From Neoasaia chiangmaiensis (GTDB taxonomy: Bacteria; Pseudomonadota; Alphaproteobacteria; Acetobacterales; Acetobacteraceae): a stretch of 64,000 bases of DNA. Positions 1-64,000 of this stretch are shown piece by piece. The stretch is from assembly GCF_002005465.1 (NCBI RefSeq), contig NZ_CP014691.1:2178501-2242500 (forward strand), written 5' to 3'. The position numbers and the translations under genes were made by a program. Numbering within the stretch: the stretch's first letter is position 1; each line of letters opens with the position of its first letter. The notes below the pieces were generated by a model. The model was not told the DNA's origin. It worked only from the letters and a program-made list of their open reading frames with translations, and made no database searches.

Positions 1-1351
1 GATCGTCAACAACACCGCCAGGGACCGGGAGGTCAGCGTCCACGGCCTGACACTGACGACGAACGCGAGCGGCCCGAACCAACTGACATCGGACAGCTAT
101 CATCTCAAGCTGGCGGGCGGCCAGCAGAACTATATCATAATGCAGCCGCAGTGGTGGACGACGCTGATTAGCGGCGACAACCTGTATGTCGGCCAGCCGC
201 AGGGACCGGCGCTGACGGCCAATACAAGTTCTGTCCTGTTCCAGGTGGCGCAGTCCACGAACACCGGGAGCGCGACATGGGCGTCCCACCACATGATCCG
301 GCTGATGGCGTGGAACAAACGTAACACCGCAGACGATGGGACGAGCTATACCAATATTACGACGAACCTCGGCGTGGGCGTCGATGGCACAGCCAGCACC
401 GTGCCAAGCCAGATACAGGGACACCTTGAGTTCACGCCGGCCGCCAACCCCTACGGGCTGTCAATCTGCTCGAGCGGGCAAAGCGGCGCGACGTGCAGCA
501 TCCAGCTCGATAACTATGGCAACCCCAACGTCATCCAGCAACTCAACCTCACAAAAGGCGGCTGGCTTAACTTCGCCGACAAGTACGGCAACGAAGGCGG
601 CTGGATACAGCCGCCAAATGGTTCGGATACGACCGGGGCGACGCCTGTCAATGAGGTGGATGTTCACTTCCCGGCGGATAACGGTCTGCTCAACATTCTC
701 GGCACCGCAAGGACATACGCGCTATCGGTAAGCGCGGCCGCGTATAATCCAGCCACGACAAGCGGTTCTACCACGACAGCGGCGTCGGTGTCCGGCCAAG
801 GCACCTACCAGACGTGGAACCAACTGCACTCCGGTTCAGCCAACACGGAAATCATCAACATCGCCCCGAGCGGTGTCACCGGGGGATTTTCATTCTATGC
901 CGTCAACTCCGGCGTGGACCCCACGGCAGCCACGGCCCTGTTGAGCATGTCAGCACAGAACGCGCGTTTCAGCACGGATGTGTTCGTCGGCAACGGCAAG
1001 GCGATCCATCTGCCGGATGCGCAAGGTGGCGACGTTTACATCTACAATGACGGGGAAAGCACGGTTGGGTTTGGTGCCGTCAAGCTGCAATTTGGCTCGG
1101 ATGCTTCCGTGAGCGCCAACGGCACACAATGGAATTTCGCCGGGCCGATTGCCGTGCCGGAAACAGAGGTATCCGGAGCCGTCCAGACACTGTCCCAGAT
1201 CAAGGCCGCAACGCACTTCGAGGGCGACGAGGTGTGGTGCCACGATTGCCTCAACAGCGGACAGGCGACCGGCAAAGGAACGGGACGGAAGGTCTGGCGG
1301 GATAGCGCCGGAACGTGGCGCACCGGAGATGGCGCGGTAGCCGCGAACTGA
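1..1351 (+). CDS. Phage tail-fibre-like structural protein, C-terminal part (5' end outside window)
   Basis: The frame is open from base 2 to the stop at 1349-1351, so at least 449 residues are seen and the N-terminus lies to the left of the window. The sequence is rich in Gly, Ser, Thr, Asn and Ala with beta-like repeats, as in phage receptor-binding fibres. Its last roughly 45 residues (EGDEVWCHDC then GTGRKVWRDSAGTWRTGDG) follow a pattern common at the C-terminus of tail fibres: a Cys-containing strand, a GTG turn and a Trp-containing final strand. It is followed directly by a strong terminator and then by lysis-like genes. The exact virion role is inferred. I see no peptidase or chaperone motif for C-terminal autoprocessing. 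Confidence 0.65.
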   Translation, partial: IVNNTARDREVSVHGLTLTTNASGPNQLTSDSYHLKLAGGQQNYIIMQPQWWTTLISGDNLYVGQPQGPALTANTSSVLFQVAQSTNTGSATWASHHMIRLMAWNKRNTADDGTSYTNITTNLGVGVDGTASTVPSQIQGHLEFTPAANPYGLSICSSGQSGATCSIQLDNYGNPNVIQQLNLTKGGWLNFADKYGNEGGWIQPPNGSDTTGATPVNEVDVHFPADNGLLNILGTARTYALSVSAAAYNPATTSGSTTTAASVSGQGTYQTWNQLHSGSANTEIINIAPSGVTGGFSFYAVNSGVDPTAATALLSMSAQNARFSTDVFVGNGKAIHLPDAQGGDVYIYNDGESTVGFGAVKLQFGSDASVSANGTQWNFAGPIAVPETEVSGAVQTLSQIKAATHFEGDEVWCHDCLNSGQATGKGTGRKVWRDSAGTWRTGDGAVAAN

Positions 1352-1356
1352 CATCC

Positions 1357-1381
1357 AGCCGCCCCATCCGGGCGGCTTTTT
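1357..1381 (+). terminator. Rho-independent terminator after the tail-fibre gene
   Basis: A perfect 7-bp stem (AGCCGCC at 1357-1363 with GGCGGCT at 1371-1377), a 7-nt loop and a run of five T (1377-1381) begin 6 bp after the stop codon. It should separate late structural transcription from the lysis-like genes. The T-run leads directly into the repeated CATATCTGGAG segment. Confidence 0.8.
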
Positions 1382-1392
1382 CATATCTGGAG
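1371..1392 (+). repeat. Terminator-tail plus Shine-Dalgarno repeat, copy 1 (copy 2 at 3228-3249)
   Basis: Twenty-one of 22 bases are shared with 3228-3249: GGCGG, one variable base, TTTTT, then CATATCTGGAG. Each copy closes a terminator hairpin and then supplies a TCTGGAG ribosome binding site 7 bp before an ATG (1400 and 3257). The two hairpins have different left arms and loops, so the shared part is the distal arm, T-run and ribosome binding site. Confidence 0.8.
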
Positions 1393-1399
1393 GATCGCC

Positions 1400-1429
1400 A
1401 TGCGCGACCTGATCGGGTGCGCGGCATGA
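1400..1429 (+). CDS. Possible 9-residue leader peptide coupled to the next gene
   Basis: The good Shine-Dalgarno TCTGGAGGA of the repeated segment lies just before the ATG at 1400, not before the larger gene. The ATG opens a 9-codon frame (MRDLIGCAA) whose TGA overlaps the ATG of the 139-codon gene at 1426 in an ATGA junction. This looks like a translated leader that hands ribosomes to the membrane protein. The peptide itself may have no function. Ribosome profiling would be needed to confirm it. Confidence 0.35.
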   Translation: MRDLIGCAA

Positions 1430-1842
1430 TCCGGCGCGCTCAGGAATATCTGCGTCTCATCATCCGACGCGAGCACTGGTGGGCCGAAGCATGGTCCGCG
1501 ATCGCGCTCCTGACCTTCGGGCTGGTATCGTTGCGCCGAACGCATGACGCGTTGCATGCGACACCCTCGACCCACAGCTTCTTCATCCTCATGCCCAACG
1601 GCCTGTGGCAATGCCTGTTGATCCTGGGGGGCGCCTATCAGCTCGCGGCGCTGTCGTTCGAGACGCGCTGGTGGCGTTGGTGGCGCGGCAGTGCTGCGGC
1701 CCTGGCGGCCTTCTTCTCGGCATGGGTCGCCGTCAGCCAGGTCATCTACACCTTCGGCTTCAACCCGATCGTTCTCTATGTCGTGGCCTGGTGCGGCGTG
1801 AACCTGTTCGCTCTCAGTCGCGCCTTCGGAGGGCTCCGATGA
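1426..1842 (+). CDS. Small phage multi-span membrane protein, possibly holin-like
   Basis: This 138-residue protein has a basic, Trp-containing N-terminus followed by three or four hydrophobic segments (about residues 19-35, 45-70, 80-105 and 107-128). I do not recognise a specific family. Placement after the tail-fibre terminator and before a coiled-coil membrane protein and a muralytic-like protein fits a lysis cassette, which makes a holin or antiholin role plausible but unproven. The start at 1426 is chosen because it overlaps the stop of a short SD-led reading frame (ATGA). An upstream in-frame start at 1315 would lie inside the tail-fibre gene and the terminator. The gene ends one base before the next start codon at 1844, suggesting coupled translation. 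Confidence 0.6.
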   Translation: MIRRAQEYLRLIIRREHWWAEAWSAIALLTFGLVSLRRTHDALHATPSTHSFFILMPNGLWQCLLILGGAYQLAALSFETRWWRWWRGSAAALAAFFSAWVAVSQVIYTFGFNPIVLYVVAWCGVNLFALSRAFGGLR

Positions 1843-1843
1843 C

Positions 1844-2170
1844 ATGTCGTTTCTCTCCGAACTGTGGCCTTCGCTCCAGCCCTATGTAGCGCAACATCCG
1901 TGGCTGGCGCCGGTCATCGCGGGCTGCCTTGTCTGCTCTTTCGTCCTGCGGGGACTTTCTGTCGCCTGGGCACAGTATCGAAACCAGCAGCATCAGGCCG
2001 AGGAATTCGACCACACGCAGCAAATGGACCTGCTGAGAGCGCTGCGCGACCAGCGCGACGCCGCCATGCGGGACCTGACCAGCGAACGCAAGGCCCACGA
2101 AGCGACACGCCGCCGCGCCGACCAGGCCGAGGATGCACTGCGCGCCTTCCAAGCGAGAACGCCATCATGA
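1844..2170 (+). CDS. Small membrane-anchored coiled-coil protein (i-spanin-like)
   Basis: The 108-residue product has one N-terminal membrane segment (about residues 20-42, PVIAGCLVCSFVLRGLSVAW). After it comes a long charged, heptad-like stretch rich in Arg, Glu, Gln and Ala (about 48-103). This one-span plus coiled-coil layout is the layout of phage Rz-type inner-membrane spanins, but I see no embedded Rz1 lipoprotein frame, so the call is architectural only. It begins one base after the preceding stop, and its TGA overlaps the ATG of the next gene (ATGA at 2167-2170), as expected for a compact lysis operon. Confidence 0.5.
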   Translation: MSFLSELWPSLQPYVAQHPWLAPVIAGCLVCSFVLRGLSVAWAQYRNQQHQAEEFDHTQQMDLLRALRDQRDAAMRDLTSERKAHEATRRRADQAEDALRAFQARTPS

Positions 2171-2649
2171 ACTACCCGATCATCGTCGGTCAGGTGAAGC
2201 ACCAGTGGGTCATTCCGACCCTGGGGCGCCTGCCGGCCTACCTGAACTCACTGTCCTCGACCAACCTCGTGACTGGCACCGGTGCCGACGAAAGCCAGTG
2301 GTTCCAGTATGTGAACCAGAACGGCGGTCCTGCGCTCGGTCCCTGGAACATGGAGCCCGACACGCACGATGACTGCTGGCGCAACTTCATCCGCTACCGG
2401 CCCGACATCCAGAAGGCGCTGAACGAGATCCTTGGCGGCTCGACGCCGGATGCCGGGCTGATGTCGTTCCGGATGGATTATGCGATCGCCATGTGCCGGG
2501 TGAAATATTTCCGCTCGCCGCTGGCCCTGCCGGCCGCAGGAGATGCCGCAGGGCTGAGCCGGTATCACAAGGTCGCCTACAACTCGTCCCTCGGCGCGGC
2601 CGATCCGGTCGCTGACCTACCTTACTACCAGGCTGCCATCGCCGCTTGA
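2167..2649 (+). CDS. Phage protein resembling virion/lysis muralytic proteins
   Basis: The 160-residue protein carries the pattern ESQW (Glu42) ... GGPALGPWNMEPDTHDD (53-69), followed by a helical part with AIAMCRVKYFRSP and a LP-GD--GL-RY-K--YN segment. From memory of phage proteins this layout (Glu near a Trp or His, then GPALG--MEP-THDD, then A-A--R--Y-R--P-LP) recurs in small proteins annotated as hypothetical or transglycosylase-like. Glu42 is the obvious candidate acid, but the assignment to peptidoglycan cleavage is inference. There is no signal peptide. The ATG overlaps the stop of the spanin-like gene. The long upstream in-frame extension to 1864 is rejected because it is antiphase to that gene. 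Confidence 0.5.
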   Translation: MNYPIIVGQVKHQWVIPTLGRLPAYLNSLSSTNLVTGTGADESQWFQYVNQNGGPALGPWNMEPDTHDDCWRNFIRYRPDIQKALNEILGGSTPDAGLMSFRMDYAIAMCRVKYFRSPLALPAAGDAAGLSRYHKVAYNSSLGAADPVADLPYYQAAIAA

Positions 2650-2669
2650 CGGCGCGCCTTTGGGCGCTG

Positions 2670-2701
2670 ATCAGGCGCCGCATCCTGCTTCGCCGCCTGA
2701 T
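2670..2701. repeat. Inverted repeat between lysis-like genes
   Basis: ATCAGGCG (2670-2677) and CGCCTGAT (2694-2701) form a perfect 8-bp stem with a 16-nt loop in the 87-bp gap before the gene at 2737. No T-run follows, so it is not a classical terminator. It could be an RNA-stability or attenuation element. Confidence 0.35.
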
Positions 2702-2736
2702 GGGCTGGCATTCCCGATAAGAGGAAATCTAGAAAC

Positions 2737-3180
2737 ATGGACCCGACGCAAATTGCGACGGATGCGGGCCTGCCGCAGCTCGTCACCTACATCCTACAAT
2801 ATGCCGTCGGTGTCGGCTGGCTACCGGCGAAGACGATGGCCGCGATCGTCTCGCTTTATGCGTCCCTCGTGACCATCGCGACTCATATCGGCCCGTATCT
2901 CAACCCGCCACCAGCGCAGCGTCCAGCCTGGACCGTGACCGGATCCTCAAAGCTGGTGCGATTCGGCGCGCGAGTCGGATGCGCTCTGCGCCTGGCGTTC
3001 TGGTGGGCTTGGCTCGTTCTCTACCGGGTTGTCACCTTCCTGCGCCGCGATGTGAAGGCGACAGCCAATGTCCGGCAGATCGGCCGCAGTGCCGCGATGG
3101 TGCCGGTCGACAAGCGCGGATCCGCACGAAGCGAGATTGCAGACAGCCTCGGCATCCCGCGAGACCAGACCAAGCCCTGA
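2737..3180 (+). CDS. Phage membrane protein with two hydrophobic regions, possibly holin
   Basis: This 147-residue product has a hydrophobic region at about residues 15-52 (ILQYAVGVGWLPAKTMAAIVSLYASLVTIATHI, given here as a region) and a second at about 78-100 (Trp-rich, ALRLAFWWAWLVLYRVVTFL). It ends in a basic, polar C-terminal tail of about 45 residues. The arrangement fits holin-like or phage accessory membrane proteins; no named family is recognised. Upstream AAGAGGAAA at about 2718-2726 provides a ribosome binding site. It is followed by the second terminator/Shine-Dalgarno repeat. With the genes at 1426, 1844 and 2167 it makes a four-gene lysis-like block. Confidence 0.5.
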   Translation: MDPTQIATDAGLPQLVTYILQYAVGVGWLPAKTMAAIVSLYASLVTIATHIGPYLNPPPAQRPAWTVTGSSKLVRFGARVGCALRLAFWWAWLVLYRVVTFLRRDVKATANVRQIGRSAAMVPVDKRGSARSEIADSLGIPRDQTKP

Positions 3181-3216
3181 ACCGCGACTTGCGATTTGGC
3201 GCAAGTTCGCACGCTG

Positions 3217-3238
3217 ACCGCCCTTGAGGCGGTTTTTT
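3217..3238 (+). terminator. Rho-independent terminator after the lysis-like block
   Basis: ACCGCC (3217-3222) pairs with GGCGGT (3228-3233) around a 5-nt loop and is followed by T3233-T3238. It lies between the membrane protein ending at 3180 and the lipoprotein starting at 3257, and it runs into copy 2 of the repeated segment. Confidence 0.8.
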
Positions 3239-3249
3239 CATATCTGGAG
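3228..3249 (+). repeat. Terminator-tail plus Shine-Dalgarno repeat, copy 2
   Basis: This copy matches 1371-1392 at 21 of 22 positions. Here the TCTGGAG directly serves the ATG of the lipoprotein gene at 3257, with 7-bp spacing. Confidence 0.8.
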
Positions 3250-3256
3250 CATTCCC

Positions 3257-3763
3257 ATGAAATTTGCACGCCGCTTCCTCGCTGCCTTTGCTGCACTCGC
3301 GCTGACCGTATCGGTCTCGGCCTGCTCGACCTCTGGCAGCACGACCACCTTCAGCACGGCCGAGCTGAACAACGATGCGACGGCCATCGCCTATGCGGTG
3401 CAGGCGATCGAGAACATTCCCGGGATCGAGAGCCATCTCACGGCCGCGCAGAAAACGCAGTTCGTCGGACTGGTCGAGCAGATCAAGAGCGTGACCGCGC
3501 AAATTGCCGCCAACTCCAACGGTTCGGTTTCGTTCGACACCGGCAAGGACTGGGCGAAGCATCTCGGCGACGACCTGCAGACGCTGCTCTCGATCGCAAC
3601 CCCGATCGTTCAGGCCTACGACCCCACGGCCGCCGGATACATGAGCACGGTCTCGCAGATGATCCCGCTGGTCGAAGCCCTGGCCGGTGTCGCGTCTGTC
3701 GAGGCGAAAGCACTGCCGGATAACGCGGCGCAGGTGCGGGCGCGCATCTATCAGGGCGTCTGA
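3257..3763 (+). CDS. Prophage-encoded lipoprotein, helical
   Basis: The 168-residue protein begins with a basic n-region, a hydrophobic core and a lipobox VSAC (Cys at about residue 23), so it should be exported and lipidated. The mature part is Ala/Thr/Ser-rich and predicted helical, with no recognised domain. The start at 3257 is set by the TCTGGAG repeat 7 bp upstream and by the signal peptide. Its TGA (3761-3763) overlaps the ATG (3763-3765) of a 25-residue membrane peptide. That peptide in turn overlaps a papain-fold gene, so the three are almost certainly co-translated. A lipoprotein in a prophage late region could be a virion-unrelated cargo gene (for example superinfection exclusion) or an outer-membrane lysis factor; the sequence does not decide. 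Confidence 0.65.
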   Translation: MKFARRFLAAFAALALTVSVSACSTSGSTTTFSTAELNNDATAIAYAVQAIENIPGIESHLTAAQKTQFVGLVEQIKSVTAQIAANSNGSVSFDTGKDWAKHLGDDLQTLLSIATPIVQAYDPTAAGYMSTVSQMIPLVEALAGVASVEAKALPDNAAQVRARIYQGV

Positions 3764-3840
3764 TGGACGAGACCAGCGCGGCGGGTTTTCTGCTTCTCGT
3801 CGCGTGCTGCTTCCTTCTTTTCTGGAGACGCTATCGATGA
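3763..3840 (+). CDS. 25-residue single-span membrane microprotein
   Basis: The frame reads MDETSAAG, then a stretch of 13 hydrophobic residues with two Cys (FLLLVACCFLLFW), then RRYR and stop. It starts inside the preceding stop (TGATG at 3761-3765) and ends inside the next start (ATGA at 3837-3840), so it fills exactly the space between two genes. An acidic head, a short Leu/Phe/Cys membrane span and a basic tail suggest an inner-membrane peptide with N-out/C-in topology. The tight packing at both ends argues for a real gene rather than chance. Function is unknown; a lysis, toxin or adaptor peptide are all possible. Confidence 0.55.
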   Translation: MDETSAAGFLLLVACCFLLFWRRYR

Positions 3841-4586
3841 GCGTACGCAAGCTCGGCAAACGCCCAGCGCGGCACGACGCGCGCACCTTCCGTCTCGGTG
3901 CGCCACTCGCTGCGCGGTTGATCGTGCCACCGACTGCCGTCAACTGGGCACCGAACGATGTCTGGCCGGTGTGGTGCAACGATACGATCGGCTGTTGCAC
4001 GCAGGTATCCGTCGCCAGTGCGATTCGCACCTGGACGGGTGCCGCGCAGGCGCCGGTCCTGCTGTCGGATGCCCAGGTGATCGACAATTATAGCGCGGCG
4101 AGCGGTTACGTGCCGGGCCAGGCGCAGACCGATCAGGGCGGTATCGAGCTCGACGTGCTCAACCGCTGGATTCGCGAGGGCTACGCACGGCCGGGTCAGC
4201 CAGGCCGTGACTACCTGACAGCGTTCGGTGTCGTTGACGTTCGCGACCGGCAGTCTGTCATGCGCGCGATCGCCGCATTGGGCGGTCTTTATATCGGGGT
4301 GCAGATCCCGAACTACATTATGCAGACGGGTGGCGATTGGGCGCTGAACGCGGCCGGCGATCAGACGGTGGTTGGCGGCCATGCCATCTGGTTGCACGGC
4401 TACGATTCGGACTGGCTGCACTTCAACACGTGGGGCGAGCGCAAGCGCATGTCCTGGGACTGGCTGACCACCTATTGCGACGAGGCCTACGGGCTTGTCA
4501 GCCGGCAGAATTGGCTGGGAATCAATGCCCTGTCGCCGAATGCCGAGGACGTGGATGCGCTGGTCGCCGAGATGCGGGCGGCATGA
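3837..4586 (+). CDS. Papain-fold cysteine-peptidase-like phage protein
   Basis: The 249-residue product shows the ordered papain-like triad: NDTIGCCTQVS (Cys54 as likely nucleophile, Cys53 beside it), VVGGHAIWLHGY (His182) and HFNTWG (Asn197). It has no signal peptide. I recognise this general layout in phage and genomic-island proteins of unknown substrate but cannot name a family. The ATG at 3837 overlaps the stop of the 25-residue peptide, and its TGA overlaps the ATG of the next lipoprotein (4583-4586). It may be a protease, amidase or transglutaminase-like enzyme. The genetic coupling to two lipoproteins suggests a joint envelope-linked role; that is inference. Confidence 0.6.
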   Translation: MSVRKLGKRPARHDARTFRLGAPLAARLIVPPTAVNWAPNDVWPVWCNDTIGCCTQVSVASAIRTWTGAAQAPVLLSDAQVIDNYSAASGYVPGQAQTDQGGIELDVLNRWIREGYARPGQPGRDYLTAFGVVDVRDRQSVMRAIAALGGLYIGVQIPNYIMQTGGDWALNAAGDQTVVGGHAIWLHGYDSDWLHFNTWGERKRMSWDWLTTYCDEAYGLVSRQNWLGINALSPNAEDVDALVAEMRAA

Positions 4587-5218
4587 TCTGGCGTTTCGGT
4601 TTACAGATACGCGCCGTTCCCGGTCTTTTCGCGCTGTTCGGGTTTACAGGCTGCGCTCTTGCGCCCAGTCCCGCGACCACGATCAGTGCCGCGATCGCGG
4701 GCGTGCAATCCGATCTGACGGCCGCGCACGTCGTCAGCACATCGCACGCTGGCGACTGGGATTTGGCGCAGGTCGCGCGCTTTGATGCCAATGTCCTGGC
4801 GTTGCAATGTTCGCAAGAGACCAGCGATCCGGTCGTGGCGATGATCGCCGGGCCGGTGACGATGAGCCTGACCGGGAGTTTCAGCCAGTCAGGCTCGTTT
4901 TCCGTCTCGTCACTGACCACCATGCCGGTGTTTGGCATCGGCGCCGATGCCAGTCGAACGCGTGGGCAGGGATTGAGCCTGCCGGTGCAGTTCGTGCCGC
5001 TGGCTTCGCTGCCGGATGCAGAGATGGCGCGGGAGGTCGAGTATGCCGGGACGCTACTGTCGCAGAATGATGAAGTGCGGCATGCGATGGGGGCGCGGAT
5101 CGATGCCGATCGGGCGGCGCTTGCGTCTCGCGTCGAGCTGCTGCTTCAGGACTATGGCCTGGCGAGTTGCCCGAAGCACGGAGAGATTGCGCCGTTTGTT
5201 GGCGCAGAGCGGAGATAA
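4583..5218 (+). CDS. Second prophage lipoprotein
   Basis: The 211-residue protein starts with a hydrophobic segment ending in lipobox FTGC (Cys24 as counted from the ATG), predicting lipidation. The mature part is Ala/Ser/Thr-rich with a short serine-rich stretch (FSQSGSFSVSSL) and a helical C-terminal third containing a possible Cys near the end. No known domain is recognised. It shares the ATGA junction with the papain-fold gene and ends the coupled module. An AT-rich spacer and an apparently different gene set follow, so it probably is the last gene of this transcription unit. Confidence 0.6.
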   Translation: MIWRFGLQIRAVPGLFALFGFTGCALAPSPATTISAAIAGVQSDLTAAHVVSTSHAGDWDLAQVARFDANVLALQCSQETSDPVVAMIAGPVTMSLTGSFSQSGSFSVSSLTTMPVFGIGADASRTRGQGLSLPVQFVPLASLPDAEMAREVEYAGTLLSQNDEVRHAMGARIDADRAALASRVELLLQDYGLASCPKHGEIAPFVGAERR

Positions 5219-5279
5219 ATAAGAAATCATATTGTCATTTGGCGAAATTGTTTCTTCTATATGATAAAGGAGAAACAGC

Positions 5280-5549
5280 TTGTCCGAGTCGCAGCACATT
5301 TTATTTCGTCTAAACGAAGAAGAGCGAGAGCACCTGCGGTCCCAAATCGGAATAGGTGGCTTTCAGCAGAAATTTTTTGCTGACAAGAATCGGCTCGATG
5401 CCGAAACTGGAGAAATTCGTCTCACTGATTGCGAGCTCGGAAAAATTATCCGATATTGCAGCTACGGCCCAGGCGGCTTCCAAAACGAACTCCGTCGCAT
5501 CTTCAAACGCTCAATTGACGATCTTCTGCGGGGCCAAAGAGAGAAATAA
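5280..5549 (+). CDS. Hypothetical 89-residue protein in AT-rich prophage segment
   Basis: The frame opens with TTG at 5280 behind a good AAAGGAG ribosome binding site (5266-5272). The protein is charged and probably helical (LNEEEREHLR, DCELGKIIRYC, FQNELRRIFKRSIDDLL), small and soluble, with no family I can name. The 60-bp leader and the gene are clearly more AT-rich than the neighbouring phage genes, as expected for a late-acquired moron. It ends one base before the convergent methyltransferase gene. A DNA- or protein-binding accessory role is possible but unsupported. Confidence 0.5.
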   Translation: MSESQHILFRLNEEEREHLRSQIGIGGFQQKFFADKNRLDAETGEIRLTDCELGKIIRYCSYGPGGFQNELRRIFKRSIDDLLRGQREK

Positions 5550-6146
5550 TTAGAGACGCCGGAAGATCGTGATGCCCCGGAAGCGGTGATTGGTGCTTTT
5601 CCACATGCCAATCGTTGCCTCCACGGCAAACGCGTCCTTGCGATACATTGGCAAGACTTGATCTAGCCAAACGACATGCGTCCCTGAACGTAGACCTTGC
5701 AGCGCTCGCATGACAGAGTTCCTTTTCACCATACTGGTGCCGTAGTGCTCGCAATCCTCGACTGAATACGGTGGGTCAGCCAACACGATATCGTATTGGT
5801 CGAGCGGAACAGTCAGGAGTGTCTGCGCGTCATCTAGGTAAGTGGGCGAGACAGCGGGATTGATATCCACTGTATCGCCGGGGAACGTCACCAGATCGAC
5901 TTTCCCGCTGAAAACGTGCAGGGCGCGCTTCTTGTCAGGGAACAGAGCCTTGATTCGTCGCAGATAGGTTGCCGGATAACCACCGTAATAGGTAGATTTT
6001 ACCCTATAGTCGTTGCCCATGATCCAAGTTCCGACGACGCGGCCATCTTCTCCCATGAACAGATTGCGAGGAAATCCCGTCGCTTTGACGTAATGATCAA
6101 TTCGACTTTCCCAAGAGAGTGTCGGGGAGGATGGCATGTAATTCAT
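5550..6146 (-). CDS. Phage DNA methyltransferase (DPPY class)
   Basis: The 198-residue protein has the amino-methyltransferase catalytic motif DPPYS (about residues 140-144) and, about 45 residues before it, HVFSGKVD. The latter fits the S-adenosylmethionine-binding motif I in the order I then IV. This predicts exocyclic amino methylation of A or C. No separate target-recognition domain is visible and the protein is short, as in phage-encoded orphan methyltransferases. No restriction enzyme is adjacent, so a self-protection or anti-restriction role is more likely than a restriction-modification pair. No convincing ribosome binding site precedes the first ATG or the ATG three codons later, so the true start is uncertain. 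The segment is AT-richer than its surroundings. Confidence 0.7.
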   Translation of the reverse strand: MNYMPSSPTLSWESRIDHYVKATGFPRNLFMGEDGRVVGTWIMGNDYRVKSTYYGGYPATYLRRIKALFPDKKRALHVFSGKVDLVTFPGDTVDINPAVSPTYLDDAQTLLTVPLDQYDIVLADPPYSVEDCEHYGTSMVKRNSVMRALQGLRSGTHVVWLDQVLPMYRKDAFAVEATIGMWKSTNHRFRGITIFRRL

Positions 6147-6310
6147 GCTGCGAATCTAGTACGTCGAAAAACGAATGGATAGGGGCCGTGCATCAGTCAT
6201 GCAGCTTCTGCCATGTACTGCATGCAGATCAAACTGGCATGCCGATTCCTTTGTATCGCTATGTTGGCTGTCAGTTCGGCACGCCTTACTATTTTCAACT
6301 CACCTAGATT

Positions 6311-7570
6311 CTACCAACTCCGAACCCCCACGATCTCACTCAACCTCGTCGTATAGCGCGCCGACAGCAATGCCTGGCGCGTTTCCCACGTCTGCTGAAT
6401 GCCCGTCGAGGCGGTCCTTACCATGCCGCGACCGTAGCGGGCGTTGATTATGTCCATCGCTGCCATCACGCGTTCGGACATCTCCGGGTTCTGGCTGGCA
6501 AACATGACGGCCTGCATGCCGGCCGGCGACAGGTCGGTCAGGATTACGCCCGCCTTGAAGTAGCGGTGTCCCGGTCGCCATAGCTTTGCGAGCAGGCGCG
6601 TCGCACGCTTCACCAGCGCCCGCGTATCATTGGTTGGTTCGATCGCGGATGAATGTTGGTTGGAATACCAGGGATCGCCGTTGTGAGGGTTGGTCTGCAA
6701 AAACACCGACATATGCCCGGCATAGAGCCCATCTGATCGAAGCTTCTCCGCCGCGCGCGATGCATAATGCGCCACAGCCTCGCGCATGTCCGACCATTCC
6801 ATCACCAGGCGCCCGAAGGTGCGTGTCGCGGCCACACTCTTGCGGGCTGACGCGACGTCGGACAGTGGAAGGCACGATTGCCCACGCAGTTCGGCCTGGA
6901 TGCGACCGCCCACGACCGTCAGCATGTCACGCGTCTTGCGTGGATCCATCGCAATGAAATCGGCAATCGTCTGGATGCCCTCCCGGCGCAGTTTCTCTAC
7001 TGTCTGGCGCCCGATACCCCAGACGTCGCCGATCTCCGTCCGGGCATACCAGACCGCGCGGACCGCCGGGTCGGTGAGGTCGCAGAGCCCGTCCAGTTCG
7101 GCATGATCCTTGGCGAGGCCATTCGCCAGTTTGGCAATTGTCTTCGTCGGGCCCCAGCCGACGCAGGTGGGAATCTTCGCCTCATGCAATACGGCCTGTT
7201 GAATCCGGCGGCTCAGGCCATGCAGATCAGCACCCATGCCGGTGTAGTCGAGGAACATCTCATCAATCGAGTAAGGCTCGACCCGTGGCACATGCCCGCT
7301 CAGGACCTGAAACATGCGACGGCTCATATCGGCATAGAGCGCGTAGTTGCTCGAATACCAGACCACGGGCTTCGTCTCCGGGCGCTTGCGGGCCATATGC
7401 CACGGGTCGCCCATCTTGATGCCGATCAGCTTGGCCTCGCGCGTGCGGGCAATGGCGCAACCGTCGTTGTTGCTGAGCACGACGACCGGCAGGCGGCGCA
7501 GGCGCGGCTCGAAAGCGCGCTGACAGGAGCAGTAGAAGCTATTGCCGTCGATGAGCGCGAAGAGAGGCAT
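6311..7570 (-). CDS. umuC: Y-family DNA polymerase V catalytic subunit UmuC
   Basis: The 419-residue product starts MPLFALIDGNSFYCSC, with the metal-binding Asp8 and YCSC of UmuC-type enzymes. Further on it has VVVLSNNDGCAIARTREAK, and then EPYSIDEMFLD with the catalytic Asp-Glu pair. A helix-hairpin-helix region (GIGRQTVEKL) follows, and the C-terminal TASTGIQQTWETRQALLSARYTTRL segment (residues given here as an extent) is typical of UmuC. It performs translesion synthesis as UmuD'2C. The start at 7570 is set by the TAATG junction with umuD and by the family N-terminus; the longer frame to 7678 is rejected. It is transcribed with umuD from a LexA-type promoter at 7983-8011. All catalytic acids appear intact. 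Confidence 0.92.
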   Translation of the reverse strand: MPLFALIDGNSFYCSCQRAFEPRLRRLPVVVLSNNDGCAIARTREAKLIGIKMGDPWHMARKRPETKPVVWYSSNYALYADMSRRMFQVLSGHVPRVEPYSIDEMFLDYTGMGADLHGLSRRIQQAVLHEAKIPTCVGWGPTKTIAKLANGLAKDHAELDGLCDLTDPAVRAVWYARTEIGDVWGIGRQTVEKLRREGIQTIADFIAMDPRKTRDMLTVVGGRIQAELRGQSCLPLSDVASARKSVAATRTFGRLVMEWSDMREAVAHYASRAAEKLRSDGLYAGHMSVFLQTNPHNGDPWYSNQHSSAIEPTNDTRALVKRATRLLAKLWRPGHRYFKAGVILTDLSPAGMQAVMFASQNPEMSERVMAAMDIINARYGRGMVRTASTGIQQTWETRQALLSARYTTRLSEIVGVRSW

Positions 7571-7956
7571 TAGACATCGGTGCGGACAAGGCCGGACACA
7601 ACCGCCCAGATTGAGACGTCTGTCGCCTCGTCCACGGCAATATCGGCACTGCCCGGCGTCGAGGTGCGCAGCCACCATTCGCCGTTGCGCTGGGTCAGTT
7701 CGCAGACGCGCAGTTCGTCGCCGACACTGGCAACGACCACGACGCCGGGACGAGGGGCAATCGCTGCATCGACCACAAGGATATCGCCATGCCGGATCGA
7801 CCGGTTGAGCAAGACATCGCCCTCAACGCGGACCGGGTAGCGGCTGGGTCGGCGCAGATCCAGCGCCTCGCTCATCAGGTCGATCGTCCCTTCAATGTCG
7901 TCCGCCGCCGGTGACGCGAATCCCGTCGTCCTGTCGCCCTGATATGCCATGCTCAT
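7570..7956 (-). CDS. umuD: UmuD-like subunit lacking the autoprotease catalytic residues
   Basis: The 128-residue product matches UmuD through GFASPAADDIE and GDILVVDAAI. Three things differ from E. coli UmuD. The N-terminal arm before the Gly of the cleavage site is only 11 residues. The nucleophile position of the GDSM motif reads GDVL (Val48 for Ser60). The Lys97 position reads Cys85 (RVCEL). It should therefore be unable to cleave itself and may act as a pre-formed UmuD', as reported for phage P1 HumD. A GGGAGG ribosome binding site precedes the ATG, and LexA and promoter sites lie 24-55 bp upstream. The downstream stop overlaps the umuC ATG. Confidence 0.85.
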   Translation of the reverse strand: MSMAYQGDRTTGFASPAADDIEGTIDLMSEALDLRRPSRYPVRVEGDVLLNRSIRHGDILVVDAAIAPRPGVVVVASVGDELRVCELTQRNGEWWLRTSTPGSADIAVDEATDVSIWAVVSGLVRTDV

Positions 7957-7979
7957 CGTTGTTGCCTCCCTCAGTGCGG

Positions 7980-7994
7980 GAACATAACGAGAAC
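7980..7994 (-). promoter_or_regulatory. LexA (SOS) operator, alphaproteobacterial type
   Basis: On the minus strand the site reads GTTC-TCGTTAT-GTTC (GAAC-N7-GAAC on plus), an exact match to the direct-repeat GTTC-N7-GTTC LexA box of alphaproteobacteria. It lies 24 bp upstream of the umuD ATG and covers the -10 region, so LexA binding should block transcription until DNA damage. Confidence 0.9.
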
Positions 7995-8011
7995 ATGGCA
8001 GCGTGTGTCAA
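7983..8011 (-). promoter_or_regulatory. SOS promoter of umuDC
   Basis: Minus-strand -35 TTGACA (8006-8011) is a perfect consensus. A 17-bp spacer leads to GTTATG (7983-7988), or TTATGT one base on, as the weaker -10. The LexA box overlaps the -10, consistent with repression under non-SOS conditions. Confidence 0.75.
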
Positions 8012-8118
8012 GCTGGTTGTTGTTTATCTGTTTGGCATTTGGCCACCAGCTACTGGAGGAACTCAAGCTATGGGGAAGGATTTTTATCTGCAAACCTCGC
8101 CCTTAGATCAAGCAATCC

Positions 8119-8157
8119 AGCGAGTCGTTTTGCGCAGTTTATTGCCAACGACTCGCT
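8119..8157. repeat. Perfect 11-bp inverted repeat near the prophage end
   Basis: AGCGAGTCGTT (8119-8129) and AACGACTCGCT (8147-8157) flank a 17-nt AT-rich loop, 24 bp left of the tRNA fragment. There is no T-run. It could be a binding site for integration/excision proteins or a transcript end; position favours an attachment-site role. Confidence 0.5.
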
Positions 8158-8180
8158 GAAATCTTAGGAAAACCTGGCTC

Positions 8181-8225
8181 CTTCTAAGCTGTGGGTCGCT
8201 GGTTCGAATCCAGCAGGGCGCGCCA
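8181..8225 (+). tRNA. 3' half of tRNA-Arg(TCT): prophage attachment site remnant
   Basis: CTTCTAA (anticodon loop with TCT) is followed by GCTGT, a variable region, the T-arm GCTGG-TTCGAAT-CCAGC, acceptor strand AGGGCGC, discriminator G and CCA (8223-8225). The sequence left of 8181 cannot form the 5' anticodon stem, D-arm or acceptor, so this is not a working tRNA. It is the duplicated 3' half left at one end by a tRNA-targeting integrase. The intact gene, expected to start GCGCCC, should lie at the left prophage end. Confidence 0.8.
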
Positions 8226-8270
8226 GATTCTCCCGATGATAAAATTTCCTCACGACTCGCCTTTGTCGCA

Positions 8271-9017
8271 TCAGCGCGTCGTTTCCTTCGTCCATGCGGC
8301 AATCGACAGGCGATGCGTTCGTGCCGATGACGGTGCGCCGGGGAAGGGGTCGATGCCCGTCACGCGATACAGGGCGGCAAGATCGACCTGATCGCAGGTC
8401 GGGTGCGTCGTGTTCTTGCAGACGATGACGCCGATGGCGTTCGCCGCCGGGTCGTAGGCGGCCTTCCAGACGGAGGACGGCACGCGCACGTCGTCGATGC
8501 CGATCGTGCCGCGATCTTCCCGGAAGGCAGGGCCGGTCACGACATAGATTTCACCGTCGCGCAGTGCCTGCTGTCGCACGGCGTGTTCGATATGATCCCA
8601 TGCGCCGGAATTCAGTCGTGCGGATTGCGGCACGATGTTCGATAGGGCGTAGGTTTCGGCCCGTGCCTTCGGGTCCGGCATGTCGCCGCTCGGCGTCATG
8701 TGACCGCGTGACCAGCCGGAACGCTTGTAGTCGGCCAGTGTGGCGCGCGCCGCCATCGGCAGGCGGTCGTCGGGGTGGAAATCGTCTCGCCCATGCAGTG
8801 CGGTCGCGGCGCGCACGCTGGCGCGTGTCAGATGTTCGGCGGACCAGATCGGGTCGCGCGTCTCGGGCGAGACCTGAACGGCATAGGCGTGGTTGCAGAA
8901 GATCGGGCCGTCCTGCGCGACGCTCGGCAACCGGTCGGCAGGGCCGATGCCGGGACAACCTGCCGCCACGGCACCGAAAGGCATGACCGCCAATAGGAAC
9001 ACGAGACGTGACAGCAT
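8271..9017 (-). CDS. Secreted DNA/RNA non-specific endonuclease (NUC1/Serratia type)
   Basis: The 248-residue protein has a signal peptide (MLSRLVFLLAVMPFGAVAAG). It also has the beta-beta-alpha-metal nuclease core: SRGHMTPSGD around residue 100, with His as general base, and YALSNIVPQSARLNSGAW, in which the Asn is the metal ligand. The family motif is normally DRGH; here the Asp is Ser. The C-terminal part (GDPFPGAPSS-like) also fits the family. It should degrade nucleic acids in the periplasm or outside the cell. It begins 5 bp after the hldE stop, so it is probably the last gene of gmk-hldE-nuc, and its 3' end lies 45 bp from the prophage attachment remnant. Confidence 0.85.
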   Translation of the reverse strand: MLSRLVFLLAVMPFGAVAAGCPGIGPADRLPSVAQDGPIFCNHAYAVQVSPETRDPIWSAEHLTRASVRAATALHGRDDFHPDDRLPMAARATLADYKRSGWSRGHMTPSGDMPDPKARAETYALSNIVPQSARLNSGAWDHIEHAVRQQALRDGEIYVVTGPAFREDRGTIGIDDVRVPSSVWKAAYDPAANAIGVIVCKNTTHPTCDQVDLAALYRVTGIDPFPGAPSSARTHRLSIAAWTKETTR

Positions 9018-9022
9018 GCGGT

Positions 9023-10471
9023 CTAGCGACCGGCCCTGGTTAACATGGCGGTCGTCGAGCGCCCGGGCGTGAGCGTTGCCAGCAGGACCCTGCCGCCATG
9101 CGCCTCGACCACATCGGCGCCCACGACCTGATCGCGCGTGTAATCCGCGCCCTTCACCAGCACATCGGGCAACAGGCGTTGGATCAACGCAAGCGGTGTG
9201 TCCTCGTCGAACGCCGTCACGGCGTCCACATGGCGTAATGCGCCAATCACGGCCGCACGATCCGCCAACGGGTTGACCGGCCGGCTCGGGCCTTTCAGGC
9301 GCTGGACGCTGGCATCGGTGTTCAGCGCCACGATCAGGCGGTCACACGCAGCGCGGGCTTGCGTGAGCAGGGCGATATGGCCCGGATGCAGCAGATCGAA
9401 GCAGCCATTGGCAAAGCCGATCCGCAGGCCCTGCGCCCGCCATCGCTCCGCCAGTGCCGATGCGCCCTCGCGGTCCAGAAGGGGGCAATCGACCGGCGCC
9501 ACACCATCGGCCGTGGTGTCCAGTTGGGCTTCGAGTTCGGCGGTGACCTCCTGAATGTCCGCCGTCGCGGTGCCGAGCTTGCCGACCACCACGCCCGCGG
9601 CGGCATTGGCGATATGCATGGCCTGCTCCAGTGAGGAGCCGGCGGCATGGGCCAGGGCCATGGTGGCGATCACCGTATCGCCCGCGCCGGAGACATCGAA
9701 CACCTCGCGTGCCCGGCTCGGCACCGCACGGATGGGCGCCGCGCCTTCCACCAGGGCCATGCCGCGTTCCGAGCGTGTCGCCAGGATGGCGTCGGCGCCA
9801 GCCTGCGCCATGAGAAAACGCGCGGCCTGCTCGACCGCGTCGAGTGTCTCGGTGGGGAAACCGGCGGCCTGTCCGAGTTCGCGGGCGTTGGGCGTGATGC
9901 AGGTCGCGCCGTGGTAGCGTGTGAAATCCAGCGATTTCGGATCGACGAAGACGGGCGTTCCGCGTTGGCGCGCGGCGTCGATGACGACCGACAGGATATC
10001 GGGGTGGCACACGCCCTTGCCGTAATCGGAGACGATCACCGCCTGCGCCTCCGGCAGGGCTTGCAATGCCGCTTCGCGCAGCGCGGCCAGTTCCGGCGTG
10101 GTCAGCGGTGTCAGACTTTCCTCATCCGCGCGAATGACCTGCTGGTTGGCGGCGATGAAGCGTGTCTTGCAGGTGGTCGGCCGCGTGGCGCTGACGGTTG
10201 CGCGGTTCTCGATGCGTGCGGTTTCCGCCAGTAGTTGCCGCAATGCATGGCCCGGCGCGTCGTCGCCGGTCAGGCCGAGCAGGATCGCCCGACCGCCGAG
10301 GCTGCGGATGTTGTTGGCGACATTGCCGACGCCACCCGCCATCTCCCGCGTGCGCGTCAGGCGCAATACCGGCACGGGCGCTTCGGGCGAGATGCGTTCC
10401 ATCGCGCCGTAGATGAAGCGATCGAGCATCAGATCGCCCAGGCACAGAACAGTGACGCGTGAGAAGTCCAT
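9023..10471 (-). CDS. hldE: Bifunctional heptose-7-phosphate kinase / heptose-1-phosphate adenylyltransferase
   Basis: The 482-residue protein has an N-terminal PfkB-like kinase domain: GDLMLDRFIYG, EMAGGVGNVANNIRSLGG, and a C-terminal DVSGAGDTVIATMALA catalytic GAGD. After it comes a nucleotidyltransferase domain with FANGCFDLLHPGHIALL (HxGH). Together these catalyse two steps of ADP-heptose synthesis for lipopolysaccharide core. Length is normal for the fused enzyme. Start 10471 (MDFSRVTVLCLGD) is chosen by homology; a 55-residue upstream extension overlaps gmk and is rejected. It begins 5 bp after the gmk stop. Confidence 0.95.
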   Translation of the reverse strand: MDFSRVTVLCLGDLMLDRFIYGAMERISPEAPVPVLRLTRTREMAGGVGNVANNIRSLGGRAILLGLTGDDAPGHALRQLLAETARIENRATVSATRPTTCKTRFIAANQQVIRADEESLTPLTTPELAALREAALQALPEAQAVIVSDYGKGVCHPDILSVVIDAARQRGTPVFVDPKSLDFTRYHGATCITPNARELGQAAGFPTETLDAVEQAARFLMAQAGADAILATRSERGMALVEGAAPIRAVPSRAREVFDVSGAGDTVIATMALAHAAGSSLEQAMHIANAAAGVVVGKLGTATADIQEVTAELEAQLDTTADGVAPVDCPLLDREGASALAERWRAQGLRIGFANGCFDLLHPGHIALLTQARAACDRLIVALNTDASVQRLKGPSRPVNPLADRAAVIGALRHVDAVTAFDEDTPLALIQRLLPDVLVKGADYTRDQVVGADVVEAHGGRVLLATLTPGRSTTAMLTRAGR

Positions 10472-10476
10472 GATGT

Positions 10477-11121
10477 TTATGGCTGGGCAGATGGCACGGG
10501 CCCGAAGCTCGCGACGACGTCCGCCAGGCCGTGCTGGCGAACCGTGCGAAGGCGCGCGGCCGTCAGCACAGCGCGCGCCTCGCTGACGGCGCGATCGAGT
10601 TCCTCGTTGACGATGACATGATCGAACTCCGCCCAATGCGACATCTCGTCGCGCGCCGCCGCCATGCGGCGGTCGATCTCCGCCGCATCGTCGGAGGCGC
10701 GGGACCGCAGGCGGCGCTCCAGTTCCGGGAGGGAGGGGGGCAGGACGAACAGGCTCACGACGTCATCGGGCAGGGCGTTGCGTAACAGGCGATGGCCCTG
10801 CCAGTCGATATCGAACACCATGTCCCGTCCGGCGGACAGCGCGGCTTCCACGGGGCCGCGCGGCGTGCCGTATCCCCGACCGAACACTTCCGCCCATTCG
10901 ATGAGCTCACCGGTTTCGGCCATGTTCCGAAATGTCTCGATGTCGCGGAAATGATAATGCACGCCCTCGCGCTCGCCGGGGCGTGGCTGGCGTGTCGTGA
11001 CCGAGACGGAATGGCTCAGTCGCGGCTCCGACGCGCGCAGGGCATTGGCGATGGTCGATTTCCCCGCGCCCGAAGGTGCGGAAATCACAAGACATACGCC
11101 GCGGCGGGCAATGAGCGTCAT
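10477..11121 (-). CDS. gmk: Guanylate kinase
   Basis: The 214-residue protein carries the P-loop SAPSGAGKST and the GMP-binding SVSVTTRQPRPGEREGVHYHF region. It also has EWAEVFGRGYGTPR and the FDIDWQGHRLL Walker B-like strand. It phosphorylates GMP to GDP. The start at 11121 is preferred over 11160 and 11184 because CGGAGAGAA precedes it with proper spacing and the family begins shortly before the P-loop. It leads the operon with hldE and the nuclease; the region upstream (11122-11367) is shared with a divergent c-di-GMP gene. Confidence 0.93.
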   Translation of the reverse strand: MTLIARRGVCLVISAPSGAGKSTIANALRASEPRLSHSVSVTTRQPRPGEREGVHYHFRDIETFRNMAETGELIEWAEVFGRGYGTPRGPVEAALSAGRDMVFDIDWQGHRLLRNALPDDVVSLFVLPPSLPELERRLRSRASDDAAEIDRRMAAARDEMSHWAEFDHVIVNEELDRAVSEARAVLTAARLRTVRQHGLADVVASFGPVPSAQP

Positions 11122-11296
11122 GCGCGGTTCTCTCCGAGTTTCCTGTCCGGGCCCTGACATACAAAATTCGCGTCGTTGCGTCACCTTGGCCGATTGCTTT
11201 TCGATTCGCTCCGGAGGGGCGCAATTAATTGCCTCGAATGAAAAAGGCTGAGTTTCCGCAATCTTATTTACGGAATGATAATTAAAATGACGTAGT

Positions 11297-11325
11297 TTGA
11301 ATCATGAAGTCCGATGTGTTATCGT
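11297..11325 (+). promoter_or_regulatory. Candidate sigma-70 promoter for the PAS-GGDEF-EAL gene
   Basis: TTGAAT (11297-11302), a 17-bp spacer and TATCGT (11320-11325) lie 42 bp before the ATG in an AT-rich 246-bp divergent intergenic region (11122-11367). No other gene is seen in that region. Confidence 0.45.
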
Positions 11326-11367
11326 AAAAGAATGGATACCGAAATTATTGAAGGCAAAAAACCTTAG

Positions 11368-13116
11368 ATGATTGATGTTCTATTTCGAGAGAAAAAAATA
11401 GATGAGAAAAGTATAAGATTTCTAAGAAATTCGATTAATGAAGTTCTTATTGTTGCAATAACGAATACAGATGGAATTATTGAAGGAGTCAATAAAAAAT
11501 TTTGCGACATCAGCGGATATTCCGAAGAAGATTTAATCGGTAAAACCCATCGGGTCGTCAACTCAGGGTACCACAGTAAAAAGTTTTTCCAGAGAATGTA
11601 TCGTACTATCAGTAGCGGTCATATCTGGCGGGGAAATATATGTAACAGGTCGAAAAGCGGTAACCTGTATTGGGTCGCGACGACGATCATTCCCAAAATA
11701 GGGGCCGATGGCCGCATTGAAGCCTATGTTGCCTATCGCTTCGATATCACCGCGGAAATCGAGGCACGCAATCAGATGAAACGTCTGGCGCGTCAGGATC
11801 CGCTGGTCGGTGTCCTGAACCGCATCGGCTTCAACTTGCACCTTGCGAGCGCCCTGCGACACCGGATCGACGACTCGGCGATGATCGTCCTGGTGATGCT
11901 CGATCTGGATAATTTCAAGGAAATCAACGATATATACGGCCATGGTGCCGGCGATGACGTCCTGCGGGAGATCACGTGTCGCATTACGGCGCAATGCGGC
12001 GATCATGCCGTCATCAGCCGTCTGGGGGGTGACGAATTCGCCCTGATCCTGCACGCGAAGCAGGATGCGCCGGATCTCGCCGGACGGCTGGACGATCTGC
12101 GGCACAACATCGAAAAGCCCATGAACATCGGTGACGTGCAGATCGCGATATTCACCAGTATCGGCTACGCGACAGGCGTGCCCGTGCTGACGGATGCCGA
12201 AAAGCTGATGAAGGAAGCGGATCTGGCATTGCTGGCCGCCAAGAAGGCCGGCGGCCACCGGACGGTGATGTTCGCGCCCGAGATGGGCATTGCCGCCCTG
12301 CATCGCCAGATGTTGATGGCCGAGGCACGAGATGCGTTGCGACTGGGGCAGTTCCGTATCTACTACCAGCCGGTAATCAACCTGCACAAGGGCGGTGTTG
12401 AGTCGTGCGAAGCTCTCCTGCGCTGGCATCATCCGGAGCGGGGTGTCCTGACGCCGCAGGTTTTCAGTGAGGTGTTCCAGGATTTTCGCCTGGCGACGGG
12501 TCTTGGACGTTTTTTGCGCGAAACGGTGATGCGCGATCTGTCGCGCTGGCGCGCCGAGGGCGTTTTCGCCGGGAGCGTGGCCATCAACCTCATCATGACG
12601 GATTTCGAAGGCGATGGCCTGGTCCATGAGTTGGCGCAGTTGCTTGACGCGCATGGCCTGGATTCATCGAGTGTGATCCTGGAGGTGACGGAAACGATGT
12701 TTCTCAGCTCCGGTCGTGCCGAAAGAGTTCGGCGCGACCTCATCACGCTGGCGGAACGCGGGTTCGTCATCGCGTTCGACGACTTCGGCACGGGGCACGC
12801 CTCCCTGACGCATCTTCGCGAACTTCCATTGAACTACATCAAGATCGATCGCAGTTTCGTCGCGACAATGCGCACCGACGAACGTAACCGGCAGATCGTC
12901 ATCGGGATCATCGAACTGGCGCATCGGCTTAACCTGCAAGTCGTGGCGGAAGGCGTGGAGGACGAGGCGCAGTTCCGTATCCTCCGTCATTTCGGGTGCG
13001 ACGCCATTCAGGGCTACATGTTTTCGCGCCCGATCCCGATGGACAAGTTGCCTCAGTCGGCGTGTCGCGCGGCCGACACGCTGGCGCGGCTCGTGTCGGA
13101 ACCGTCCGATATGTGA
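11368..13116 (+). CDS. PAS-GGDEF-EAL cyclic di-GMP signalling protein
   Basis: The 582-residue soluble protein has three parts: a PAS domain (about 20-130: TNTDGIIEGVNKKFCDISGY, then NLYWVATTIIPK), a GGDEF domain with intact GGDEF (220-224), and an EAL domain. The EAL domain has EALLRW (348-353), a metal-ligand Asn in VAINL, EVTE, DDFGTGHASL and EGVEDE. Both the cyclase and phosphodiesterase catalytic residues look complete. The GGDEF inhibitory site (RxxD) reads QCGD, so product inhibition there is probably lost. The PAS form is of the flavin/haem type by order (for example Gluconacetobacter PdeA1/Dgc family), but ligand residues cannot be judged. The first about 180 bases are AT-rich, unlike the rest. 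No strong ribosome binding site is seen. Confidence 0.92.
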   Translation: MIDVLFREKKIDEKSIRFLRNSINEVLIVAITNTDGIIEGVNKKFCDISGYSEEDLIGKTHRVVNSGYHSKKFFQRMYRTISSGHIWRGNICNRSKSGNLYWVATTIIPKIGADGRIEAYVAYRFDITAEIEARNQMKRLARQDPLVGVLNRIGFNLHLASALRHRIDDSAMIVLVMLDLDNFKEINDIYGHGAGDDVLREITCRITAQCGDHAVISRLGGDEFALILHAKQDAPDLAGRLDDLRHNIEKPMNIGDVQIAIFTSIGYATGVPVLTDAEKLMKEADLALLAAKKAGGHRTVMFAPEMGIAALHRQMLMAEARDALRLGQFRIYYQPVINLHKGGVESCEALLRWHHPERGVLTPQVFSEVFQDFRLATGLGRFLRETVMRDLSRWRAEGVFAGSVAINLIMTDFEGDGLVHELAQLLDAHGLDSSSVILEVTETMFLSSGRAERVRRDLITLAERGFVIAFDDFGTGHASLTHLRELPLNYIKIDRSFVATMRTDERNRQIVIGIIELAHRLNLQVVAEGVEDEAQFRILRHFGCDAIQGYMFSRPIPMDKLPQSACRAADTLARLVSEPSDM

Positions 13117-13165
13117 CGGCAGCGGCTGATTTCGTTCGCATGGATAATGTTCTATCCATGCCTCC

Positions 13166-13990
13166 ATGACAACAAAGACGGTTCTGATTACCGGTGCCTC
13201 CTCGGGCATCGGACGTGGTATCGCGCTGGCCACCGCACGGTCGGGCGTTGTTCTGCATCTCGGCGGTCGTGACGCGGCACGCCTGAAAGCAGTGGCCGAT
13301 GAATGCAGCCGTCGTGGTGCGACTGCCTGCTGGCGGTCTCAGGACGTCACCGATCGCAGCGGCATGGCGGACTGGCTGGCGGAGGCCGGGCGCGATCGTC
13401 TGGACATGGTTTATGCCTGCGCCGGCGTGACCGGAGGGGCGCGTGCACCTGATGTCGACGGTGCCGCGTGGGAGCCGGCAGCGCAGGTGCGGCGCATGTT
13501 CGCCGTCGATCTGGACGGCGCCCTGAACACCATCCTGCCGGCGCTTGAGATCATGCGGGCACAGCCGCGCGATGCGGAGGGTGTGCGGGGACGCATCTGC
13601 GCGATCGCTTCCGTCGCGGGACTGGTCTCCTATCCCGGCACGGCATCCTATAGTGCCGCCAAGGGCGCGCTGGATCGTTTCGTGATTGCCAGCGGCGCCT
13701 ATGCGCGGCGGGCGGGTATTCATCTGACCAGTGTCTGCTGCGGTTTTGTCGATACGCCCATGGTGGCCCAGAACCGTTTTCCCATGCCGGGCCTCGTCAG
13801 CACCTCCCACGCCGTGCGGAAAATCCTGCGTGGAGTGGCGCGGGGCCAGCGGCGGGTTGTCTTTCCGGCATGGCTCGTCATGGGATCGCGGCTGATGGAC
13901 ATGCTCCCCATTACGCTGGCGCAATACTATTACCTGCGTCAGGGTACGGGCCGTCCCGGGTCGCTGACTGCGCTGGATGACAGGGATTGA
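13166..13990 (+). CDS. Short-chain dehydrogenase/reductase
   Basis: This 274-residue Rossmann-fold oxidoreductase has TGASSGIGRG (residues 9-18) for NAD(P) binding, an NAG-like CAGV and catalytic Ser in IASVAG. The YSAAK pair (Tyr and Lys) follows at about 162-166. The C-terminal region (RGQRRVVFPAWL) resembles the classical SDRs that act on fatty acyl or steroid-like substrates, but the substrate cannot be told. It starts 49 bp after the c-di-GMP gene on the same strand and could be co-transcribed. An RND pump follows after 80 bp. Confidence 0.85.
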   Translation: MTTKTVLITGASSGIGRGIALATARSGVVLHLGGRDAARLKAVADECSRRGATACWRSQDVTDRSGMADWLAEAGRDRLDMVYACAGVTGGARAPDVDGAAWEPAAQVRRMFAVDLDGALNTILPALEIMRAQPRDAEGVRGRICAIASVAGLVSYPGTASYSAAKGALDRFVIASGAYARRAGIHLTSVCCGFVDTPMVAQNRFPMPGLVSTSHAVRKILRGVARGQRRVVFPAWLVMGSRLMDMLPITLAQYYYLRQGTGRPGSLTALDDRD

Positions 13991-14070
13991 CGACTGTCAA
14001 GGTCATGCGCTGACAAAATATGTCGATACCGTCATGATATTCTCGTCGAAAATCAGGTTATAGTTACGAA

Positions 14071-17000
14071 ATGAATCTATGCCGCCTGTTTATTCTCCGA
14101 CCTGTCATGACGACCTTACTGGCGGTGTCTCTGCTGGCGGCGGGGCTGATCTGCTATCCGCTCATGCCGGTCGCGGACATGCCGGATATCAGCGCATCGT
14201 CGATCAACGTGCGGGTGCAGCAGCCGGGCAGTAATCCGGAACAGATGGCGACATCGGTCATCTCGCCACTGGAGCGGCATCTGACGTCGATCGCCGGTAT
14301 CGAATCCATGGAATCGGACAGCGACAACGGCTCCGGCGATATCCGCATCGACTTCGTGTCGTCACGCAATATCGACGGCGCCCTGCGTGACGTGCAGGCG
14401 GCGCTGCGTGCCGCCCACGCTGACCTGCCGAACGGCACGCTGCAGAACGATCCGGAAGCCTACAAGGAGGATCCGACCTCCAACCCGGTCTATCTCTTGT
14501 CGCTGACATCGGACGTCATAACGGTGCCGCAGCTCTACGACATCGCGACAACCCGCGTGAAGCCGATGCTCGCACAGGTGAAGGGGGTCGGATACGTGCA
14601 GGTGGTCGGCTCCGCGCAGCCTGCCGTGCGTGTCGAGCTCAACCCGATGACGCTCTTCAAATGGGGTATCGGGTTCGAGGATGTGCGGCAGGCGCTGGCC
14701 TCGGCGAATGCGAACACGCCCAAGGGTTTCATCGAGGCGAACGGCCAGCGGCTGATGCTGGCGACGAATGACCAGGCGACGAATGCGGACCAGTATCGCG
14801 ACCTGATCATCGGCTATCGCAACGGGCTGTATCCGGTGCGGCTGGCGGATGTCGCGACGGTCGACGACAGCGTTCAGGACCTCTACCAGGCCGGCTACTT
14901 CAACAACCACGCGGCCATCACCATCATCGTCCGGGGGCAGCCCAAAGCCAACACGGTTCACATCGTCGATGGTATCAAGGACCGCCTGTCGTATCTGCGC
15001 GCGGCGTTGCCGGCCGGCGTGACCATGACGACGGCCATGGACCTGTCGAACAGCATTCGCGCTTCCCTGGCGGATACGCAGGTGACGCTGCTGGTGTCGG
15101 TCATCCTGGTCATCGGCGTGATCCTCGTCTTCCTGCGACGCCTGCGCTCGACGCTGATCCCGGCCGTGACCGTGCCTGTCGCGCTGATCGGCACGATCGC
15201 CGTCATGAAGATGATGGGCTTCACGCTCGACATCCTGTCGCTGATGGCGCTGACCATCGCCGTCGGCTTCGTGGTGGATGACGCGATCGTCGTGGTCGAG
15301 AACATCGCGCGCCATATGGAAGACGGCATGGACCGGCTGGAAGCCAGCCTCAAGGGTTCGGCCGAAATCGGCTTCACCGTGCTGTCGATTACGGCATCCC
15401 TCGTGGCGGTGTTCATTCCGCTGATGTTCCTGCCGGGGCAGCCGGGCGCGATTTTCTTCGAGTTTTCGGCGACGATCGTCGCGGCCATCGTCATTTCGCT
15501 GATGCTGTCCCTGACATTGACGCCGATGATGTGCGCGTACTGGCTGGACGTGGATCATGACGCGGAAACCCGGCAGGGCTGGACCGGGCGCCTGTCGCGC
15601 GGGATCGAGCGCGCGCTGGATGCGGTGGTGGCGGCCTATGGCTGGACGCTGCGTTGGGGACTGCGGCATCATGTCATCGTCGCCCTGTCGCTGCCGCTGA
15701 GCTTCATCGTGCTGGTCGGCTCCATCATCGAGATGCCCAAGAGCGGTATTCCGGCGCAGGATATCTCGTTGCTGATGGGTTATGTCGGCGTGGACGACAC
15801 ATCCTCCTTCGCACAGATCAGCCGCCGCCTGCGTCAGGTCGGTGCGGCGATCCTGAATGACCCGGACGTGGTGGGCGTCACCAGCTGGAACAATGACGAC
15901 GCGGATGGCGAGGTTTTCGCCACGTTGCGCGACAAATGGGACCGCGTGGCGGACGATGTGGTGATCGAGCGCATCCGCAACCGCCTCGGTGAGGTGCCGG
16001 GCGTGCATTTCGGCCTTTTCTCGGCGGGCAACCCGAATGGCGGTGGCGGCCAGCGGCGCACCGGCACCTATCGCTATGTTCTGCGCGGGCAGGATCCGGC
16101 GGCGCTGTATGCCTATCTCCCGAAGCTCGTCACGGCGTTGCGCAAGAGTCCGGTCATGCAGAACGTGACCTCGAATTTCGAGGGGCATGGCGCGTCGGTG
16201 CATGTCGAACTCAACCGCGACATGGCGGCGCGCTATCTGGTCACGCCGCAACTCGTCAGCAACGTCCTGTATGACGCCTACGGCCAGACGATCGCCTCCC
16301 GCATTCATACGGACATCACGACGCATGCCGTGGTCATGGAAGCGGCGGCGGCTTATCGCCAGTCGCCAGACGTTCTGAAGAACGTCTGGATCTCCACCTC
16401 ATCCGGGACGCCCTCGGGGGCGGCGCGCTCGAACCAGATACGCGTGCAGAACACGAACAGCACGACGAGCACCAACACGGCCGCGGCATTGAGCGCGGCG
16501 TCGCTGCGCAATGCCATTGCCAACCAGATCACCGGCAACGGCTCCAACGGTGCTGCGGTCGCATCGTCGATCGAGACGATGGTGCCGCTGGGCAACGTGG
16601 CGACGCTGACGATGCGGCCGACACCCACCGAGATTTCGCATCGGGACGGTTACATCGCGACCTCGATCAGCTTCGACGTGGCGGCAGGCAAGACTTATGC
16701 CGATGCGCAGAAGGTGATCGATGAGACGATCGCCCAGACGCAGGCCCCGATCGGCGTGACCGGCAAGTTCTCCGGTCTGGCGGGCGACACGCAGAAGACG
16801 CTCATCAACGAATTGCTGGCGTTCATCGCGGCGGTGGCGACGATGTATATCGTGCTGGGCATCCTCTATGAGAGCCTGATCCATCCGCTGACCATCATGT
16901 CCACGCTGCCGTCGGCCGGTATCGGCGCCACGCTGGGCCTGTGGCTGTGCGGGGAGGAGTTCACGCTGATCGCGGCGATCGGCATGATCCTGCTGACTGG

Positions 17001-17370
17001 CATCGTGAAGAAGAACGCGATCCTGATGGTCGATTTCGCGCTGCACGCGGAGAACGACCTTGGGTATACGCCACGCGATGCGATTTACGCAGCGTGCCTG
17101 ACCCGCTTCCGCCCGATCCTGATGACGACGCTGGCGGCGGCGTTCGGTGCGGTACCGCTGGTGATCGGGCATGGCTACGGTTCGGAAATGCGCCGTCCGC
17201 TGGGCATCGCCATCATCGGGGGCATGGCGATGAGCCAGCTGCTCACGCTCTATACGACGCCTGTCGTCTATCTTTATATGGACGCCATCGGCGGTTTCGC
17301 GACGCGGCTATGGCGGCGCCTCGTGCCGCAATCGCGCGGGCCATCGGGTTTGTCCACTGCTTCGAACTGA
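14071..17370 (+). CDS. RND multidrug efflux pump inner-membrane subunit (HAE1/MdtB-like), orphan
   Basis: The 1099-residue protein has the RND fold: an N-terminal transmembrane segment, two large periplasmic porter loops and 12 expected membrane spans. The TM4 proton relay GFVVDDAIVVVENI (Asp-Asp) and TM10 GIVKKNAILMVDF (Lys) are present. It is about 50 residues longer than typical members. The extra length sits at about residues 777-834, a Ser/Asn/Thr/Ala-rich stretch between VWISTSSG and MVPLGNVATL in the second porter loop. No membrane-fusion protein or outer-membrane channel is adjacent, so it must use partners encoded elsewhere. An S9 peptidase begins 12 bp downstream, suggesting co-transcription. 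Confidence 0.9.
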   Translation: MNLCRLFILRPVMTTLLAVSLLAAGLICYPLMPVADMPDISASSINVRVQQPGSNPEQMATSVISPLERHLTSIAGIESMESDSDNGSGDIRIDFVSSRNIDGALRDVQAALRAAHADLPNGTLQNDPEAYKEDPTSNPVYLLSLTSDVITVPQLYDIATTRVKPMLAQVKGVGYVQVVGSAQPAVRVELNPMTLFKWGIGFEDVRQALASANANTPKGFIEANGQRLMLATNDQATNADQYRDLIIGYRNGLYPVRLADVATVDDSVQDLYQAGYFNNHAAITIIVRGQPKANTVHIVDGIKDRLSYLRAALPAGVTMTTAMDLSNSIRASLADTQVTLLVSVILVIGVILVFLRRLRSTLIPAVTVPVALIGTIAVMKMMGFTLDILSLMALTIAVGFVVDDAIVVVENIARHMEDGMDRLEASLKGSAEIGFTVLSITASLVAVFIPLMFLPGQPGAIFFEFSATIVAAIVISLMLSLTLTPMMCAYWLDVDHDAETRQGWTGRLSRGIERALDAVVAAYGWTLRWGLRHHVIVALSLPLSFIVLVGSIIEMPKSGIPAQDISLLMGYVGVDDTSSFAQISRRLRQVGAAILNDPDVVGVTSWNNDDADGEVFATLRDKWDRVADDVVIERIRNRLGEVPGVHFGLFSAGNPNGGGGQRRTGTYRYVLRGQDPAALYAYLPKLVTALRKSPVMQNVTSNFEGHGASVHVELNRDMAARYLVTPQLVSNVLYDAYGQTIASRIHTDITTHAVVMEAAAAYRQSPDVLKNVWISTSSGTPSGAARSNQIRVQNTNSTTSTNTAAALSAASLRNAIANQITGNGSNGAAVASSIETMVPLGNVATLTMRPTPTEISHRDGYIATSISFDVAAGKTYADAQKVIDETIAQTQAPIGVTGKFSGLAGDTQKTLINELLAFIAAVATMYIVLGILYESLIHPLTIMSTLPSAGIGATLGLWLCGEEFTLIAAIGMILLTGIVKKNAILMVDFALHAENDLGYTPRDAIYAACLTRFRPILMTTLAAAFGAVPLVIGHGYGSEMRRPLGIAIIGGMAMSQLLTLYTTPVVYLYMDAIGGFATRLWRRLVPQSRGPSGLSTASN

Positions 17371-17382
17371 GCTTTTCTATCG

Positions 17383-19359
17383 ATGAAATCTTCTTTTTTC
17401 CGTGCGGCACTTCTCGGCGGCCTGTCCTGGAGCCCGGCGCTGGCCCAGGCCCAGCCCCAGCCCCAGGCCCAGCCCCAGCCATCGCCGCGCGCCACCATGC
17501 ACGACATCAAATCGCCGGTCATTTCGCCTGACGGCACGCATGTCGCGACACTGGAAGGCGACGAAAGCGCCAATCCCGGCGAAAGCACGCATTTCCATGT
17601 CGTTCTGCGCACGCTGCCCGGCGGTGCGCCGGTGGCGGTGGGCACGGATTGCGCGACCTGCGATCCGTCGGGCCTCGCCTGGAGCACGGACAGCAAGCGT
17701 CTGGCGTTTGTGCTGCGCGCGCCGAAGCAGCAGAGCCGCCGGATCGTTTCCGTCGATGCGAACGGTATCAACCAGCAGACGCTGCTCTCGTTCGACGGCT
17801 CCCTGCAGGACCTGCGCTTCGGTCCCGACGGGACGCTGGCCGTTCTGGCCATTGCCGGTGCGCATCGCGATCCGGGCGCCCTGCAGGCAGGTGCGCCACA
17901 GACCGGCGAGATCGATGCACAGGAAGACGAACAGCGCATCGCAACCGTGGCGGATGGCCGCCTGACGTGGCAGTCGCCCGCCGATCTTTACGTGTACGAA
18001 TATGACTGGCGGGCCGGTCAGGGAGCACGTTTCGTCGGGACCGCGGCGACCGGCAACGGGGACGACCACTGGTGGCTGGCGAAGCTGTACGGCTTTGCGG
18101 ACGGCAAGGCGGATGTGCTGTATGCGCCGCCTGTCTCGCAGCAGCTCGGTCTGCCGCGCGTGGCGCCGGACGGACGGTCGGTGGTGTTCATCGGCGGCCT
18201 GATGAGTGATTTCACGTTCTTCGGCGGCGACGCCTTCACGCTGGACCTGACGAAGCCGCATGCCGCGCCGCATAACCTGACGCCGGGCATGAAGGCGACG
18301 GTGACAGGCCTGTCCTATTGCCATGGACAGTTGATCGGCAGTGGCCTGGCGGGCGCGCAAAGCACGTTCTGGACGTTGGACGGCGCACCGAAGATCGTGG
18401 CGCAGGCCGACGGGCTGATTTCGGCGACCGGCGGTTTCCCCACCCTGTCATGCGGCGGCGATCGCAGCGTGGCCGTGCAGCAGAACTTCACGCGTGCACC
18501 GGAACTCGTGGCGGGCACGCTTGGCCAATGGGCGCCGCTGACGCACGACAACGACGCGATGCCGGCCAATGCGAACGCCCGCAGCGTGACGTGGCGCAGT
18601 GACGGCTTTACCGTGCAGGGCTGGCTGCTGACACCGCTGACGCGCAAGGACGGCACCGTGAAGAACGGCAAGGTCGCGATGATTACCGACGTGCATGGCG
18701 GCCCGGCGGCATGGGCGCCCCCGCGTTACCTGAAGGCACGTTCGCAGAACAAGGCTTTGCTTGACGCGGGCTATGACATTTTCCTGCCCAACCCGCGCGG
18801 CAGCTACGGCCAGGGCGAAGCGTTCGCGCGCGCCAATCGCCGCGATTTCGGCCATGGCGATCTGCGCGATGTGATGCGCGGCATCGATGCGGTCGAGAAG
18901 ATCGAGCCGGTGGACGATGGGCGGCTGGGCCTGACCGGCTATTCCTATGGCGGCTACATGACGATGTGGACCGTAACGCAGACCAACCGCTTCAGGGCCG
19001 CGGTCGCCGGCGGTGGTATCGCCAACTGGCAGTCCTATTACGGCCAGAACGGGATCGACGGCTGGCTGCCGCCGTTCTTCGGCGCGAGTGTGTATGACGA
19101 CCCGGCGGTGTATGCGAAATCGTCGCCGATCACGTTCATCAAGAATGTGAGGACGCCGACCTTCATCTATGTCGGCGCGAACGACGAGGAATGCCCGCCG
19201 CCGCAGAGCCAGGAATTCTACCACGCACTGAAGACGCTTAACGTGCCGACATCACTGGTGATCTACCCCGGAGAGGGTCACGGCATGCGCGACCCGAAGC
19301 ACTGGGACGATGCGACCGCGCGCACCATCGCATGGTTCGACCGGTATCTGCATGGCTGA
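17383..19359 (+). CDS. Secreted S9-family (acylaminoacyl/dipeptidyl) peptidase
   Basis: The 658-residue protein starts with a signal peptide (to about residue 21, ALAQA). A short Gln-Pro repeat (QAQPQPQAQPQP) encoded by near-repeats of CCCAG follows, then a beta-propeller region. The C-terminal alpha/beta-hydrolase domain has nucleophile Ser521 in GYSYGGYM, Asp in VGANDEE and His in GEGHGM. This order and the GYSYGGYM motif fit the S9C peptidases, which release small peptides or N-blocked residues. It starts 12 bp after the RND pump gene and ends at a hairpin shared with the convergent sqr gene. Confidence 0.88.
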   Translation: MKSSFFRAALLGGLSWSPALAQAQPQPQAQPQPSPRATMHDIKSPVISPDGTHVATLEGDESANPGESTHFHVVLRTLPGGAPVAVGTDCATCDPSGLAWSTDSKRLAFVLRAPKQQSRRIVSVDANGINQQTLLSFDGSLQDLRFGPDGTLAVLAIAGAHRDPGALQAGAPQTGEIDAQEDEQRIATVADGRLTWQSPADLYVYEYDWRAGQGARFVGTAATGNGDDHWWLAKLYGFADGKADVLYAPPVSQQLGLPRVAPDGRSVVFIGGLMSDFTFFGGDAFTLDLTKPHAAPHNLTPGMKATVTGLSYCHGQLIGSGLAGAQSTFWTLDGAPKIVAQADGLISATGGFPTLSCGGDRSVAVQQNFTRAPELVAGTLGQWAPLTHDNDAMPANANARSVTWRSDGFTVQGWLLTPLTRKDGTVKNGKVAMITDVHGGPAAWAPPRYLKARSQNKALLDAGYDIFLPNPRGSYGQGEAFARANRRDFGHGDLRDVMRGIDAVEKIEPVDDGRLGLTGYSYGGYMTMWTVTQTNRFRAAVAGGGIANWQSYYGQNGIDGWLPPFFGASVYDDPAVYAKSSPITFIKNVRTPTFIYVGANDEECPPPQSQEFYHALKTLNVPTSLVIYPGEGHGMRDPKHWDDATARTIAWFDRYLHG

Positions 19360-19366
19360 TTGAGGG

Positions 19367-19392
19367 GCGGCATCGCGTTCGGGCGATGCCGC
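19367..19392. terminator. Hairpin between convergent peptidase and sqr genes
   Basis: A perfect 10-bp stem GCGGCATCGC (19367-19376) / GCGATGCCGC (19383-19392) with a 6-nt loop sits between the two convergent stops. No T-run follows on either strand, so it may act as an RNA end-stabiliser with Rho or as a weak two-way terminator. Confidence 0.5.
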
Positions 19393-19402
19393 TGCCCGGG
19401 CG

Positions 19403-20638
19403 TCAGGCCGTTTCGATGGCCTTGTGCGGCACTTTCACGTCATAGCCGCGCAGCATCAGGTTCCAGTACAGGCGTGGGAAGCCCTGCGTCTTGAGGAACC
19501 ATGCGAAGCGGCTCGGCGACCGCTGGTCGTATGGGAAGCTGGGGGCAGGCTTGCCGCCATAGAGGAATTCCGCCAGCACGACCTTGCCGTAGGCGACGGT
19601 CAGCGGGCACGCGCCATACCCATCGTAGGTTGCCGTCTGCGGACGACCATCCAGCGAGGCCAGCAGGTTGGCGACGACGACCGGCGCCTGAACCCGCGCG
19701 GCGGCGGCCGTCTTGGCATTGCTGGTGCCGGCGGCGTCGCCCACGCTGAAAATATCCTCGTAGCGGACGTGGCGCAGTGTTGCAGGATCGACATCCACCC
19801 AGCCGCCCGCATTGGCAAGCGGGCTGGACTTGATGAAATCGGGCGCGCTTTGCGGCGGCGTGACATGCAGCATGTCGAAGCGACGCGTCACCGTCTCCTC
19901 GGTGCCGACACGCTGGAAGGTCGCTTCCTTCTTCGCGCCATCGACGCGAATGAGGTTCTCCTTGTAGCGGACATCGACGCCGTAATAATCGACCATCTTC
20001 TGTAGCGACGGCACGAAATAGGGCACGCCGAACAGGACGTCGCCGGCCAGCGCGAATTCCACATGCGTCTTGTGCAGCCGCCCTTCCTTCCGCCAGTAGT
20101 CCGAGGCGAGATAGACGATCTTCTGCGGCGCGCCGGCGCATTTGATCGGCATCGGCGGCTGGGTGAAGATGGCGACGCCACCATCGAGCTGCTCGATGCA
20201 TTCCCAGGTATAGGCGCAGGATTCGCGTGAATAGTTGCTGGTCACGCCGTTGCGACCGATCGTTTCCGCAAGGCCCTCGACCTTGTTCCAGTCGAGTTGC
20301 AGGCCCGGTGCCACGACAAGCCGGCGGTATTCCACGATGCGGCCGCTTTCAAGCGTGCAGGTCTTGTCGTCCGGCTGGAACGAGACGACGCGATCGCGCA
20401 GCCACGTCACGCCATCGGGAATAAGGCCACCTTCCTGCCGCAGCGTTTCGGCCAGCGACATCACGCCGGCCCCCACCAGCGTCCAGCCGGGCTGGTAGGC
20501 ATGGGTCGTCGAAGGCTCCACGATGGCGACCGACAGGTTGGGGCGTTGCCGCTTGAGTTGGGCCGCCACGGTGATTCCCGCCGCACCGCCGCCGACGATC
20601 AGGACCGTGAAGCGATCCTGCGTGCTGGTTTCCGCCAT
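19403..20638 (-). CDS. sqr: Sulfide:quinone oxidoreductase-like FAD enzyme
   Basis: The 411-residue protein has the FAD-binding GGGAAGITVA near the N-terminus and a second Rossmann region. The SQR-typical Cys residues are in CAYTWEC, MPIKCAGAPQK and YGACPLTVAYGK. The KCAGAPQK segment is characteristic of SQR (it carries one redox Cys). It should oxidise sulfide (or related sulfur) and pass electrons to quinone at the cytoplasmic membrane. It is close in length to the type II/SQRDL group. The start at 20638 follows AAGGAGAACCGGAG; a 12-residue longer form is less likely. No persulfide dioxygenase or rhodanese gene is adjacent. Confidence 0.85.
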   Translation of the reverse strand: MAETSTQDRFTVLIVGGGAAGITVAAQLKRQRPNLSVAIVEPSTTHAYQPGWTLVGAGVMSLAETLRQEGGLIPDGVTWLRDRVVSFQPDDKTCTLESGRIVEYRRLVVAPGLQLDWNKVEGLAETIGRNGVTSNYSRESCAYTWECIEQLDGGVAIFTQPPMPIKCAGAPQKIVYLASDYWRKEGRLHKTHVEFALAGDVLFGVPYFVPSLQKMVDYYGVDVRYKENLIRVDGAKKEATFQRVGTEETVTRRFDMLHVTPPQSAPDFIKSSPLANAGGWVDVDPATLRHVRYEDIFSVGDAAGTSNAKTAAAARVQAPVVVANLLASLDGRPQTATYDGYGACPLTVAYGKVVLAEFLYGGKPAPSFPYDQRSPSRFAWFLKTQGFPRLYWNLMLRGYDVKVPHKAIETA

Positions 20639-20707
20639 CTCCGGTTCTCCTTGCCTGGCATATGATGACGACAACGCTAGAATACGCCGCTGGTGGCGGC
20701 AAAGTGT

Positions 20708-21628
20708 TCATGGACAATGCGGCGTGAAGACCGACCAGCCCGTGGCGCGCACAAGCTTTTCCAACGCCAGCGTGCCGAGCAGGGAATTGCCCTGCGCATT
20801 CAGTCCCGGCGACCAGACGGCGATGGATGCGATGCCCGGCACGATGGCCAGGATGCCGCCGCCCACGCCCGATTTCCCCGGCAGCCCGACGCGCACGGCG
20901 AAAGCGCCGGAGCCGTCGTAATGGCCGCACATCATCATCAATGCCAGAACGGTCGGCACGTGGCGCGAGGCGGGTTCGGCCGTCCGGCCACGCATCAGGC
21001 CCCGACCTGTCCCGGCCAGCTGGCGGCAACTCATCGTGACCGAGCATTGCAGGAAATACTGCTTCAGGACGGCATCGACCGGGTTCTCGATATTGCCGAA
21101 CGTGCGCATGTAGTTCGCCAGCGCCGCGTTCCGGAAACCGCTTTCATATTCCACGCGCGCCATGTCCTCATCGAAGGCGATGGGGGGCAGGGCATCGTCC
21201 CGGTCGCGGATGAACTGGAGGAAGCGCGCACGCGCACCTTCGGCGCCGAACCGGGTTAGCAGGATATCGGCGATGACCAGTGCACCGGCGTTGATGAAAG
21301 GGTTGCGGGGGATGCCGTGCTCGCTCTCCAGCTGGACGATCGAATTGAAAGCCGTGCCGGAAGGCTCCTGCCGCACCCGTTGCCAGATCGGATCGCCGCA
21401 TGTCTCCAGCGCCAGCATCAGGGCGTAGACTTTCGAGATGCTCTGGATGGAAAAGGCCTCGTCCGCATCGCCGGCGACATGCATCCGCCCATCCGCCATC
21501 GTGACCGCCATGCCGAACCGTTGCGGGTCCACCTGCGTCAGGGGTGGGATATAGCCTGGCAGCATGCCGCGATCGGCGATGCCGCGCATCTCATTGACGA
21601 TGGCCCCGAGTATGGCCGCGATATCCAT
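20708..21628 (-). CDS. glsA: Glutaminase
   Basis: The 306-residue enzyme has the serine-dependent fold of bacterial glutaminases: [14 protein letters not shown] (Ser-x-x-Lys nucleophile pair), [10 protein letters not shown], and [14 protein letters not shown] near the C-terminus. It converts glutamine to glutamate and ammonia. Family length is about 305-310, so the start at 21628 (MDIAAILG) is preferred to the longer frame to 21748. An AAGGA sits about 13 bp upstream, slightly far. It is divergent from the DUF4142 gene (220 bp between starts), so both may share a regulatory region. Confidence 0.88.
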
Positions 21629-21848
21629 GGAACGGATGAATCCTTCTGTCTGAACTGGCAATCCGACCGGGCGGATCGCGGGTTGTCGGACCTGCATAGA
21701 CGCTCGGCGGATGGCCGTCGCATGAGCGTTCGGCATGGCTGCCGTCACAGCGGAAAGATCGACGGGACATCCAGGTATAACAATATCGTTACCGCTGGCG
21801 TCTTACGGCATATCGCACGTTATGTCGGCTTCCTGTGAGGTAACGACC

Positions 21849-22379
21849 ATGAAAAAGCTTCTTCCGATCGCCGCTATACTTGCGTTGTCGACATCATATG
21901 GCCACGCGCAGTCGATGGCGGAAAAGAGCGGGGTGAATTCGGCGATGGGCGTAGCGCCGGCGACGGCGGATTTCGTCAAGGAAGTCGCGGTCAGCGACAT
22001 GTTCGAAATACAGTCGAGCAAGCTGGCCCTGGCCCAGCATGATCGTGCGGCGCATTCATTCGCGACCCAGATGGTGGCCGATCACCAGAAGACCTCCAGC
22101 CAGCTGAAGTCTCTGGTGCATAGCGCCAACATCAACGCGGATGTGCCAACGGCCCTGGACAGTTCGCATCAGGACATGCTGGACAAGCTTCACAAGCTGC
22201 ATGGCAAGGAATTTGCCGCGCAATACCGGCAGGACCAGATCGACGGTCATAACGACGCGGTCTCGCTGTTCAAGCGCTATGCCGATAGCGGCGACAATGC
22301 TGCCCTGAAGAGCTGGGCCGGGCAGACCCTGCCCAAGTTGCAGCAGCATCTCGCGGAAGCGCAGAAACTGCCGCAGTAA
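21849..22379 (+). CDS. DUF4142 periplasmic protein
   Basis: The 176-residue product has a signal peptide (to about residue 20, SYGHA). The mature part is a helical DUF4142 domain: FVKEVAVSDMFEIQSSKLALAQ, then FATQMVADHQKTSSQLKSL and LDKLHKLHGKEFAAQYRQDQI (extents given, pattern of the family). The function of DUF4142 is not established; members are induced in stress or envelope contexts. Start 21849 is supported by TGTGAGG with good spacing. It ends shortly before the convergent nucleoside hydrolase; a 7-bp inverted repeat (22387-22393 / 22413-22419) overlaps the two ends. Confidence 0.8.
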   Translation: MKKLLPIAAILALSTSYGHAQSMAEKSGVNSAMGVAPATADFVKEVAVSDMFEIQSSKLALAQHDRAAHSFATQMVADHQKTSSQLKSLVHSANINADVPTALDSSHQDMLDKLHKLHGKEFAAQYRQDQIDGHNDAVSLFKRYADSGDNAALKSWAGQTLPKLQQHLAEAQKLPQ

Positions 22380-22404
22380 CGAACCCGCGCGCCACCCCGA
22401 TATG

Positions 22405-23349
22405 TCAGGGAAGGCGCGCGATCCGCTCGATCAGCAGGTCGAAGAAGCCTTCAGCATCGGCGTCACGGCAGTAGAACGCATTGGTGGGTCGCCCTGTGAC
22501 CTGCCAGTAATCCACCACCGTCTCGCCCACGCATAAGGCGCTCTGCGTCTCCACCTCGATATTCACGTCGCGGCCCTGAAACAGTTCGGGTCTGAGCAGC
22601 CACGCGATCGTGCAGGGATCGTGCAGCGGCGCGCCGTCCGATTCATACTTCTTCAGGTCGAACCGTTCCGAGAAGCACAACATGCCTGTCACGCACGCGC
22701 CGGCGCGATTGCCGAGCGCTTTCAGCCGGGCCTGACGCGGCTTGGTCGTCAGGATCTGATGCGTGACGTCCAGCGGCAGGACGACCATCGGAATGCCCGC
22801 GCCGAAAACGATCTTTGCCGCTTCGGGATCGACATAGGCGTTGAACTCGGCATTGGGCGTGATGTTGCCACCTTCGAAACAGGCGCCGATCATCGAGACG
22901 ATCCGCGCGATACGCGATGCGATATCCGGCGCCTTGCGCAGTGCCAGCGCCAGATTGGTCATCGGGCCGAGGGTGACGACCGTCAGTGCGCCGGGCGGCT
23001 CGGCGCGCAGCTTGGCGATCAGGAAGTCCACGGCATGCTGCGCCTCGGGCTGCTTGGCCGGGCGGGGCAGGTCGGCACCGTCCAGTCCCGTCTCGCCATG
23101 CACATGTTCGCCGCGCACGGGCGACCGCAGCAACGGCAGGTCGCAGCCCTGATAGAGCGGAATGTCCGCACGGCCCGCCAGCTCGAGGATCGCGGCGGCA
23201 TTGCGCGTTGTATTGGCGATGCCCGTGTTGCCGCCCACCGTCGTGATCGCCTCGACCGTCAACTGCTCGGGGGAGGCCAGCGCCATGAGGATGGCGCAGG
23301 CGTCGTCCTGGCCCGGATCGGTGTCGATGATGATGCGCGTGGGGCTCAT
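22405..23349 (-). CDS. Inosine-uridine-type nucleoside hydrolase
   Basis: The 314-residue enzyme carries the signature DTDPGQDDA at residues 10-18, binding Ca2+ and ribose. Further active-site parts are GGNTGIANT, a metal-ligand LGPMTNLALAL and NAEFNAYVDPEA, with a later DPCTIAW. It hydrolyses the N-glycosidic bond of nucleosides for salvage. Substrate preference cannot be read safely from sequence. It is 19 bp upstream of the convergently placed end of DUF3297, on the same strand, and could be in an operon with it (DUF3297 lies upstream). Confidence 0.88.
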   Translation of the reverse strand: MSPTRIIIDTDPGQDDACAILMALASPEQLTVEAITTVGGNTGIANTTRNAAAILELAGRADIPLYQGCDLPLLRSPVRGEHVHGETGLDGADLPRPAKQPEAQHAVDFLIAKLRAEPPGALTVVTLGPMTNLALALRKAPDIASRIARIVSMIGACFEGGNITPNAEFNAYVDPEAAKIVFGAGIPMVVLPLDVTHQILTTKPRQARLKALGNRAGACVTGMLCFSERFDLKKYESDGAPLHDPCTIAWLLRPELFQGRDVNIEVETQSALCVGETVVDYWQVTGRPTNAFYCRDADAEGFFDLLIERIARLP

Positions 23350-23368
23350 GGTCTCGCGGCCTTTCGGA

Positions 23369-23632
23369 TCAGGCTTCCGTGTCGGGGGATGTCTCCGTGC
23401 CCTTGATCCAGACCTCGACCGGACCGCTGACCTTGATCGTCATCGGGCGGCCCTTGCGGTCCAGCGTCTTGCCAACGGCCATGCGCACCCAGCCTTCGCT
23501 GATGCAGTATTCCTCGACATTGTTGCGTTCCTCGCCCTTGAAGCGCACGCTGATGCCGCGTTCGAGCAGGGCTTCGTCATAATACGGGCTTCCGGGCGTG
23601 GCGCTGAGCCGGTCGGGAATGGTGTCGCTCAT
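23369..23632 (-). CDS. DUF3297 family small protein
   Basis: This 87-residue acidic protein has the full family pattern: SDTIPDRLSATPGSPYYD, LLERGISVRFKGEERNNVEEYC and EGWVRMAVGKTLDRKG--MTIK. Members are small cytoplasmic proteins of unknown function, common in proteobacteria. The start at 23632 follows AAGGA at proper spacing; the frame to 23674 is rejected. It is co-directional with and 19 bp before the nucleoside hydrolase gene. Confidence 0.85.
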   Translation of the reverse strand: MSDTIPDRLSATPGSPYYDEALLERGISVRFKGEERNNVEEYCISEGWVRMAVGKTLDRKGRPMTIKVSGPVEVWIKGTETSPDTEA

Positions 23633-23764
23633 TGTCGGCGTCCTTGCTGTCGTTGCAGTGGTTTCGTCCCGCATAGCGTCTGATGGCGGATACGGGAAGA
23701 GATGGCGTCTTGACGGCGGCTTCCCGCTCCACGACCTTGGCGCTGATCCGGGAGAGAAAGCCGC

Positions 23765-26700
23765 ATGACACGAACCGTCCGCCTGTTACGTCGCGCCAGA
23801 CTGCTGGCGCTCATGCCGCTGGCTCTGGCGGCGCCGCAGTTCGCGCGTGCCGAGGCTGTGCAGGCGGACGCACAGCATACGTTCATGCGCTATCCGGCGT
23901 TGCATGGCGATACCATCGTCTTCGTGGCGCATGGTAATCTGTGGCGCGTGTCGCGCAACGGCGGCGCGGCACAGCGGCTGACGAGTGAGGCGGGCGACGA
24001 TATCGCCCCGCGCTATTCGCCGGACGGTAAATGGATCGCGTTCACGGCGTCCTATCAGGGCAACGACGATGTCTACGTCATCCCGGCGGAAGGTGGCCCG
24101 GCGCGGCGGCTGACCTTCCATTCCGACATCACCGCCCACGCGCCGACGCGCTGGGGACCGGACAATCTGGTCGTGACCTGGACGCCGGATTCCAGGGCCA
24201 TCGTCTATCTGTCGCGCCAGCGCGCGTGGAATTCGTGGATCACGCAGCCTTACAGCGTGCCGCTGACCGGCGGGCTTTCGACGCCGCTGCCGCTGGACCG
24301 TGCGGGTTTCATGACGTTCGGTCCGGATGGGCATACGGTGGCCCTGACGCGCATCTTCCGCGATTTCCGCACATGGAAGCGCTATAACGGTGGCCTGGCG
24401 CAGAACATCTACAGCTACGACCTGAACAGTCACGACCTGAAGCAGCTCACCGACTGGTCCGGCACCAGCACGCAGCCGATGTGGTTCGGCCGCAAGGTGT
24501 ATTTCCTGTCCGATCATGACAGGAACCGCCGTGCGAATATCTGGGTGCTCGATCTCGACACGCACCAGACGCGGGAGGTGACGCATTTCACGGATTACGA
24601 CGTCGACTTTCCTTCGCTGGGCGATAATGGGCTGACATTCCAGCAGGGCGGGTCGCTCTGGGTTCTGGACCTGCCTTCCGAGACGCTGAAACACGTGGAC
24701 GCCACCGTGCCGGATGATGGCGTGCGCACCATGGCGCGACCTGTCGAAGCCTGGCGCACGATCCGTGCCACCGACTATGCGCATCGCCCGGATTTCGCCC
24801 TGTCGCCCAACGGCAAGCGGGCGGCGATGATCGCGCGCGGCGATCTGTTCACCCTGCCAAGCGAGCATGGTGCGGTACGCAACCTGACGCATAGCAGCGA
24901 CGCCAACGACGACCATCCGGCATTTTCGCCGGACGGAAGCCAGATCGCCTACACGGCGGATACGGATGGCGAGCAGCAGATCTACCTGCGTCCCGCCGGT
25001 GGTGGCCCGCGCAAGGCGATCACGCATTTCACCGACGGTTATCGCTACGGCCCGGCCTTCTCGCCGGATGGGCATCGACTGGCCTTCACCGACAATCTGC
25101 ATCGTCTGTGGGTGATGCCGATCGGGGGGGAGCCGGTCCAGGTCGCACAGGACCAGCAGCGCGAAATTCATGAGTTCGATTTCTCGCCGGACGGGAAATA
25201 TCTCGTCTTCAGCATGATGCGGGCCAATCACCTGCCCGGCCTGTTCCTCTACGAAATCGCCACGTCACAGCTGGTGCCGCTTGGCGGGGCTGATGCGGAT
25301 TCCCAGCCGCAGTTTTCGGCGGACGGTAAAAGCCTGTATTTCGTCTCCCAGCGGCTGGAACACCCGTTGCTCGACGAACACGAGTTCAACGCGTTCTCGG
25401 CGCAGAGCAGCACCATCTACGTGGCCCCGCTCACGACCACGGCGGCCTCCCCGCTGCCGGTCCAGTCCGATGAGTCAGGACCGGCTCCCAAGCCGCCCGC
25501 GCCGGAGCACAAGGGCGACATTCCGGCCAATGGCAAGGTTGCGGCCATCGATTCCTACGGCATCCTCGCGCGTGCCGTGCCGCTGGCCAATGTCGCGCCG
25601 GGCGTGGACACGCTCTATGTGCGCGGCAAGCACCTGCTCTACACGACGTCGCCATTGGAATCGCTGGACGACGCCAAGCCGGACGGCGGCAAGGCCGCGC
25701 TGCACAGCTACGATCTCGACAAGCGCAAGGATGAGACGCTGCTCGAGGATTTCGGGCATATCGCGTTCTCCGCCGATGGCGATTTCATGATGTTCGACCG
25801 GCACAACGACTGGTTCATCGCCGAGACGAAAGCCAAGGCGGAAACGCACAAGCTGCCCACCACACAGATGATCGCGACGATCGACCCGCCGCAGGAATGG
25901 GCGGAGATGTTCAACGAGGCATGGCGGCTGGAGCGGGATTTCTTCTTCAACCCGCAGATGAACGGCACGGACTGGGCGGGTATTCATGACAGCTATGCGA
26001 AGCTGCTGCCGCTGGTGGGCTCGGATTCCGATTTCGGCTATCTGCTCGGGTCGATCCAGGGCGAACTCGGTAATTCGCATACCTATGCGCAGGCGGCACG
26101 GGATGCGACCACGCCGGAACTCCGTTTCCCGACCTATCTGATCGGCGCGGATTTCAGCCTGGACTCCGCCTCCGGCCGCTATCGGCTGGCGCATGTGCTG
26201 CGTGGTGACAACACGCGGCCGGATTATCGCGCGCCGCTGGCGCAGCCGGGCATGAACGTGCAGGACGGCGATTACCTGCTGGCCGTGGACGGGGAGGAGC
26301 TGCGCGCCCCGACCGACCCCTACAGCCTGTTTGTGGGCAAGATGGGACCGGTCACGCTGACCATCTCCTCGCAACTGGCGGGCAAGCGGCGGGATATTCT
26401 GGTGGCGCCCGTCAAATCCGAGATGTCCCTGCGTGAGCAAGAATGGATCGATCATAACAAGGCGGTCGTGGATCGGCTGTCGCATGGCCAGATCGCCTAT
26501 ATCTATCTGTCGGATATGGAGGCGCTGGGGATGCAGCAGTTCATCCGCCAGTTCTATACGCAGCTCGATAAGCGCGCCGTCATCATCGACGACCGCTGGA
26601 ACGGCGGTGGCAATATCGACGAGATCCTGCTCGAACGGCTGCGTCGCATGCTGGACGGTCTCAGCACCAACCGCGAGGGTTCGCCCTCGACCATGCCGGA

Positions 26701-27121
26701 GCAGTTGATCGTCGGGCCGAAGGTGACGCTCATCAACCATTATTCGGCGTCGAACGGCGACATGTTCCCGTTCTATTTCCGCGAATACAAGCTGGGCAAG
26801 CTGATCGGAACGCGCACATGGGGCGGCGTGCGCGGCATTCGTGGCATGCTGCCGTTGCTGGATGGCAGTTCCATCACCGTGCCGGAACACGCGCTTTACG
26901 ATCTGAAGTCGCAATGGGTGATCGAGAATCACGGTGTGGACCCGGACATCGTCGTGGAAGATGAGCCCGCCGATCTCCTTGCCGGGCATGACAGGCAACT
27001 GGAAACGGCTGTCTCCACGCTGATGCAGCAGATCCAGGGCCAGCCGACGGCACTGCCGGCCCATCCGGCGTGGGTGCCGCCTTATCCCCCCGGCAACCCC
27101 GCCGACACGCATCACGACTGA
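23765..27121 (+). CDS. Secreted tricorn-like S41 protease
   Basis: The 1118-residue protein has a signal peptide (to about residue 29, FARA). Two beta-propeller regions with many SPDGK/FSPDG repeats follow, then a PDZ-like part and a C-terminal S41 core. Key parts are GNSHTY (tricorn His site), a PDZ segment (GMNVQDGDYLLAVDGEEL), and the nucleophile region NHYSASNGDMF with Ser996. GTRTWGGVRG comes near the end. The domain order matches tricorn protease homologues, which degrade peptides; here it would act in the periplasm. It is single-gene, with divergent DUF3297 upstream and a 380-bp gap downstream. Catalytic Glu and oxyanion details are not judged here. Confidence 0.9.
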   Translation: MTRTVRLLRRARLLALMPLALAAPQFARAEAVQADAQHTFMRYPALHGDTIVFVAHGNLWRVSRNGGAAQRLTSEAGDDIAPRYSPDGKWIAFTASYQGNDDVYVIPAEGGPARRLTFHSDITAHAPTRWGPDNLVVTWTPDSRAIVYLSRQRAWNSWITQPYSVPLTGGLSTPLPLDRAGFMTFGPDGHTVALTRIFRDFRTWKRYNGGLAQNIYSYDLNSHDLKQLTDWSGTSTQPMWFGRKVYFLSDHDRNRRANIWVLDLDTHQTREVTHFTDYDVDFPSLGDNGLTFQQGGSLWVLDLPSETLKHVDATVPDDGVRTMARPVEAWRTIRATDYAHRPDFALSPNGKRAAMIARGDLFTLPSEHGAVRNLTHSSDANDDHPAFSPDGSQIAYTADTDGEQQIYLRPAGGGPRKAITHFTDGYRYGPAFSPDGHRLAFTDNLHRLWVMPIGGEPVQVAQDQQREIHEFDFSPDGKYLVFSMMRANHLPGLFLYEIATSQLVPLGGADADSQPQFSADGKSLYFVSQRLEHPLLDEHEFNAFSAQSSTIYVAPLTTTAASPLPVQSDESGPAPKPPAPEHKGDIPANGKVAAIDSYGILARAVPLANVAPGVDTLYVRGKHLLYTTSPLESLDDAKPDGGKAALHSYDLDKRKDETLLEDFGHIAFSADGDFMMFDRHNDWFIAETKAKAETHKLPTTQMIATIDPPQEWAEMFNEAWRLERDFFFNPQMNGTDWAGIHDSYAKLLPLVGSDSDFGYLLGSIQGELGNSHTYAQAARDATTPELRFPTYLIGADFSLDSASGRYRLAHVLRGDNTRPDYRAPLAQPGMNVQDGDYLLAVDGEELRAPTDPYSLFVGKMGPVTLTISSQLAGKRRDILVAPVKSEMSLREQEWIDHNKAVVDRLSHGQIAYIYLSDMEALGMQQFIRQFYTQLDKRAVIIDDRWNGGGNIDEILLERLRRMLDGLSTNREGSPSTMPEQLIVGPKVTLINHYSASNGDMFPFYFREYKLGKLIGTRTWGGVRGIRGMLPLLDGSSITVPEHALYDLKSQWVIENHGVDPDIVVEDEPADLLAGHDRQLETAVSTLMQQIQGQPTALPAHPAWVPPYPPGNPADTHHD

Positions 27122-27501
27122 GGGCGCCGCCGGTGGGATATTCCGTCGAAAACATGCGCGATGGATGTTGCACGCGCATGCCATGGCCGCCGGTCGCTCA
27201 GGAGGCGTGGTTCGACATCGCCGCCGAGGACGCGGCGAACCAGACGGACCGTCGGGACGAAAGAAAAGACCGTTCGGAAGGCAGATTATGGCGGGCCCGC
27301 GAGCGCATCACGACGGATTATCCCGATGCGCCCCCGGTAACCGCGACCGGTCAACGATCCTGCGATACCGGAGTGCGTGCAGGGGGATCAGGCTTTCCTG
27401 CGGGCATACCGTCTGGAAAATCCGGACAAACAATCCATCGAGGCGGCGTCGGCCCTGATCCGGCTGCATCAGATCCGTTCAGACAACAACAGGAATCCCG
27501 C
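27122..27501 (+). other. 380-bp gap between tricorn-like protease and hydrolase pair
   Basis: No recognised gene or RNA is seen in this stretch. A frame without strong codon character runs through it, joined to the hydrolase frame, and a possible small coupled ORF lies at 27377-27505. Confidence 0.5.
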
Positions 27502-27505
27502 ATGA
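27377..27505 (+). CDS. Possible 42-residue ORF coupled to the Asp-type hydrolase
   Basis: A GTG at 27377, with GGAG a few bases upstream, opens a 42-codon frame. It encodes a charged, helical peptide (QAFLRAYRLENPDK, then SIEAASALIRLHQIRSD). Its TGA (27503-27505) overlaps the ATG at 27502 of the next gene (ATGA), a typical translational coupling. It may instead be a remnant of an older gene end; no family is recognised. Confidence 0.3.
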   Translation: MQGDQAFLRAYRLENPDKQSIEAASALIRLHQIRSDNNRNPA

Positions 27506-28656
27506 TGCGATCCGTATGGCTGGCCCTTGGCATCACGATGTTCGGGCTTGCCGCCTGTGCGACGGAACCGGATGAGGACGCGGAGTCCTTCTACGCGCAC
27601 GTCGCCGCCGGGCAGGTCATTTCGCTGAAGCATCAGGCCAGTTCGGCGCCCGGCACGACCTATCGCATGGCCTATCGCTCGACGGATGCGCATGTCGCCA
27701 ACAAGCTTGTCGCCGTGTCCGCGACCGTGCTGGTGCCGTACGGCACGCCACCGGCCGGCGGCTGGCCGGTCATGGCCTGGGCGCATGGCACCAGCGGCAT
27801 CGGCCTGACCTGCGCGCCGTCGATCATGGGCGTCGGCGGTCCGCAGGCCAGTTTCTATGGCGCCTGGCTGCGGCGTGGTTTCGCTGTGGTCGCCACGGAT
27901 TATCCCGGACTGGGCGAACCCGGCACGCCGCTTTATCTCAACGCGCGCTCCGAAGGGATGGCGGTGCTGGACTCGGTTCGTGCCGCCCGTCGGGCTGTGC
28001 ATGGCCTGAGCCGCGATGTCGTGTTGCAGGGTCACGATCAGGGTGCGCATGCCGTCATTTCGGCGGCGGGGCTTGCCGCATCCTACGCGCCGGACCTGCA
28101 TGTGAAGGGCACGATCGCCGTCGGCGCGCCGAACTTGCAGGACGACGATACGTTCTTCGACGGGCAGCATGGCACGCGGCGCTTCTCGCCGAACGTGGTC
28201 TATGCGTTGATGCTGGGTGCGTCGCTGGGGCAGGCGAACCCGGCCTTCGATCCGTCGGATGCTTTCTCCACGCGCGCCCTGCCGCTCTATCGCAAGGCGG
28301 CCACCGAATGCCGTAGCGACCTGTTCGTCGATGTCGAACATGCGGGTCTGACGCCCGGCAACAGTTTCGAACCCAGCGCCCGTGTGGCGCTCGCACCGGC
28401 GCTCGACTGGGCGCGCTATCCGACGCTGACGCTGGCCCAGCCGCTCTTTCTGGGCATCGGCACGGGTGATACGCAAATCCCCATCGACACGCAGGAGGGG
28501 CTGGCGCGCAAGGCCTGCGCGGCAGGCACGCGTGTCACGCTGCACCACTACCGCGGCGCGGAACATACGCCTGCGCTCAACGACGCCCAGACGGACGCGC
28601 TGGCTTTCGCGCGTCAGGTCGTCGATGGTCAAACCCCCGCCGACACCTGTCGCTGA
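27502..28656 (+). CDS. Secreted alpha/beta-hydrolase with Asp at the nucleophile elbow
   Basis: The 384-residue protein begins with a lipoprotein signal (GLAAC, Cys about residue 20). Its body is a secreted lipase-like alpha/beta hydrolase: MAWAHGTSGIGLTCAPS (oxyanion region), WLRRGFAVVATDYPGLG, and then VLQGHDQGAHAV where the usual GxSxG should be. Asp replaces Ser (codon GAT at 28036-28038). The acid and base positions (GTGDTQIP and GAEHTP) are present. Its neighbour at 28678 is a clear paralogue with GHSQG. Asp-nucleophile alpha/beta hydrolases exist (haloalkane dehalogenases, epoxide hydrolases), so it could be active with altered chemistry or be a pseudo-enzyme. AGGA precedes the ATG. 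Confidence 0.75.
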   Translation: MMRSVWLALGITMFGLAACATEPDEDAESFYAHVAAGQVISLKHQASSAPGTTYRMAYRSTDAHVANKLVAVSATVLVPYGTPPAGGWPVMAWAHGTSGIGLTCAPSIMGVGGPQASFYGAWLRRGFAVVATDYPGLGEPGTPLYLNARSEGMAVLDSVRAARRAVHGLSRDVVLQGHDQGAHAVISAAGLAASYAPDLHVKGTIAVGAPNLQDDDTFFDGQHGTRRFSPNVVYALMLGASLGQANPAFDPSDAFSTRALPLYRKAATECRSDLFVDVEHAGLTPGNSFEPSARVALAPALDWARYPTLTLAQPLFLGIGTGDTQIPIDTQEGLARKACAAGTRVTLHHYRGAEHTPALNDAQTDALAFARQVVDGQTPADTCR

Positions 28657-28677
28657 CAACAAGGGAGCCAACCGCTC

Positions 28678-29871
28678 GTGCCGATGAAACGCGCTTTTCC
28701 CCTCGCTGCCCTGCTGGCCGTCACAGCTCTCGCCGGTTGCGCGCATAAACCCGTCGCACCGAAGCCGGTGGCGGCGACGCCAGCGCCGGCGCACCCCAAT
28801 CCGGGTGAGATCGTCTCGCGTGCGCCGCTTGCCACGACATTGCCCGGCGTGGCGGAGCGCATCATCTACCGCATGACCGATGCGTTGCATCCCGATCGTG
28901 TCACGACCGTGTCCGGTGTGTTGCTGACGCCAGAGGGACCGCCACCGGAGGGCGGCTGGCCGGTCGTGAGCTGGGCGCATGGTACGACCGGGCTTTCCTA
29001 TGTCTGCGCGCCATCGGTGACAGGCATCGATCACGGCCCTTACGCACCCTATCTCACCAACTGGCTGCGGCACGGCTTCGCGGTGGTCGCCACGGATTAT
29101 CCCGGCATGGGCGGACCGGGGCCGGACCTGTATCTGAACGCGCGGGCCGAAGGGATGAGCGTGCTGGATGCGGCGCGGGCGGTGACGGCGGTGGATTCCC
29201 GCCTGAGCCAGAACGTCATCATCGCCGGGCATTCGCAGGGCGCCCATGCCGCGATCGCCGCCGCGGCACTGGCCCCGACCTACGCGCCGGACGTGCATGT
29301 CCGGGCGACGATCGCCGTTGGCACGCCCTATTTCAACGCGGCGACGACGCGGGCCTTGCTCGCCCCCGCGACAGGCGCCGCCGCGACACATTTCGCGCCG
29401 AAACTCGTCTATATGCTGCTGATGGGCGCGTCCCTGGGCGAGGCCGATCCGGGCTTCGATCCGGACAAGGTGTTCACGCCGCGCGCCATGGCTTTCTACA
29501 AGCAGGCGACGCAGCTCTGCATCGGCAATTTCTACGGTGCGGTGCAGAAATCAGGCCTGACACCGGGCAATGCCCTGCAAGCGAACGGCGCCGTGGCGCT
29601 GAAGCCGGTTCTGGACTGGTCGGCTTTTCCGGACCTTCACCTCACGGCGCCTCTCTTCCTGGCGACCGGGGGTGACGATACGCAGGTCGCGCCGGCCATG
29701 CAGCACATGCTGGTGCATGATGTCTGCGCAGCCGGCACATCGGTCGTCGCCAGGGATTATCGCGGCCAGAGCCACATGGGCAGCCTCTACGCCGCCATGG
29801 GGGAGACGACGGCTTTCGCGCAGAATGTGCTGCGAGGGCAGGCGCCTGCCACGACCTGCCCGGCGAAATAG
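28678..29871 (+). CDS. Secreted lipase-like alpha/beta-hydrolase (Ser type), lipoprotein
   Basis: The 397-residue protein has a lipoprotein signal with LAGC and a Pro/Ala-rich linker. The alpha/beta-hydrolase body parallels the gene at 27502 block by block: VSWAHGTTGLSYVCAPS, WLRHGFAVVATDYPGMG, GHSQGAHAA (nucleophile Ser), GGDDTQVAP and GQSHMGS. It likely cleaves esters outside the cytoplasmic membrane; substrate is unknown. The start is set at GTG 28678 by AAGGGAG 10 bp upstream; ATG at 28684 would also fit the signal. The two genes lie 21 bp apart and are surely co-transcribed. Confidence 0.8.
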   Translation: MPMKRAFPLAALLAVTALAGCAHKPVAPKPVAATPAPAHPNPGEIVSRAPLATTLPGVAERIIYRMTDALHPDRVTTVSGVLLTPEGPPPEGGWPVVSWAHGTTGLSYVCAPSVTGIDHGPYAPYLTNWLRHGFAVVATDYPGMGGPGPDLYLNARAEGMSVLDAARAVTAVDSRLSQNVIIAGHSQGAHAAIAAAALAPTYAPDVHVRATIAVGTPYFNAATTRALLAPATGAAATHFAPKLVYMLLMGASLGEADPGFDPDKVFTPRAMAFYKQATQLCIGNFYGAVQKSGLTPGNALQANGAVALKPVLDWSAFPDLHLTAPLFLATGGDDTQVAPAMQHMLVHDVCAAGTSVVARDYRGQSHMGSLYAAMGETTAFAQNVLRGQAPATTCPAK

Positions 29872-29881
29872 GCGGGGCGCG

Positions 29882-30415
29882 TCAGGCCAGCGGCGGTGGC
29901 TGATAACGCCGGACGGGCGAGACAGCGTCGAATTTCTCGCGACTGGGCGTCGAGAGGAGTTCGACGATCGATCCCCACGGCGTGCGGCCATAGAGGAAGA
30001 CATTGCCCGGCCCGGCTTCGAGGTTGGGCTGGTCGGCCGGACTGTTGAGTACGATACCGCCGGCCTTCTCGAAACGGGCGAGGGCGGCGGCCATGTCGTC
30101 CACATAAACGGCGAAATGCTGCAAACCGAAATCGCTGGGGCGCACCGGCGCCTGTTGATGCGGGCCATGCATCTCGAACAGTTCGATGCCGGGCCCGTGG
30201 CCCAGGCTCATCATCCGCATATGCACGACGCGTGTGCCCGGGGCGAGGTCGAGCGTCTTTTCCGCCTGCGGACCTTCCTGCGGCTGATCGTCGGCGGCGA
30301 TGTTGTCATACAGGGCGACGGCCCCGAAAGCGTCCGTCAGGAATCGGGAAGCCACTTCGAGGTCCGGGACCGTAATGCCGATATGGTCGATGCCGCGTGG
30401 TCGATCGTTCGCCAT
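29882..30415 (-). CDS. VOC-superfamily (glyoxalase/dioxygenase-fold) protein
   Basis: The 177-residue protein shows the paired VOC modules: GIDHIGITVPDLEVASRFL at the start (His as first metal ligand), LQHFAVYVDDMAAAL in the second module (His) and GSIVELLSTP (Glu). The metal triad pattern His-His-Glu fits glyoxalase-I-like or catechol/phenylpyruvate dioxygenase-like proteins; substrate unknown. Start 30415 is chosen because the family begins there; the 504-bp upstream extension overlaps the convergent and porin region and is rejected. It is convergent with the hydrolase pair. Confidence 0.75.
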   Translation of the reverse strand: MANDRPRGIDHIGITVPDLEVASRFLTDAFGAVALYDNIAADDQPQEGPQAEKTLDLAPGTRVVHMRMMSLGHGPGIELFEMHGPHQQAPVRPSDFGLQHFAVYVDDMAAALARFEKAGGIVLNSPADQPNLEAGPGNVFLYGRTPWGSIVELLSTPSREKFDAVSPVRRYQPPPLA

Positions 30416-30489
30416 GCTCTGTTGCCTTGTGCCGTTGGTGTCTGGAACACGCAACGGCATGCGACATATCTTGTTGCGGTCGGGGCAGA

Positions 30490-31953
30490 TCACATGAACT
30501 GGATATGGCTCTTGAAGCCGAGCAGCGCCGCATCCCGCAGATTGCGCTGCGCGTTGGGCCGGAAATAATACTCCAGCAGCGGCGTGAAGATGACGCCGCG
30601 CATGACATGGATGGCGTAGTTGGCTTCCATCACCATGGCGTGGCGCTGCACGCCGGTTGCGTGGTTCGGCAGCGTGCGGCCGAGGTCCAGCAGGTCCTGA
30701 TCGGTCATCGTCACGCCGCGGGCGATCTTGGTGTAGGTGAATGACAGGCCCATGGTGTCGAACGGGCGCGAAGCGAAATAGCCGCGATTGATTAGCGCGC
30801 CATAGGCCACGTATTCGCGCAGGGAGGTGTGCGGATCGTTGTAGATCACGCCCCAGAGCGCGGTCAGGCCTGAATCCTTGTCCTTGTAGTGCAGCAGGCG
30901 TTGGTCGAACATCGCCCACGTGGACCAGGAGGCGCTGTGCTGCTTCTGCTTCAGGCGCGTCAATGCATAGGAGCCGCCGTAGAGATCGAAGAAATTGTCG
31001 TTCTGCGGTGTGCTGAAGACCTGGGCGCCGAGCTTGTAGTGGCCCGGCAGCGTGCCATGCGCGAAGGATGGCTCCCAGCCGGATTCGATGGGCGCCGCAT
31101 AGCCAATGATGTTCGCGCCGTTGAACTTGAAGCCGGTGCGGTGTTGATAGACCTGATAGATGCCGTTCTCGATGGGGTAGACGCCGGTCTGCACGTAAAC
31201 GCTGCGTGTTGGGCGGCCGCGGACACGGAAGCCCCAGGTAGCCGCCGGATATCCGGCATCGTAGTTCGTGTCGGTGATGCCTTTCGGGCGTCCGCAGAAG
31301 CTGCCGTTCTGGAAGTTGCAGAAGAGCGGGCTGGCGGCGAAGTCCGAGATTTCCGACATACGGCCCGCCGCGATCGCCAGGCGGCCGCCGAAGAGCGTCT
31401 CTTCGCCGTAGGCATAGACGAGATGGACCACCACGTTGCCGCCGCCGCCGTAATCCTCCGAGGCGTGGTTGAGCCAGTCGCCGAACATGCGGTTCGCCGT
31501 CGTGCCGTAACGGCCGACCGTAATCATATGGGTGGCGAATCCTTTCAGGCCCGCCAGCTTTTCCCAGTTCACATCGAGCTGCATGGCATACTGGCCCGCG
31601 TTGCTCGCGCCCTGTTTATAATTGTTGAAGCCCGGCGTCCTGCCGCGTGTCGGCGGCGTGATGGCGCCGGCGAACTCGTTGGTGTTGTCCAGCAGGTAGT
31701 TCAGCCCATGCGCACGCAGCCAGCGCGATACCGGATTGGGAAAAAGCGCTTCCGGATGTGAGAAAGGCGGCACCGATGTCTGGAAGGTATCGTTGTTCGG
31801 CAACGGCAGATCGACGCGCTGGCTCGGTGCGGAGCCGATATTGTTATCGGCGACCTGCGCATGCGCTTGGGGGGTGATGATACCGCTGAACAGGATAGTC
31901 AGAAAAAGCGCGCATGACAGGGCACGCGCAGAAAAGCGCAACAGAATGGACAT
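30490..31953 (-). CDS. OprB-type carbohydrate porin
   Basis: The 487-residue protein has a signal peptide (to about residue 32, PQAHAQ). The mature beta-rich region has the OprB pattern: WLRAHGLNYLLDNTNEFAG near the start, beta strands with alternating aromatic residues, GRMSEISDFAASPLFC, and a C-terminal Phe-x-Met ending (SHIQFM). These porins let sugars cross the outer membrane in pseudomonads and acetic acid bacteria; the specific sugar is unknown. It is followed on the same strand by the VOC gene with 74 bp in between. The 124-bp gap to hpnN shows no clear gene. Confidence 0.85.
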   Translation of the reverse strand: MSILLRFSARALSCALFLTILFSGIITPQAHAQVADNNIGSAPSQRVDLPLPNNDTFQTSVPPFSHPEALFPNPVSRWLRAHGLNYLLDNTNEFAGAITPPTRGRTPGFNNYKQGASNAGQYAMQLDVNWEKLAGLKGFATHMITVGRYGTTANRMFGDWLNHASEDYGGGGNVVVHLVYAYGEETLFGGRLAIAAGRMSEISDFAASPLFCNFQNGSFCGRPKGITDTNYDAGYPAATWGFRVRGRPTRSVYVQTGVYPIENGIYQVYQHRTGFKFNGANIIGYAAPIESGWEPSFAHGTLPGHYKLGAQVFSTPQNDNFFDLYGGSYALTRLKQKQHSASWSTWAMFDQRLLHYKDKDSGLTALWGVIYNDPHTSLREYVAYGALINRGYFASRPFDTMGLSFTYTKIARGVTMTDQDLLDLGRTLPNHATGVQRHAMVMEANYAIHVMRGVIFTPLLEYYFRPNAQRNLRDAALLGFKSHIQFM

Positions 31954-32077
31954 AAGGGCTCAAGGCTGGAGAGACGAGGAGAGCCCTCATAGCATCCACG
32001 AAAGTGGCCGTCTTGCTGCGGTGGGACGCGATCGGGTCATTACGGCTCGAGATCAACCATATGTGACCCGATTTGTA

Positions 32078-34672
32078 TCATTCTTTGTCAATGTCGCGTT
32101 TCGGCAACAGGGCCGGAATGAAGATCAGCGTCGAGAGCAGGGTGCAGCCCAGCGACATCAGGAGCAGGCGTCCCATGCTGGCGGTGCCGGGATGTTGGGA
32201 TGCCGCGAGCGAACCGAACGCCGTGCCGGTCGTCAGCGCCGAGAATAGAACGGCGCGCGCGGTGGGCGATGTCAGCGGTCCGCGCACGCCGGCGCGCCAG
32301 TTCATGACGAAGTAGATGTTGAACGAGACGCCCACGCCCAGCAGCAGCGGCAGGGCGATGATGTTGGCAAAGTTGAGCGTCTCCGGCACGGTGACGATCA
32401 GGATGACCGTCAGCAGTGCCGAGAGCACGAGCGGCGCCATCACCAGCGCCATGTCCAGCAGGCGGCGCAGCGCGACGAGGAGGATGATCGCGATCATGAT
32501 CAACGCCGAAATGGCCGCGACCACGAAAGCATGCACCAGCGTGCGCGCGCTTTCATAGATTTCGAGCGCCGGGCCGCCGATGTTGGGGTCGACGCTGCGC
32601 GTCTCCATCAGGAAGCGACGCAGGACTTTGTTGTCCGACAGGCGCCCCTTTGGATGGATGCTCAGCTTCGCCCGCCCGTCCGGCAGGAGATATTCGTCGG
32701 CGATGTCGTGCGGGATGCTTTGATAGGTGACCGGCGTGGGTTGCAGAACGTCGCGCAGTTCCGCGAGCTGATCCGGCAGGAAGCGCGTGAGCGCCGTATT
32801 GGCGGCCAGCAATGTCGCGTCCGGGGCCTGGCTCAGGCGCTGGAGCGATTGCTGGATGTCGCGCAGCGGATCGTTCGGTCCAAGCCTGCCGTCGACGGCG
32901 CCAAGCTGGTCGGCGGCCTTTCTGGCGGCGTCGCGCAGGGCGTTCGCATCGGGCGCCGGGGCGACCTGTTCCGGCACGATGGTCGGCAGGAGGATCGAGG
33001 CCGTATCCTGGATCATCGCCAGCTTGGCCTGCTGATCCTGCGGAATATAATCGCCGAGCCACATCACCATGCTGACGCTCGGCAGCTTGTCGAACTGTTC
33101 CGCCTCGCGCGCGGCGACGTCGAGGTTGGGGACGAGCAGATCGGCCGTATAGGGCGACGATCGCGGGTCCTGCTCCAGGAAGTGCAGGGCGCGCATGCCC
33201 TCCGAATGCGGGTTCTTCGTATGCAGCGGGTCGGCGTCGAAATGCAGCGTCGGCACGAGCGCCGCGCCCGTGAGGCCCAGGATGGTGAAGACGGCGAGCA
33301 CCGGCTTGCGGTGTTCACGCAGGAAATGATCGACCGGGGCGGCCCGTGCGAATCCGGGCGCGCGCGCGCCGAGATCGGCACGGAAGACATGCAGCAGCGC
33401 GGGCAGGAAGGTCAGTGTGCCGATGAAGGCGATCAACATGCCGAAGCCCGCGATCAGCCCCAGCTGCGCCACGCCGACGAAGCTGGTCGGCACGAAGGCG
33501 AGGAAGCCGACCGCCGTGGCCAGCGCGGCCACGAGAATCTGGTGGCCCGTTTCGGCACCGGTAAGTGCGAGCGCGTCCGGTAGCGGCATCGGCCGGCCAC
33601 CGGGCAGTCGCTGGCCGCGCAGGCGCACGCAGAACTGGATGGCGAAATCCACGGCGATGCCGACGAACAGGATGGCGAATGCCACCGAGATCAGGTTCAG
33701 CGTACCCACGGCCAGCGCGGCGAAGCCCGTCGTCAGCAGCAGGCCGGTCACCAGCGTGATGAGGATCGGCACGATGACGCGTGGCGAATGCACGGCCAGG
33801 ATCAGCCAGAGCGCCACCAGCACGAGCGAGGTGATGAGGCCGAGGGTCATGCCCTGGGCGACGGTCGCGAACTCCTCGTCCGACAGCTGGACCTCGCCGG
33901 TGATCATCACATGGGCATTGCCGCTTTTGACGAACGGCAGCTGGGCGATGGCGCGGCGCATGGCATTCGTCGCCGCGCCGCCGGGCTGGAAGGACTTGAA
34001 ATCGAGGATCGGCTTGGCGATGACGAACTCATATCCCACGCTGAGCTTCGTCAGCGGGCCGGCCAGCAGGTTCTGCCATGAAAGGTCTTGCGGATGGCCG
34101 TTGGCCGCCGCCTTCAGCGACTCTGCGAAGCCGCGCAGTTCCGGCGCGAAACTGTCCGGCACGCCGTTGCCAGACTGGATGCCCTCGCCGATCAGGCCCA
34201 GCGCGCCGAACAGGCTGCGCGCGGAGGGATCGGCCGCCAGCGTGCCAAGGAACGGCTGCGCTGCCGTGATGCTGTCCAGCAGGTCGCCCAGCGCGGGCTT
34301 GTCCAGATACATCAGGCCGTGATTGTTGAGGAACGGCTTGTCGTCCGGAAGATTGACGATGGTGAAGTGGCGCCGATCGGCCGAGAGAGCCTGCGCGAGT
34401 TGCCGAGCGGTGGCGCGCCCCTGTTCCGGAATGTCGGAATGGATGACGGCGACCAGCGTGTCGTCGTTCTGCGGGAAAAGGCGCGACAACTCGGTGTTGC
34501 GTTTCTTCCATGGCAGGTCGGCCGAGAACATCTTGCCCGTGTCGGTCGTCACGCCGAGGCGCGCCATGCTGACGAGTACGCTGGCCACACCGAGCAAAGC
34601 GAAAATCGCGATAATGAGCCAGGCGCGCCGGGCGCAGAAAGTAACGATACGGCCGATCAGGGAGGAAAGCAT
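32078..34672 (-). CDS. hpnN: Hopanoid-associated RND transporter HpnN
   Basis: The 864-residue MMPL/RND-like membrane protein has an N-terminal span (AWLIIAIFALLGVASVLVSM). After it comes a periplasmic segment starting GVTTDTGKMFSADLPWKKRNTEL, five to six spans around residues 265-420, a second periplasmic domain and five spans at the C-terminus. This arrangement and the opening motif match HpnN, which moves hopanoids to the outer membrane. It is away from other hopanoid genes in this window; neighbours are OprB and the riboflavin operon. Minus-strand co-transcription with OprB is possible but there is a 124-bp gap. Confidence 0.85.
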   Translation of the reverse strand: MLSSLIGRIVTFCARRAWLIIAIFALLGVASVLVSMARLGVTTDTGKMFSADLPWKKRNTELSRLFPQNDDTLVAVIHSDIPEQGRATARQLAQALSADRRHFTIVNLPDDKPFLNNHGLMYLDKPALGDLLDSITAAQPFLGTLAADPSARSLFGALGLIGEGIQSGNGVPDSFAPELRGFAESLKAAANGHPQDLSWQNLLAGPLTKLSVGYEFVIAKPILDFKSFQPGGAATNAMRRAIAQLPFVKSGNAHVMITGEVQLSDEEFATVAQGMTLGLITSLVLVALWLILAVHSPRVIVPILITLVTGLLLTTGFAALAVGTLNLISVAFAILFVGIAVDFAIQFCVRLRGQRLPGGRPMPLPDALALTGAETGHQILVAALATAVGFLAFVPTSFVGVAQLGLIAGFGMLIAFIGTLTFLPALLHVFRADLGARAPGFARAAPVDHFLREHRKPVLAVFTILGLTGAALVPTLHFDADPLHTKNPHSEGMRALHFLEQDPRSSPYTADLLVPNLDVAAREAEQFDKLPSVSMVMWLGDYIPQDQQAKLAMIQDTASILLPTIVPEQVAPAPDANALRDAARKAADQLGAVDGRLGPNDPLRDIQQSLQRLSQAPDATLLAANTALTRFLPDQLAELRDVLQPTPVTYQSIPHDIADEYLLPDGRAKLSIHPKGRLSDNKVLRRFLMETRSVDPNIGGPALEIYESARTLVHAFVVAAISALIMIAIILLVALRRLLDMALVMAPLVLSALLTVILIVTVPETLNFANIIALPLLLGVGVSFNIYFVMNWRAGVRGPLTSPTARAVLFSALTTGTAFGSLAASQHPGTASMGRLLLMSLGCTLLSTLIFIPALLPKRDIDKE

Positions 34673-34797
34673 GATGGGGTACGCAAAACCTTGTCATGGA
34701 AACGGCGCGTACGGCCGCGATCTGCGCACGGTGTAGAACATCGGCCTGAAATAGGGAAACGCCGTCTTGGCCAGGGCCGCGCGGCGTCACCTGTTTG

Positions 34798-35277
34798 TTA
34801 CGATGCGATATCGACCTGGCGGATGAAAGCCAGGGCTTCCACGCAGGCGGCTGCCGCCTCGCGTCCCTTGTTTTCCGCGTCGTCGCGCGAGCGGGCTATG
34901 GCCTGCTGGTCGGTATAGGTCGTCAATATGCCAAAGGAGATCGGCACGCCCGTTTCGAGCTGCGCCTGCATGATGCCCACCGTGGCGCCCAGGCTGATGA
35001 ACTCGAAATGCGCCGTGTCGCCCTTGATGACGCAGCCGAGGCAGATCACGCCTTCGTAGCGCCGGGTGCGCGCCAGGGTCTTGGCCATCAGCGGCAGTTC
35101 GAATGCACCGGGCGCATCGAAGACGTCCGCGTCCTCGATGCCGCGCTCGGCGAGCCAGGCCAGCGCGCCATCGCGCAGGCCATGCGTGACGTTCGTGTTG
35201 AAGCGGCTGACGAGGATCGCCAGCTTCGGCGCGGGGTTGAGGCGCAGGTCCGGGGCCGTGGGAATGGTCTTGCTCAT
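34798..35277 (-). CDS. ribH: 6,7-dimethyl-8-ribityllumazine synthase
   Basis: The 159-residue protein has the family pattern: AILVSRFNTNVTHGLRDGA at the N-terminus, DAPGAFELPLMAKTL, CLGCVIKGDTAHFEFIS, and GVPISFGILTTYTDQQA. It makes lumazine from the ribityl-aminopyrimidine and dihydroxybutanone phosphate. Its ATG overlaps the ribBA stop by 4 bp. It is the last gene of the riboflavin operon under the FMN riboswitch. Confidence 0.95.
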   Translation of the reverse strand: MSKTIPTAPDLRLNPAPKLAILVSRFNTNVTHGLRDGALAWLAERGIEDADVFDAPGAFELPLMAKTLARTRRYEGVICLGCVIKGDTAHFEFISLGATVGIMQAQLETGVPISFGILTTYTDQQAIARSRDDAENKGREAAAACVEALAFIRQVDIAS

Positions 35278-36578
35278 GTGGTCTCTCTGTCTTTCATCGA
35301 TCCGGCGTTCATGAATCCGGTCAGGGCTTCGGGCCAGGCATCGCTCAGCTGATGCCCCATGCGCGTGCGCTTGGCATGCAGATAGTCGCGGTTGAAGGGG
35401 TTGGCGCCAGCCTCCAGACGTTCCTGCCGCGCGATGCGCAGCCCTGCCGCCGTCAGTCCTGTCGTCTTGTTCGGGTTGTTCGTCAGCAGCGTCAGCGTGG
35501 TGACGCCCAGATGCTGCAGGATCGCGGCGGCAGCCGACCAGTCCCGCGCGTCGCCGGGCAGGCCCAGCTCCAGATTGGCATCCAGCGTATCGTAGCCGCG
35601 ATCCTGAAGCGTGTAGGCGCGGATCTTGTTGCCAAGACCGATGCCTCGTCCTTCATGGCCGCGGAGATAGACCAGCACGCCGGATTCGGCCTCGGCAATG
35701 CGGCTCAACGCCTCACGCAATTGTGCACCGCAATCGCAACGCAACGAACCGAGCGCGTCGCCGGTCACGCATTCGGAATGCAGACGCACCAGAGGTTGTC
35801 CGCGCGCCGGATCGCCTTTCACAAGCGCCACGTGCTCGATGCCGTCCGGGGCGCGGAAGGCATGGATGCGCAGGTCGTCGCCGCCGTACAGGCTGGGCAG
35901 CGCGGCTTCGGCGATGAATTCGATGGCGGGGGCCGGTGCTTCGGTGGCGACGGGCTTCGCGACGGCTTCCCGCCCGTTCGCGCGGACCCATGCGGCGAGT
36001 TCGGCGATGGTGATGACCGGCATGTCGTGCCGTTCGGCGAATCGGCGCAGTTCCGGAAGACGGGCCATGGTGCCGTCCGGGCTCATCACCTCGCAGATCA
36101 CCGCCGCGGGCGTCAGCCCTGCCAGCCGCGCGAGATCGATCGCGCCTTCCGTGTGGCCGTCGCGCGCGACGATGCCGCCGGGATGGGCGCGCAGGGGGAA
36201 GATATGGCCCGGCGTGCTGATTGCCGCCGGATCGGCCTGCGGATCGGCGGCGACCTGAATGGTGCGTGCACGATCGGCGGCGGAAATGCCGGTGGTGATG
36301 CCTGTCGTGGCCTCGATCGACACGGTGAAGGCCGTGCCGCGCGGATCGTGCCCGCGTCGCGGTTGCATCGGCAGGTCGAGACGGTCGATCTGCCCGGCTT
36401 CCAGCGGCAGGCAGATCAGGCCGCGCGCATGGGTCGCCATGAAGTTGATGGCATCGGCCGTGGCGAATTGCGCGGCCATGACCAGATCGCCTTCGTTCTC
36501 GCGATCTTCATCGTCGACCATCATCACCATGCGGCCATCGCGCATGGCCGAGATGGCGGCGGCGAGTTGCGGCGTCAT
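35274..36578 (-). CDS. ribBA: Bifunctional DHBP synthase / GTP cyclohydrolase II
   Basis: The 434-residue fusion has an N-terminal DHBP synthase domain: MVDDEDRENEGDLVMA, HARGLICLPL, and GHTEGAIDLARLAGL. The C-terminal GTP cyclohydrolase II domain has SECVTGDALGSLRCDCGAQL (Zn Cys set) and YLRGHEGRGIGLGNKI. Both active sites look complete, so it supplies both precursors for riboflavin. It overlaps ribE (ATGA, 36575-36578) and ribH (35274-35277) by 4 bp at each end, implying coupled translation. Confidence 0.95.
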   Translation of the reverse strand: MTPQLAAAISAMRDGRMVMMVDDEDRENEGDLVMAAQFATADAINFMATHARGLICLPLEAGQIDRLDLPMQPRRGHDPRGTAFTVSIEATTGITTGISAADRARTIQVAADPQADPAAISTPGHIFPLRAHPGGIVARDGHTEGAIDLARLAGLTPAAVICEVMSPDGTMARLPELRRFAERHDMPVITIAELAAWVRANGREAVAKPVATEAPAPAIEFIAEAALPSLYGGDDLRIHAFRAPDGIEHVALVKGDPARGQPLVRLHSECVTGDALGSLRCDCGAQLREALSRIAEAESGVLVYLRGHEGRGIGLGNKIRAYTLQDRGYDTLDANLELGLPGDARDWSAAAAILQHLGVTTLTLLTNNPNKTTGLTAAGLRIARQERLEAGANPFNRDYLHAKRTRMGHQLSDAWPEALTGFMNAGSMKDRETT

Positions 36579-37186
36579 GATGTTCTCCCCGCGGCCAGAA
36601 GGCTTTCGACATATTTGGCCAGCACGTCCACCTCCACGTTGATCGGATCTCCGGCCCGCAGGCCGCTGAGGCTGGTATGTGTCCAGGTATGCGGAATGAT
36701 CATCAGCTCGATCGCGGCGTTCTCGCCGTCCACCGGCCCCAGCGCATTGACCGTCAGGCTGATGCCGTCCAGCGCGATCGAGCCTTTCTCCACGACGTAA
36801 CGCCGCAGTGCGTGGGGGATCGTGACCGTCAGATGATGGGATTCCCCCACGGGCGCCACCGAGGCCAGACGCCCGATGCCATCGACATGACCCTGAACGA
36901 TATGGCCGGAGAGCCGCGTGGCCGGCGTGCTGGCGCGTTCGAGGTTCACGCGCGCGCCTTCCGCCAGGCGATGCAGCGCCGTGCGGTCCAGCGTCTCGGC
37001 GCTGAGATGGAAGTCCGCATCGCCATCGGGCGTGAATTCGGCAACCGTCAGGCAGACGCCGTTGACGGCGATGCTTTCGCCGAGATCCAGATCGCGCAGG
37101 CCGGTCGCCACCGTGAGTCGCATGTCCTGCGCCGTGCGCATGGCGGTGCGGACGGTGCCGATCCGTTCGATAATGCCGGAGAACAT
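36575..37186 (-). CDS. ribE: Riboflavin synthase alpha subunit
   Basis: The 203-residue protein begins MFSGIIERIGTV and has two duplicated barrels. GESIAVNGVCLTV and GSIALDGISLTVNAL carry the paired motif, and HIVQGHVDGIG is in the middle. It dismutates lumazine to riboflavin. The symbol ribC is also used in some genomes. The ATG shares one base with the ribD stop. Confidence 0.95.
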   Translation of the reverse strand: MFSGIIERIGTVRTAMRTAQDMRLTVATGLRDLDLGESIAVNGVCLTVAEFTPDGDADFHLSAETLDRTALHRLAEGARVNLERASTPATRLSGHIVQGHVDGIGRLASVAPVGESHHLTVTIPHALRRYVVEKGSIALDGISLTVNALGPVDGENAAIELMIIPHTWTHTSLSGLRAGDPINVEVDVLAKYVESLLAAGRTS

Positions 37187-38274
37187 CAGGAAGCTCCTTC
37201 GAAATAACGCGGTGTCTCGTGTTCGAGACCGGTCAGGAAGCGGAGGGGGGATACGCCGCGAGCGCGGATATCGTGCGTGTCCGGCTGCGCGGCATGTTGC
37301 TGGATTGTCAGCCAGTCGTCCCAGAGACCAAGTCGATCGATTTCGCGCAGCAGCCCGGGTCCGGCCTCGACCATCGCCCAGTTGACGCCATGCGCGGCCA
37401 GCCGTGCCGGGACGCCGGCGATGTCATCCGTGACCTGCACGTTGAAACCGGCCTGTGTCATCGCTTTCCTGTAATCCGGCGGGGTGCGGCCATGGCGGTC
37501 GCAGATGACGAGCAGGCGCGGCGCGCGCGGTTCATGGTCGGCGACATGGCGGACATTGAAGCGCGGTCGGTCGGCCAGGACGGTGCCGATGCCGGTGACG
37601 ATGGCATCCGTCGCGCGGCGCAGACGATGCGCCAGAACCAGCGAATCATGGTCTGTGAACGTCGTGCGACCGGCGGGCGGAATCATGCCGCCGTTGACAT
37701 CCAGCGCCTGTTTGACGGTAAGCCAGCTTCGGCCGGTGACGACGCGCCTGGCGAAAGGGGCGATCAGCGCCTCGCAGTCGCGGCGATACGCACCAAGCGC
37801 CGGATAATCGGCAAGCCGGTAGACGTTCCTGCCACCCGGCTGCTGCCGGAGGCGGGCGATGCCGCCGGCGGCGATGGCATGTGGATCCTCCACCCCGAGC
37901 CAGATATCCTCGACGGGGCTCTCGCGGAGGGCTTCCGCGCAGGGCGGCGTGCGGCCTATATGATTGCAGGGTTCCAGCGTGACGAGGGCGGTGTGCGCCT
38001 GCGCCAGAAGGCCCTTCTCGCGCGCTTCCTGCAAGGCGCGTGCCTCCGCATGCGGGGTGCCGGCACGATGATGCGCGGCCACGACGAGAATCCGGCCTTC
38101 GCGGTCCAGCAGGGCGCATCCGACGGGTGGATTGGGGGCGGTCGCGCCGATATAGGCGCTGGCGGCATCGATGGCGGCGCGATAGCCGCGCCCCACGCGT
38201 GCCAAAGGCAGGCGCGGCGGCTGAACGTCAGGCGGTCCGATCGTGCTGGCTTGCTGCACGCGCTCTTGCTCCAT
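37186..38274 (-). CDS. ribD: Bifunctional deaminase/reductase RibD
   Basis: The 362-residue enzyme has an N-terminal CMP-deaminase-like domain: HAEARAL (Zn His with Glu) and EPCNHIGRTPPCAEAL (Cys-Cys). A reductase domain follows with TVKQALDVNGGMIPP and a DAIVTGIGTVLADRP nucleotide region. The Zn motif has PCNH instead of the common PCSH. It makes the ribityl intermediate in two steps. It is the first gene of the operon, directly after the FMN riboswitch leader; no strong ribosome binding site is seen outside a possible riboswitch-controlled one. Confidence 0.93.
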   Translation of the reverse strand: MEQERVQQASTIGPPDVQPPRLPLARVGRGYRAAIDAASAYIGATAPNPPVGCALLDREGRILVVAAHHRAGTPHAEARALQEAREKGLLAQAHTALVTLEPCNHIGRTPPCAEALRESPVEDIWLGVEDPHAIAAGGIARLRQQPGGRNVYRLADYPALGAYRRDCEALIAPFARRVVTGRSWLTVKQALDVNGGMIPPAGRTTFTDHDSLVLAHRLRRATDAIVTGIGTVLADRPRFNVRHVADHEPRAPRLLVICDRHGRTPPDYRKAMTQAGFNVQVTDDIAGVPARLAAHGVNWAMVEAGPGLLREIDRLGLWDDWLTIQQHAAQPDTHDIRARGVSPLRFLTGLEHETPRYFEGAS

Positions 38275-38345
38275 CCCTGTTGGACGGACTCAGGGCGTCA
38301 GGGCGCACTGCCGGCACGACGCAACGCGCCGTTTCGACGGGGCCG

Positions 38346-38488
38346 CGTTCTCTTTCATCCGGACTATGACCGTCGGCTCCGGAGTTCGACCGGATCTGCT
38401 GACCCTCCGGCATTGTGCCGAAGGCGCTCGCGGGCTCGCGCTTGTCGCGCCTACCGCCGGTGGGGAGTTCCACCCCGCCCTGAGAACG
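38346..38488 (-). promoter_or_regulatory. FMN riboswitch (RFN element)
   Basis: On the minus strand the element starts CGTTCTC (P1 5' arm, 38482-38488). It then reads AGGGCGGGGTGGAACTCCCC, ACCGGCGGTA and further stems, and ends GGATGAAAGAGAACG (P1 3' arm at 38346-38352). The arms pair over 7 bp and the conserved loop sequences are as in known FMN aptamers. It lies 71 bp before ribD. No T-run terminator is seen between aptamer and ATG, so control is probably at translation start. FMN binding should shut off riboflavin synthesis. Confidence 0.95.
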
Positions 38489-38554
38489 TCTCAAAATTAA
38501 CTAAAAATCATATGGGCGCGGCGGATCGCTTTGGCAAGAGTGTTCATGGAATGC

Positions 38555-38590
38555 AAAAAGCCGGGCCTCGCTCCCGCGAAGTCCGGCTTC
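38555..38590 (-). terminator. Rho-independent terminator after the entericidin gene
   Basis: On the minus strand GAAGCCGGACTT pairs with the complementary arm ending CCCGGCTTTTT around a GC-rich loop; five T follow the stem. It lies 43 bp after the entericidin stop. Confidence 0.75.
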
Positions 38591-38632
38591 CTGCGTCAGT
38601 CAGGCGCACCCGTTTTCGGATGCGCCGTGTTT

Positions 38633-38839
38633 TCAGTGTGTCGCAGCACTTGGCTGGGCGTTGTGCCAGGCCTGCTGCGTGCCGTTCGCGCCGTTGGAGA
38701 CGTCATGACCGATGGAACTGACATCCTGTCCTGCACCACGCATCGTGTTGCATGCCGAAAGACCGGCGGCACAACCCGTCATCAGCGCCAGCGTCAGAAA
38801 GAAACGAGCGAGCGGACGGGTCTTTGTGCGGGTAATCAT
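38633..38839 (-). CDS. Entericidin-like small lipoprotein
   Basis: The 68-residue product has a signal with lipobox LSAC (Cys about residue 30). The mature part, NTMRGAGQDVSSIGHDVSNG, matches the entericidin A/B family pattern. Entericidins are small membrane lipoproteins linked to stress and a toxin/antidote pair in E. coli; only one copy is seen here. AGGAG 7 bp upstream supports the ATG at 38839, and a clear terminator follows. It is not part of the neighbouring operons. Confidence 0.75.
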   Translation of the reverse strand: MITRTKTRPLARFFLTLALMTGCAAGLSACNTMRGAGQDVSSIGHDVSNGANGTQQAWHNAQPSAATH

Positions 38840-39020
38840 TAAAATGCTCCTATGAACGATTGTTCATGTGCAGATACGCCAGAGCGGCCCGGAAGTTCTT
38901 CTTGCGCATCGAAAATCCGGCCTGTCGCATGACCGTCTCGCCGAATCGTGATGCATGAATGAACAGATGACAACGTGGCGCGTCCTAATGCCTGTCCACA
39001 ACAAAAGGATTCCATCGCCT

Positions 39021-40499
39021 GTGTCGCCACACGCTTCCACCGACCGGGAAAAGCCGGTCATCGTCTGGTTTCGCGATGATCTGCGGCTGGCCGATCATCC
39101 GGCACTCCACGATGCCATCGATTCCGGTCGTCCCGTTATCGCGGTTTATGTTCTCGATGAGGAAACGGGTGGCGTGCGCCCGTTGGGTGGCGCGGCCCGC
39201 TGGTGGCTGCATGGTGCGCTGGCCGCATTGCGCGCGCAGTTGAATGACATGGGCGGGACGCTCCTGACGTTTGCCGGCCCGGCGCCGGAGACCCTGGATC
39301 GGCTTGCGGACATCAGCGGCGCCGGCGCGCTGTATTGCCACTACCGCTACCAGAAGGAAGCGCGGGATCAGGATTCAGCGGTGTTCGACCGTCTCGCCGG
39401 GCGCAGGGTCGAGATCGTCCAGCGCCACGGGACATTGCTGCGCGCACCGGACGCTGTGAGGACGAAGACGGGCACGCCCTATCGCGTGTTCGGCGCCTAC
39501 TGGAAAGCGGCCGTCAAGCTGGGGCCGCCACCCAGGCCGCTGGCCGCGCCGGGCCGGATAAGGTTCTGGTCGTCACCGACGCACTGGCCGAAAACCATGC
39601 GGCCGCTGGACGAGGATGCCCTGTTGCCGCGCAAGCCGAACTGGGCGGGCGGTCTGGAAGCCGACTGGACACCGGGCGAGGCGGCGGGTCGGGAAATCCT
39701 TCGCGATTTCGTGACGCACGCTCTGGCACACTACGATACAGGGCGAAACGAGATGGCGGCGGAAGGCAGTTCGCGCCTGTCTCCCTATCTGCGCTTCGGC
39801 CATGTATCCCCACGGCAGGTCTGGGACGCGGTATCACACATCAAGGGCACGGATGCCGAGGTGTTTCGTGGTGAGATCGGCTGGCGGGAATTCGCCTGGA
39901 ACACGCTCTACCATGCGCCCGACCTGCCGCATCGTAACCTCAAGCCGCGTTTCGATATAATGCGGTGGCGTCGCGACGAGGGGGACGTGCGGGCCTGGCA
40001 ACAGGGCCGGACCGGCATACCGATCGTGGATGCGGGCATGCGGCAACTCTGGGAGACCGGATGGATGCATAACCGTGCGCGGATGATTACGGCCTCCCTG
40101 CTGGTCAAGCATCTGCTGATCGACTGGCGTGTGGGGGAAGCGTGGTTCTGGGATACGCTGGTGGATGCCGATCCGGCGAACAATGCCGTCAACTGGCAAT
40201 GGGTTGCCGGCACCGGCATCGAGGCGACCCCGTTCTTTCGCGTCTTCAGTCCCTTGCGGCAGTGCGAACGGTTCGATCCGGATGGCGACTATATGCGCCG
40301 CTGGGTGCCGGAACTGGCAAAGCTGACGGGCAAGGAAATTCCCGCGCCATGGACGCTGTCGCAGCAGTCCCTGCGGCAGGCTGGCGTCACGCTCGGCAAG
40401 ACATATCCGGAACCGATCGTCGATCTCGATGGCGGTCGGCAACGGGCGCTGGACGCGTTGAAGGCGACCGCGCGAACACGAGAAGACGAGGCCGCGTAG
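39021..40499 (+). CDS. phr: Deoxyribodipyrimidine photolyase
   Basis: The roughly 492-residue flavoprotein starts near VIVWFRDDLRLADHPAL (antenna domain). Its C-terminal FAD domain has LSPYLRFGHVSPRQVW, GWREFAWNTLY and RMITASLLVKHLLIDWRVGEAWFW. NNAVNWQWVAGTG and PFFRVFSP follow. These match class I CPD photolyases. GTG at 39021 has AAAAGGA 11 bp upstream; ATGs at 38955 and 38988 are also in frame but lack a ribosome binding site, so the start is not certain. A MutY-linked gene follows on the other strand. Confidence 0.9.
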   Translation: MSPHASTDREKPVIVWFRDDLRLADHPALHDAIDSGRPVIAVYVLDEETGGVRPLGGAARWWLHGALAALRAQLNDMGGTLLTFAGPAPETLDRLADISGAGALYCHYRYQKEARDQDSAVFDRLAGRRVEIVQRHGTLLRAPDAVRTKTGTPYRVFGAYWKAAVKLGPPPRPLAAPGRIRFWSSPTHWPKTMRPLDEDALLPRKPNWAGGLEADWTPGEAAGREILRDFVTHALAHYDTGRNEMAAEGSSRLSPYLRFGHVSPRQVWDAVSHIKGTDAEVFRGEIGWREFAWNTLYHAPDLPHRNLKPRFDIMRWRRDEGDVRAWQQGRTGIPIVDAGMRQLWETGWMHNRARMITASLLVKHLLIDWRVGEAWFWDTLVDADPANNAVNWQWVAGTGIEATPFFRVFSPLRQCERFDPDGDYMRRWVPELAKLTGKEIPAPWTLSQQSLRQAGVTLGKTYPEPIVDLDGGRQRALDALKATARTREDEAA

Positions 40500-40543
40500 G
40501 ATCGTTCCGTGCCACATCGGCCGCGTGGGTGACGTCCGGTTGC

Positions 40544-41155
40544 CTACCGCCGCGTGAAGGTCAGGGTGTGCGTCTGGTCGCCGCTGCGGATATCGATGGT
40601 CGTCGATGCGCCTGGCGGCAGGCTGGCGATATCTTCGAGCGCTTCCGTATGGTCGCGGAGCGAGAAGACGAGGCCACCGATCGAGGCGCAGTAATTCCAC
40701 TCGACCTGCAAGGGCGGCTGAGCCTCACCCATCGCATTGGTAATCGAGAGAAGCTGGGGCTGCGCAAGAATCAGCAACGCATGCAGCATGCGCTCGGACA
40801 GGACATAGAACCGTTCCCACGCGTTGATGGCGTTCGCCTGGAAATCCGCGCCGCCATTCTGAATGCTGCGCAGGTAGCGGGGCGACTCCTCGTCGCGGAT
40901 TTCCAGGGAGATCAGCCCCGCTTCGTCGGACACGGCGCGCAGTGGCGGGAATGGGGCGGGGAGTGAGATGGCCTTGCGCAGATCGACGTCATACGGCACG
41001 GCCCGGCTGTCTTCCGTGAAGAAGAAAATGCCCGGATAATGGGCCGCGGCACTGAGCTTGCGGCAGTAGATGTCGTCGCGGAACGGATCGAGATCCAGCA
41101 CCTCACCGAAAACATCCAGCAGCCAGTGGCGCGATCCGGTCATCGAATGGCTCAT
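40544..41155 (-). CDS. Conserved protein of unknown function coupled to mutY
   Basis: The 203-residue soluble protein (MSHSMTGSRHWLLDVFGEVLD...) has no recognised motif. It has a YPGIFFFTEDSRAVPYD segment and a beta-rich C-terminal half (GGLVFSLRDHTEAL, TIDIRSGDQTHTL). Its ATG overlaps the mutY stop by 4 bp (ATGA at 41152-41155), so it is translationally coupled. The longer frame to 41407 lies inside mutY and is rejected. A link to DNA repair is suggested only by the genetic context (photolyase and mutY). Confidence 0.65.
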   Translation of the reverse strand: MSHSMTGSRHWLLDVFGEVLDLDPFRDDIYCRKLSAAAHYPGIFFFTEDSRAVPYDVDLRKAISLPAPFPPLRAVSDEAGLISLEIRDEESPRYLRSIQNGGADFQANAINAWERFYVLSERMLHALLILAQPQLLSITNAMGEAQPPLQVEWNYCASIGGLVFSLRDHTEALEDIASLPPGASTTIDIRSGDQTHTLTFTRR

Positions 41156-42222
41156 CGAGTGGTCTCCAGTAGCGTCGCAGAGTCCTGCGACAGGTCGAGG
41201 CACTTCCGCATCACGGTCGGGAGCGATTGCCCGGCCAGGTTGTCGGCCGGGCAGGCGAACCCAGCCATATCCGGGGCGAATCGATCGGTTCGTCCCTCGA
41301 ATACGGTCAAACGAAGGGTCAGATGCGTGAAAACATGCGTGATGATCCCGAGTTCGCGAAAACGCACCGGCATGGGCGCATCGCGCATGGCGTCGGCCGG
41401 TCGCCATGGTGTCTCGCGCCAGGCAGTGCCCGGAAATTCAGCCATGCCCGCGAGCAGGCCCGTTTCCGGACGGCGGCGCAACCACACCGCGCCGGAGGCA
41501 TCGCGCAGGATGAAGCAGGCGCCGAACCGCTCCGGCTTCGGTTGTTTCCGGGCGCGGCGCGGCAGGCTGGCGGCGATGCCGCGTGCATGGGCGGCGCAGG
41601 CCTCGCGCCATGGGCACAGACCGCATGCCGGATTGCGCGGCGTGCAGATCGTCGCGCCGAGGTCGAACAGGGCCTGGGCGAAATCGCTGGCGCGCGCCCG
41701 GGCCTGCGCACCGTCATTGAGTGTGGCGGCGCGTTGTGCGATCTGCCGTCTGCTTTGCGGCAGGGGTTCCTCGATCGCGAAGATGCGTGATGCGATGCGT
41801 TCGACATTGCCATCGACCGGAATAACCGGCACGCCGAAAGCGATCGCCGCGATGGCGCGCGCGGTGTAGTCGCCGATACCCGGCAGGGCGCGGAGTCCAT
41901 CGACCGTCTGGGGAAACGCGCCCTGATCGGCCAGAAGCCGGGCGCAGGCATGCAGGTTGCGGGCGCGGGTGTAATAACCAAGCCCTGCCCAAAGGGCGAG
42001 CACGTCGTCACGCGGAGCCTGTGCCAAGGCGTCGACCGTCGGGTATTTTTCGAGAAAGCGTGCGTAATAGGCTTTGACGGTGGCGACCGTTGTCTGTTGG
42101 AGCATGATTTCGCTCAGCCAGACGTGATAGGGTGTGGCCTGTCGACCGGGACGCGCGCGCCAGGGCAGGTCGCGTCGGTGCCGGTCATACCAGTGAAGCA
42201 GCGCGGAATCGGAAGGAATCAC
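41152..42222 (-). CDS. mutY: Adenine DNA glycosylase
   Basis: The 356-residue enzyme has the catalytic Glu in LSEIMLQQTTV and the helix-hairpin-helix LPGIGDYTARAI. Catalytic Asp is in PVDGNVER, and the iron-sulfur cluster is C-x6-C-x2-C-x5-C (CTPRNPACGLCPWREAC). A C-terminal Nudix-like domain (from about residue 230) recognises 8-oxoG. It removes A mispaired with 8-oxoG. The GTG at 42222 fits the family N-terminus; the 594-bp extension upstream is rejected. It is divergent from the DUF721 gene, whose start lies 9 bp away. Confidence 0.93.
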   Translation of the reverse strand: MIPSDSALLHWYDRHRRDLPWRARPGRQATPYHVWLSEIMLQQTTVATVKAYYARFLEKYPTVDALAQAPRDDVLALWAGLGYYTRARNLHACARLLADQGAFPQTVDGLRALPGIGDYTARAIAAIAFGVPVIPVDGNVERIASRIFAIEEPLPQSRRQIAQRAATLNDGAQARARASDFAQALFDLGATICTPRNPACGLCPWREACAAHARGIAASLPRRARKQPKPERFGACFILRDASGAVWLRRRPETGLLAGMAEFPGTAWRETPWRPADAMRDAPMPVRFRELGIITHVFTHLTLRLTVFEGRTDRFAPDMAGFACPADNLAGQSLPTVMRKCLDLSQDSATLLETTR

Positions 42223-42231
42223 GCTCGCGAT

Positions 42232-42771
42232 ATGACGAAGGAAACGCAGCGCGGCAAGAGGCGCACCACCACAGCACCGGCGCCGGTGTGGGAAAAACGC
42301 AGCTTCAAGGCGCGCACGCTGGGCAGCATCCTGCCGACCGTCACGCAGCCCGCCATGCGCAGGAATAACGGCGCTGCGGTGCGTCTGCTGCTGGACTGGC
42401 CGGATATCGTTGGTACGGCGCTGGCGCGTGAGACCGTGCCGCGGCGCCTTTCGGCCGGGACGCTGACGGTCGCCTGCTCGGGGCCGGTGGCGATGGAGTT
42501 GCAACATCTTGCGCCGCAACTGATCGAACGTATCAACGCCCATTGCGGTCCGAATCGCACGGGGCCCCTGTTCGCGCAGGAACAGGCGCTGGTGGTGCGG
42601 CTGAAGATATTGCAGGACGCGACCGTCGCCCAACCGGCACGGCCGAGCCCACAGGCACCCCCGGCGCCTGTCACGCTGCCCGATATGGCGGATGGGCCCC
42701 TCCGCGATGTTCTGGCGCGTCTTGGCGGGCATGTGCGTCATCGACGAGCCAGCGCGCGCAACAAGATATGA
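42232..42771 (+). CDS. DUF721 / DciA-like protein
   Basis: The 179-residue protein has the DUF721 core: LLDWPDIVGTALARETVPRRL, GTLTVACSGPVAMELQHLAPQLIERIN (extent described), and a following VVRLKIL strand, then a Pro/Ala-rich tail. Family members of this domain include DciA, the loader of replicative helicase in many bacteria. It is divergent from mutY, as seen in other alphaproteobacteria. Whether it acts as a helicase loader here is inference. Confidence 0.75.
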   Translation: MTKETQRGKRRTTTAPAPVWEKRSFKARTLGSILPTVTQPAMRRNNGAAVRLLLDWPDIVGTALARETVPRRLSAGTLTVACSGPVAMELQHLAPQLIERINAHCGPNRTGPLFAQEQALVVRLKILQDATVAQPARPSPQAPPAPVTLPDMADGPLRDVLARLGGHVRHRRASARNKI

Positions 42772-42923
42772 CATCCATGGCGGGAAACCGTGTTTCTTTG
42801 TGACAGTTGGATGCAAACACGTATCAGGTCCGCCCTTTTCCCGGCGTAATACACAAACAATATCTGCTCGATGATCGATTGCCCGTTTAGTCCCGCACAG
42901 ACATGGGACATGGAGGAAACAAA

Positions 42924-43511
42924 ATGACGATGAGGAAAAAAGCCATCCTGTTGGTTGCGGCCTTGTCGATCGATGCTTCGTTTCCGGTCGCTTATGCGCA
43001 GCATGGCGGGGGTTTCCATGGTGGTGGCGGCTTTCACGGTGGCGGCGGCGGTTTCCATGGCGGCGGTTTTCGCGGTGGCGGGTTCGGTGGTCCGGGTTTT
43101 CACGGGGGCCCGGGCTTTCACGGTGGCATGGGCGTAGGGTTTCGCGGCGGTCCCGGCTTTCATGGCGGACCGGGTTTCGTCGGACGACCGGGCTTTTATG
43201 GCGGCTATCGTGGCTTCGGCGGCTGGGGTCGGCGTTGGGGCGGCGGCTGGCGTGGGCCCGGCTGGGGCTGGGGTGGCCCCGGGTGGGGCGGCTACGGCTG
43301 GGGGATGCCCGGCTGGGGTGGCGGCTGGGGCTGGGGCGGTTGGGGCCTTGGTTTCGGCCTGCTGACCGGTGCGGCCATCGGCGCCGCAGCCGCCTCCCCC
43401 TATTATAACGGTTACTATGGCGGAGGATATTACCCGCCGCCTGTCGCTTATGGTTATGCTCCCGGCTATGCGCCTCCGGTTTACACAGAGCCTTACCCCG
43501 GCGGTTACTGA
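42924..43511 (+). CDS. Secreted glycine-rich repeat protein
   Basis: The 195-residue protein has a signal peptide (to about residue 25, AYAQ). The low-complexity mature part consists of GFHGG/GGGFHGG repeats, then Gly-Trp-rich stretches, a hydrophobic GAAIGAAAASPYY segment and a Tyr/Pro-rich tail. GGAGG precedes the ATG at 42924; an earlier ATG at 42903 is less likely. Role unknown; such proteins are seen in envelope or stress contexts. His-rich repeats might bind metal, which is inference. It is convergent with flgH, 13 bp apart. Confidence 0.6.
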   Translation: MTMRKKAILLVAALSIDASFPVAYAQHGGGFHGGGGFHGGGGGFHGGGFRGGGFGGPGFHGGPGFHGGMGVGFRGGPGFHGGPGFVGRPGFYGGYRGFGGWGRRWGGGWRGPGWGWGGPGWGGYGWGMPGWGGGWGWGGWGLGFGLLTGAAIGAAAASPYYNGYYGGGYYPPPVAYGYAPGYAPPVYTEPYPGGY

Positions 43512-43524
43512 GTCCGCATGAACG

Positions 43525-44280
43525 CTAGAAGGGCAGTACGGCGTCCATGAACTGCTGCCCGTAGCGCGGTTGTTGCAGTTGGGTGAGCGTGCCGCGCCCG
43601 CCATAGGAGATGCGGGCCTCGGCCATTCGGTCGTGCGTGACGGTGTTGTCGGCGGTAATATCCTGCGGTCGCACGATCCCGCTGACATTCAGCTCTCGCA
43701 GCTCGCTGTTCACCCGTACTTCCTGACGCGCCATCACGACGAAATTGCCATTGGGCAGCAGCTGCGTGATGGTGCCGGCCAGCCGGAGCGTCACGGTCTC
43801 GTTGCGTGTGATCTTTCCTGTCGATGCAGCGTCGTTACTGCTGCTGGTCGACAGTGAGTTAGCACCTGTCAGCTGCGCCACCACCTTCTGCTTGACCCCG
43901 AAAAGATTCGGAATGCCGAATTTCTCGTTGCCGGTACGTTGTGCGGTCGTGTTGTTGTTGAGGCTGGCGGTATCTGTGATATCGACCACGACCGTAACGA
44001 GATCGCCGACCTGAGATGCCCGTTGATCCTTGAAGAAGGCCCGGCTTCCACTACGCCACAGGCTCGCGGGTTCGGAAGGTGGTGCCTGCAGGGGCGGCAT
44101 CGGCATGGTCAGAGGCCGGTAGCTGGCTGCCAGGGTCGGGTCCGCGATTTGTGTCATGCGCGGCGGCCGACCGATTTCCGCGATCTGCGCAAGATTGCCG
44201 CAGCCGGCCAGAAGCGGCAGGGCGAGCCATATCGGCCATCTGACGATCAACCGTGTTCCTGCTGTCTTCCGGTGCTCCAT
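43525..44280 (-). CDS. flgH: Flagellar L-ring protein FlgH
   Basis: The 251-residue outer-membrane lipoprotein has lipobox LLAGC. Family segments include SLWRSGSRAFFKDQRASQVGDLVTVVVDI (extent), SLNNNTTAQR, VTLRLAGTITQLLPNGNFVV and GIVRPQDITADNTV. It forms the L ring of the flagellar basal body. It is last in the flgF-flgG-flgA-flgH set. A 67-bp gap separates it from flgA. Confidence 0.93.
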   Translation of the reverse strand: MEHRKTAGTRLIVRWPIWLALPLLAGCGNLAQIAEIGRPPRMTQIADPTLAASYRPLTMPMPPLQAPPSEPASLWRSGSRAFFKDQRASQVGDLVTVVVDITDTASLNNNTTAQRTGNEKFGIPNLFGVKQKVVAQLTGANSLSTSSSNDAASTGKITRNETVTLRLAGTITQLLPNGNFVVMARQEVRVNSELRELNVSGIVRPQDITADNTVTHDRMAEARISYGGRGTLTQLQQPRYGQQFMDAVLPF

Positions 44281-44347
44281 GGCATCATATCAGCATGTCG
44301 ATGGTAAACCGCCGGTTAACATGGCCGGGACTGGCGGACATGGAAGA

Positions 44348-45313
44348 TCAAAAATCATGCGCGGTGCCAGAGTGGTTGTCGAACGGCGTCGGGACCATGC
44401 CGGGAATGACCTCGATAACTGAATGATCCACGATACGACCGGTGACGACCATCCGCGTTCCGGGATTGAGCGCGCGAATCATGTCGTCGCGACCGCCGCT
44501 CTCCAGCGCAAGCCCGGAGACGGTCACGTGCATCGAGGGTGTGTTGTAGGACATGACAACCGGCATGTTCTTGCGGATCAACATGGGGTGGACAAGCTGG
44601 CGCGCCCCGACCGGGGAGCCCGCGCCGATCGTGCCGCGGGCTGTCAGGCCCAGGGCCTCCGTCGCGTCGTGCAACGTGTCGTCCGCCAGTCCGTCTTCGC
44701 GCATCATGACAAGGGTGACGTTCTCCGGAAGCACGGGATCGCCCTGTCGGATGGCATGACGCAGGACCACGACCTGCGTGCTGCGCGTGACGTCGCCGAC
44801 AAGATGGAACTCGGTCGGCGTGGGCAGATCGAATGCAAGCAGGGCTGAAAAATGCCCGCTGATATTCGGTGTGTAACTGATATGCGTCAGGCGCGGCGTG
44901 GCCCCGGCATCGAGGGAAACGACGATCGGCGTGAAGTTGGATAGTTCGATATCAGTGTCGTTTTCAGGCAGATGGAGGGCGTTGCGCAGCAATCGCACGA
45001 TGTCGTTCCGCCCATATGTCCGCGCACCGTGAATGACCGTCGTGCTGACCAGTGGCGATGCCTCCGGCCAGTCCACGCCATACTGTGCCGCGATGGCGGT
45101 GAGTTGCGGACCGCCGACCGTATAGCTTTTCCCAAGCTCGGGCGCATCGCCGAGCGTGGCGTCCTGCCCGGGCGGCAGGCCACCGAACAGATCGGAAAGG
45201 CGCACCTTGTCGCCATGCAGGACGACTTCCGTATGCAACGTGGCGGCGCCGGCGGGTGCCGCGCCGAGCGTCGCCAGCAGGCCAAGCACGCGGAGATGGA
45301 TTTTAGCGGCCAA
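44348..45313 (-). CDS. flgA: Flagellar P-ring assembly chaperone FlgA
   Basis: The 321-residue periplasmic protein has a signal peptide (APAGAATL). Its C-terminal SAF/ChapFlgA domain has VVVLRHAIRQGDPVLPENV, ARGTIGAGSPVGARQL and MPVVMSYNTPSMHVTVSG. It helps assemble the FlgI P ring. Its start overlaps the flgG end by 11 bp. Position between flgG and flgH is typical of alphaproteobacteria. FlgI is not in the window. Confidence 0.9.
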   Translation of the reverse strand: MAAKIHLRVLGLLATLGAAPAGAATLHTEVVLHGDKVRLSDLFGGLPPGQDATLGDAPELGKSYTVGGPQLTAIAAQYGVDWPEASPLVSTTVIHGARTYGRNDIVRLLRNALHLPENDTDIELSNFTPIVVSLDAGATPRLTHISYTPNISGHFSALLAFDLPTPTEFHLVGDVTRSTQVVVLRHAIRQGDPVLPENVTLVMMREDGLADDTLHDATEALGLTARGTIGAGSPVGARQLVHPMLIRKNMPVVMSYNTPSMHVTVSGLALESGGRDDMIRALNPGTRMVVTGRIVDHSVIEVIPGMVPTPFDNHSGTAHDF

Positions 45314-46091
45314 GATTGGTCAGCGTCTGCATCATGTCGTCGGAAGCGGTGATGACCTTGCTGTTCATTTCATAGGCGCGCTGGGCGCTGATCAGGTCGG
45401 TGATCTCGGTGACGACGTTGACGTTCGAACTTTCGACATAGCCCTGCATGACGGACCCGAAGCCGGTCGTGTTCGGCGTGCCGACGATGGGATCTCCCGA
45501 TGCCTCGGTCTGGACGAAAAGATTCTGCCCCATCGCCGACAGGCCGTTCTCGTTGGCAAAGGTCGCGATCTGCATCTGGCCCACGATCTGGGGCTGGGTC
45601 TGTCCGGCGACGGTGACGCTGATCTGCCCCGACTGATCCACGGAAACGGACTGTGCGTTGTTCGGCACGTTGATCGGCGGATTGAGCGCATAGCCATCCG
45701 CCGTGACGATCGTGCCGTCATTGGCGAGCGACAGCGTGCCGTCGCGTGTATAGGCCGTCTGGCCCGAGGGCAATGTGACCTGGAAATAGCCCTTTCCCTG
45801 GATGGCGAAATCCAGGGAGTTGCTTGTCTGCTCCAGATTGCCCTGTTCGTTGATGCGATAGATGGCGGCTGTCTTGACGCCCAGACCCACCTGCGCGCCC
45901 GCCGGCACGATCGTGCCGGTATCCGAACTGGTGGTGCCGACGCGGCGCATGTTCTGATAGATCAGGTCCTGGAATTCCGCACGGGAGCGCTTGTAGCCGG
46001 TGGTCGTCATGTTGGCGATGTTGTTGGAGATCGTCTCCACGTTGGTTTGCTGCGCCTGCATGCCGGTGCCGGCGATATCGAGAGATCGCAT
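45303..46091 (-). CDS. flgG: Flagellar distal rod protein FlgG
   Basis: The 262-residue rod protein has the N-terminal helix MRSLDIAGTGMQAQQTNVETISNNIANM, given here as a region at residues 1-28, a beta-rich middle and a C-terminal helix (VNVVTEITDLISAQRAYEMNSKVI region). It forms the distal rod. It lies 30 bp after flgF and overlaps flgA. Confidence 0.95.
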   Translation of the reverse strand: MRSLDIAGTGMQAQQTNVETISNNIANMTTTGYKRSRAEFQDLIYQNMRRVGTTSSDTGTIVPAGAQVGLGVKTAAIYRINEQGNLEQTSNSLDFAIQGKGYFQVTLPSGQTAYTRDGTLSLANDGTIVTADGYALNPPINVPNNAQSVSVDQSGQISVTVAGQTQPQIVGQMQIATFANENGLSAMGQNLFVQTEASGDPIVGTPNTTGFGSVMQGYVESSNVNVVTEITDLISAQRAYEMNSKVITASDDMMQTLTNLGR

Positions 46092-46121
46092 GAGCGGATT
46101 ATCCTAGAGAAGGTCTGAAGA

Positions 46122-46862
46122 TCAGGACTGGACCTGGACGATCTTGGCGATGGCGTCCTGCTGGCGCGTCGCTTCGCTGCTGACGAATTGCGAGACGAAC
46201 TGAAAATCGCGCTGGATCTGCATCATGTGCGTCATCTCGGACATGATCTGCACGTTGCTGCCTTCGATCATGCCCTGCATCAGTTTCGGGTTGTCGGCGG
46301 GGCGGGTTGGCCCTTCGGCCAACAGGAGTTTGCCGCCTTCGGACGTCATCCTGTTGCTGTCCTGCGGCATGACGATGCCGATCTGTCCGGCGATGCCGCT
46401 TTCGGTCGTTATCGTGCCGTCGGCGGAAACGGTGACGTCATGATCGGCGGCGGGCAGGCGAATGGGCTGTCCGTCGCGATCCAGAAGGGGGTTTGCGGCT
46501 TCGTCCGTAACCGTGCCGTCCGTCAGGCGTTCGAACCGTCCCGACCGTGTCAGACGGGTGCCATTCGGTGTCTGGACCGTGAAGTAGCCTTCCCCGCCAA
46601 TCGCGAGATCGAGCGGATTGCCGGTCTGCTGTAGTTGCCCCTGTGCGAGATCGCGGAACGTGGCCAGATCCTGCGTGTAGGCCTGGGTCTCGCCGCCTGT
46701 CGTCACGTTGTCGCCGTCCTGCCGGGACAGATAGTCACTGAACAGGACGTGCTGGCCTTTGTAACCAGCCGTCGAGGCATTGGCGATGTTGTTGGCCACG
46801 ACGCTCATGGCGCGTTGCTGGGCATCGAGTCTCGACAGGGCGATATAGGTGGCGTTTTCCAT
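46122..46862 (-). CDS. flgF: Flagellar rod protein FlgF
   Basis: The 246-residue rod protein begins MENATYIALSRLDAQQRAMSVVANNIANA (residues 1-29) and ends with a helical VQIMSEMTHMMQIQRDFQ segment, as in FlgF. The start at 46862 has AAGGA 7 bp upstream; a 13-residue extension to 46901 is less likely. It is the first gene of the flg set, 72 bp downstream of the small ORF preceded by a Fur-type promoter. Confidence 0.93.
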   Translation of the reverse strand: MENATYIALSRLDAQQRAMSVVANNIANASTAGYKGQHVLFSDYLSRQDGDNVTTGGETQAYTQDLATFRDLAQGQLQQTGNPLDLAIGGEGYFTVQTPNGTRLTRSGRFERLTDGTVTDEAANPLLDRDGQPIRLPAADHDVTVSADGTITTESGIAGQIGIVMPQDSNRMTSEGGKLLLAEGPTRPADNPKLMQGMIEGSNVQIMSEMTHMMQIQRDFQFVSQFVSSEATRQQDAIAKIVQVQS

Positions 46863-46934
46863 GAACCGGTCCTTGCGTTCCGGCGCATTATGGCCCGTCA
46901 ATCCTTGCCAAAAGGTTGACGTCCGGACGTGATC

Positions 46935-47117
46935 CTATGCCGGTGACGCGCGTTCGTCGGCTTTTTCGTCAACCGGCGCCCGATCGGGGTCGAGGCCAAG
47001 AAACTCCCATGCCGACGACCAGTCCAGACTCGTTCGACGGGGTGCGGTGATGGCGAGGAGGTGAGCGATTTCCGAGGCGCCGGTCGAGAGATGTCGGATC
47101 ATGCCAGAGGCTTTCAT
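46935..47117 (-). CDS. 60-residue ORF behind a Fur-type promoter
   Basis: The frame encodes a small soluble protein (MKASGMIRHLSTGASE... LDWSSAWEFLGLDPDR... ending SPA) with no Cys and no recognised family. Third codon positions look GC-biased like real genes here. There is no good ribosome binding site before the ATG at 47117 or the second ATG at 47102. With the promoter +1 expected near 47130, the RNA would have a very short leader. Either this is a Fur-repressed small protein or the transcript is a small RNA; flgF lies 72 bp downstream. Confidence 0.4.
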   Translation of the reverse strand: MKASGMIRHLSTGASEIAHLLAITAPRRTSLDWSSAWEFLGLDPDRAPVDEKADERASPA

Positions 47118-47136
47118 TCAGACGATGTCTGCCGCC

Positions 47137-47165
47137 ACCATAACGATAATGATAATCGTTCTCAA
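47137..47165 (-). promoter_or_regulatory. Strong candidate promoter with Fur box inside the spacer
   Basis: On the minus strand TTGAGA (47160-47165), a 17-bp spacer and TATGGT (47137-47142) form a near-consensus sigma-70 promoter. It drives leftwards towards the 60-residue ORF and flgF. The Fur site at 47145-47163 fills the spacer. Confidence 0.7.
47145..47163. promoter_or_regulatory. Fur box
   Basis: GATAATGATAATCGTTCTC matches the classical 19-bp Fur consensus GATAATGATAATCATTATC at 17 of 19 positions. It lies between the -35 and -10 of the promoter above, the ideal place for iron-dependent repression. Confidence 0.8.
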
Positions 47166-47186
47166 CAAACAAATATATCGAAGGTC

Positions 47187-48338
47187 TTAGTTGTCTTGCC
47201 GGTAGGGGGAGAAAGACGACAGCGCGTCGATCTCCGCATGAATGGCCAGGCGCTCGTGTTCGAGGAAATCCGCCACGGCATCGCGCAGGGCCGGGTCGCG
47301 GATGTAATGGGCGGAGCGGGTCAGGCTCGGCAGGTAGCCGCGCTGGATTTTGTGTTCGCCCTGTGCGCCGGCCTCCACGCGTGAGAGGCCTTGCGCAATG
47401 GCGAAATCGATGGCGCGGTAATAGCAGAGTTCGAAATGCAGGAAGGGCCAGTCGCCCGTGCATCCCCAGTTGCGGCCGAACAGCGTGTCCGTGCCGATCA
47501 GGTTCAGCGCGGCGGCCACAGGCGCGCCGTCATGCTCGGCTGTCATTAACACGACACGGTCGCCAAGTCGTTCGGCGAGGCGGGGAAAGAAGCTCTCCGT
47601 CAGATAGGCGCTGCCCCATTTCCGATCGACCGTCGATTGATAGAAGCGATAGAAGGCACGCCAGTCAGCCGATGTGATGGCATCGCCCTGCTTGGTATGG
47701 AAGGTCAGGCCGCAATTCTGCGCGTCACGGCGTTCGCGGCGGATGCTCTTGCGTTTGCGAGAGGAAAGGGCGGCGAGGAAATCCTCAAAATCGCCATAGG
47801 CCCGGTTGTGCCAGTGATACTGCACGCCCAGACGCGGCAGCCAGCCATCTTCCGCGAGTTGCGCCTGCTCGTTTTCGAGGCAGAACGTCGCATGCACGGA
47901 GGAAAGACCGAGTTCCCCACAGGCCTGCGCGATGGCCTGGCCCAGTGCCTGTGCAACCGCATCGGGCGCGGGCTGGTCGGGATGGACGAGCAGGCGGGGG
48001 CCCGGCACGGGTGAGAACGGGACGGCAAGCTGGAACTTGGGATAGTAGCGCCCGCCGGCCTCTTCGTAGGCATTGGCCCAGGCGTGGTCGAAGACGTATT
48101 CGCCGAAGGAATGCCCCTTGCCGTAGAGCGGTGCGACAGCGGCGACGGTCTCGTCCCCATGGCGCAGCACGGCATGGCGCGGCAACCAGCCGGTACGCGG
48201 ACCGACCGAGCCGCTGTCTTCCAGGGCTGAAAGAAAGCCGTGGGTGACGAAAGGATTGTCCGGTCCCGCGCAGCGGTCCCAGAGAGCGGGGTCGATCTCG
48301 TGGATCGAGGCATGAAGCGTGAGCGACCAATCCGGCAT
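47187..48338 (-). CDS. DUF482 GNAT-like / FemAB-type acyltransferase
   Basis: The 383-residue protein matches the DUF482 family (peptidogalycan-biosynthesis-like). Key segments are FVTHGFLSALEDSGSVG near the start, DHAWANAYEEAGGRYYPKFQ, LSSRKRKSIRRERRDA, GRNWGCTGDWPFLHFELCYYRAIDFAI (extent) and GEHKIQRGYLPSL. The fold is FemAB/GNAT-like; substrate is unknown. Start 48338 is by family alignment; the frame to 48374 is a bit longer. It ends just beyond the Fur promoter, running away from it. Confidence 0.8.
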   Translation of the reverse strand: MPDWSLTLHASIHEIDPALWDRCAGPDNPFVTHGFLSALEDSGSVGPRTGWLPRHAVLRHGDETVAAVAPLYGKGHSFGEYVFDHAWANAYEEAGGRYYPKFQLAVPFSPVPGPRLLVHPDQPAPDAVAQALGQAIAQACGELGLSSVHATFCLENEQAQLAEDGWLPRLGVQYHWHNRAYGDFEDFLAALSSRKRKSIRRERRDAQNCGLTFHTKQGDAITSADWRAFYRFYQSTVDRKWGSAYLTESFFPRLAERLGDRVVLMTAEHDGAPVAAALNLIGTDTLFGRNWGCTGDWPFLHFELCYYRAIDFAIAQGLSRVEAGAQGEHKIQRGYLPSLTRSAHYIRDPALRDAVADFLEHERLAIHAEIDALSSFSPYRQDN

Positions 48339-48380
48339 GACCCCGAATGTGGGCCGCGCACGCGTCAAATGCAAAAACTA

Positions 48381-48845
48381 TCAGCCGATCTCGAGGATCG
48401 CCTCGACTTCCACGGGCGCATCCAGTGGCAGGGAGGGCACGCCGATGGTCGAGCGCGCATGACGGCCGGCATCGCCGAACACGGCCACCGCCAGATCGGA
48501 GGCGCCGTTCATCACGGCGGCATGCTGGGTGAATTCCGGCGTGCAGGCGATGAAGCCGCCCAGCCGCACCACGCGCTTGACCCGGGAGAGATCGCCGATC
48601 GCGGCTTCCACCTGCGCCAGGACGTTCAGCAGGCATGCCTGCGCGCATTCCTTGCCGGTTTCGGGCGAGATGGCGGCGCCGAGTTTGCCGGTTGCCTTGA
48701 GTTTGCCGTCGACCAGCGGCAACTGGCCGGAAACCACCAGCGTGCTGCCGGTCTGCACGGCAGCGACGTAGGTGGCAACCGGGGCGGCGGCCTGCGGCAG
48801 GGTCAGGCCGAGGGCTTTCAGGCGATCCTGAGGTGTTTCGGACAT
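48381..48845 (-). CDS. RidA-family protein
   Basis: The 154-residue protein has the YjgF/RidA layout: GSTLVVSGQLPLVDGKL, LLNVLAQVEAAIGDLSRVKRVVRLGGFI (extent) and a C-terminal HARSTIGVPSLPLDAPVEVEAIL with the Arg used to bind carboxylates. It probably deaminates reactive enamine/imine intermediates. It is in the subgroup longer than 130 residues. It lies 42 bp upstream of the DUF482 gene and 29 bp downstream of the NrdJ-like gene, on the same strand. Confidence 0.85.
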   Translation of the reverse strand: MSETPQDRLKALGLTLPQAAAPVATYVAAVQTGSTLVVSGQLPLVDGKLKATGKLGAAISPETGKECAQACLLNVLAQVEAAIGDLSRVKRVVRLGGFIACTPEFTQHAAVMNGASDLAVAVFGDAGRHARSTIGVPSLPLDAPVEVEAILEIG

Positions 48846-48874
48846 GGGTGATCGGTCTCCGTTCGGGTACATCG

Positions 48875-50455
48875 TCAGCCGACGAGGCGCAGGCCGGGCT
48901 TGCGGCGCGGCGGGGTCGAATCTTCGGGCATGGCAAGGGGCAGCATCGGGTCCGGCTCGGCCGGTTCGACGGCATCGGGCGCGGCATCCGGCAGGCGTTT
49001 GCCGAGATAGGCGTCCGACAGGGCGCGGAAGGCATAGTCGAGCAGGGACGTCGCGTAGGCGGCGACCGGATCGCCCTCCACCGTGCCGCCGGGTCCGAAG
49101 CGCGTGTGGGCGAATCGTCCGACATACTCGTCCAGCGGCGCGCCATATTGCAGGCCGATGCTCACGGCCTGCCCGACGCTCTCCAGCAGTCCCCGCACCA
49201 TGGCGCTTTCGCGTGCCGGCACGATGGCGATCTCGCCGAGCGAACCGTCCTCGTATTCGCCGGTGCGCAGGTAGAGGCGATGGCCACCGACGGCGGCGCG
49301 TTGCGTGAAGCCGCCGTGCCGCGCGGGCAGCGGGCGGCGCACGCCGCGTTCCAGCCTGACGCGGGTCGTCAGTGGCGCCAGCGGGTCGGGGCGTGCGGGC
49401 ATGCGGTCCACAAAACCCGTCAGCGCCCGGTGCATGGCGAGATGTGCCATCGGGCCCGGCTGCGGCAGGGGCGTATCACCTGCCAGCGCGGCAGCCAGAG
49501 CGGTTTCCGGCGTCAGGCCGCGATGGGCAAGGCGCGCGATCGTGCTGGGTCGCAGCCGGCCATCCGCCTGCAACGGAGAAAACACCGGGGCGAGGCCGCA
49601 GGCTTCCACCCCGAGCAAGGCGTCGATGGGGCCGGGCACGGAGAAGCCGGTCTCCACGGGCGCGCGGCGTGTCGCGTCATCGTCCGCGTCGATCTCGTCG
49701 CGGATCTGTGCGCCGACATCCGCCAGACCGGGGATTGGAAAGGCGGCGGGCGGGAGCGGCACAGGTCCCGCACCCTGACGGGCGAGGGACGATGTCAGCC
49801 ATGTGAGCGCGCAGGCTGCGTCACGCCCGATGTCGCTGTCATAGTCCAGGCCAAGCTGGGCCAGACAGGCGTCCAGGTTGGTCAGCAACAGCGTTCCGGC
49901 GGGACCGCTTGGCGCTTCGGCATCTGCCGCTACCGGCGCATTCGCCTGCTGTGGCGCGTCGAACAGGGGCAGTTCGCCGTTGAGGGAATCGGCGGTTTCG
50001 GTCTGCAGGCGGCGGAGCATGTCGCAGGCCAGCCGGATGGCCGCCACGAAAGCATCGCCTGCGAAAATACCGTCGAAGACGAAAGCGGCGAGATTGATGA
50101 CGAAGCCCGGTCGCCGGTCGTGCAATCCCTGCCAGAGCGTTGCGCTGGGCGCGAGTTGCCGCAGCAGCAGCAGGCAGGCCAGCGAACGCCCGGGACTGGC
50201 GGTGTCGGTCGTGCCGGGCGACGCTTTCAGCGCGTCCAGTTCCGCAAGCCAGCGCCCGGCTTCGGTCGAGAGCCGGACGGGGGCCGTCGAATCCGTGCCG
50301 CGCGTGGGGGCGAGCTGCAGCAGGGCGCTGGCGGCGTCGTCGTCCCATGCGGCTGGCAGGGTGACCGTGTGGGGAATGGGATCGTCCGGGTCGGCCGTCA
50401 CCTGCGCCGTGCGCATGCGGACGCCGCTCCAATATTGGCGGGCTGTCATGGACAT
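48875..50455 (-). CDS. Stand-alone protein like the C-terminal part of class II ribonucleotide reductase (NrdJ)
   Basis: The 526-residue protein ends with a segment (about 366-485) that follows NrdJ closely: RRPLPARHGGFTQRAAVGGH, LRTGEYEDGSLGEI (TSCPD-type domain), SIGLQYGAPLDEYV, TRFGPGGTVEGDP, and SLLDYAFRALSDAYLG. The N-terminal two thirds are Ala/Leu/Asp/Pro-rich. They include PGFVINLAAFVFDGIFAGDAF, which faintly resembles the strand after the active-site loop of RNR. No NPCGE active site or C-terminal CxxC pair is seen. It may be a NrdJb-like accessory subunit or a degenerate paralogue. RidA follows after 29 bp. Confidence 0.65.
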   Translation of the reverse strand: MSMTARQYWSGVRMRTAQVTADPDDPIPHTVTLPAAWDDDAASALLQLAPTRGTDSTAPVRLSTEAGRWLAELDALKASPGTTDTASPGRSLACLLLLRQLAPSATLWQGLHDRRPGFVINLAAFVFDGIFAGDAFVAAIRLACDMLRRLQTETADSLNGELPLFDAPQQANAPVAADAEAPSGPAGTLLLTNLDACLAQLGLDYDSDIGRDAACALTWLTSSLARQGAGPVPLPPAAFPIPGLADVGAQIRDEIDADDDATRRAPVETGFSVPGPIDALLGVEACGLAPVFSPLQADGRLRPSTIARLAHRGLTPETALAAALAGDTPLPQPGPMAHLAMHRALTGFVDRMPARPDPLAPLTTRVRLERGVRRPLPARHGGFTQRAAVGGHRLYLRTGEYEDGSLGEIAIVPARESAMVRGLLESVGQAVSIGLQYGAPLDEYVGRFAHTRFGPGGTVEGDPVAAYATSLLDYAFRALSDAYLGKRLPDAAPDAVEPAEPDPMLPLAMPEDSTPPRRKPGLRLVG

Positions 50456-50659
50456 GACTCTAGTACCACGGTCGTGCCGGCGAAAGCATGAAATGCGTGT
50501 CGGTCATCCCGGTAATGCCCCGCATAACGGGGATATGGGGGATAACCTGATGCCGGGCGGGTTGGCATGTTCAGACATGGACGGCACGTGCGATAGTCTG
50601 TAGTGCTGGACCCCGATGTTCCATCCGGTTTCAGTCATGATGTTTATCGAGGTCTTTTC

Positions 50660-51178
50660 ATGAGTGCAGCGTCCGGCGCACGCGCGCGCCCAGATACTCT
50701 CGAACTCGTGACGGGGATGCTCGTCATGGGCGTTCTCATCGCCCTCGTCGTCCTGGCCATGGCGGGCCGCCATCACAAGGGTGGGGACGGCTACCCCCTG
50801 CGGGCCGTGTTCAGCCAGATCGATGGGCTGGATGTCGGCGCTGACGTGCGGCTTGCGGGTATCACCATCGGGCATGTGACCTCGGAGACCGTCGATCCCA
50901 AGGATTTCCGCGCCCGCGTGATCTTCACGGTGCGCAAGGATGTCTCCCTGCCTGACGACAGCGCGGCGATCGTCACCTCCGACAGCCTGTTGGGCGGTAA
51001 ATATATCGCCCTGTCGCCCGGCGGCAGCGATGCGATGCTCAAGCCGGGCGCGGTGATGGTGCAGACGCAGGGATCGATCAGTCTCGAGCAGCTTCTGAGC
51101 AAGTTCATCTTCTCCGTGACGGACAACCTGCCGAAGTCGAAGGGGACGGCCCCGAAAGCGGGGGATGCCGGTCCATGA
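50660..51178 (+). CDS. mlaD: MlaD-like lipid transport substrate-binding protein
   Basis: The 172-residue protein has one N-terminal membrane span (about 14-34) and an MlaD/MCE domain: LRAVFSQIDGLDVGADVRLAGITIGHV, given as residues about 48-75, then SLLGGKYIALSPGG. It should bind phospholipid for trafficking between membranes. The start at 50660 follows GAGGTC; the frame to 50603 lacks a site. No mlaE/F/B is adjacent, but DUF2155 follows as in other alphaproteobacteria. Confidence 0.85.
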   Translation: MSAASGARARPDTLELVTGMLVMGVLIALVVLAMAGRHHKGGDGYPLRAVFSQIDGLDVGADVRLAGITIGHVTSETVDPKDFRARVIFTVRKDVSLPDDSAAIVTSDSLLGGKYIALSPGGSDAMLKPGAVMVQTQGSISLEQLLSKFIFSVTDNLPKSKGTAPKAGDAGP

Positions 51179-51390
51179 CGGTCGCGGAACAGGGCGCGGT
51201 CTGGCTCGATCGGCAGGGGCAGCCGATCGGCTGTGTCGAGAAGCTCAAGGTCCTGCGCGAAAATGACGCGGAACTTCGACAGAACATGCAGGATGCCTTC
51301 GAGGATGCGCTGCTGATGGGTGTCGCGCCCGACGCGATGCGCGAGATCCTGACCGATATGGTGAAGCGACTGCGCGAGCCGGGCGCATGA
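51175..51390 (+). CDS. Conserved small protein in the MlaD-DUF2155 operon
   Basis: The 71-residue soluble protein (GQPIGCVEKLKVLRENDAEL, EDALLMGVAPDAMREIL) is helical with one Cys. No domain is known to me, but the pattern appears conserved in this type of operon. Its ATG overlaps the mlaD stop (ATGA), and its stop overlaps the next start. Confidence 0.65.
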   Translation: MTVAEQGAVWLDRQGQPIGCVEKLKVLRENDAELRQNMQDAFEDALLMGVAPDAMREILTDMVKRLREPGA

Positions 51391-51408
51391 TGACCGGGCG
51401 CATGATGA
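51379..51408 (+). repeat. 15-bp perfect tandem duplication at the DUF2155 start
   Basis: CCGGGCGCATGATGA occurs twice without a gap (51379-51393, 51394-51408). Each copy carries an ATG-ATGA junction, so the duplication adds five codons and a second start pair (MM-TGR-MM) to the DUF2155 gene. Confidence 0.85.
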
Positions 51409-52157
51409 AACGGATCGCCCTGTCCGCCATCTGCGTGACGGCGCCTGTTCCCGGGCCGATGCCGGCCCTGGGTGCCACGATGGTCGCGCCGCCGGCGATG
51501 TATCCTGCGACGATGTGGCAGGGGCGCGGGCAGGCGGTGATCCGGATTCTGGACCGGATGGATTCGCATGTCACGATGCTGACCGTGCCGGCAGGCGGCG
51601 AGACGGATTACAAGACGCTGCATATCGCCGTGCATCGTTGCGTGGATCGGCCGCCGACGCTGGCATCGGACGCGGCGATCCAGGTCAGCATCGCGGACAA
51701 CACCGACAGGAACATGCATTTCGACGGCTGGATTCTGGCGGCCGAGCCGGCCCTGTCCGTTTTCCCCAGCCCGCTTTATCAGGTGCGCGTGGTCTCGTGC
51801 GCGGGTGATACCGTGGCGCCGCTGGTGCCCCCCTTGCCGCAGCCGGCCGTGCCGCAGACCGTTTCCGCCACGCCCAGCGGTGCGGACGACCAACCCGGCG
51901 ACACGGGCGATCAGCCCGCCGTGCCACCACCTGTGGCGCATGGTCCAATGCCGCTGACGCCCGATGCCCCGACAGGGGGGCACACGGCGCCGCCTGCCGG
52001 CCCCATGCAGCTTGCGCCACCGGCAAGCGATGCGCCGCCGGCAGGTTCGTCATCCGGCGCCCAGAGCGGCCCGATGCCGTTGACGCCGCCCGCCGATGCA
52101 CCCACGCAGACGCCCGAACACCTGCCGCCGCCACAACCTTTTCCGGACGGGCAATAA
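51387..52157 (+). CDS. DUF2155 secreted protein
   Basis: The 256-residue protein has a signal peptide and the DUF2155 pattern: GQAVIRILDRMDSHVTMLTVPAGG, TLHIAVHRCVDRPPT, HFDGWILAAEPALSVFPSPLYQVRV and a C-terminal VVSC. A long Pro/Ala/Gly-rich tail of about 100 residues follows. Family function is unknown; it lies downstream of mlaD in several alphaproteobacteria, suggesting an envelope role. Either ATG of the duplication (51387 or 51402) could be used. The tail is unusually long. Confidence 0.85.
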   Translation: MMTGRMMKRIALSAICVTAPVPGPMPALGATMVAPPAMYPATMWQGRGQAVIRILDRMDSHVTMLTVPAGGETDYKTLHIAVHRCVDRPPTLASDAAIQVSIADNTDRNMHFDGWILAAEPALSVFPSPLYQVRVVSCAGDTVAPLVPPLPQPAVPQTVSATPSGADDQPGDTGDQPAVPPPVAHGPMPLTPDAPTGGHTAPPAGPMQLAPPASDAPPAGSSSGAQSGPMPLTPPADAPTQTPEHLPPPQPFPDGQ

Positions 52158-52159
52158 TC

Positions 52160-52180
52160 CGGCCATATTATGGCCGTCTT
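52160..52180 (+). terminator. Hairpin after the DUF2155 gene
   Basis: CGGCCAT-ATT-ATGGCCG (stem 7, loop 3) starts 3 bp after the stop and is followed by TCTT. It is a weak intrinsic terminator candidate before the otsB promoter region (52181-52256). Confidence 0.45.
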
Positions 52181-52256
52181 GCCGTGACAGCCGGAAGGGG
52201 ACCCTTCAAGTCCCTATCGCTGTGAAACCCGCTTTCATGGAGGAAGTTATTAGACC

Positions 52257-53018
52257 ATGACTGCCGTGCCCCCCGCGCCTCATAGCGCCGCATTACGCCC
52301 CCGGATCGGTTTTCCACCGGATCAGACAGCCATTCTCCTCGATTTCGACGGGACCCTGGTGGATATCGCGCCGACGCCGGAGAGCGTCGTCGTGCCGCCG
52401 GGCCTGCGCGAAACGCTGCTGACCCTCCGCGAACGTTGCGGCGGCGCATTGGCCGTCGTGACCGGGCGGCCGATCGAACAGATCGATCATTTCCTGCCTG
52501 GCGTGCCGACCGCCGTTTGCGGAGAGCATGGCATTGCCATTCGCCGGCACCCCGGTGCGCCGATCGAACGCGCGCCGCTGCCGGAAGTGCCGCAGGCCTG
52601 GCGTGACGAGGCTGAAAAGATCGTGCGCGGCTGGCCGGGCGCGAGTGTCGAGCCGAAACGTGCCGGATTCGTCCTGCATTATCGCGGCGCGCCGGACGCG
52701 CAGGAACCTCTCCGCGAGGCCGCCGAGGGCTGGCTGGCCGGAGATGACAGCTTCGAAATACAGGCGGCCAAGATGGCATGGGAAATTCGCCCGTCGGGCG
52801 TGGACAAGGGGCATGCCGTCGAGGCGCTGCTGGAACAGGCGCCCTTCGCCGGACGCAAGCCGCTTTTCGTCGGCGACGATGTGACGGATAATGACGGTAT
52901 TCGTGCGGCGCGTGCGGCCGGTGGCGTCGGATTTCGCATCCCCGACGATTTCCCGACCGCGCAGGCTTTCCGCGACTGGCTCAAGCATTATTCGGAGGCC
53001 CCGCAATGGGACGTCTGA
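52257..53018 (+). CDS. otsB: Trehalose-6-phosphate phosphatase
   Basis: The 253-residue HAD-family enzyme has DFDGTLVDIAPTPE (nucleophile Asp) and VVTGRPIEQIDHFLPG. GEHG and GDDVTDNDGI near the end provide the metal site. It removes phosphate from trehalose-6-phosphate. GGAGG is about 13 bp upstream of the ATG. It overlaps otsA by 13 bp. Confidence 0.93.
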   Translation: MTAVPPAPHSAALRPRIGFPPDQTAILLDFDGTLVDIAPTPESVVVPPGLRETLLTLRERCGGALAVVTGRPIEQIDHFLPGVPTAVCGEHGIAIRRHPGAPIERAPLPEVPQAWRDEAEKIVRGWPGASVEPKRAGFVLHYRGAPDAQEPLREAAEGWLAGDDSFEIQAAKMAWEIRPSGVDKGHAVEALLEQAPFAGRKPLFVGDDVTDNDGIRAARAAGGVGFRIPDDFPTAQAFRDWLKHYSEAPQWDV

Positions 53019-54349
53019 TCGTCGTTTCCAACCGCGTTCCATCGCCGCGCGAACGTACGCAGCCGGCTGGCGGCCTGACCGTTGGACTGAAGGATGCCGT
53101 TCGCGGGGTTGAAAGCCTGTGGTTCGGCTGGTCCGGTGAATATTCGGATGATGTCGAGCACCAGAAGCCCAATCTCGACAAGGTCGAAGGCGTCACCTAC
53201 GCCACGATCGATCTGACGACGGAACAGCACGAGCGGTTCTACGAGAATTTCTCGAACGGTCTGCTCTGGCCGCTATGTCACTATCGCATCGGCATCATCG
53301 ACTTCCACCGCGAGGATCTGCGGGTCTATCGCGAAGTCAATGCGTTGTTCGCCGATCAGCTCGTGCCGCTGTTGCGTCCCGACGATACGATCTGGGTGCA
53401 CGACTACCATCTGTTTCCCCTGGGTGAGGAACTGCGCAAGCGGGGCGTGAAGAGCAAGATCGGGTTCTTCCTGCACATCCCGTTTCCGCCGTGGAGCGTC
53501 ACGCGCGTGCTGCCCTGCGCGGCGGAATTCCTGACAGACATGACGAGCTACGACCTCATCGGTGTCCAGACCGACGAGGACGCTCACAATATGAGCGACT
53601 GCTTCCATATGTGCGGCCTGGAAAAGGATGTGCATGCGTTTCCGATCGGGATCGATCCGAAGGAATTCGCGGAGCAGGCCATCAGCAGTCTCGAAACGCC
53701 GGAAGTCAACCGGCTGCGGGCAAGCCTGCGCAATCGCAAGCTGATCATCGGTGTGGACAGGCTGGATTACTCCAAGGGCATCCCCGAACGCTTCCATGGC
53801 TATGAGGCCCTGCTGAAGCGCTATCCAGAGCACATCAACAACGTCATCTTCCTCCAGATCACGCCGGTCTCGCGCGGTGGGGTGGCGAGTTATCAGGCCC
53901 TGCGTCGTGAACTTGACGAACTGGCGGGACGCATCTGCGGCGATCATGCCGATTTCGACTGGACGCCGATCCGCTATCTGACCCAACCGGTGCCACGCCA
54001 TATTCTGGCGAGTTTCCATCGCCTGGCCGATGTTGCTCTCGTGACCCCCCTTCGGGACGGCATGAACCTGGTGGCGAAGGAATTCGTGGCGGCGCAGGAT
54101 GCGGAGAATCCCGGTGCGCTGATCCTGTCGCACTTCGCGGGTGCCGCGCCGGAGATGAGCGAGGCGCTGCTGATCAATCCCTACGATTCCGACGACATTG
54201 CCGATGCGCTGAATACGGCATTGACGATGCCGCTCGACGAGCGCAGGCGTCGTTGGGAAACGCTGGATGAGGAAGTCACGACGCGGACGGCCGCACATTG
54301 GGCGCATGGTTTCCTCGTGAAATTGCAGGAGTCGAACGATACGCCATGA
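53006..54349 (+). CDS. otsA: Trehalose-6-phosphate synthase
   Basis: The 447-residue glycosyltransferase (GT20) has RLIVVSNRVPSPRE at the start and GLLWPLCHYR. WVHDYHLFPLGEELR, GVDRLDYSKGIPERF and TPLRDGMNLVAKEFVAAQ follow. It joins UDP-glucose (or similar) and glucose-6-phosphate. The 13-bp overlap with otsB, and the ATGA overlap with dsbB, make a coupled operon for osmoprotectant synthesis. Confidence 0.95.
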   Translation: MGRLIVVSNRVPSPRERTQPAGGLTVGLKDAVRGVESLWFGWSGEYSDDVEHQKPNLDKVEGVTYATIDLTTEQHERFYENFSNGLLWPLCHYRIGIIDFHREDLRVYREVNALFADQLVPLLRPDDTIWVHDYHLFPLGEELRKRGVKSKIGFFLHIPFPPWSVTRVLPCAAEFLTDMTSYDLIGVQTDEDAHNMSDCFHMCGLEKDVHAFPIGIDPKEFAEQAISSLETPEVNRLRASLRNRKLIIGVDRLDYSKGIPERFHGYEALLKRYPEHINNVIFLQITPVSRGGVASYQALRRELDELAGRICGDHADFDWTPIRYLTQPVPRHILASFHRLADVALVTPLRDGMNLVAKEFVAAQDAENPGALILSHFAGAAPEMSEALLINPYDSDDIADALNTALTMPLDERRRRWETLDEEVTTRTAAHWAHGFLVKLQESNDTP

Positions 54350-54849
54350 CGGCAGGAGTTATGCAGCGCGTTCTCGGCGCTATCCTGATTGCGGCCAGTA
54401 TCGTGGCTCTCGGGAGCGCCTGGTATGGACAACATATCGATGGTTATGTGCCCTGCGAGTTGTGCCTGCTTGAACGCGGGCCGTGGCGTCTGGTGTTCCT
54501 GCTGGGCATTTTGGCCCTGATCGTACCGGGCCGTGGCGGTCGTTGGGCGGCGATCCTCTCCCTGCCCGTGCTGGCGGCTGACATGGTTCTGGCCGTTATC
54601 CACGGCGGGGTTGAGCATAAATGGTGGCAAAGCCCGCTGCCGTCCTGCCATGCGCCGATCTTCCATCGCGGCACTTTCCATGCCCGCATGGCCAGCATGC
54701 CACTCCGGCCGAGCAAGCCGTGTGACGATCCGACCTACCTGTTCAATCTGCCTTTCTCCATGAGCGTGATGGGCGGACTGTTCGCGCTGCTTATTTTCAT
54801 CATCGCGACCTATGGACTGATGCGCTACCGGCCACGATCGAGAATCTGA
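54346..54849 (+). CDS. dsbB: DsbB-type disulfide bond formation protein
   Basis: The 167-residue inner-membrane protein has four spans, the first redox pair CELC (Cys37, Cys40) and a second pair Cys101 and Cys126 in the second periplasmic loop. It should reoxidise DsbA and pass electrons to quinone. ATG 54346 overlaps the otsA stop; the frame to 54298 is inside otsA. The position in a trehalose operon is unusual. Confidence 0.9.
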   Translation: MTAGVMQRVLGAILIAASIVALGSAWYGQHIDGYVPCELCLLERGPWRLVFLLGILALIVPGRGGRWAAILSLPVLAADMVLAVIHGGVEHKWWQSPLPSCHAPIFHRGTFHARMASMPLRPSKPCDDPTYLFNLPFSMSVMGGLFALLIFIIATYGLMRYRPRSRI

Positions 54850-55001
54850 GCTTCCGACCGGGACGTTGAACGGGCGTTCCGGGTCATGGGCATGGTGGCG
54901 CGATACTGGACCCGTTTTCCGGATGGCGTAATTGTCATGCCCGAAGCAACTATCGGCAGCGGGCGCGCTTGTGGTGTCATACTGCAGGAGGAACATGCAA
55001 C

Positions 55002-55130
55002 ATGTCCGACACCGACAGGCAGAATCCACCGCCGACTTCGCCGCCCTATCCCAATCCACCGATCGATCGCCCGGATGTGCCGCCGTCGGACGAACCAAGC
55101 GGCTTTCCGGAACCGGCGGAAAAATCCTGA
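55002..55130 (+). CDS. 42-residue proline-rich small protein
   Basis: The ATG at 55002 has AGGAGGAAC upstream. The peptide is Pro-rich and acidic: MSDTDRQNPPPTSPPYPNPP, then IDRPDVPPSDEPSGFPE, ending PAEKS. It is too short for standard calling and likely disordered. No family is known to me. It is convergent with mtnK, 3 bp apart, in the 284-bp gap after dsbB. Confidence 0.5.
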   Translation: MSDTDRQNPPPTSPPYPNPPIDRPDVPPSDEPSGFPEPAEKS

Positions 55131-55133
55131 TTT

Positions 55134-56333
55134 CTACAGCGTGATGAGATCCAGCAGGGCGCCCGGTGTTTCCGTGCGTCCGGCATGGAGAATGAGCGCG
55201 CGCCCCTGCATCAGTGCCTCCCGCATGGCTTCGGCGCGTTCTGCCCGGTTCGGGCGTGCGTCGTAATCCGACACCTGCGCATAGCCGATCGTGCGGCGGA
55301 TCATCTCCAGCCCGGCAAATCCGGTCAGATCTTTCATGATGGCGTGGCAGGCGGCAACCTGCGCCTGTTGCTGGCCGCTATCGTCGAGCAGCGCGCCGAT
55401 ATCGCCGCTGCGTCCACGCTCGGACCACAGCGTGCGATAATTGCGTTCGAAATGGCGCCAGAACGTCTCGATCTCATCGCACATCCAGTCGAGACGGCCC
55501 GGATTGGCAGCGGCATGGAGCAGCAGGTTGCCGACGTAGAGACCGGCATCGAAACCGATCGGGCCATAGAGCGCGAACTCCCCGTCGATGACGCGCACGT
55601 CGTCACCATCCACCATGATCGACCCGGTATGCAGATCGCCGTGCAGCAACGCCTGCGGCGCGGTGAGGAAGCGTTCCTGCAAGCGGGAGACAGCGCTCGC
55701 CAGTTGAGGATCGGATTGCAATTCTCCGACGATATCGTCCAGTTCCGGTGACAGCCAGTGATTGCGCTTGCAGCCCGCGCGGTAGGGGGCGGTCAGCACC
55801 AGGTCGACCGTGATCCGCGTCAGGGTCGTGTTGGCAGCGAAAGCCGCGACCTGCTCGGTGACCGCCTCGAAAGGACGGGCCCGCCACGATGTGAGAAACG
55901 CGGCACGTCCGACATATTCGCCAATTCGGGCGGAAAATCCGGCGGCCGCCACGCCGGTGGCCAGCGCGCCACGCAGGACGCGGTGCGGCGTCAGGCTCTC
56001 CATTGCCAGAAGATGAAGATCCGGGTCGAAATGATATAGCGCGGGCATCAGATGGCCGACATGCGGCGCGACGGCCCGCATGTAGCGGGCCTCGAAATCC
56101 GTGCGGGTGAGCGGCATCTTCCAGTCCGGATCGACGCGGACATGCGGGAGCGACTGCTTGCAGCACAACCCGCCCAGCGGGCCGCTGACGAGAAAGACGT
56201 TGTTGAGGTTGCCATCGCTGACTTCGCGCAGTTGCCACCCCTCCGACCGCCCGCCGAGGCGCGACGCCAGATCGGGCGTGCTAGCGAGATAGGCGCGCCA
56301 GCCTTCGATATCGAGCGTGCGGTAGGCGGTCAT
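55134..56333 (-). CDS. mtnK: 5-methylthioribose kinase
   Basis: The 399-residue kinase has SDGNLNNVFLV near the start and CCKQSLPHVRV (ATP Lys). The catalytic loop is LLHGDLHTGSIMV and the metal motif is VIDGEFALYGPIGFD. All are close to MtnK of the aminoglycoside-kinase superfamily. It starts methionine salvage from methylthioribose. It overlaps the Nudix-like gene by 4 bp. No mtnA or other salvage genes are in the window. Confidence 0.88.
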   Translation of the reverse strand: MTAYRTLDIEGWRAYLASTPDLASRLGGRSEGWQLREVSDGNLNNVFLVSGPLGGLCCKQSLPHVRVDPDWKMPLTRTDFEARYMRAVAPHVGHLMPALYHFDPDLHLLAMESLTPHRVLRGALATGVAAAGFSARIGEYVGRAAFLTSWRARPFEAVTEQVAAFAANTTLTRITVDLVLTAPYRAGCKRNHWLSPELDDIVGELQSDPQLASAVSRLQERFLTAPQALLHGDLHTGSIMVDGDDVRVIDGEFALYGPIGFDAGLYVGNLLLHAAANPGRLDWMCDEIETFWRHFERNYRTLWSERGRSGDIGALLDDSGQQQAQVAACHAIMKDLTGFAGLEMIRRTIGYAQVSDYDARPNRAERAEAMREALMQGRALILHAGRTETPGALLDLITL

Positions 56334-57034
56334 GGTGTCAGGCGTCCGATCATGGCGCGTGTCGTGGGGACGACGTCCGTTGCATCATGCAGCGACAGCG
56401 GGTGCGCGATGCATTCCAGCGCATCGTATTCGTCGTTGCCATGGCGTTGCCAGATGTCGTGGATGGTGGCGAAAGGCAGGGCGCAGTCGAAGGGAATGCC
56501 GATATCGACGATATGCGTTCCGGGGTGCTCGCAGGTCAGCAATGGGGCGTGAATGACCACATCGCGGGCGGACAGTCCCAGCTCCTCCTCGATTTCGGCC
56601 GCAAGTTGCGCGGCAAGGTCAACGGGCCGATCGCCATTACGGGATTCGATACTGCCGGCCGGCACGCTCTGGCGCAGATCGGGTTGATAGATCGCTTTCG
56701 CGGCCCTGCGGCCCAGCACGATGCCATCCGGCGTGCGCATCAGGCCATTGACGGCAAGCGGGCGCAATTGCAGCACCTCGAACAGATCGGGATCGAGCAT
56801 CTGCGCGAGGGCAAGACGATATTCTGTCCAGCGTCCCGCGATGCGATCCGGCGCGATCTCGGTCGCGCAGAACACCCGACCATTATAGAGGCTGGGTCGT
56901 GTCGCGCATGCCCTTTCCCAAAGCGCGGCGACATGCGCGGCTGTGTCCGCGTCCAGTGCCGGGCTGTCGTCGAGCGTGGCAACAGACACATCCGGGTGCA
57001 GTTCGACGACCGGCCATTCCGTCGCCGCCATCAT
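56330..57034 (-). CDS. Nudix-like hydrolase, degenerate box
   Basis: The 234-residue protein has a Nudix-like segment: GSIESRNGDRPVDLAAQL, then AEIEEELGL. The core REUxEExGU reads AEIEEELGL, so the metal-binding Glu are kept but the Arg is missing. Substrate unknown. It overlaps mtnK and the aldo/keto reductase by 4 bp each (ATGA), so the three are co-translated. Confidence 0.7.
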   Translation of the reverse strand: MMAATEWPVVELHPDVSVATLDDSPALDADTAAHVAALWERACATRPSLYNGRVFCATEIAPDRIAGRWTEYRLALAQMLDPDLFEVLQLRPLAVNGLMRTPDGIVLGRRAAKAIYQPDLRQSVPAGSIESRNGDRPVDLAAQLAAEIEEELGLSARDVVIHAPLLTCEHPGTHIVDIGIPFDCALPFATIHDIWQRHGNDEYDALECIAHPLSLHDATDVVPTTRAMIGRLTP

Positions 57035-58017
57035 GCGCGGGGCTTTCCGCCATGGGCCGCCAGCACATCGGCCACGGCCTGGCGTTCGGCGTCATCCAGC
57101 GGGCGTTCGGCGGCCCGCACATTGTCCGTGACCTGTCGTGCGGTGGTGGCACCCGCAATAACCGAGCCGACCACATCGATGTCCAGCAGCCAGCCGAAGG
57201 CGAGCTCGGTGAGTGAGCGGTCGAAATCGTCCGCCACCTTCCGCAGGGCTTCCAGAAGCGTCCATGTGGCATCGTTGTCGTAGCGCGTGTGGAGGTAGCT
57301 CCAGGCGGCGAGACGGCTGCCTTCCGGTGGTGGTTGATGGCGGTGGTACTTACCCGTCAGCATGCCGCTGGCCAGCGGGAAATAGGGCAGAAGCCCCAGC
57401 CCGAAATGGCGCAGGGCGGGAACCAGGTCGTCCAGCGCGTCGCGCGAGATCAGCGAGAGTTCGTCCTGGCAGGAGACGATCCCGGCGTAATCCCGGCGCT
57501 GCGCGATATGCCATGCATCCGCCACCTGCCAGCCCGGCAGGTTGGAGACGCCGGCATAGCGGATCTTTCCGGCCCGGGTCAGGTCATCGAGTGCGCGGAG
57601 TGTCTCTTCCAGTGGCGTCAACGGATCGGGGGCATGGAGCTGGTAGAGGTCGATCCAGTCCGTCCCGAGTCGTTTCAGGCTGGCTTCGACGGCGCTGACG
57701 ATATAACGGCGCGATGCCCCGGAGGTGCGACCGTCCGGGTCGTCGCCCGCGCTCATTTTCATGCCGAACTTGGTTGCCAGCACGATATCGCGGCGACGCG
57801 GCCCCAGTGCACGGCCAAGCGCCTCTTCCGAAGCGCCCGCATGGGCATCGCGACGGCCATAGACATCCGCCACGTCGAACAGCGTGATGCCCTGATCCAG
57901 CGCGTGATGCACGACGCTGGTCGAGGCCGCGTCATCGATGCGGCCGCCAAGGTTATTGCAACCCAGCCCGACGGCCGAGACGCTGAGGCCGGAGTGGCCC
58001 AATCGGCGAAACTGCAT
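57031..58017 (-). CDS. Aldo/keto reductase
   Basis: The 328-residue TIM-barrel enzyme starts MQFRRLGHSGLSVSAVGLGC and has the catalytic DVADVYG (Tyr) with an Asp before it. ATKFG (Lys) is present, and DWIDLYQLHAPD is the His-like site. NADPH binding is expected from the C-terminal part. The start at 58017 is by family alignment with AAGG upstream. It is first in the three-gene set with the Nudix-like protein and mtnK. Confidence 0.85.
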   Translation of the reverse strand: MQFRRLGHSGLSVSAVGLGCNNLGGRIDDAASTSVVHHALDQGITLFDVADVYGRRDAHAGASEEALGRALGPRRRDIVLATKFGMKMSAGDDPDGRTSGASRRYIVSAVEASLKRLGTDWIDLYQLHAPDPLTPLEETLRALDDLTRAGKIRYAGVSNLPGWQVADAWHIAQRRDYAGIVSCQDELSLISRDALDDLVPALRHFGLGLLPYFPLASGMLTGKYHRHQPPPEGSRLAAWSYLHTRYDNDATWTLLEALRKVADDFDRSLTELAFGWLLDIDVVGSVIAGATTARQVTDNVRAAERPLDDAERQAVADVLAAHGGKPRA

Positions 58018-58128
58018 GGCAACGCGCCTTCTCATGCATAGGAGACAAGGTTGATATGTCGGGCATTCTGGACCGAGCGCAGGAATTCACGCAACTCTGG
58101 CAAGCGTTTTTCCGTAGAACGCCCCATC

Positions 58129-59187
58129 ATGCGTATCTTTTCCTGCCCGTCCTGCGGCTGCACCCTGATTTTCGAAAACCGGCATTGTTCACGCTGTGGC
58201 CATCGGATCGGCTATGAGCCGGAGAGCGACCGCATGGTTGCCCTGAACGCTGCCGGCAATGACTGGATCGACACGCGCCATGGCGGACAGTTCCGTTTTT
58301 GCGAAAATGCGGAACTTGAGGCCTGTAACTGGCTGTTGCCTGCGGATAGCCGATATCGTTTCTGCCTGGCGTGCCGTCATAACCGCACGGTGCCCAATCT
58401 CAACGATTCCGCCAATATCAACCGCTGGCGTGTTCTGGAGCAGGCGAAGCACCGTCTCTTCTATACCCTTCGGCGGCTCGACCTGCCGTTGGTCGACCGA
58501 CATACGCGCCATGACGGGCTGGCGTTCGATTTCCTGGCTGATCCGCCTGGCGGCCCGCGCGTCATGACCGGGCATGCCAGCGGGCTGGTGACGATTGCGC
58601 TGCGCGAGGCCGACGATGTCGAGCGTGAGCGGATGCGTGTCGAGATGGGCGAGTATTATCGAACGGTGCTCGGCCATTTCCGGCACGAGACAGGGCATTA
58701 TTTCTGGAACGTGCTGGTGCGCGACGGGGGGCGGCTTGATGCCTGCCGGGCCCTGTTCGGCGACGACCGGGCGGATTACGCCGAGGCCCTGCAACGCCAT
58801 TACGAGAACGGCGCGCCGACCGACTGGCAGGCGGATTTCGTCTCCGCTTATGCGACCATGCACCCCTGGGAGGATTTTGCCGAAACCTGGGCGCATTATC
58901 TCCACATCGTCGATACGCTGGAGACCGGGGCAAGCTATGGCCTGTCGATCACTCCGCATGTCGCGGAGAAGGCCTTGCTCTCGACGCGGATCGACTTCAA
59001 TCCGTTTGCGGTCGAGGACTTCACGACCCTCTCCGATGCCTGGCTGCCGATGACCTATCTTCTCAACAGCCTTAACCGGGCGATGGGACTGCGGGACGTC
59101 TACCCTTTCGTCCTGACCCCCCGGATTCTGGAAAAGATGGCGTTCATCCACCGGCTGGTGCGGGATCATCGGGCAGGCGCAGCGTGA
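58129..59187 (+). CDS. Zinc-ribbon metallopeptidase (putative zinc-binding peptidase family)
   Basis: The 352-residue protein has an N-terminal zinc ribbon (FSCPSCGCTLIFENRHCSRCG) and a second CNWLLPAD---CLACRHNRTVPNL Cys/His set. The catalytic HFRHETGHYFW (HExGH type) lies near residue 190, with SAYATMHPWEDFAETWAHYLHIVDTL (extent) carrying the third metal ligand. Function is unknown. The start at 58129 is supported by the ribbon. Its 3' end overlaps the convergent EEP-family gene by 44 bp. Confidence 0.8.
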   Translation: MRIFSCPSCGCTLIFENRHCSRCGHRIGYEPESDRMVALNAAGNDWIDTRHGGQFRFCENAELEACNWLLPADSRYRFCLACRHNRTVPNLNDSANINRWRVLEQAKHRLFYTLRRLDLPLVDRHTRHDGLAFDFLADPPGGPRVMTGHASGLVTIALREADDVERERMRVEMGEYYRTVLGHFRHETGHYFWNVLVRDGGRLDACRALFGDDRADYAEALQRHYENGAPTDWQADFVSAYATMHPWEDFAETWAHYLHIVDTLETGASYGLSITPHVAEKALLSTRIDFNPFAVEDFTTLSDAWLPMTYLLNSLNRAMGLRDVYPFVLTPRILEKMAFIHRLVRDHRAGAA

Positions 59188-60028
59188 CTGAAACCGGACA
59201 GTGATCCGAGAGGCGCGCGCGATCCTCTTCTTTCGCATCCCGATACAGCATGACGCGCAGGCTGTCGGGCACGAGCCACTGTCGTGCCGCGTTGCCCAGT
59301 AGAATGTGGTCGATGAAATACTCGCCGCCCCAGCAGGGGCTGGCATGCCCTGCCGTGGTCAGCGTCATAGGCGCATCGGCTTCAAGCGCCTGCATCATGG
59401 GATCCGCCAATGTCAGGCGTCGATTGAAGTCGCCGAGGATGGCGAATGCCTCGCCCTCATCCTGGCGTTCCAGCACCCAGTCGTCCAATACGGCGAACTG
59501 TTGGCGAAGGGTGGGGCAGGAATATGCCTTCTGCGTCAGCGGTTGATCCCAGCAGCCGGTCTTGAGATGCACCACAAGCACGCGCAGGGTTGCCGAACCT
59601 CCGCGCAGTGTCATGTCCAGACCGCCACGCAGGGGGTGGCTGGCCTGTGGGCCGGTCACGTTCAGGGCTGTCAGTTCCGGGTTGACCGTCACGGCAATAT
59701 CGCCGCGGACCGCAAGGCCCACGCGCTGCGATACCGGATCGTCCGTCAGGAAGAGACGATAGGCGTCGGTCGGGAAAACACGCCGGGCAACCGCAGGGCC
59801 GTCGACCTCCTGAAACGCGACCACATCGGCGTTCAGCCGGCGTGCATAAGCTGCCAGCCGCGCGAAGTCCTGGTCCGTGCGGCGACCGACATCGGGTGGA
59901 ATGGCTGGATCGCCCGCCGGGCGGACGGTCAGCCAGTCCAGATTCCAGGTGGACAGTTTGATGTCATGCGCCTGGGCGGTCCCGACGAGACAGAGAAGGC
60001 CGAATGCGCGTGCGTATCGGCCGATCAA
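59144..60028 (-). CDS. Secreted endonuclease/exonuclease/phosphatase-family protein
   Basis: The 294-residue protein has a signal peptide (to about residue 20). Its EEP core is STWNLDWL, VVAFQEVDG (Glu metal), ILGDFNRR (Asp/Asn), YFIDHILLG and LSDHCPVSV (catalytic His). It acts on phosphodiester or phosphate substrates outside the cytoplasm. It overlaps the carbonic anhydrase stop by 4 bp and the metallopeptidase by 44 bp. Confidence 0.85.
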   Translation of the reverse strand: MIGRYARAFGLLCLVGTAQAHDIKLSTWNLDWLTVRPAGDPAIPPDVGRRTDQDFARLAAYARRLNADVVAFQEVDGPAVARRVFPTDAYRLFLTDDPVSQRVGLAVRGDIAVTVNPELTALNVTGPQASHPLRGGLDMTLRGGSATLRVLVVHLKTGCWDQPLTQKAYSCPTLRQQFAVLDDWVLERQDEGEAFAILGDFNRRLTLADPMMQALEADAPMTLTTAGHASPCWGGEYFIDHILLGNAARQWLVPDSLRVMLYRDAKEEDRARLSDHCPVSVTLRLPDDPAPAGG

Positions 60029-60696
60029 CGGCTCTGGAAATGGGCGATCGCCTCGTCGACGGAATAGGACTTGCGGGTTGCCTCATCCAGGACCGTGATC
60101 TTGCCGGTGGCGATGTCGTAGAACCAGCCTTGCAGTGCCAGTTCACCGCGCGCAAGAGCACCGACGACGGCCGGGTGAGTGCGCAGATGCGTCAGTTGCA
60201 GCAGCACGTTCTGTTCGGCCAGGCTACGGATCGTCTCCGGTCCGACGTCTTCCGCCTGAAGCGGACCGAAGGTCGCGCGGGCGGCTTCGGCGGCACGCAG
60301 CCAGCGGCGCACGGTCGGCATGCTGTCGAATTTCTTGCTGGACAGGTCGCAGAGCGCGTTCATCGCGCCACAGTTCGAATGGCCGCAGACGATGATGTTG
60401 CGAACCTTCAACACCAGCACCGAATATTCGATGGCCGATGAAACGGCGCCCAGCATGTCGCCATAAGGCGGCACGATGTTGCCGACGTTGCGGACGATGA
60501 AGAGTTCACCCGGCTCGGTTTGCGTAATCAGGCTTGGATTGATGCGGCTGTCCGAGCAGGTGATGAACAAGGTGGATGGCGACTGACCGGTTGCCAGGCT
60601 TTCGAACAACTCCTGATGGTCGGGATAGACGTCGCGATCGAATTTCTGCACGCCCTCAAGAAGTTCGATCAGACTCTGCCGTGGGGTTGACGCCAT
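60025..60696 (-). CDS. Beta-carbonic anhydrase
   Basis: The 223-residue enzyme has the zinc motif: ITCSDSRINPSL (Cys, Asp-Arg) and CGHSNCGAM (His, Cys), with VRNVGNIVPP between. It interconverts CO2 and bicarbonate. It is upstream of and overlaps the EEP-family gene. A hairpin-like GC-rich stretch (60761-60792) lies between it and alaS but has no T-run. Confidence 0.93.
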   Translation of the reverse strand: MASTPRQSLIELLEGVQKFDRDVYPDHQELFESLATGQSPSTLFITCSDSRINPSLITQTEPGELFIVRNVGNIVPPYGDMLGAVSSAIEYSVLVLKVRNIIVCGHSNCGAMNALCDLSSKKFDSMPTVRRWLRAAEAARATFGPLQAEDVGPETIRSLAEQNVLLQLTHLRTHPAVVGALARGELALQGWFYDIATGKITVLDEATRKSYSVDEAIAHFQSR

Positions 60697-60800
60697 TGTT
60701 CACCTCTTTCCATCAATAAGAGCCTGCGGCGGGCTCAGATGACTGGATGCCGTCAATTGCGGCGACGTGTCTACCCCTCGGGACACGCCGCCATACTACG

Positions 60801-63449
60801 TCATGCCGACAACGTTTTGCGCAACATATCGAAGACGGCTTCGGCATTGGCATCCGGGCCGCCGGCCTGTGCCATGTCGCGACGTCCGCCGCCGCCCTTG
60901 CCGCCCATCACGGCGCTGGCTTCACGGACCAGTGCTACAGCGTCGAAGCGTTCTGTCAGGTCCGGCGTCAGGGCGATGACCACGCTGCCCTTGCCGTCGG
61001 CGCTGGAGACAAGGGCGACGATACCCGAGCCGATCTGCTTGCCGATCGCTTCGGCCATGCCTTTCAGTTCACGGGGGGAAACATCGCCCAGATCGCGCGC
61101 GGCCAGCGTGACGCCGTTGATCGTCTCGTTACCGGTTTCGGCCGCGCCCGTGGCAAGGCGGCGTTGCAGTTCGGAGACCTGGCGCTCCAGATTGCGTCGC
61201 TCTTCCACAAGGGCCGCGAGCCGGTCCGGCGCTTCCGCGACGGTCGATTTCAGCAGATCGGCCATGCGTGCCAGCCGCGCGTCCGCTTCCTGCGTCAGAC
61301 GATCGGCGGCCAGTCCGCAAACGGCCTCGATGCGGCGCACGCCGGCGGAGACGCCGTTTTCGGAGACGATACGGAATGGGCCGATCTCACCCGTCCGGCC
61401 GACATGCGTGCCACCGCAGAGTTCGACGGAGTAAGCGGTGCGTTCTTCATCGCCAAGACCCATCGAAACGACGCGGACCTCATCGCCGTATTTCTCGCCG
61501 AACAACGCCATCGCGCCTTCGGCCACGGCTTTCTCCGGCGTCATGATCCGGGTTTCCACCGCCGTGTTCTCACGGATGCGCGCATTCACCGCGGCTTCCA
61601 CCGCCGCCAGCTCGTCCTGCGTGATCGGGCGCGGCTGCGACACGTCGAATCGCAGACGATCGGGCGCATTCAGGCTCCCTTTCTGGGTCACGTGCGTGCC
61701 CAGTTGCCGCCGCAGCGCCTCATGCAGAAGGTGGGTGGCGGAGTGATGGCCGCGCACGGCCTGGCGACGGTGATGATCGACTTCTGCCGTCACGGCCATA
61801 CCGGGCTTCAGCGTGCCTTCCACGACACGGCCGTAATGCACCAGCATGTCGCCGTTACGCTTTTGCGTATCGGTGATCTCGACGCGCAGACCCGGCGCGA
61901 TCAACGTGCCGTGATCGCCGACCTGGCCGCCACTCTCGCCGTAGAACGGCGTCTGGTTGAGCAGCACCGCCACGTCCTGACCCGCATCGGCATGGTCGAG
62001 AATCTCGTTGCCGCGTGCGATCATGCGCACCTCGGCGTCGCTGCGTTCGGAGACGTAGCCGAGGAATTCGGACGGACCGAACTTATCGCGGGCATCGAAC
62101 CAGACGGTTTCCGTTGCCGTGTCGCCGGAACCGACCCATGCGGCACGTGCGCGCTGGCGCTGTTCGGTCATGGCGGCGTCGAAGCCGGACACGTCGACCG
62201 TCCGGCCCTGCTCGCGCAGGGCATCCTGCGTCAGGTCCAGCGGGAAACCGAAGGTGTCGTAGAGCTTGAACGCCACATCGCCCGGCAGTGCCTCGGACGC
62301 GCCGAGACGGCTGGTCTCGTCGTTGAGCAGGGACATGCCGCGTTCGAGCAGCGCGGTGAACCGCTCTTCCTCGCCGCGCATCGTCTCGGCGATCAGGGCC
62401 TGATGCTGCACGAGTTCGGGATAGGCGCCGCCCATCTGTCGGATCAGAGCCGGGAGCAACTTGTAGAACACCGGCTCATGGGCGCCCAGGCGTTGAAGGT
62501 GGCGCATGGCGCGACGCATGATGCGGCGCAGCACATAGCCACGACCGTCCTTCGCCGGCAGCACGCCGTCGGCGATCAGGAAGGCGCTGGAACGCAAATG
62601 ATCGGCGACCACGCGATGGCTGGCGCGCAACGGCCCGTCGGCGTCCTGGTTCAGCGTGTTGGCCGAGGCCTCGATCAGGGCGCGCAGGGTGTCCGTGTCA
62701 TAGACGTCGCGTTTGCCCTGCATGACCGCGGCGAAGCGCTCAAGGCCCATGCCGGTATCGATCGAGGGTCGCGGCAGCGGGGTACGGGTGCCTGGCGGAT
62801 CCTCGAAATACTGCATGAAGACGAGGTTCCAGATCTCGACGAACCGGTCGCCATCTTCATCCGGCGAGCCGGGCGGGCCGCCGAACACTTCCGGACCGTG
62901 ATCGTAGAAGATCTCGGAGCACGGACCGCAGGGGCCGGTATCGCCCATGCGCCAGAAATTGTCGCTGGTGGCGATGCGGATGATCTTGTCGTCCGGCAAT
63001 CCGGCGATTTTGCGCCACAGCCCGGCCGCTTCCTCGTCTTCGGCATAGACGGTCGCCAGCAACTTCTCCTTGGGCAGGCCGAAGTCCCTGGTCAGGAGGG
63101 TCCAGGCAAACTCGATCGCCTCGGCCTTGAAATAGTCGCCGAAGGAGAAGTTGCCCATCATCTCGAAGAAGGTGAGATGGCGGGCCGTGTAGCCGACATT
63201 GTCGAGATCGTTATGCTTGCCGCCGGCGCGAACGACCTTCTGCGCCGTGGTCGCGCGTGAATAGGGGCGCGTCTCCTGGCCTGTGAAGACATTCTTGAAC
63301 GGCACCATGCCCGCATTGGTGAACAGGAGCGTCGGATCGTTCTGCGGCACCAGGGAGGCGGAAGGAACAATGCGATGCCCCTGTTCCCCGAAATAGTCGA
63401 GGAATGTGGCGCGAAGGGAATTGGTGGAATTGGGCGTCGAACTGGTCAT
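60801..63449 (-). CDS. alaS: Alanyl-tRNA synthetase
   Basis: The 882-residue enzyme begins [20 protein letters not shown]. It has class II catalytic parts ([28 protein letters not shown] region), a middle tRNA-binding domain, the editing zinc site [14 protein letters not shown] and CGGTHV. A C-terminal oligomerising region ([13 protein letters not shown]) completes it. Length and order are typical. The upstream gap to the GtrA gene (63450-63528) is short. Confidence 0.96.
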
Positions 63450-63528
63450 GGAGAACAGGCGGTTCCAAAAGCGGCAGGAATTTGTCTTCCACTAGAGCAT
63501 CGCGCGCCTAAAGGAAATCGCCTGACGA

Positions 63529-64000
63529 TCAGTTCGGTCCGGAACCCGTGTCGCGGTCACCGAACGGCAGCACCGAACCAGGAAGTTCGACCGTCATGCG
63601 CGCCAGTTCGAGCGGGGTTTCGGGAGTCTTTTCCCGGAAGACCAGCCGGCGGGAGAGTGTGAAATTCGTTCCCATTCCTGCGAACGCGCCCACGGCCAAT
63701 GGCAGAACGGGATAGCTTACGCAGATCGGCAGCGTGAAGCACAAGGCGAAGACGGCGCCGCGATTGAGAAGGAAGCCGAAGCTGTTCGCGGCAAGGAACT
63801 GCAACCATTGCAGGATGATATGGCCGCACGGTCCCACGCCGCGGAATGTCCAGAAGCGGTTGAAGAGCCAGTTGATGGTCGCGGCGACGAAATAGGAGAT
63901 CAGGACGGCGGCGGTCAGGCCAATGACCGGTCTGAGCGCGTAGGTCGTGCCGGCATCCCACACGAAGCCCATCGCACCGACGACACCGAAACGGAAGAAC
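63529..64000 (-). CDS. GtrA-family membrane protein (5' end outside window)
   Basis: The frame is open to the right edge; codons before the ATG at 63972 read FFRFGVVGA, the family opening, so the true start lies beyond 64000. At least 156 residues are seen, with about four spans (LISYFVAATINWLFNRFWTF, FLAANSFGFLLNRG, and others). GtrA proteins are linked to lipid-carrier sugar transfer or export. It ends with a polar tail. Confidence 0.8.
   Translation of the reverse strand, partial: FFRFGVVGAMGFVWDAGTTYALRPVIGLTAAVLISYFVAATINWLFNRFWTFRGVGPCGHIILQWLQFLAANSFGFLLNRGAVFALCFTLPICVSYPVLPLAVGAFAGMGTNFTLSRRLVFREKTPETPLELARMTVELPGSVLPFGDRDTGSGPN

Follow-up and report, generated by a model that had tools for sequence, protein, structure and literature searches.

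A gene at the right end of a prophage in Neoasaia chiangmaiensis probably encodes a ready-made (constitutive) subunit of the UmuD' type for a translesion polymerase resembling pol V, which would be controlled by LexA and free of control by self-cleavage. We analyzed a stretch of 64,000 nucleotides (hereafter the window; G000:C1:2178501-2242500) from a genome of 3.41 Mb in a single contig. Self-cleavage of the window protein appears impossible, judging from its sequence. Many relatives conserve this form next to an error-prone polymerase that is intact, and for this reason the protein looks ready-made and not broken. The features of the window are as follows.

1-8,211, no strand: right-hand end of a prophage with a total length of about 51 kb, the remainder lying left of the window (repeats and gene content)
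6,311-7,570, minus strand: UmuC, 419 aa, with IMS, IMS_C and DUF4113 (domain matches)
7,570-7,956, minus strand: UmuD'-like subunit without the protease dyad, 128 aa, span including the stop codon
7,702-7,704, minus strand: Cys85 (RVCEL), column of catalytic Lys97 (alignment with E. coli UmuD)
7,813-7,815, minus strand: Val48 (GDVL), column of catalytic Ser60 (alignment with E. coli UmuD)
7,918-7,926, minus strand: former cleavage site Thr11-Gly12-Phe13, elsewhere Ala/Cys-Gly-Phe (alignment with E. coli UmuD)
7,924-7,956, minus strand: short N-terminal arm MSMAYQGDRTT, residues 1-11, with YxGxxTT kept across the clade
7,965-7,970, minus strand: likely ribosome-binding site GGGAGG, 8 nt 5' of the ATG (direct reading)
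7,980-7,994, minus strand: predicted LexA box GTTCTCGTTATGTTC, an exact GTTCN7GTTC (sequence match)
8,181-8,211, plus strand: right attachment repeat of 31 bases, part of the 3' half of tRNA-Arg(TCT) (repeat search)

The umuD reading frame matched Pfam Peptidase_S24 with 51.3 bits (cut-off 23.3). Alignment with E. coli UmuD placed Val48 at Ser60 and Cys85 at Lys97, in agreement with a sequence-only reading that had noted GDVL for GDSM and a cysteine at the lysine position. Cys24-Gly25 of E. coli UmuD aligned to Thr11-Gly12, with 11 residues N-terminal of Gly12. This arm length had also been claimed and was reproduced by the alignment; the substitution to Thr-Gly is an added observation. Compared with an autoproteolytic UmuD, the protein has the S24/UmuD' fold and sequence and lacks both the Ser-Lys dyad and the Ala/Cys-Gly site. 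It scored below the cut-offs of the NCBIfam models for UmuD (NF007621, 80.2 bits, cut-off 110) and HumD (NF051876, 33.0 bits, cut-off 120; P1 HumD scored 221.5). No ATG, GTG or TTG occurs in the 17 open in-frame codons upstream of the umuD ATG, which rules out a start-site error as well as a longer arm begun at one of the usual start codons.

The window protein has a UmuD'-like fold according to structure prediction. The AlphaFold model, built with 27 aligned sequences, had a pLDDT of 76.8, with ten-residue means of 81-92 from residue 41 onward and values below 50 for residues 1-7 and 9-22. Its best PDB fold match was UmuD' 1umu (E 2.2e-7; TM 0.65 by query length and 0.77 by target length), and the first matches comprised UmuD' (1umu, 1ay9) and UmuD on RecA (8gmt). 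A sequence search of PDB chains likewise gave UmuD and UmuD' as the best matches. The earlier proposal that the rest of the UmuD' fold is retained is thus borne out by the Pfam score and by the fold match.

The umuD stop and the umuC start share one base (TAATG). Beyond its three domain matches, the window UmuC carries the catalytic residues D6, Y11, D101 and E102 (E. coli numbers), as the sequence-only reading had held for its catalytic acids. UmuC with these acids lies directly beside UmuD, and the promoter region holds a predicted LexA site, as in a pol V operon. The perfect LexA box noted before is indeed an exact GTTCTCGTTATGTTC; it begins 38 bp 5' of the umuD ATG, and the end coordinate of 8,011 given earlier for this feature takes it in. 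The GTTCN7GTTC pattern alone is not significant, with three occurrences in the window against 1.33 expected and at least three in 17 of 100 shuffles. A box lies 20-60 bp before the start in 50 of 64 relatives found with sequence patterns (43 of 56 distinct proteins), compared with 0.2% of shuffled 60-bp upstream windows. Among the 17 loci from the search without a pattern, nine have a perfect box close to the start and eight lack one nearby. The pattern also occurs just 5' of the genome's own lexA frame (L001:1120-1134).

The prophage location had been proposed earlier and could be delimited with repeats. The second copy of the 31-base repeat lies 51 kb leftward, within an intact tRNA-Arg(TCT) (G000:C1:2135552-2135582). 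Between the repeats are genes for terminase, portal, head protease, major head protein (capsid), tape measure, baseplate and tail, and an integrase-like gene adjoins the left repeat (PF00589, 25.7 bits, below the cut-off of 27.1). Given the repeats and the phage genes between them, the umuD'C operon is the final cargo before the right attachment site of the prophage. Two DNA methyltransferase-like genes were also observed in the prophage (window 5,550-6,146 and L154:5486-6979).

We searched 299 genomes of the family with the protein and without any pattern, and 40 had matches at E <=0.001. Matches above 100 bits came from 17 genomes (18 places), and 12 genomes had matches of 41-61 bits; the remainder were one fragment (G217) and ten genomes with weaker matches. 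In the upper set, the lysine was absent from all 17 of the 18 places examined, the window's own included. In the lower set, with one place taken per genome, serine, lysine and an Ala/Cys-Gly site were all present in 12 of 12. None of these 29 family genomes (17 dead, 12 live; full-protein matches scoring above 40 bits) had both a dead and a live UmuD. By a simple rule for choosing start codons, 9-22 residues precede the glycine in the clade (17 loci) and 24-34 in 11 of the 12 live relatives, the other having 8 (L031).

Pattern-led scans enlarged the clade. A scan of named genomes that required [RNE]TTGF[AV]SPA gave 54 loci, mostly from Gluconobacter, Komagataeibacter, Novacetimonas, Acetobacter, Neokomagataea, Acidocella, Acidiphilium, Roseomonas and Pseudoroseomonas. 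The clade accounts for 49 of these (L039-L087, some incomplete), and the other five are two further fragments and three far relatives. A few of the loci come from metagenome bins that bear the names of other groups. A scan of IMG/VR viral contigs with TTGF[AV]SPA or GD[IV][LI][IV][VA]D[AT]A gave 41 loci, 17 of them in the clade (L093-L109). At least 18 clade-like plasmid records (H27-H43, H56) were among the matches listed, and two were examined (L142, L143). The public label of the 18 plasmid proteins is 'S24 family peptidase' in 14 cases and 'hypothetical protein' in four; the dyad is absent in the two examined. Two plasmid records filed under Acidithiobacillus ferrooxidans (H28 and H32; CP084173, CP084174) match with an identity equal to that of Acidiphilium plasmids, and a mixed culture or a mislabelled record is possible. 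A Sphingomonas plasmid, pDS5, carries a shortened dead-type UmuD that runs in frame into the UmuC start (L148; frame from 2270, 237 aa open).

The clade thus occurs on viral contigs, plasmids and genome contigs. Pooling gave 80 full-length loci, which overlap between collections and comprise 61 distinct proteins including the window's, mostly from Acetobacteraceae; the 60 others show 39-82% identity. Rows below 80 bits, without a start or shorter than 340 nt were dropped before this count, and L086 and L108 were kept although they match only over the first 77-96 residues. Searches indicate that the clade is centered on Acetobacteraceae, since all matches in the class sample scored at most 70 bits except the window's.

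Across the 61 proteins, the lysine column holds Ala (32), Cys (21), Gly (6), Val (1) and Asp (1), and never Lys. The serine column holds Ala (37), Thr (14), Ser (5), Gly (2), Val (1), Glu (1) and Pro (1). We aligned the proteins with UmuD and HumD and read the two catalytic columns. A shifted active site was rejected from the lysine column of this alignment, in which lysine is missing from 61 of 61 members, among them the five that carry serine (L018, L019, L053, L066 and L086, the last a broken gene). The loss of the protease, first described for this one gene, is therefore real as regards the dyad and is a state of the whole clade rather than an individual loss.

The claim that most of the arm is gone holds for its length, as only 11 residues are left, but the remnant is conserved. 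Y5 is kept in 59 of the 61 proteins, G7 in 60, T10 in 61, T11 in 60, G12 in 61 and F13 in 61; the scan patterns inflate the values for T10-P16, and the Y5, G7, serine and lysine columns were not demanded by them. The mean entropy per alignment column is 1.4 bits. The residue pair at the former cleavage site is Thr-Gly throughout, except for one Ser-Gly. This conservation, together with a length about 11 residues greater than that of the UmuD' N-terminus, suggests that the arm does something.

Nearly all controls from outside the family retained the dyad. We took the best-scoring UmuD-like loci from the phylum (29 loci, 398 genomes) and the class (28 loci, 385 genomes), and serine and lysine were kept in 56 of the 57, with cysteine for serine in the remaining one. 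Because these are best-scoring samples and live UmuDs made up most of the phylum query, rarer dead forms could be missed. The cleavage site was AG or CG in 57 of 57. Cysteine in place of the nucleophile, with lysine kept, was observed in a Yoonia plasmid UmuD (L146:1929-2363, EGDCL) and in one of the sampled genomes (L203, GNCML). A Methylotenera UmuD (L088:2025-2387) has the TTGFASPA arm yet keeps serine and lysine, and is possibly intermediate between live and dead forms.

Some far UmuD relatives with about 25-40% identity and TTGFASPA were found on IMG/VR contigs, some longer than 300 kb (L110-L126, L128, L129, L131, L132), and in Spirosoma (L090, L091). Those shown in the alignment lack serine at the nucleophile column and have arginine at the lysine column, and a umuC match lies downstream in 19 of 21 far viral loci, the other two stopping at the contig edge. 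They are apparently other protease-dead lineages, as read from an alignment made uncertain by a shortened loop and from a scan that favored TTGF[AV]SPA.

Codon comparison indicated that close pairs within the clade evolve under constraint. Of 322 usable pairs (dS 0.05-1.2), the 60 closest (dN <0.1) had a median dN/dS of 0.058 (range 0.014-0.266), with 54 at or below 0.1 and six above. The median over all 322 pairs was 0.383 and the maximum 0.794; distant pairs, whose synonymous sites are near saturation, are not usable.

The UmuC partners follow the same division. A UmuC match starts 2-30 bases past the first base of the umuD stop in 16 of the 17 family-set loci, which were found without a pattern; the remaining locus, L020, has no UmuC in the 1.5 kb downstream. 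We also observed that L020/L081, L085 and L108 lack a downstream UmuC match despite 1.5-7 kb of the same contig, and these may be orphan dead UmuDs or broken operons. Among 44 UmuC partners of dead UmuDs, D6, Y11 and E102 were present in all 44 and D101 in 43. A careful tree of 62 UmuC proteins grouped the 44 as a single clade with support of 100/100. This tree omitted L088 and the far phage rows, the far phage groups having long branches in a quick tree. The quick tree was thinned from 109 to 73 rows at 95% likeness and left out L005, L029, L082, L086, L087, L090, L091, L102, L127 and any protein below 330 aa. It suggested, through long branches, three changes of state, HumD aside. The last residue of UmuC is aromatic (Trp, Phe or Tyr) in 39 of the 44 clade partners, compared with 0 of 19 partners of live UmuDs and 2 of 10 far phage partners. 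In a published model of pol V, the C-terminal tail of UmuC is described as binding UmuD' (PMC11791011).

The simplest reading of these results is a constitutive UmuD' gated by LexA. In E. coli, RecA-stimulated self-cleavage delays pol V. There, UmuC is reported to be held at the membrane, and its release to require RecA-stimulated cleavage of UmuD to UmuD' (PMC4552617). The E. coli arm is also reported to bear a ClpX recognition sequence, and cleavage to remove a Lon signal (PMC5342242); most of this arm is absent from the window protein. For the prophage operon, we propose that DNA damage would cause RecA to inactivate LexA and the umuD'C operon to be transcribed, and that both proteins would assemble as UmuD'2C without RecA-stimulated self-cleavage. 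LexA would be the main gate, and RecA is probably still part of the active mutasome, where it is reported to be needed (PMC6511836, PMC12926913). The arm probably sits in the cleft of UmuC: the UmuD' N-terminus has been modeled by the UmuC active site (PMC11791011), and the longer arm of the clade might, on this model, reach into it. The dimerization with a host UmuD that had also been envisaged finds no partner in this genome, in which PF00717 matches only LexA and the umuD gene itself and no host UmuD was found.

Several other readings were weighed. The arm may itself have taken over regulation, with YxGxxTTGF plugging the UmuC cleft and RecA or DNA moving it, such that a reversible gate replaces the irreversible cut. 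This is possible rather than likely, and it is compatible with a ready-made subunit. The near-invariance of Y5, G7, T10, T11, G12 and F13 against the column mean, and the aromatic UmuC end that is common in the clade and rare or missing elsewhere, speak for such a gate. Coevolution of the arm with the UmuC active site did not reach significance, as just two of six clade-specific UmuC columns are near the active site (P = 0.12), and the UmuC changes fall on one branch and so are not independent events. Extended to the whole clade, this idea would mean that the self-cleavage checkpoint was replaced: the arm (YxGxxTTGF), conserved and uncut, would reach into the cleft of UmuC and act with the new aromatic end of UmuC as a built-in gate that is reversible, LexA and RecA binding would be all that switches the mutagenic polymerase, and the same kind of change would have taken place in other phage lineages. 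We put this forward as a conjecture that is rather doubtful as a whole. An uncuttable UmuD could also keep UmuC permanently inhibited, as a non-mutagenic checkpoint subunit resembling E. coli UmuD K97A, with which UmuC is reported to stay at the membrane (PMC4552617). However, the K97A state had the full arm of 24 residues, compared with the 9-22 that precede the glycine in the 17 clade loci under the start rule. The engineered delta1-17 form is described as UmuD'-like in binding a pol III alpha fragment and as weakly mutagenic (PMC5342242), and 43-44 of the 44 UmuC partners retain the active-site residues. We consider a checkpoint subunit unlikely.

Cleavage in trans, by which another S24 protease (here LexA) would cut at Thr-Gly and yield UmuD', has a precedent in the intermolecular cleavage reported for UmuD-like proteins. 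It is nevertheless very improbable here: besides umuD, PF00717 matches only LexA in the genome, and 60 of the 61 clade members have Thr-Gly at the site and one has Ser-Gly, versus Ala/Cys-Gly in 57 of 57 others. The missing catalytic residues, and the broken or fragmentary state of L029, L045, L085-L087 and L089, are what a decaying and functionless prophage gene could produce. Against decay stand the 60 other distinct proteins, the low dN/dS of close pairs, the operon overlap and the retained LexA box, and this explanation has next to no probability in our judgment. The main warning against a simply free-running ready-made subunit comes by analogy from delta1-17, which is only weakly mutagenic when uncut; an uncut arm could hinder the polymerase in the window protein as well.

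In the textbook view, RecA-driven cleavage of UmuD serves as a safety delay ahead of mutagenic repair. A group of bacteria, with their phages and plasmids, here carries an operon in which that step appears impossible, which makes them a natural test of the purpose of cleavage, and the clade supplies uncut arms that selection has maintained alongside UmuC. The operon may be a source of damage-induced mutation in acetic-acid bacteria. With the peptidase dyad absent, 'S24 family peptidase' also seems a misleading label for proteins of the clade.

No published description of the dead-UmuD clade was recognized in the portion of the literature searched, and the main text of an Acetobacter prophage survey (PMC9379143) does not contain the words umu, error-prone, SOS, polymerase V or Y-family. 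Compared with E. coli UmuD/UmuD' (pol V; S24), the window protein shares the fold, the GF-x-SPA region, the operon with umuC and, by sequence, the SOS box. It differs from UmuD in having no Ser-Lys dyad, a Thr-Gly site and an arm of 11 residues instead of 24, and its arm is about 11 residues longer than that of UmuD'. The laboratory-made UmuD delta1-17 (UmuD 18) also has a short uncleaved arm, with seven residues before the glycine. It is reported to bind the pol III alpha fragment like UmuD' and, uncleaved, to give low but detectable UV mutagenesis (PMC5342242). In contrast, the arm of the window protein is natural and conserved, and the tail of its partner UmuC is changed. UmuDAb of Acinetobacter is likewise described as a UmuD homologue with altered regulation, but it is reported to repress genes through an N-terminal domain, whereas the N-terminal part of the window protein is just 11 residues.

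The parallel drawn before was with P1 HumD. HumD is described as a shorter form of UmuD that is active from the start (PMC7092418), and it complements UmuD' according to a note in its sequence record. We compared the HumD-like proteins of P1, N15 (gp26), phiKO2 (gp23), HK140, HK639, yong1, pAEv1818 and G19. They resemble the window protein as phage-borne UmuD'-like proteins with little or no arm for removal; a LexA site is annotated in P1 and phiKO2, and the gene adjoins an integrase or attP in HK639, HK140 and pAEv1818. The eight begin 1-4 residues before the glycine, compared with 11 in the window protein, and no umuC is annotated near their genes within the stretches examined, whereas the window umuC overlaps its umuD. 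Serine is found in the nucleophile column of one (P1) and lysine in its column in four, P1 having both letters. On these sequence comparisons, the HumD parallel stands as an analogy, and HumD is not of the same family as the window protein. A phage UmuD with no need of a cut was already known from HumD; new here is the combination of a kept arm, a lost dyad and an accompanying umuC.
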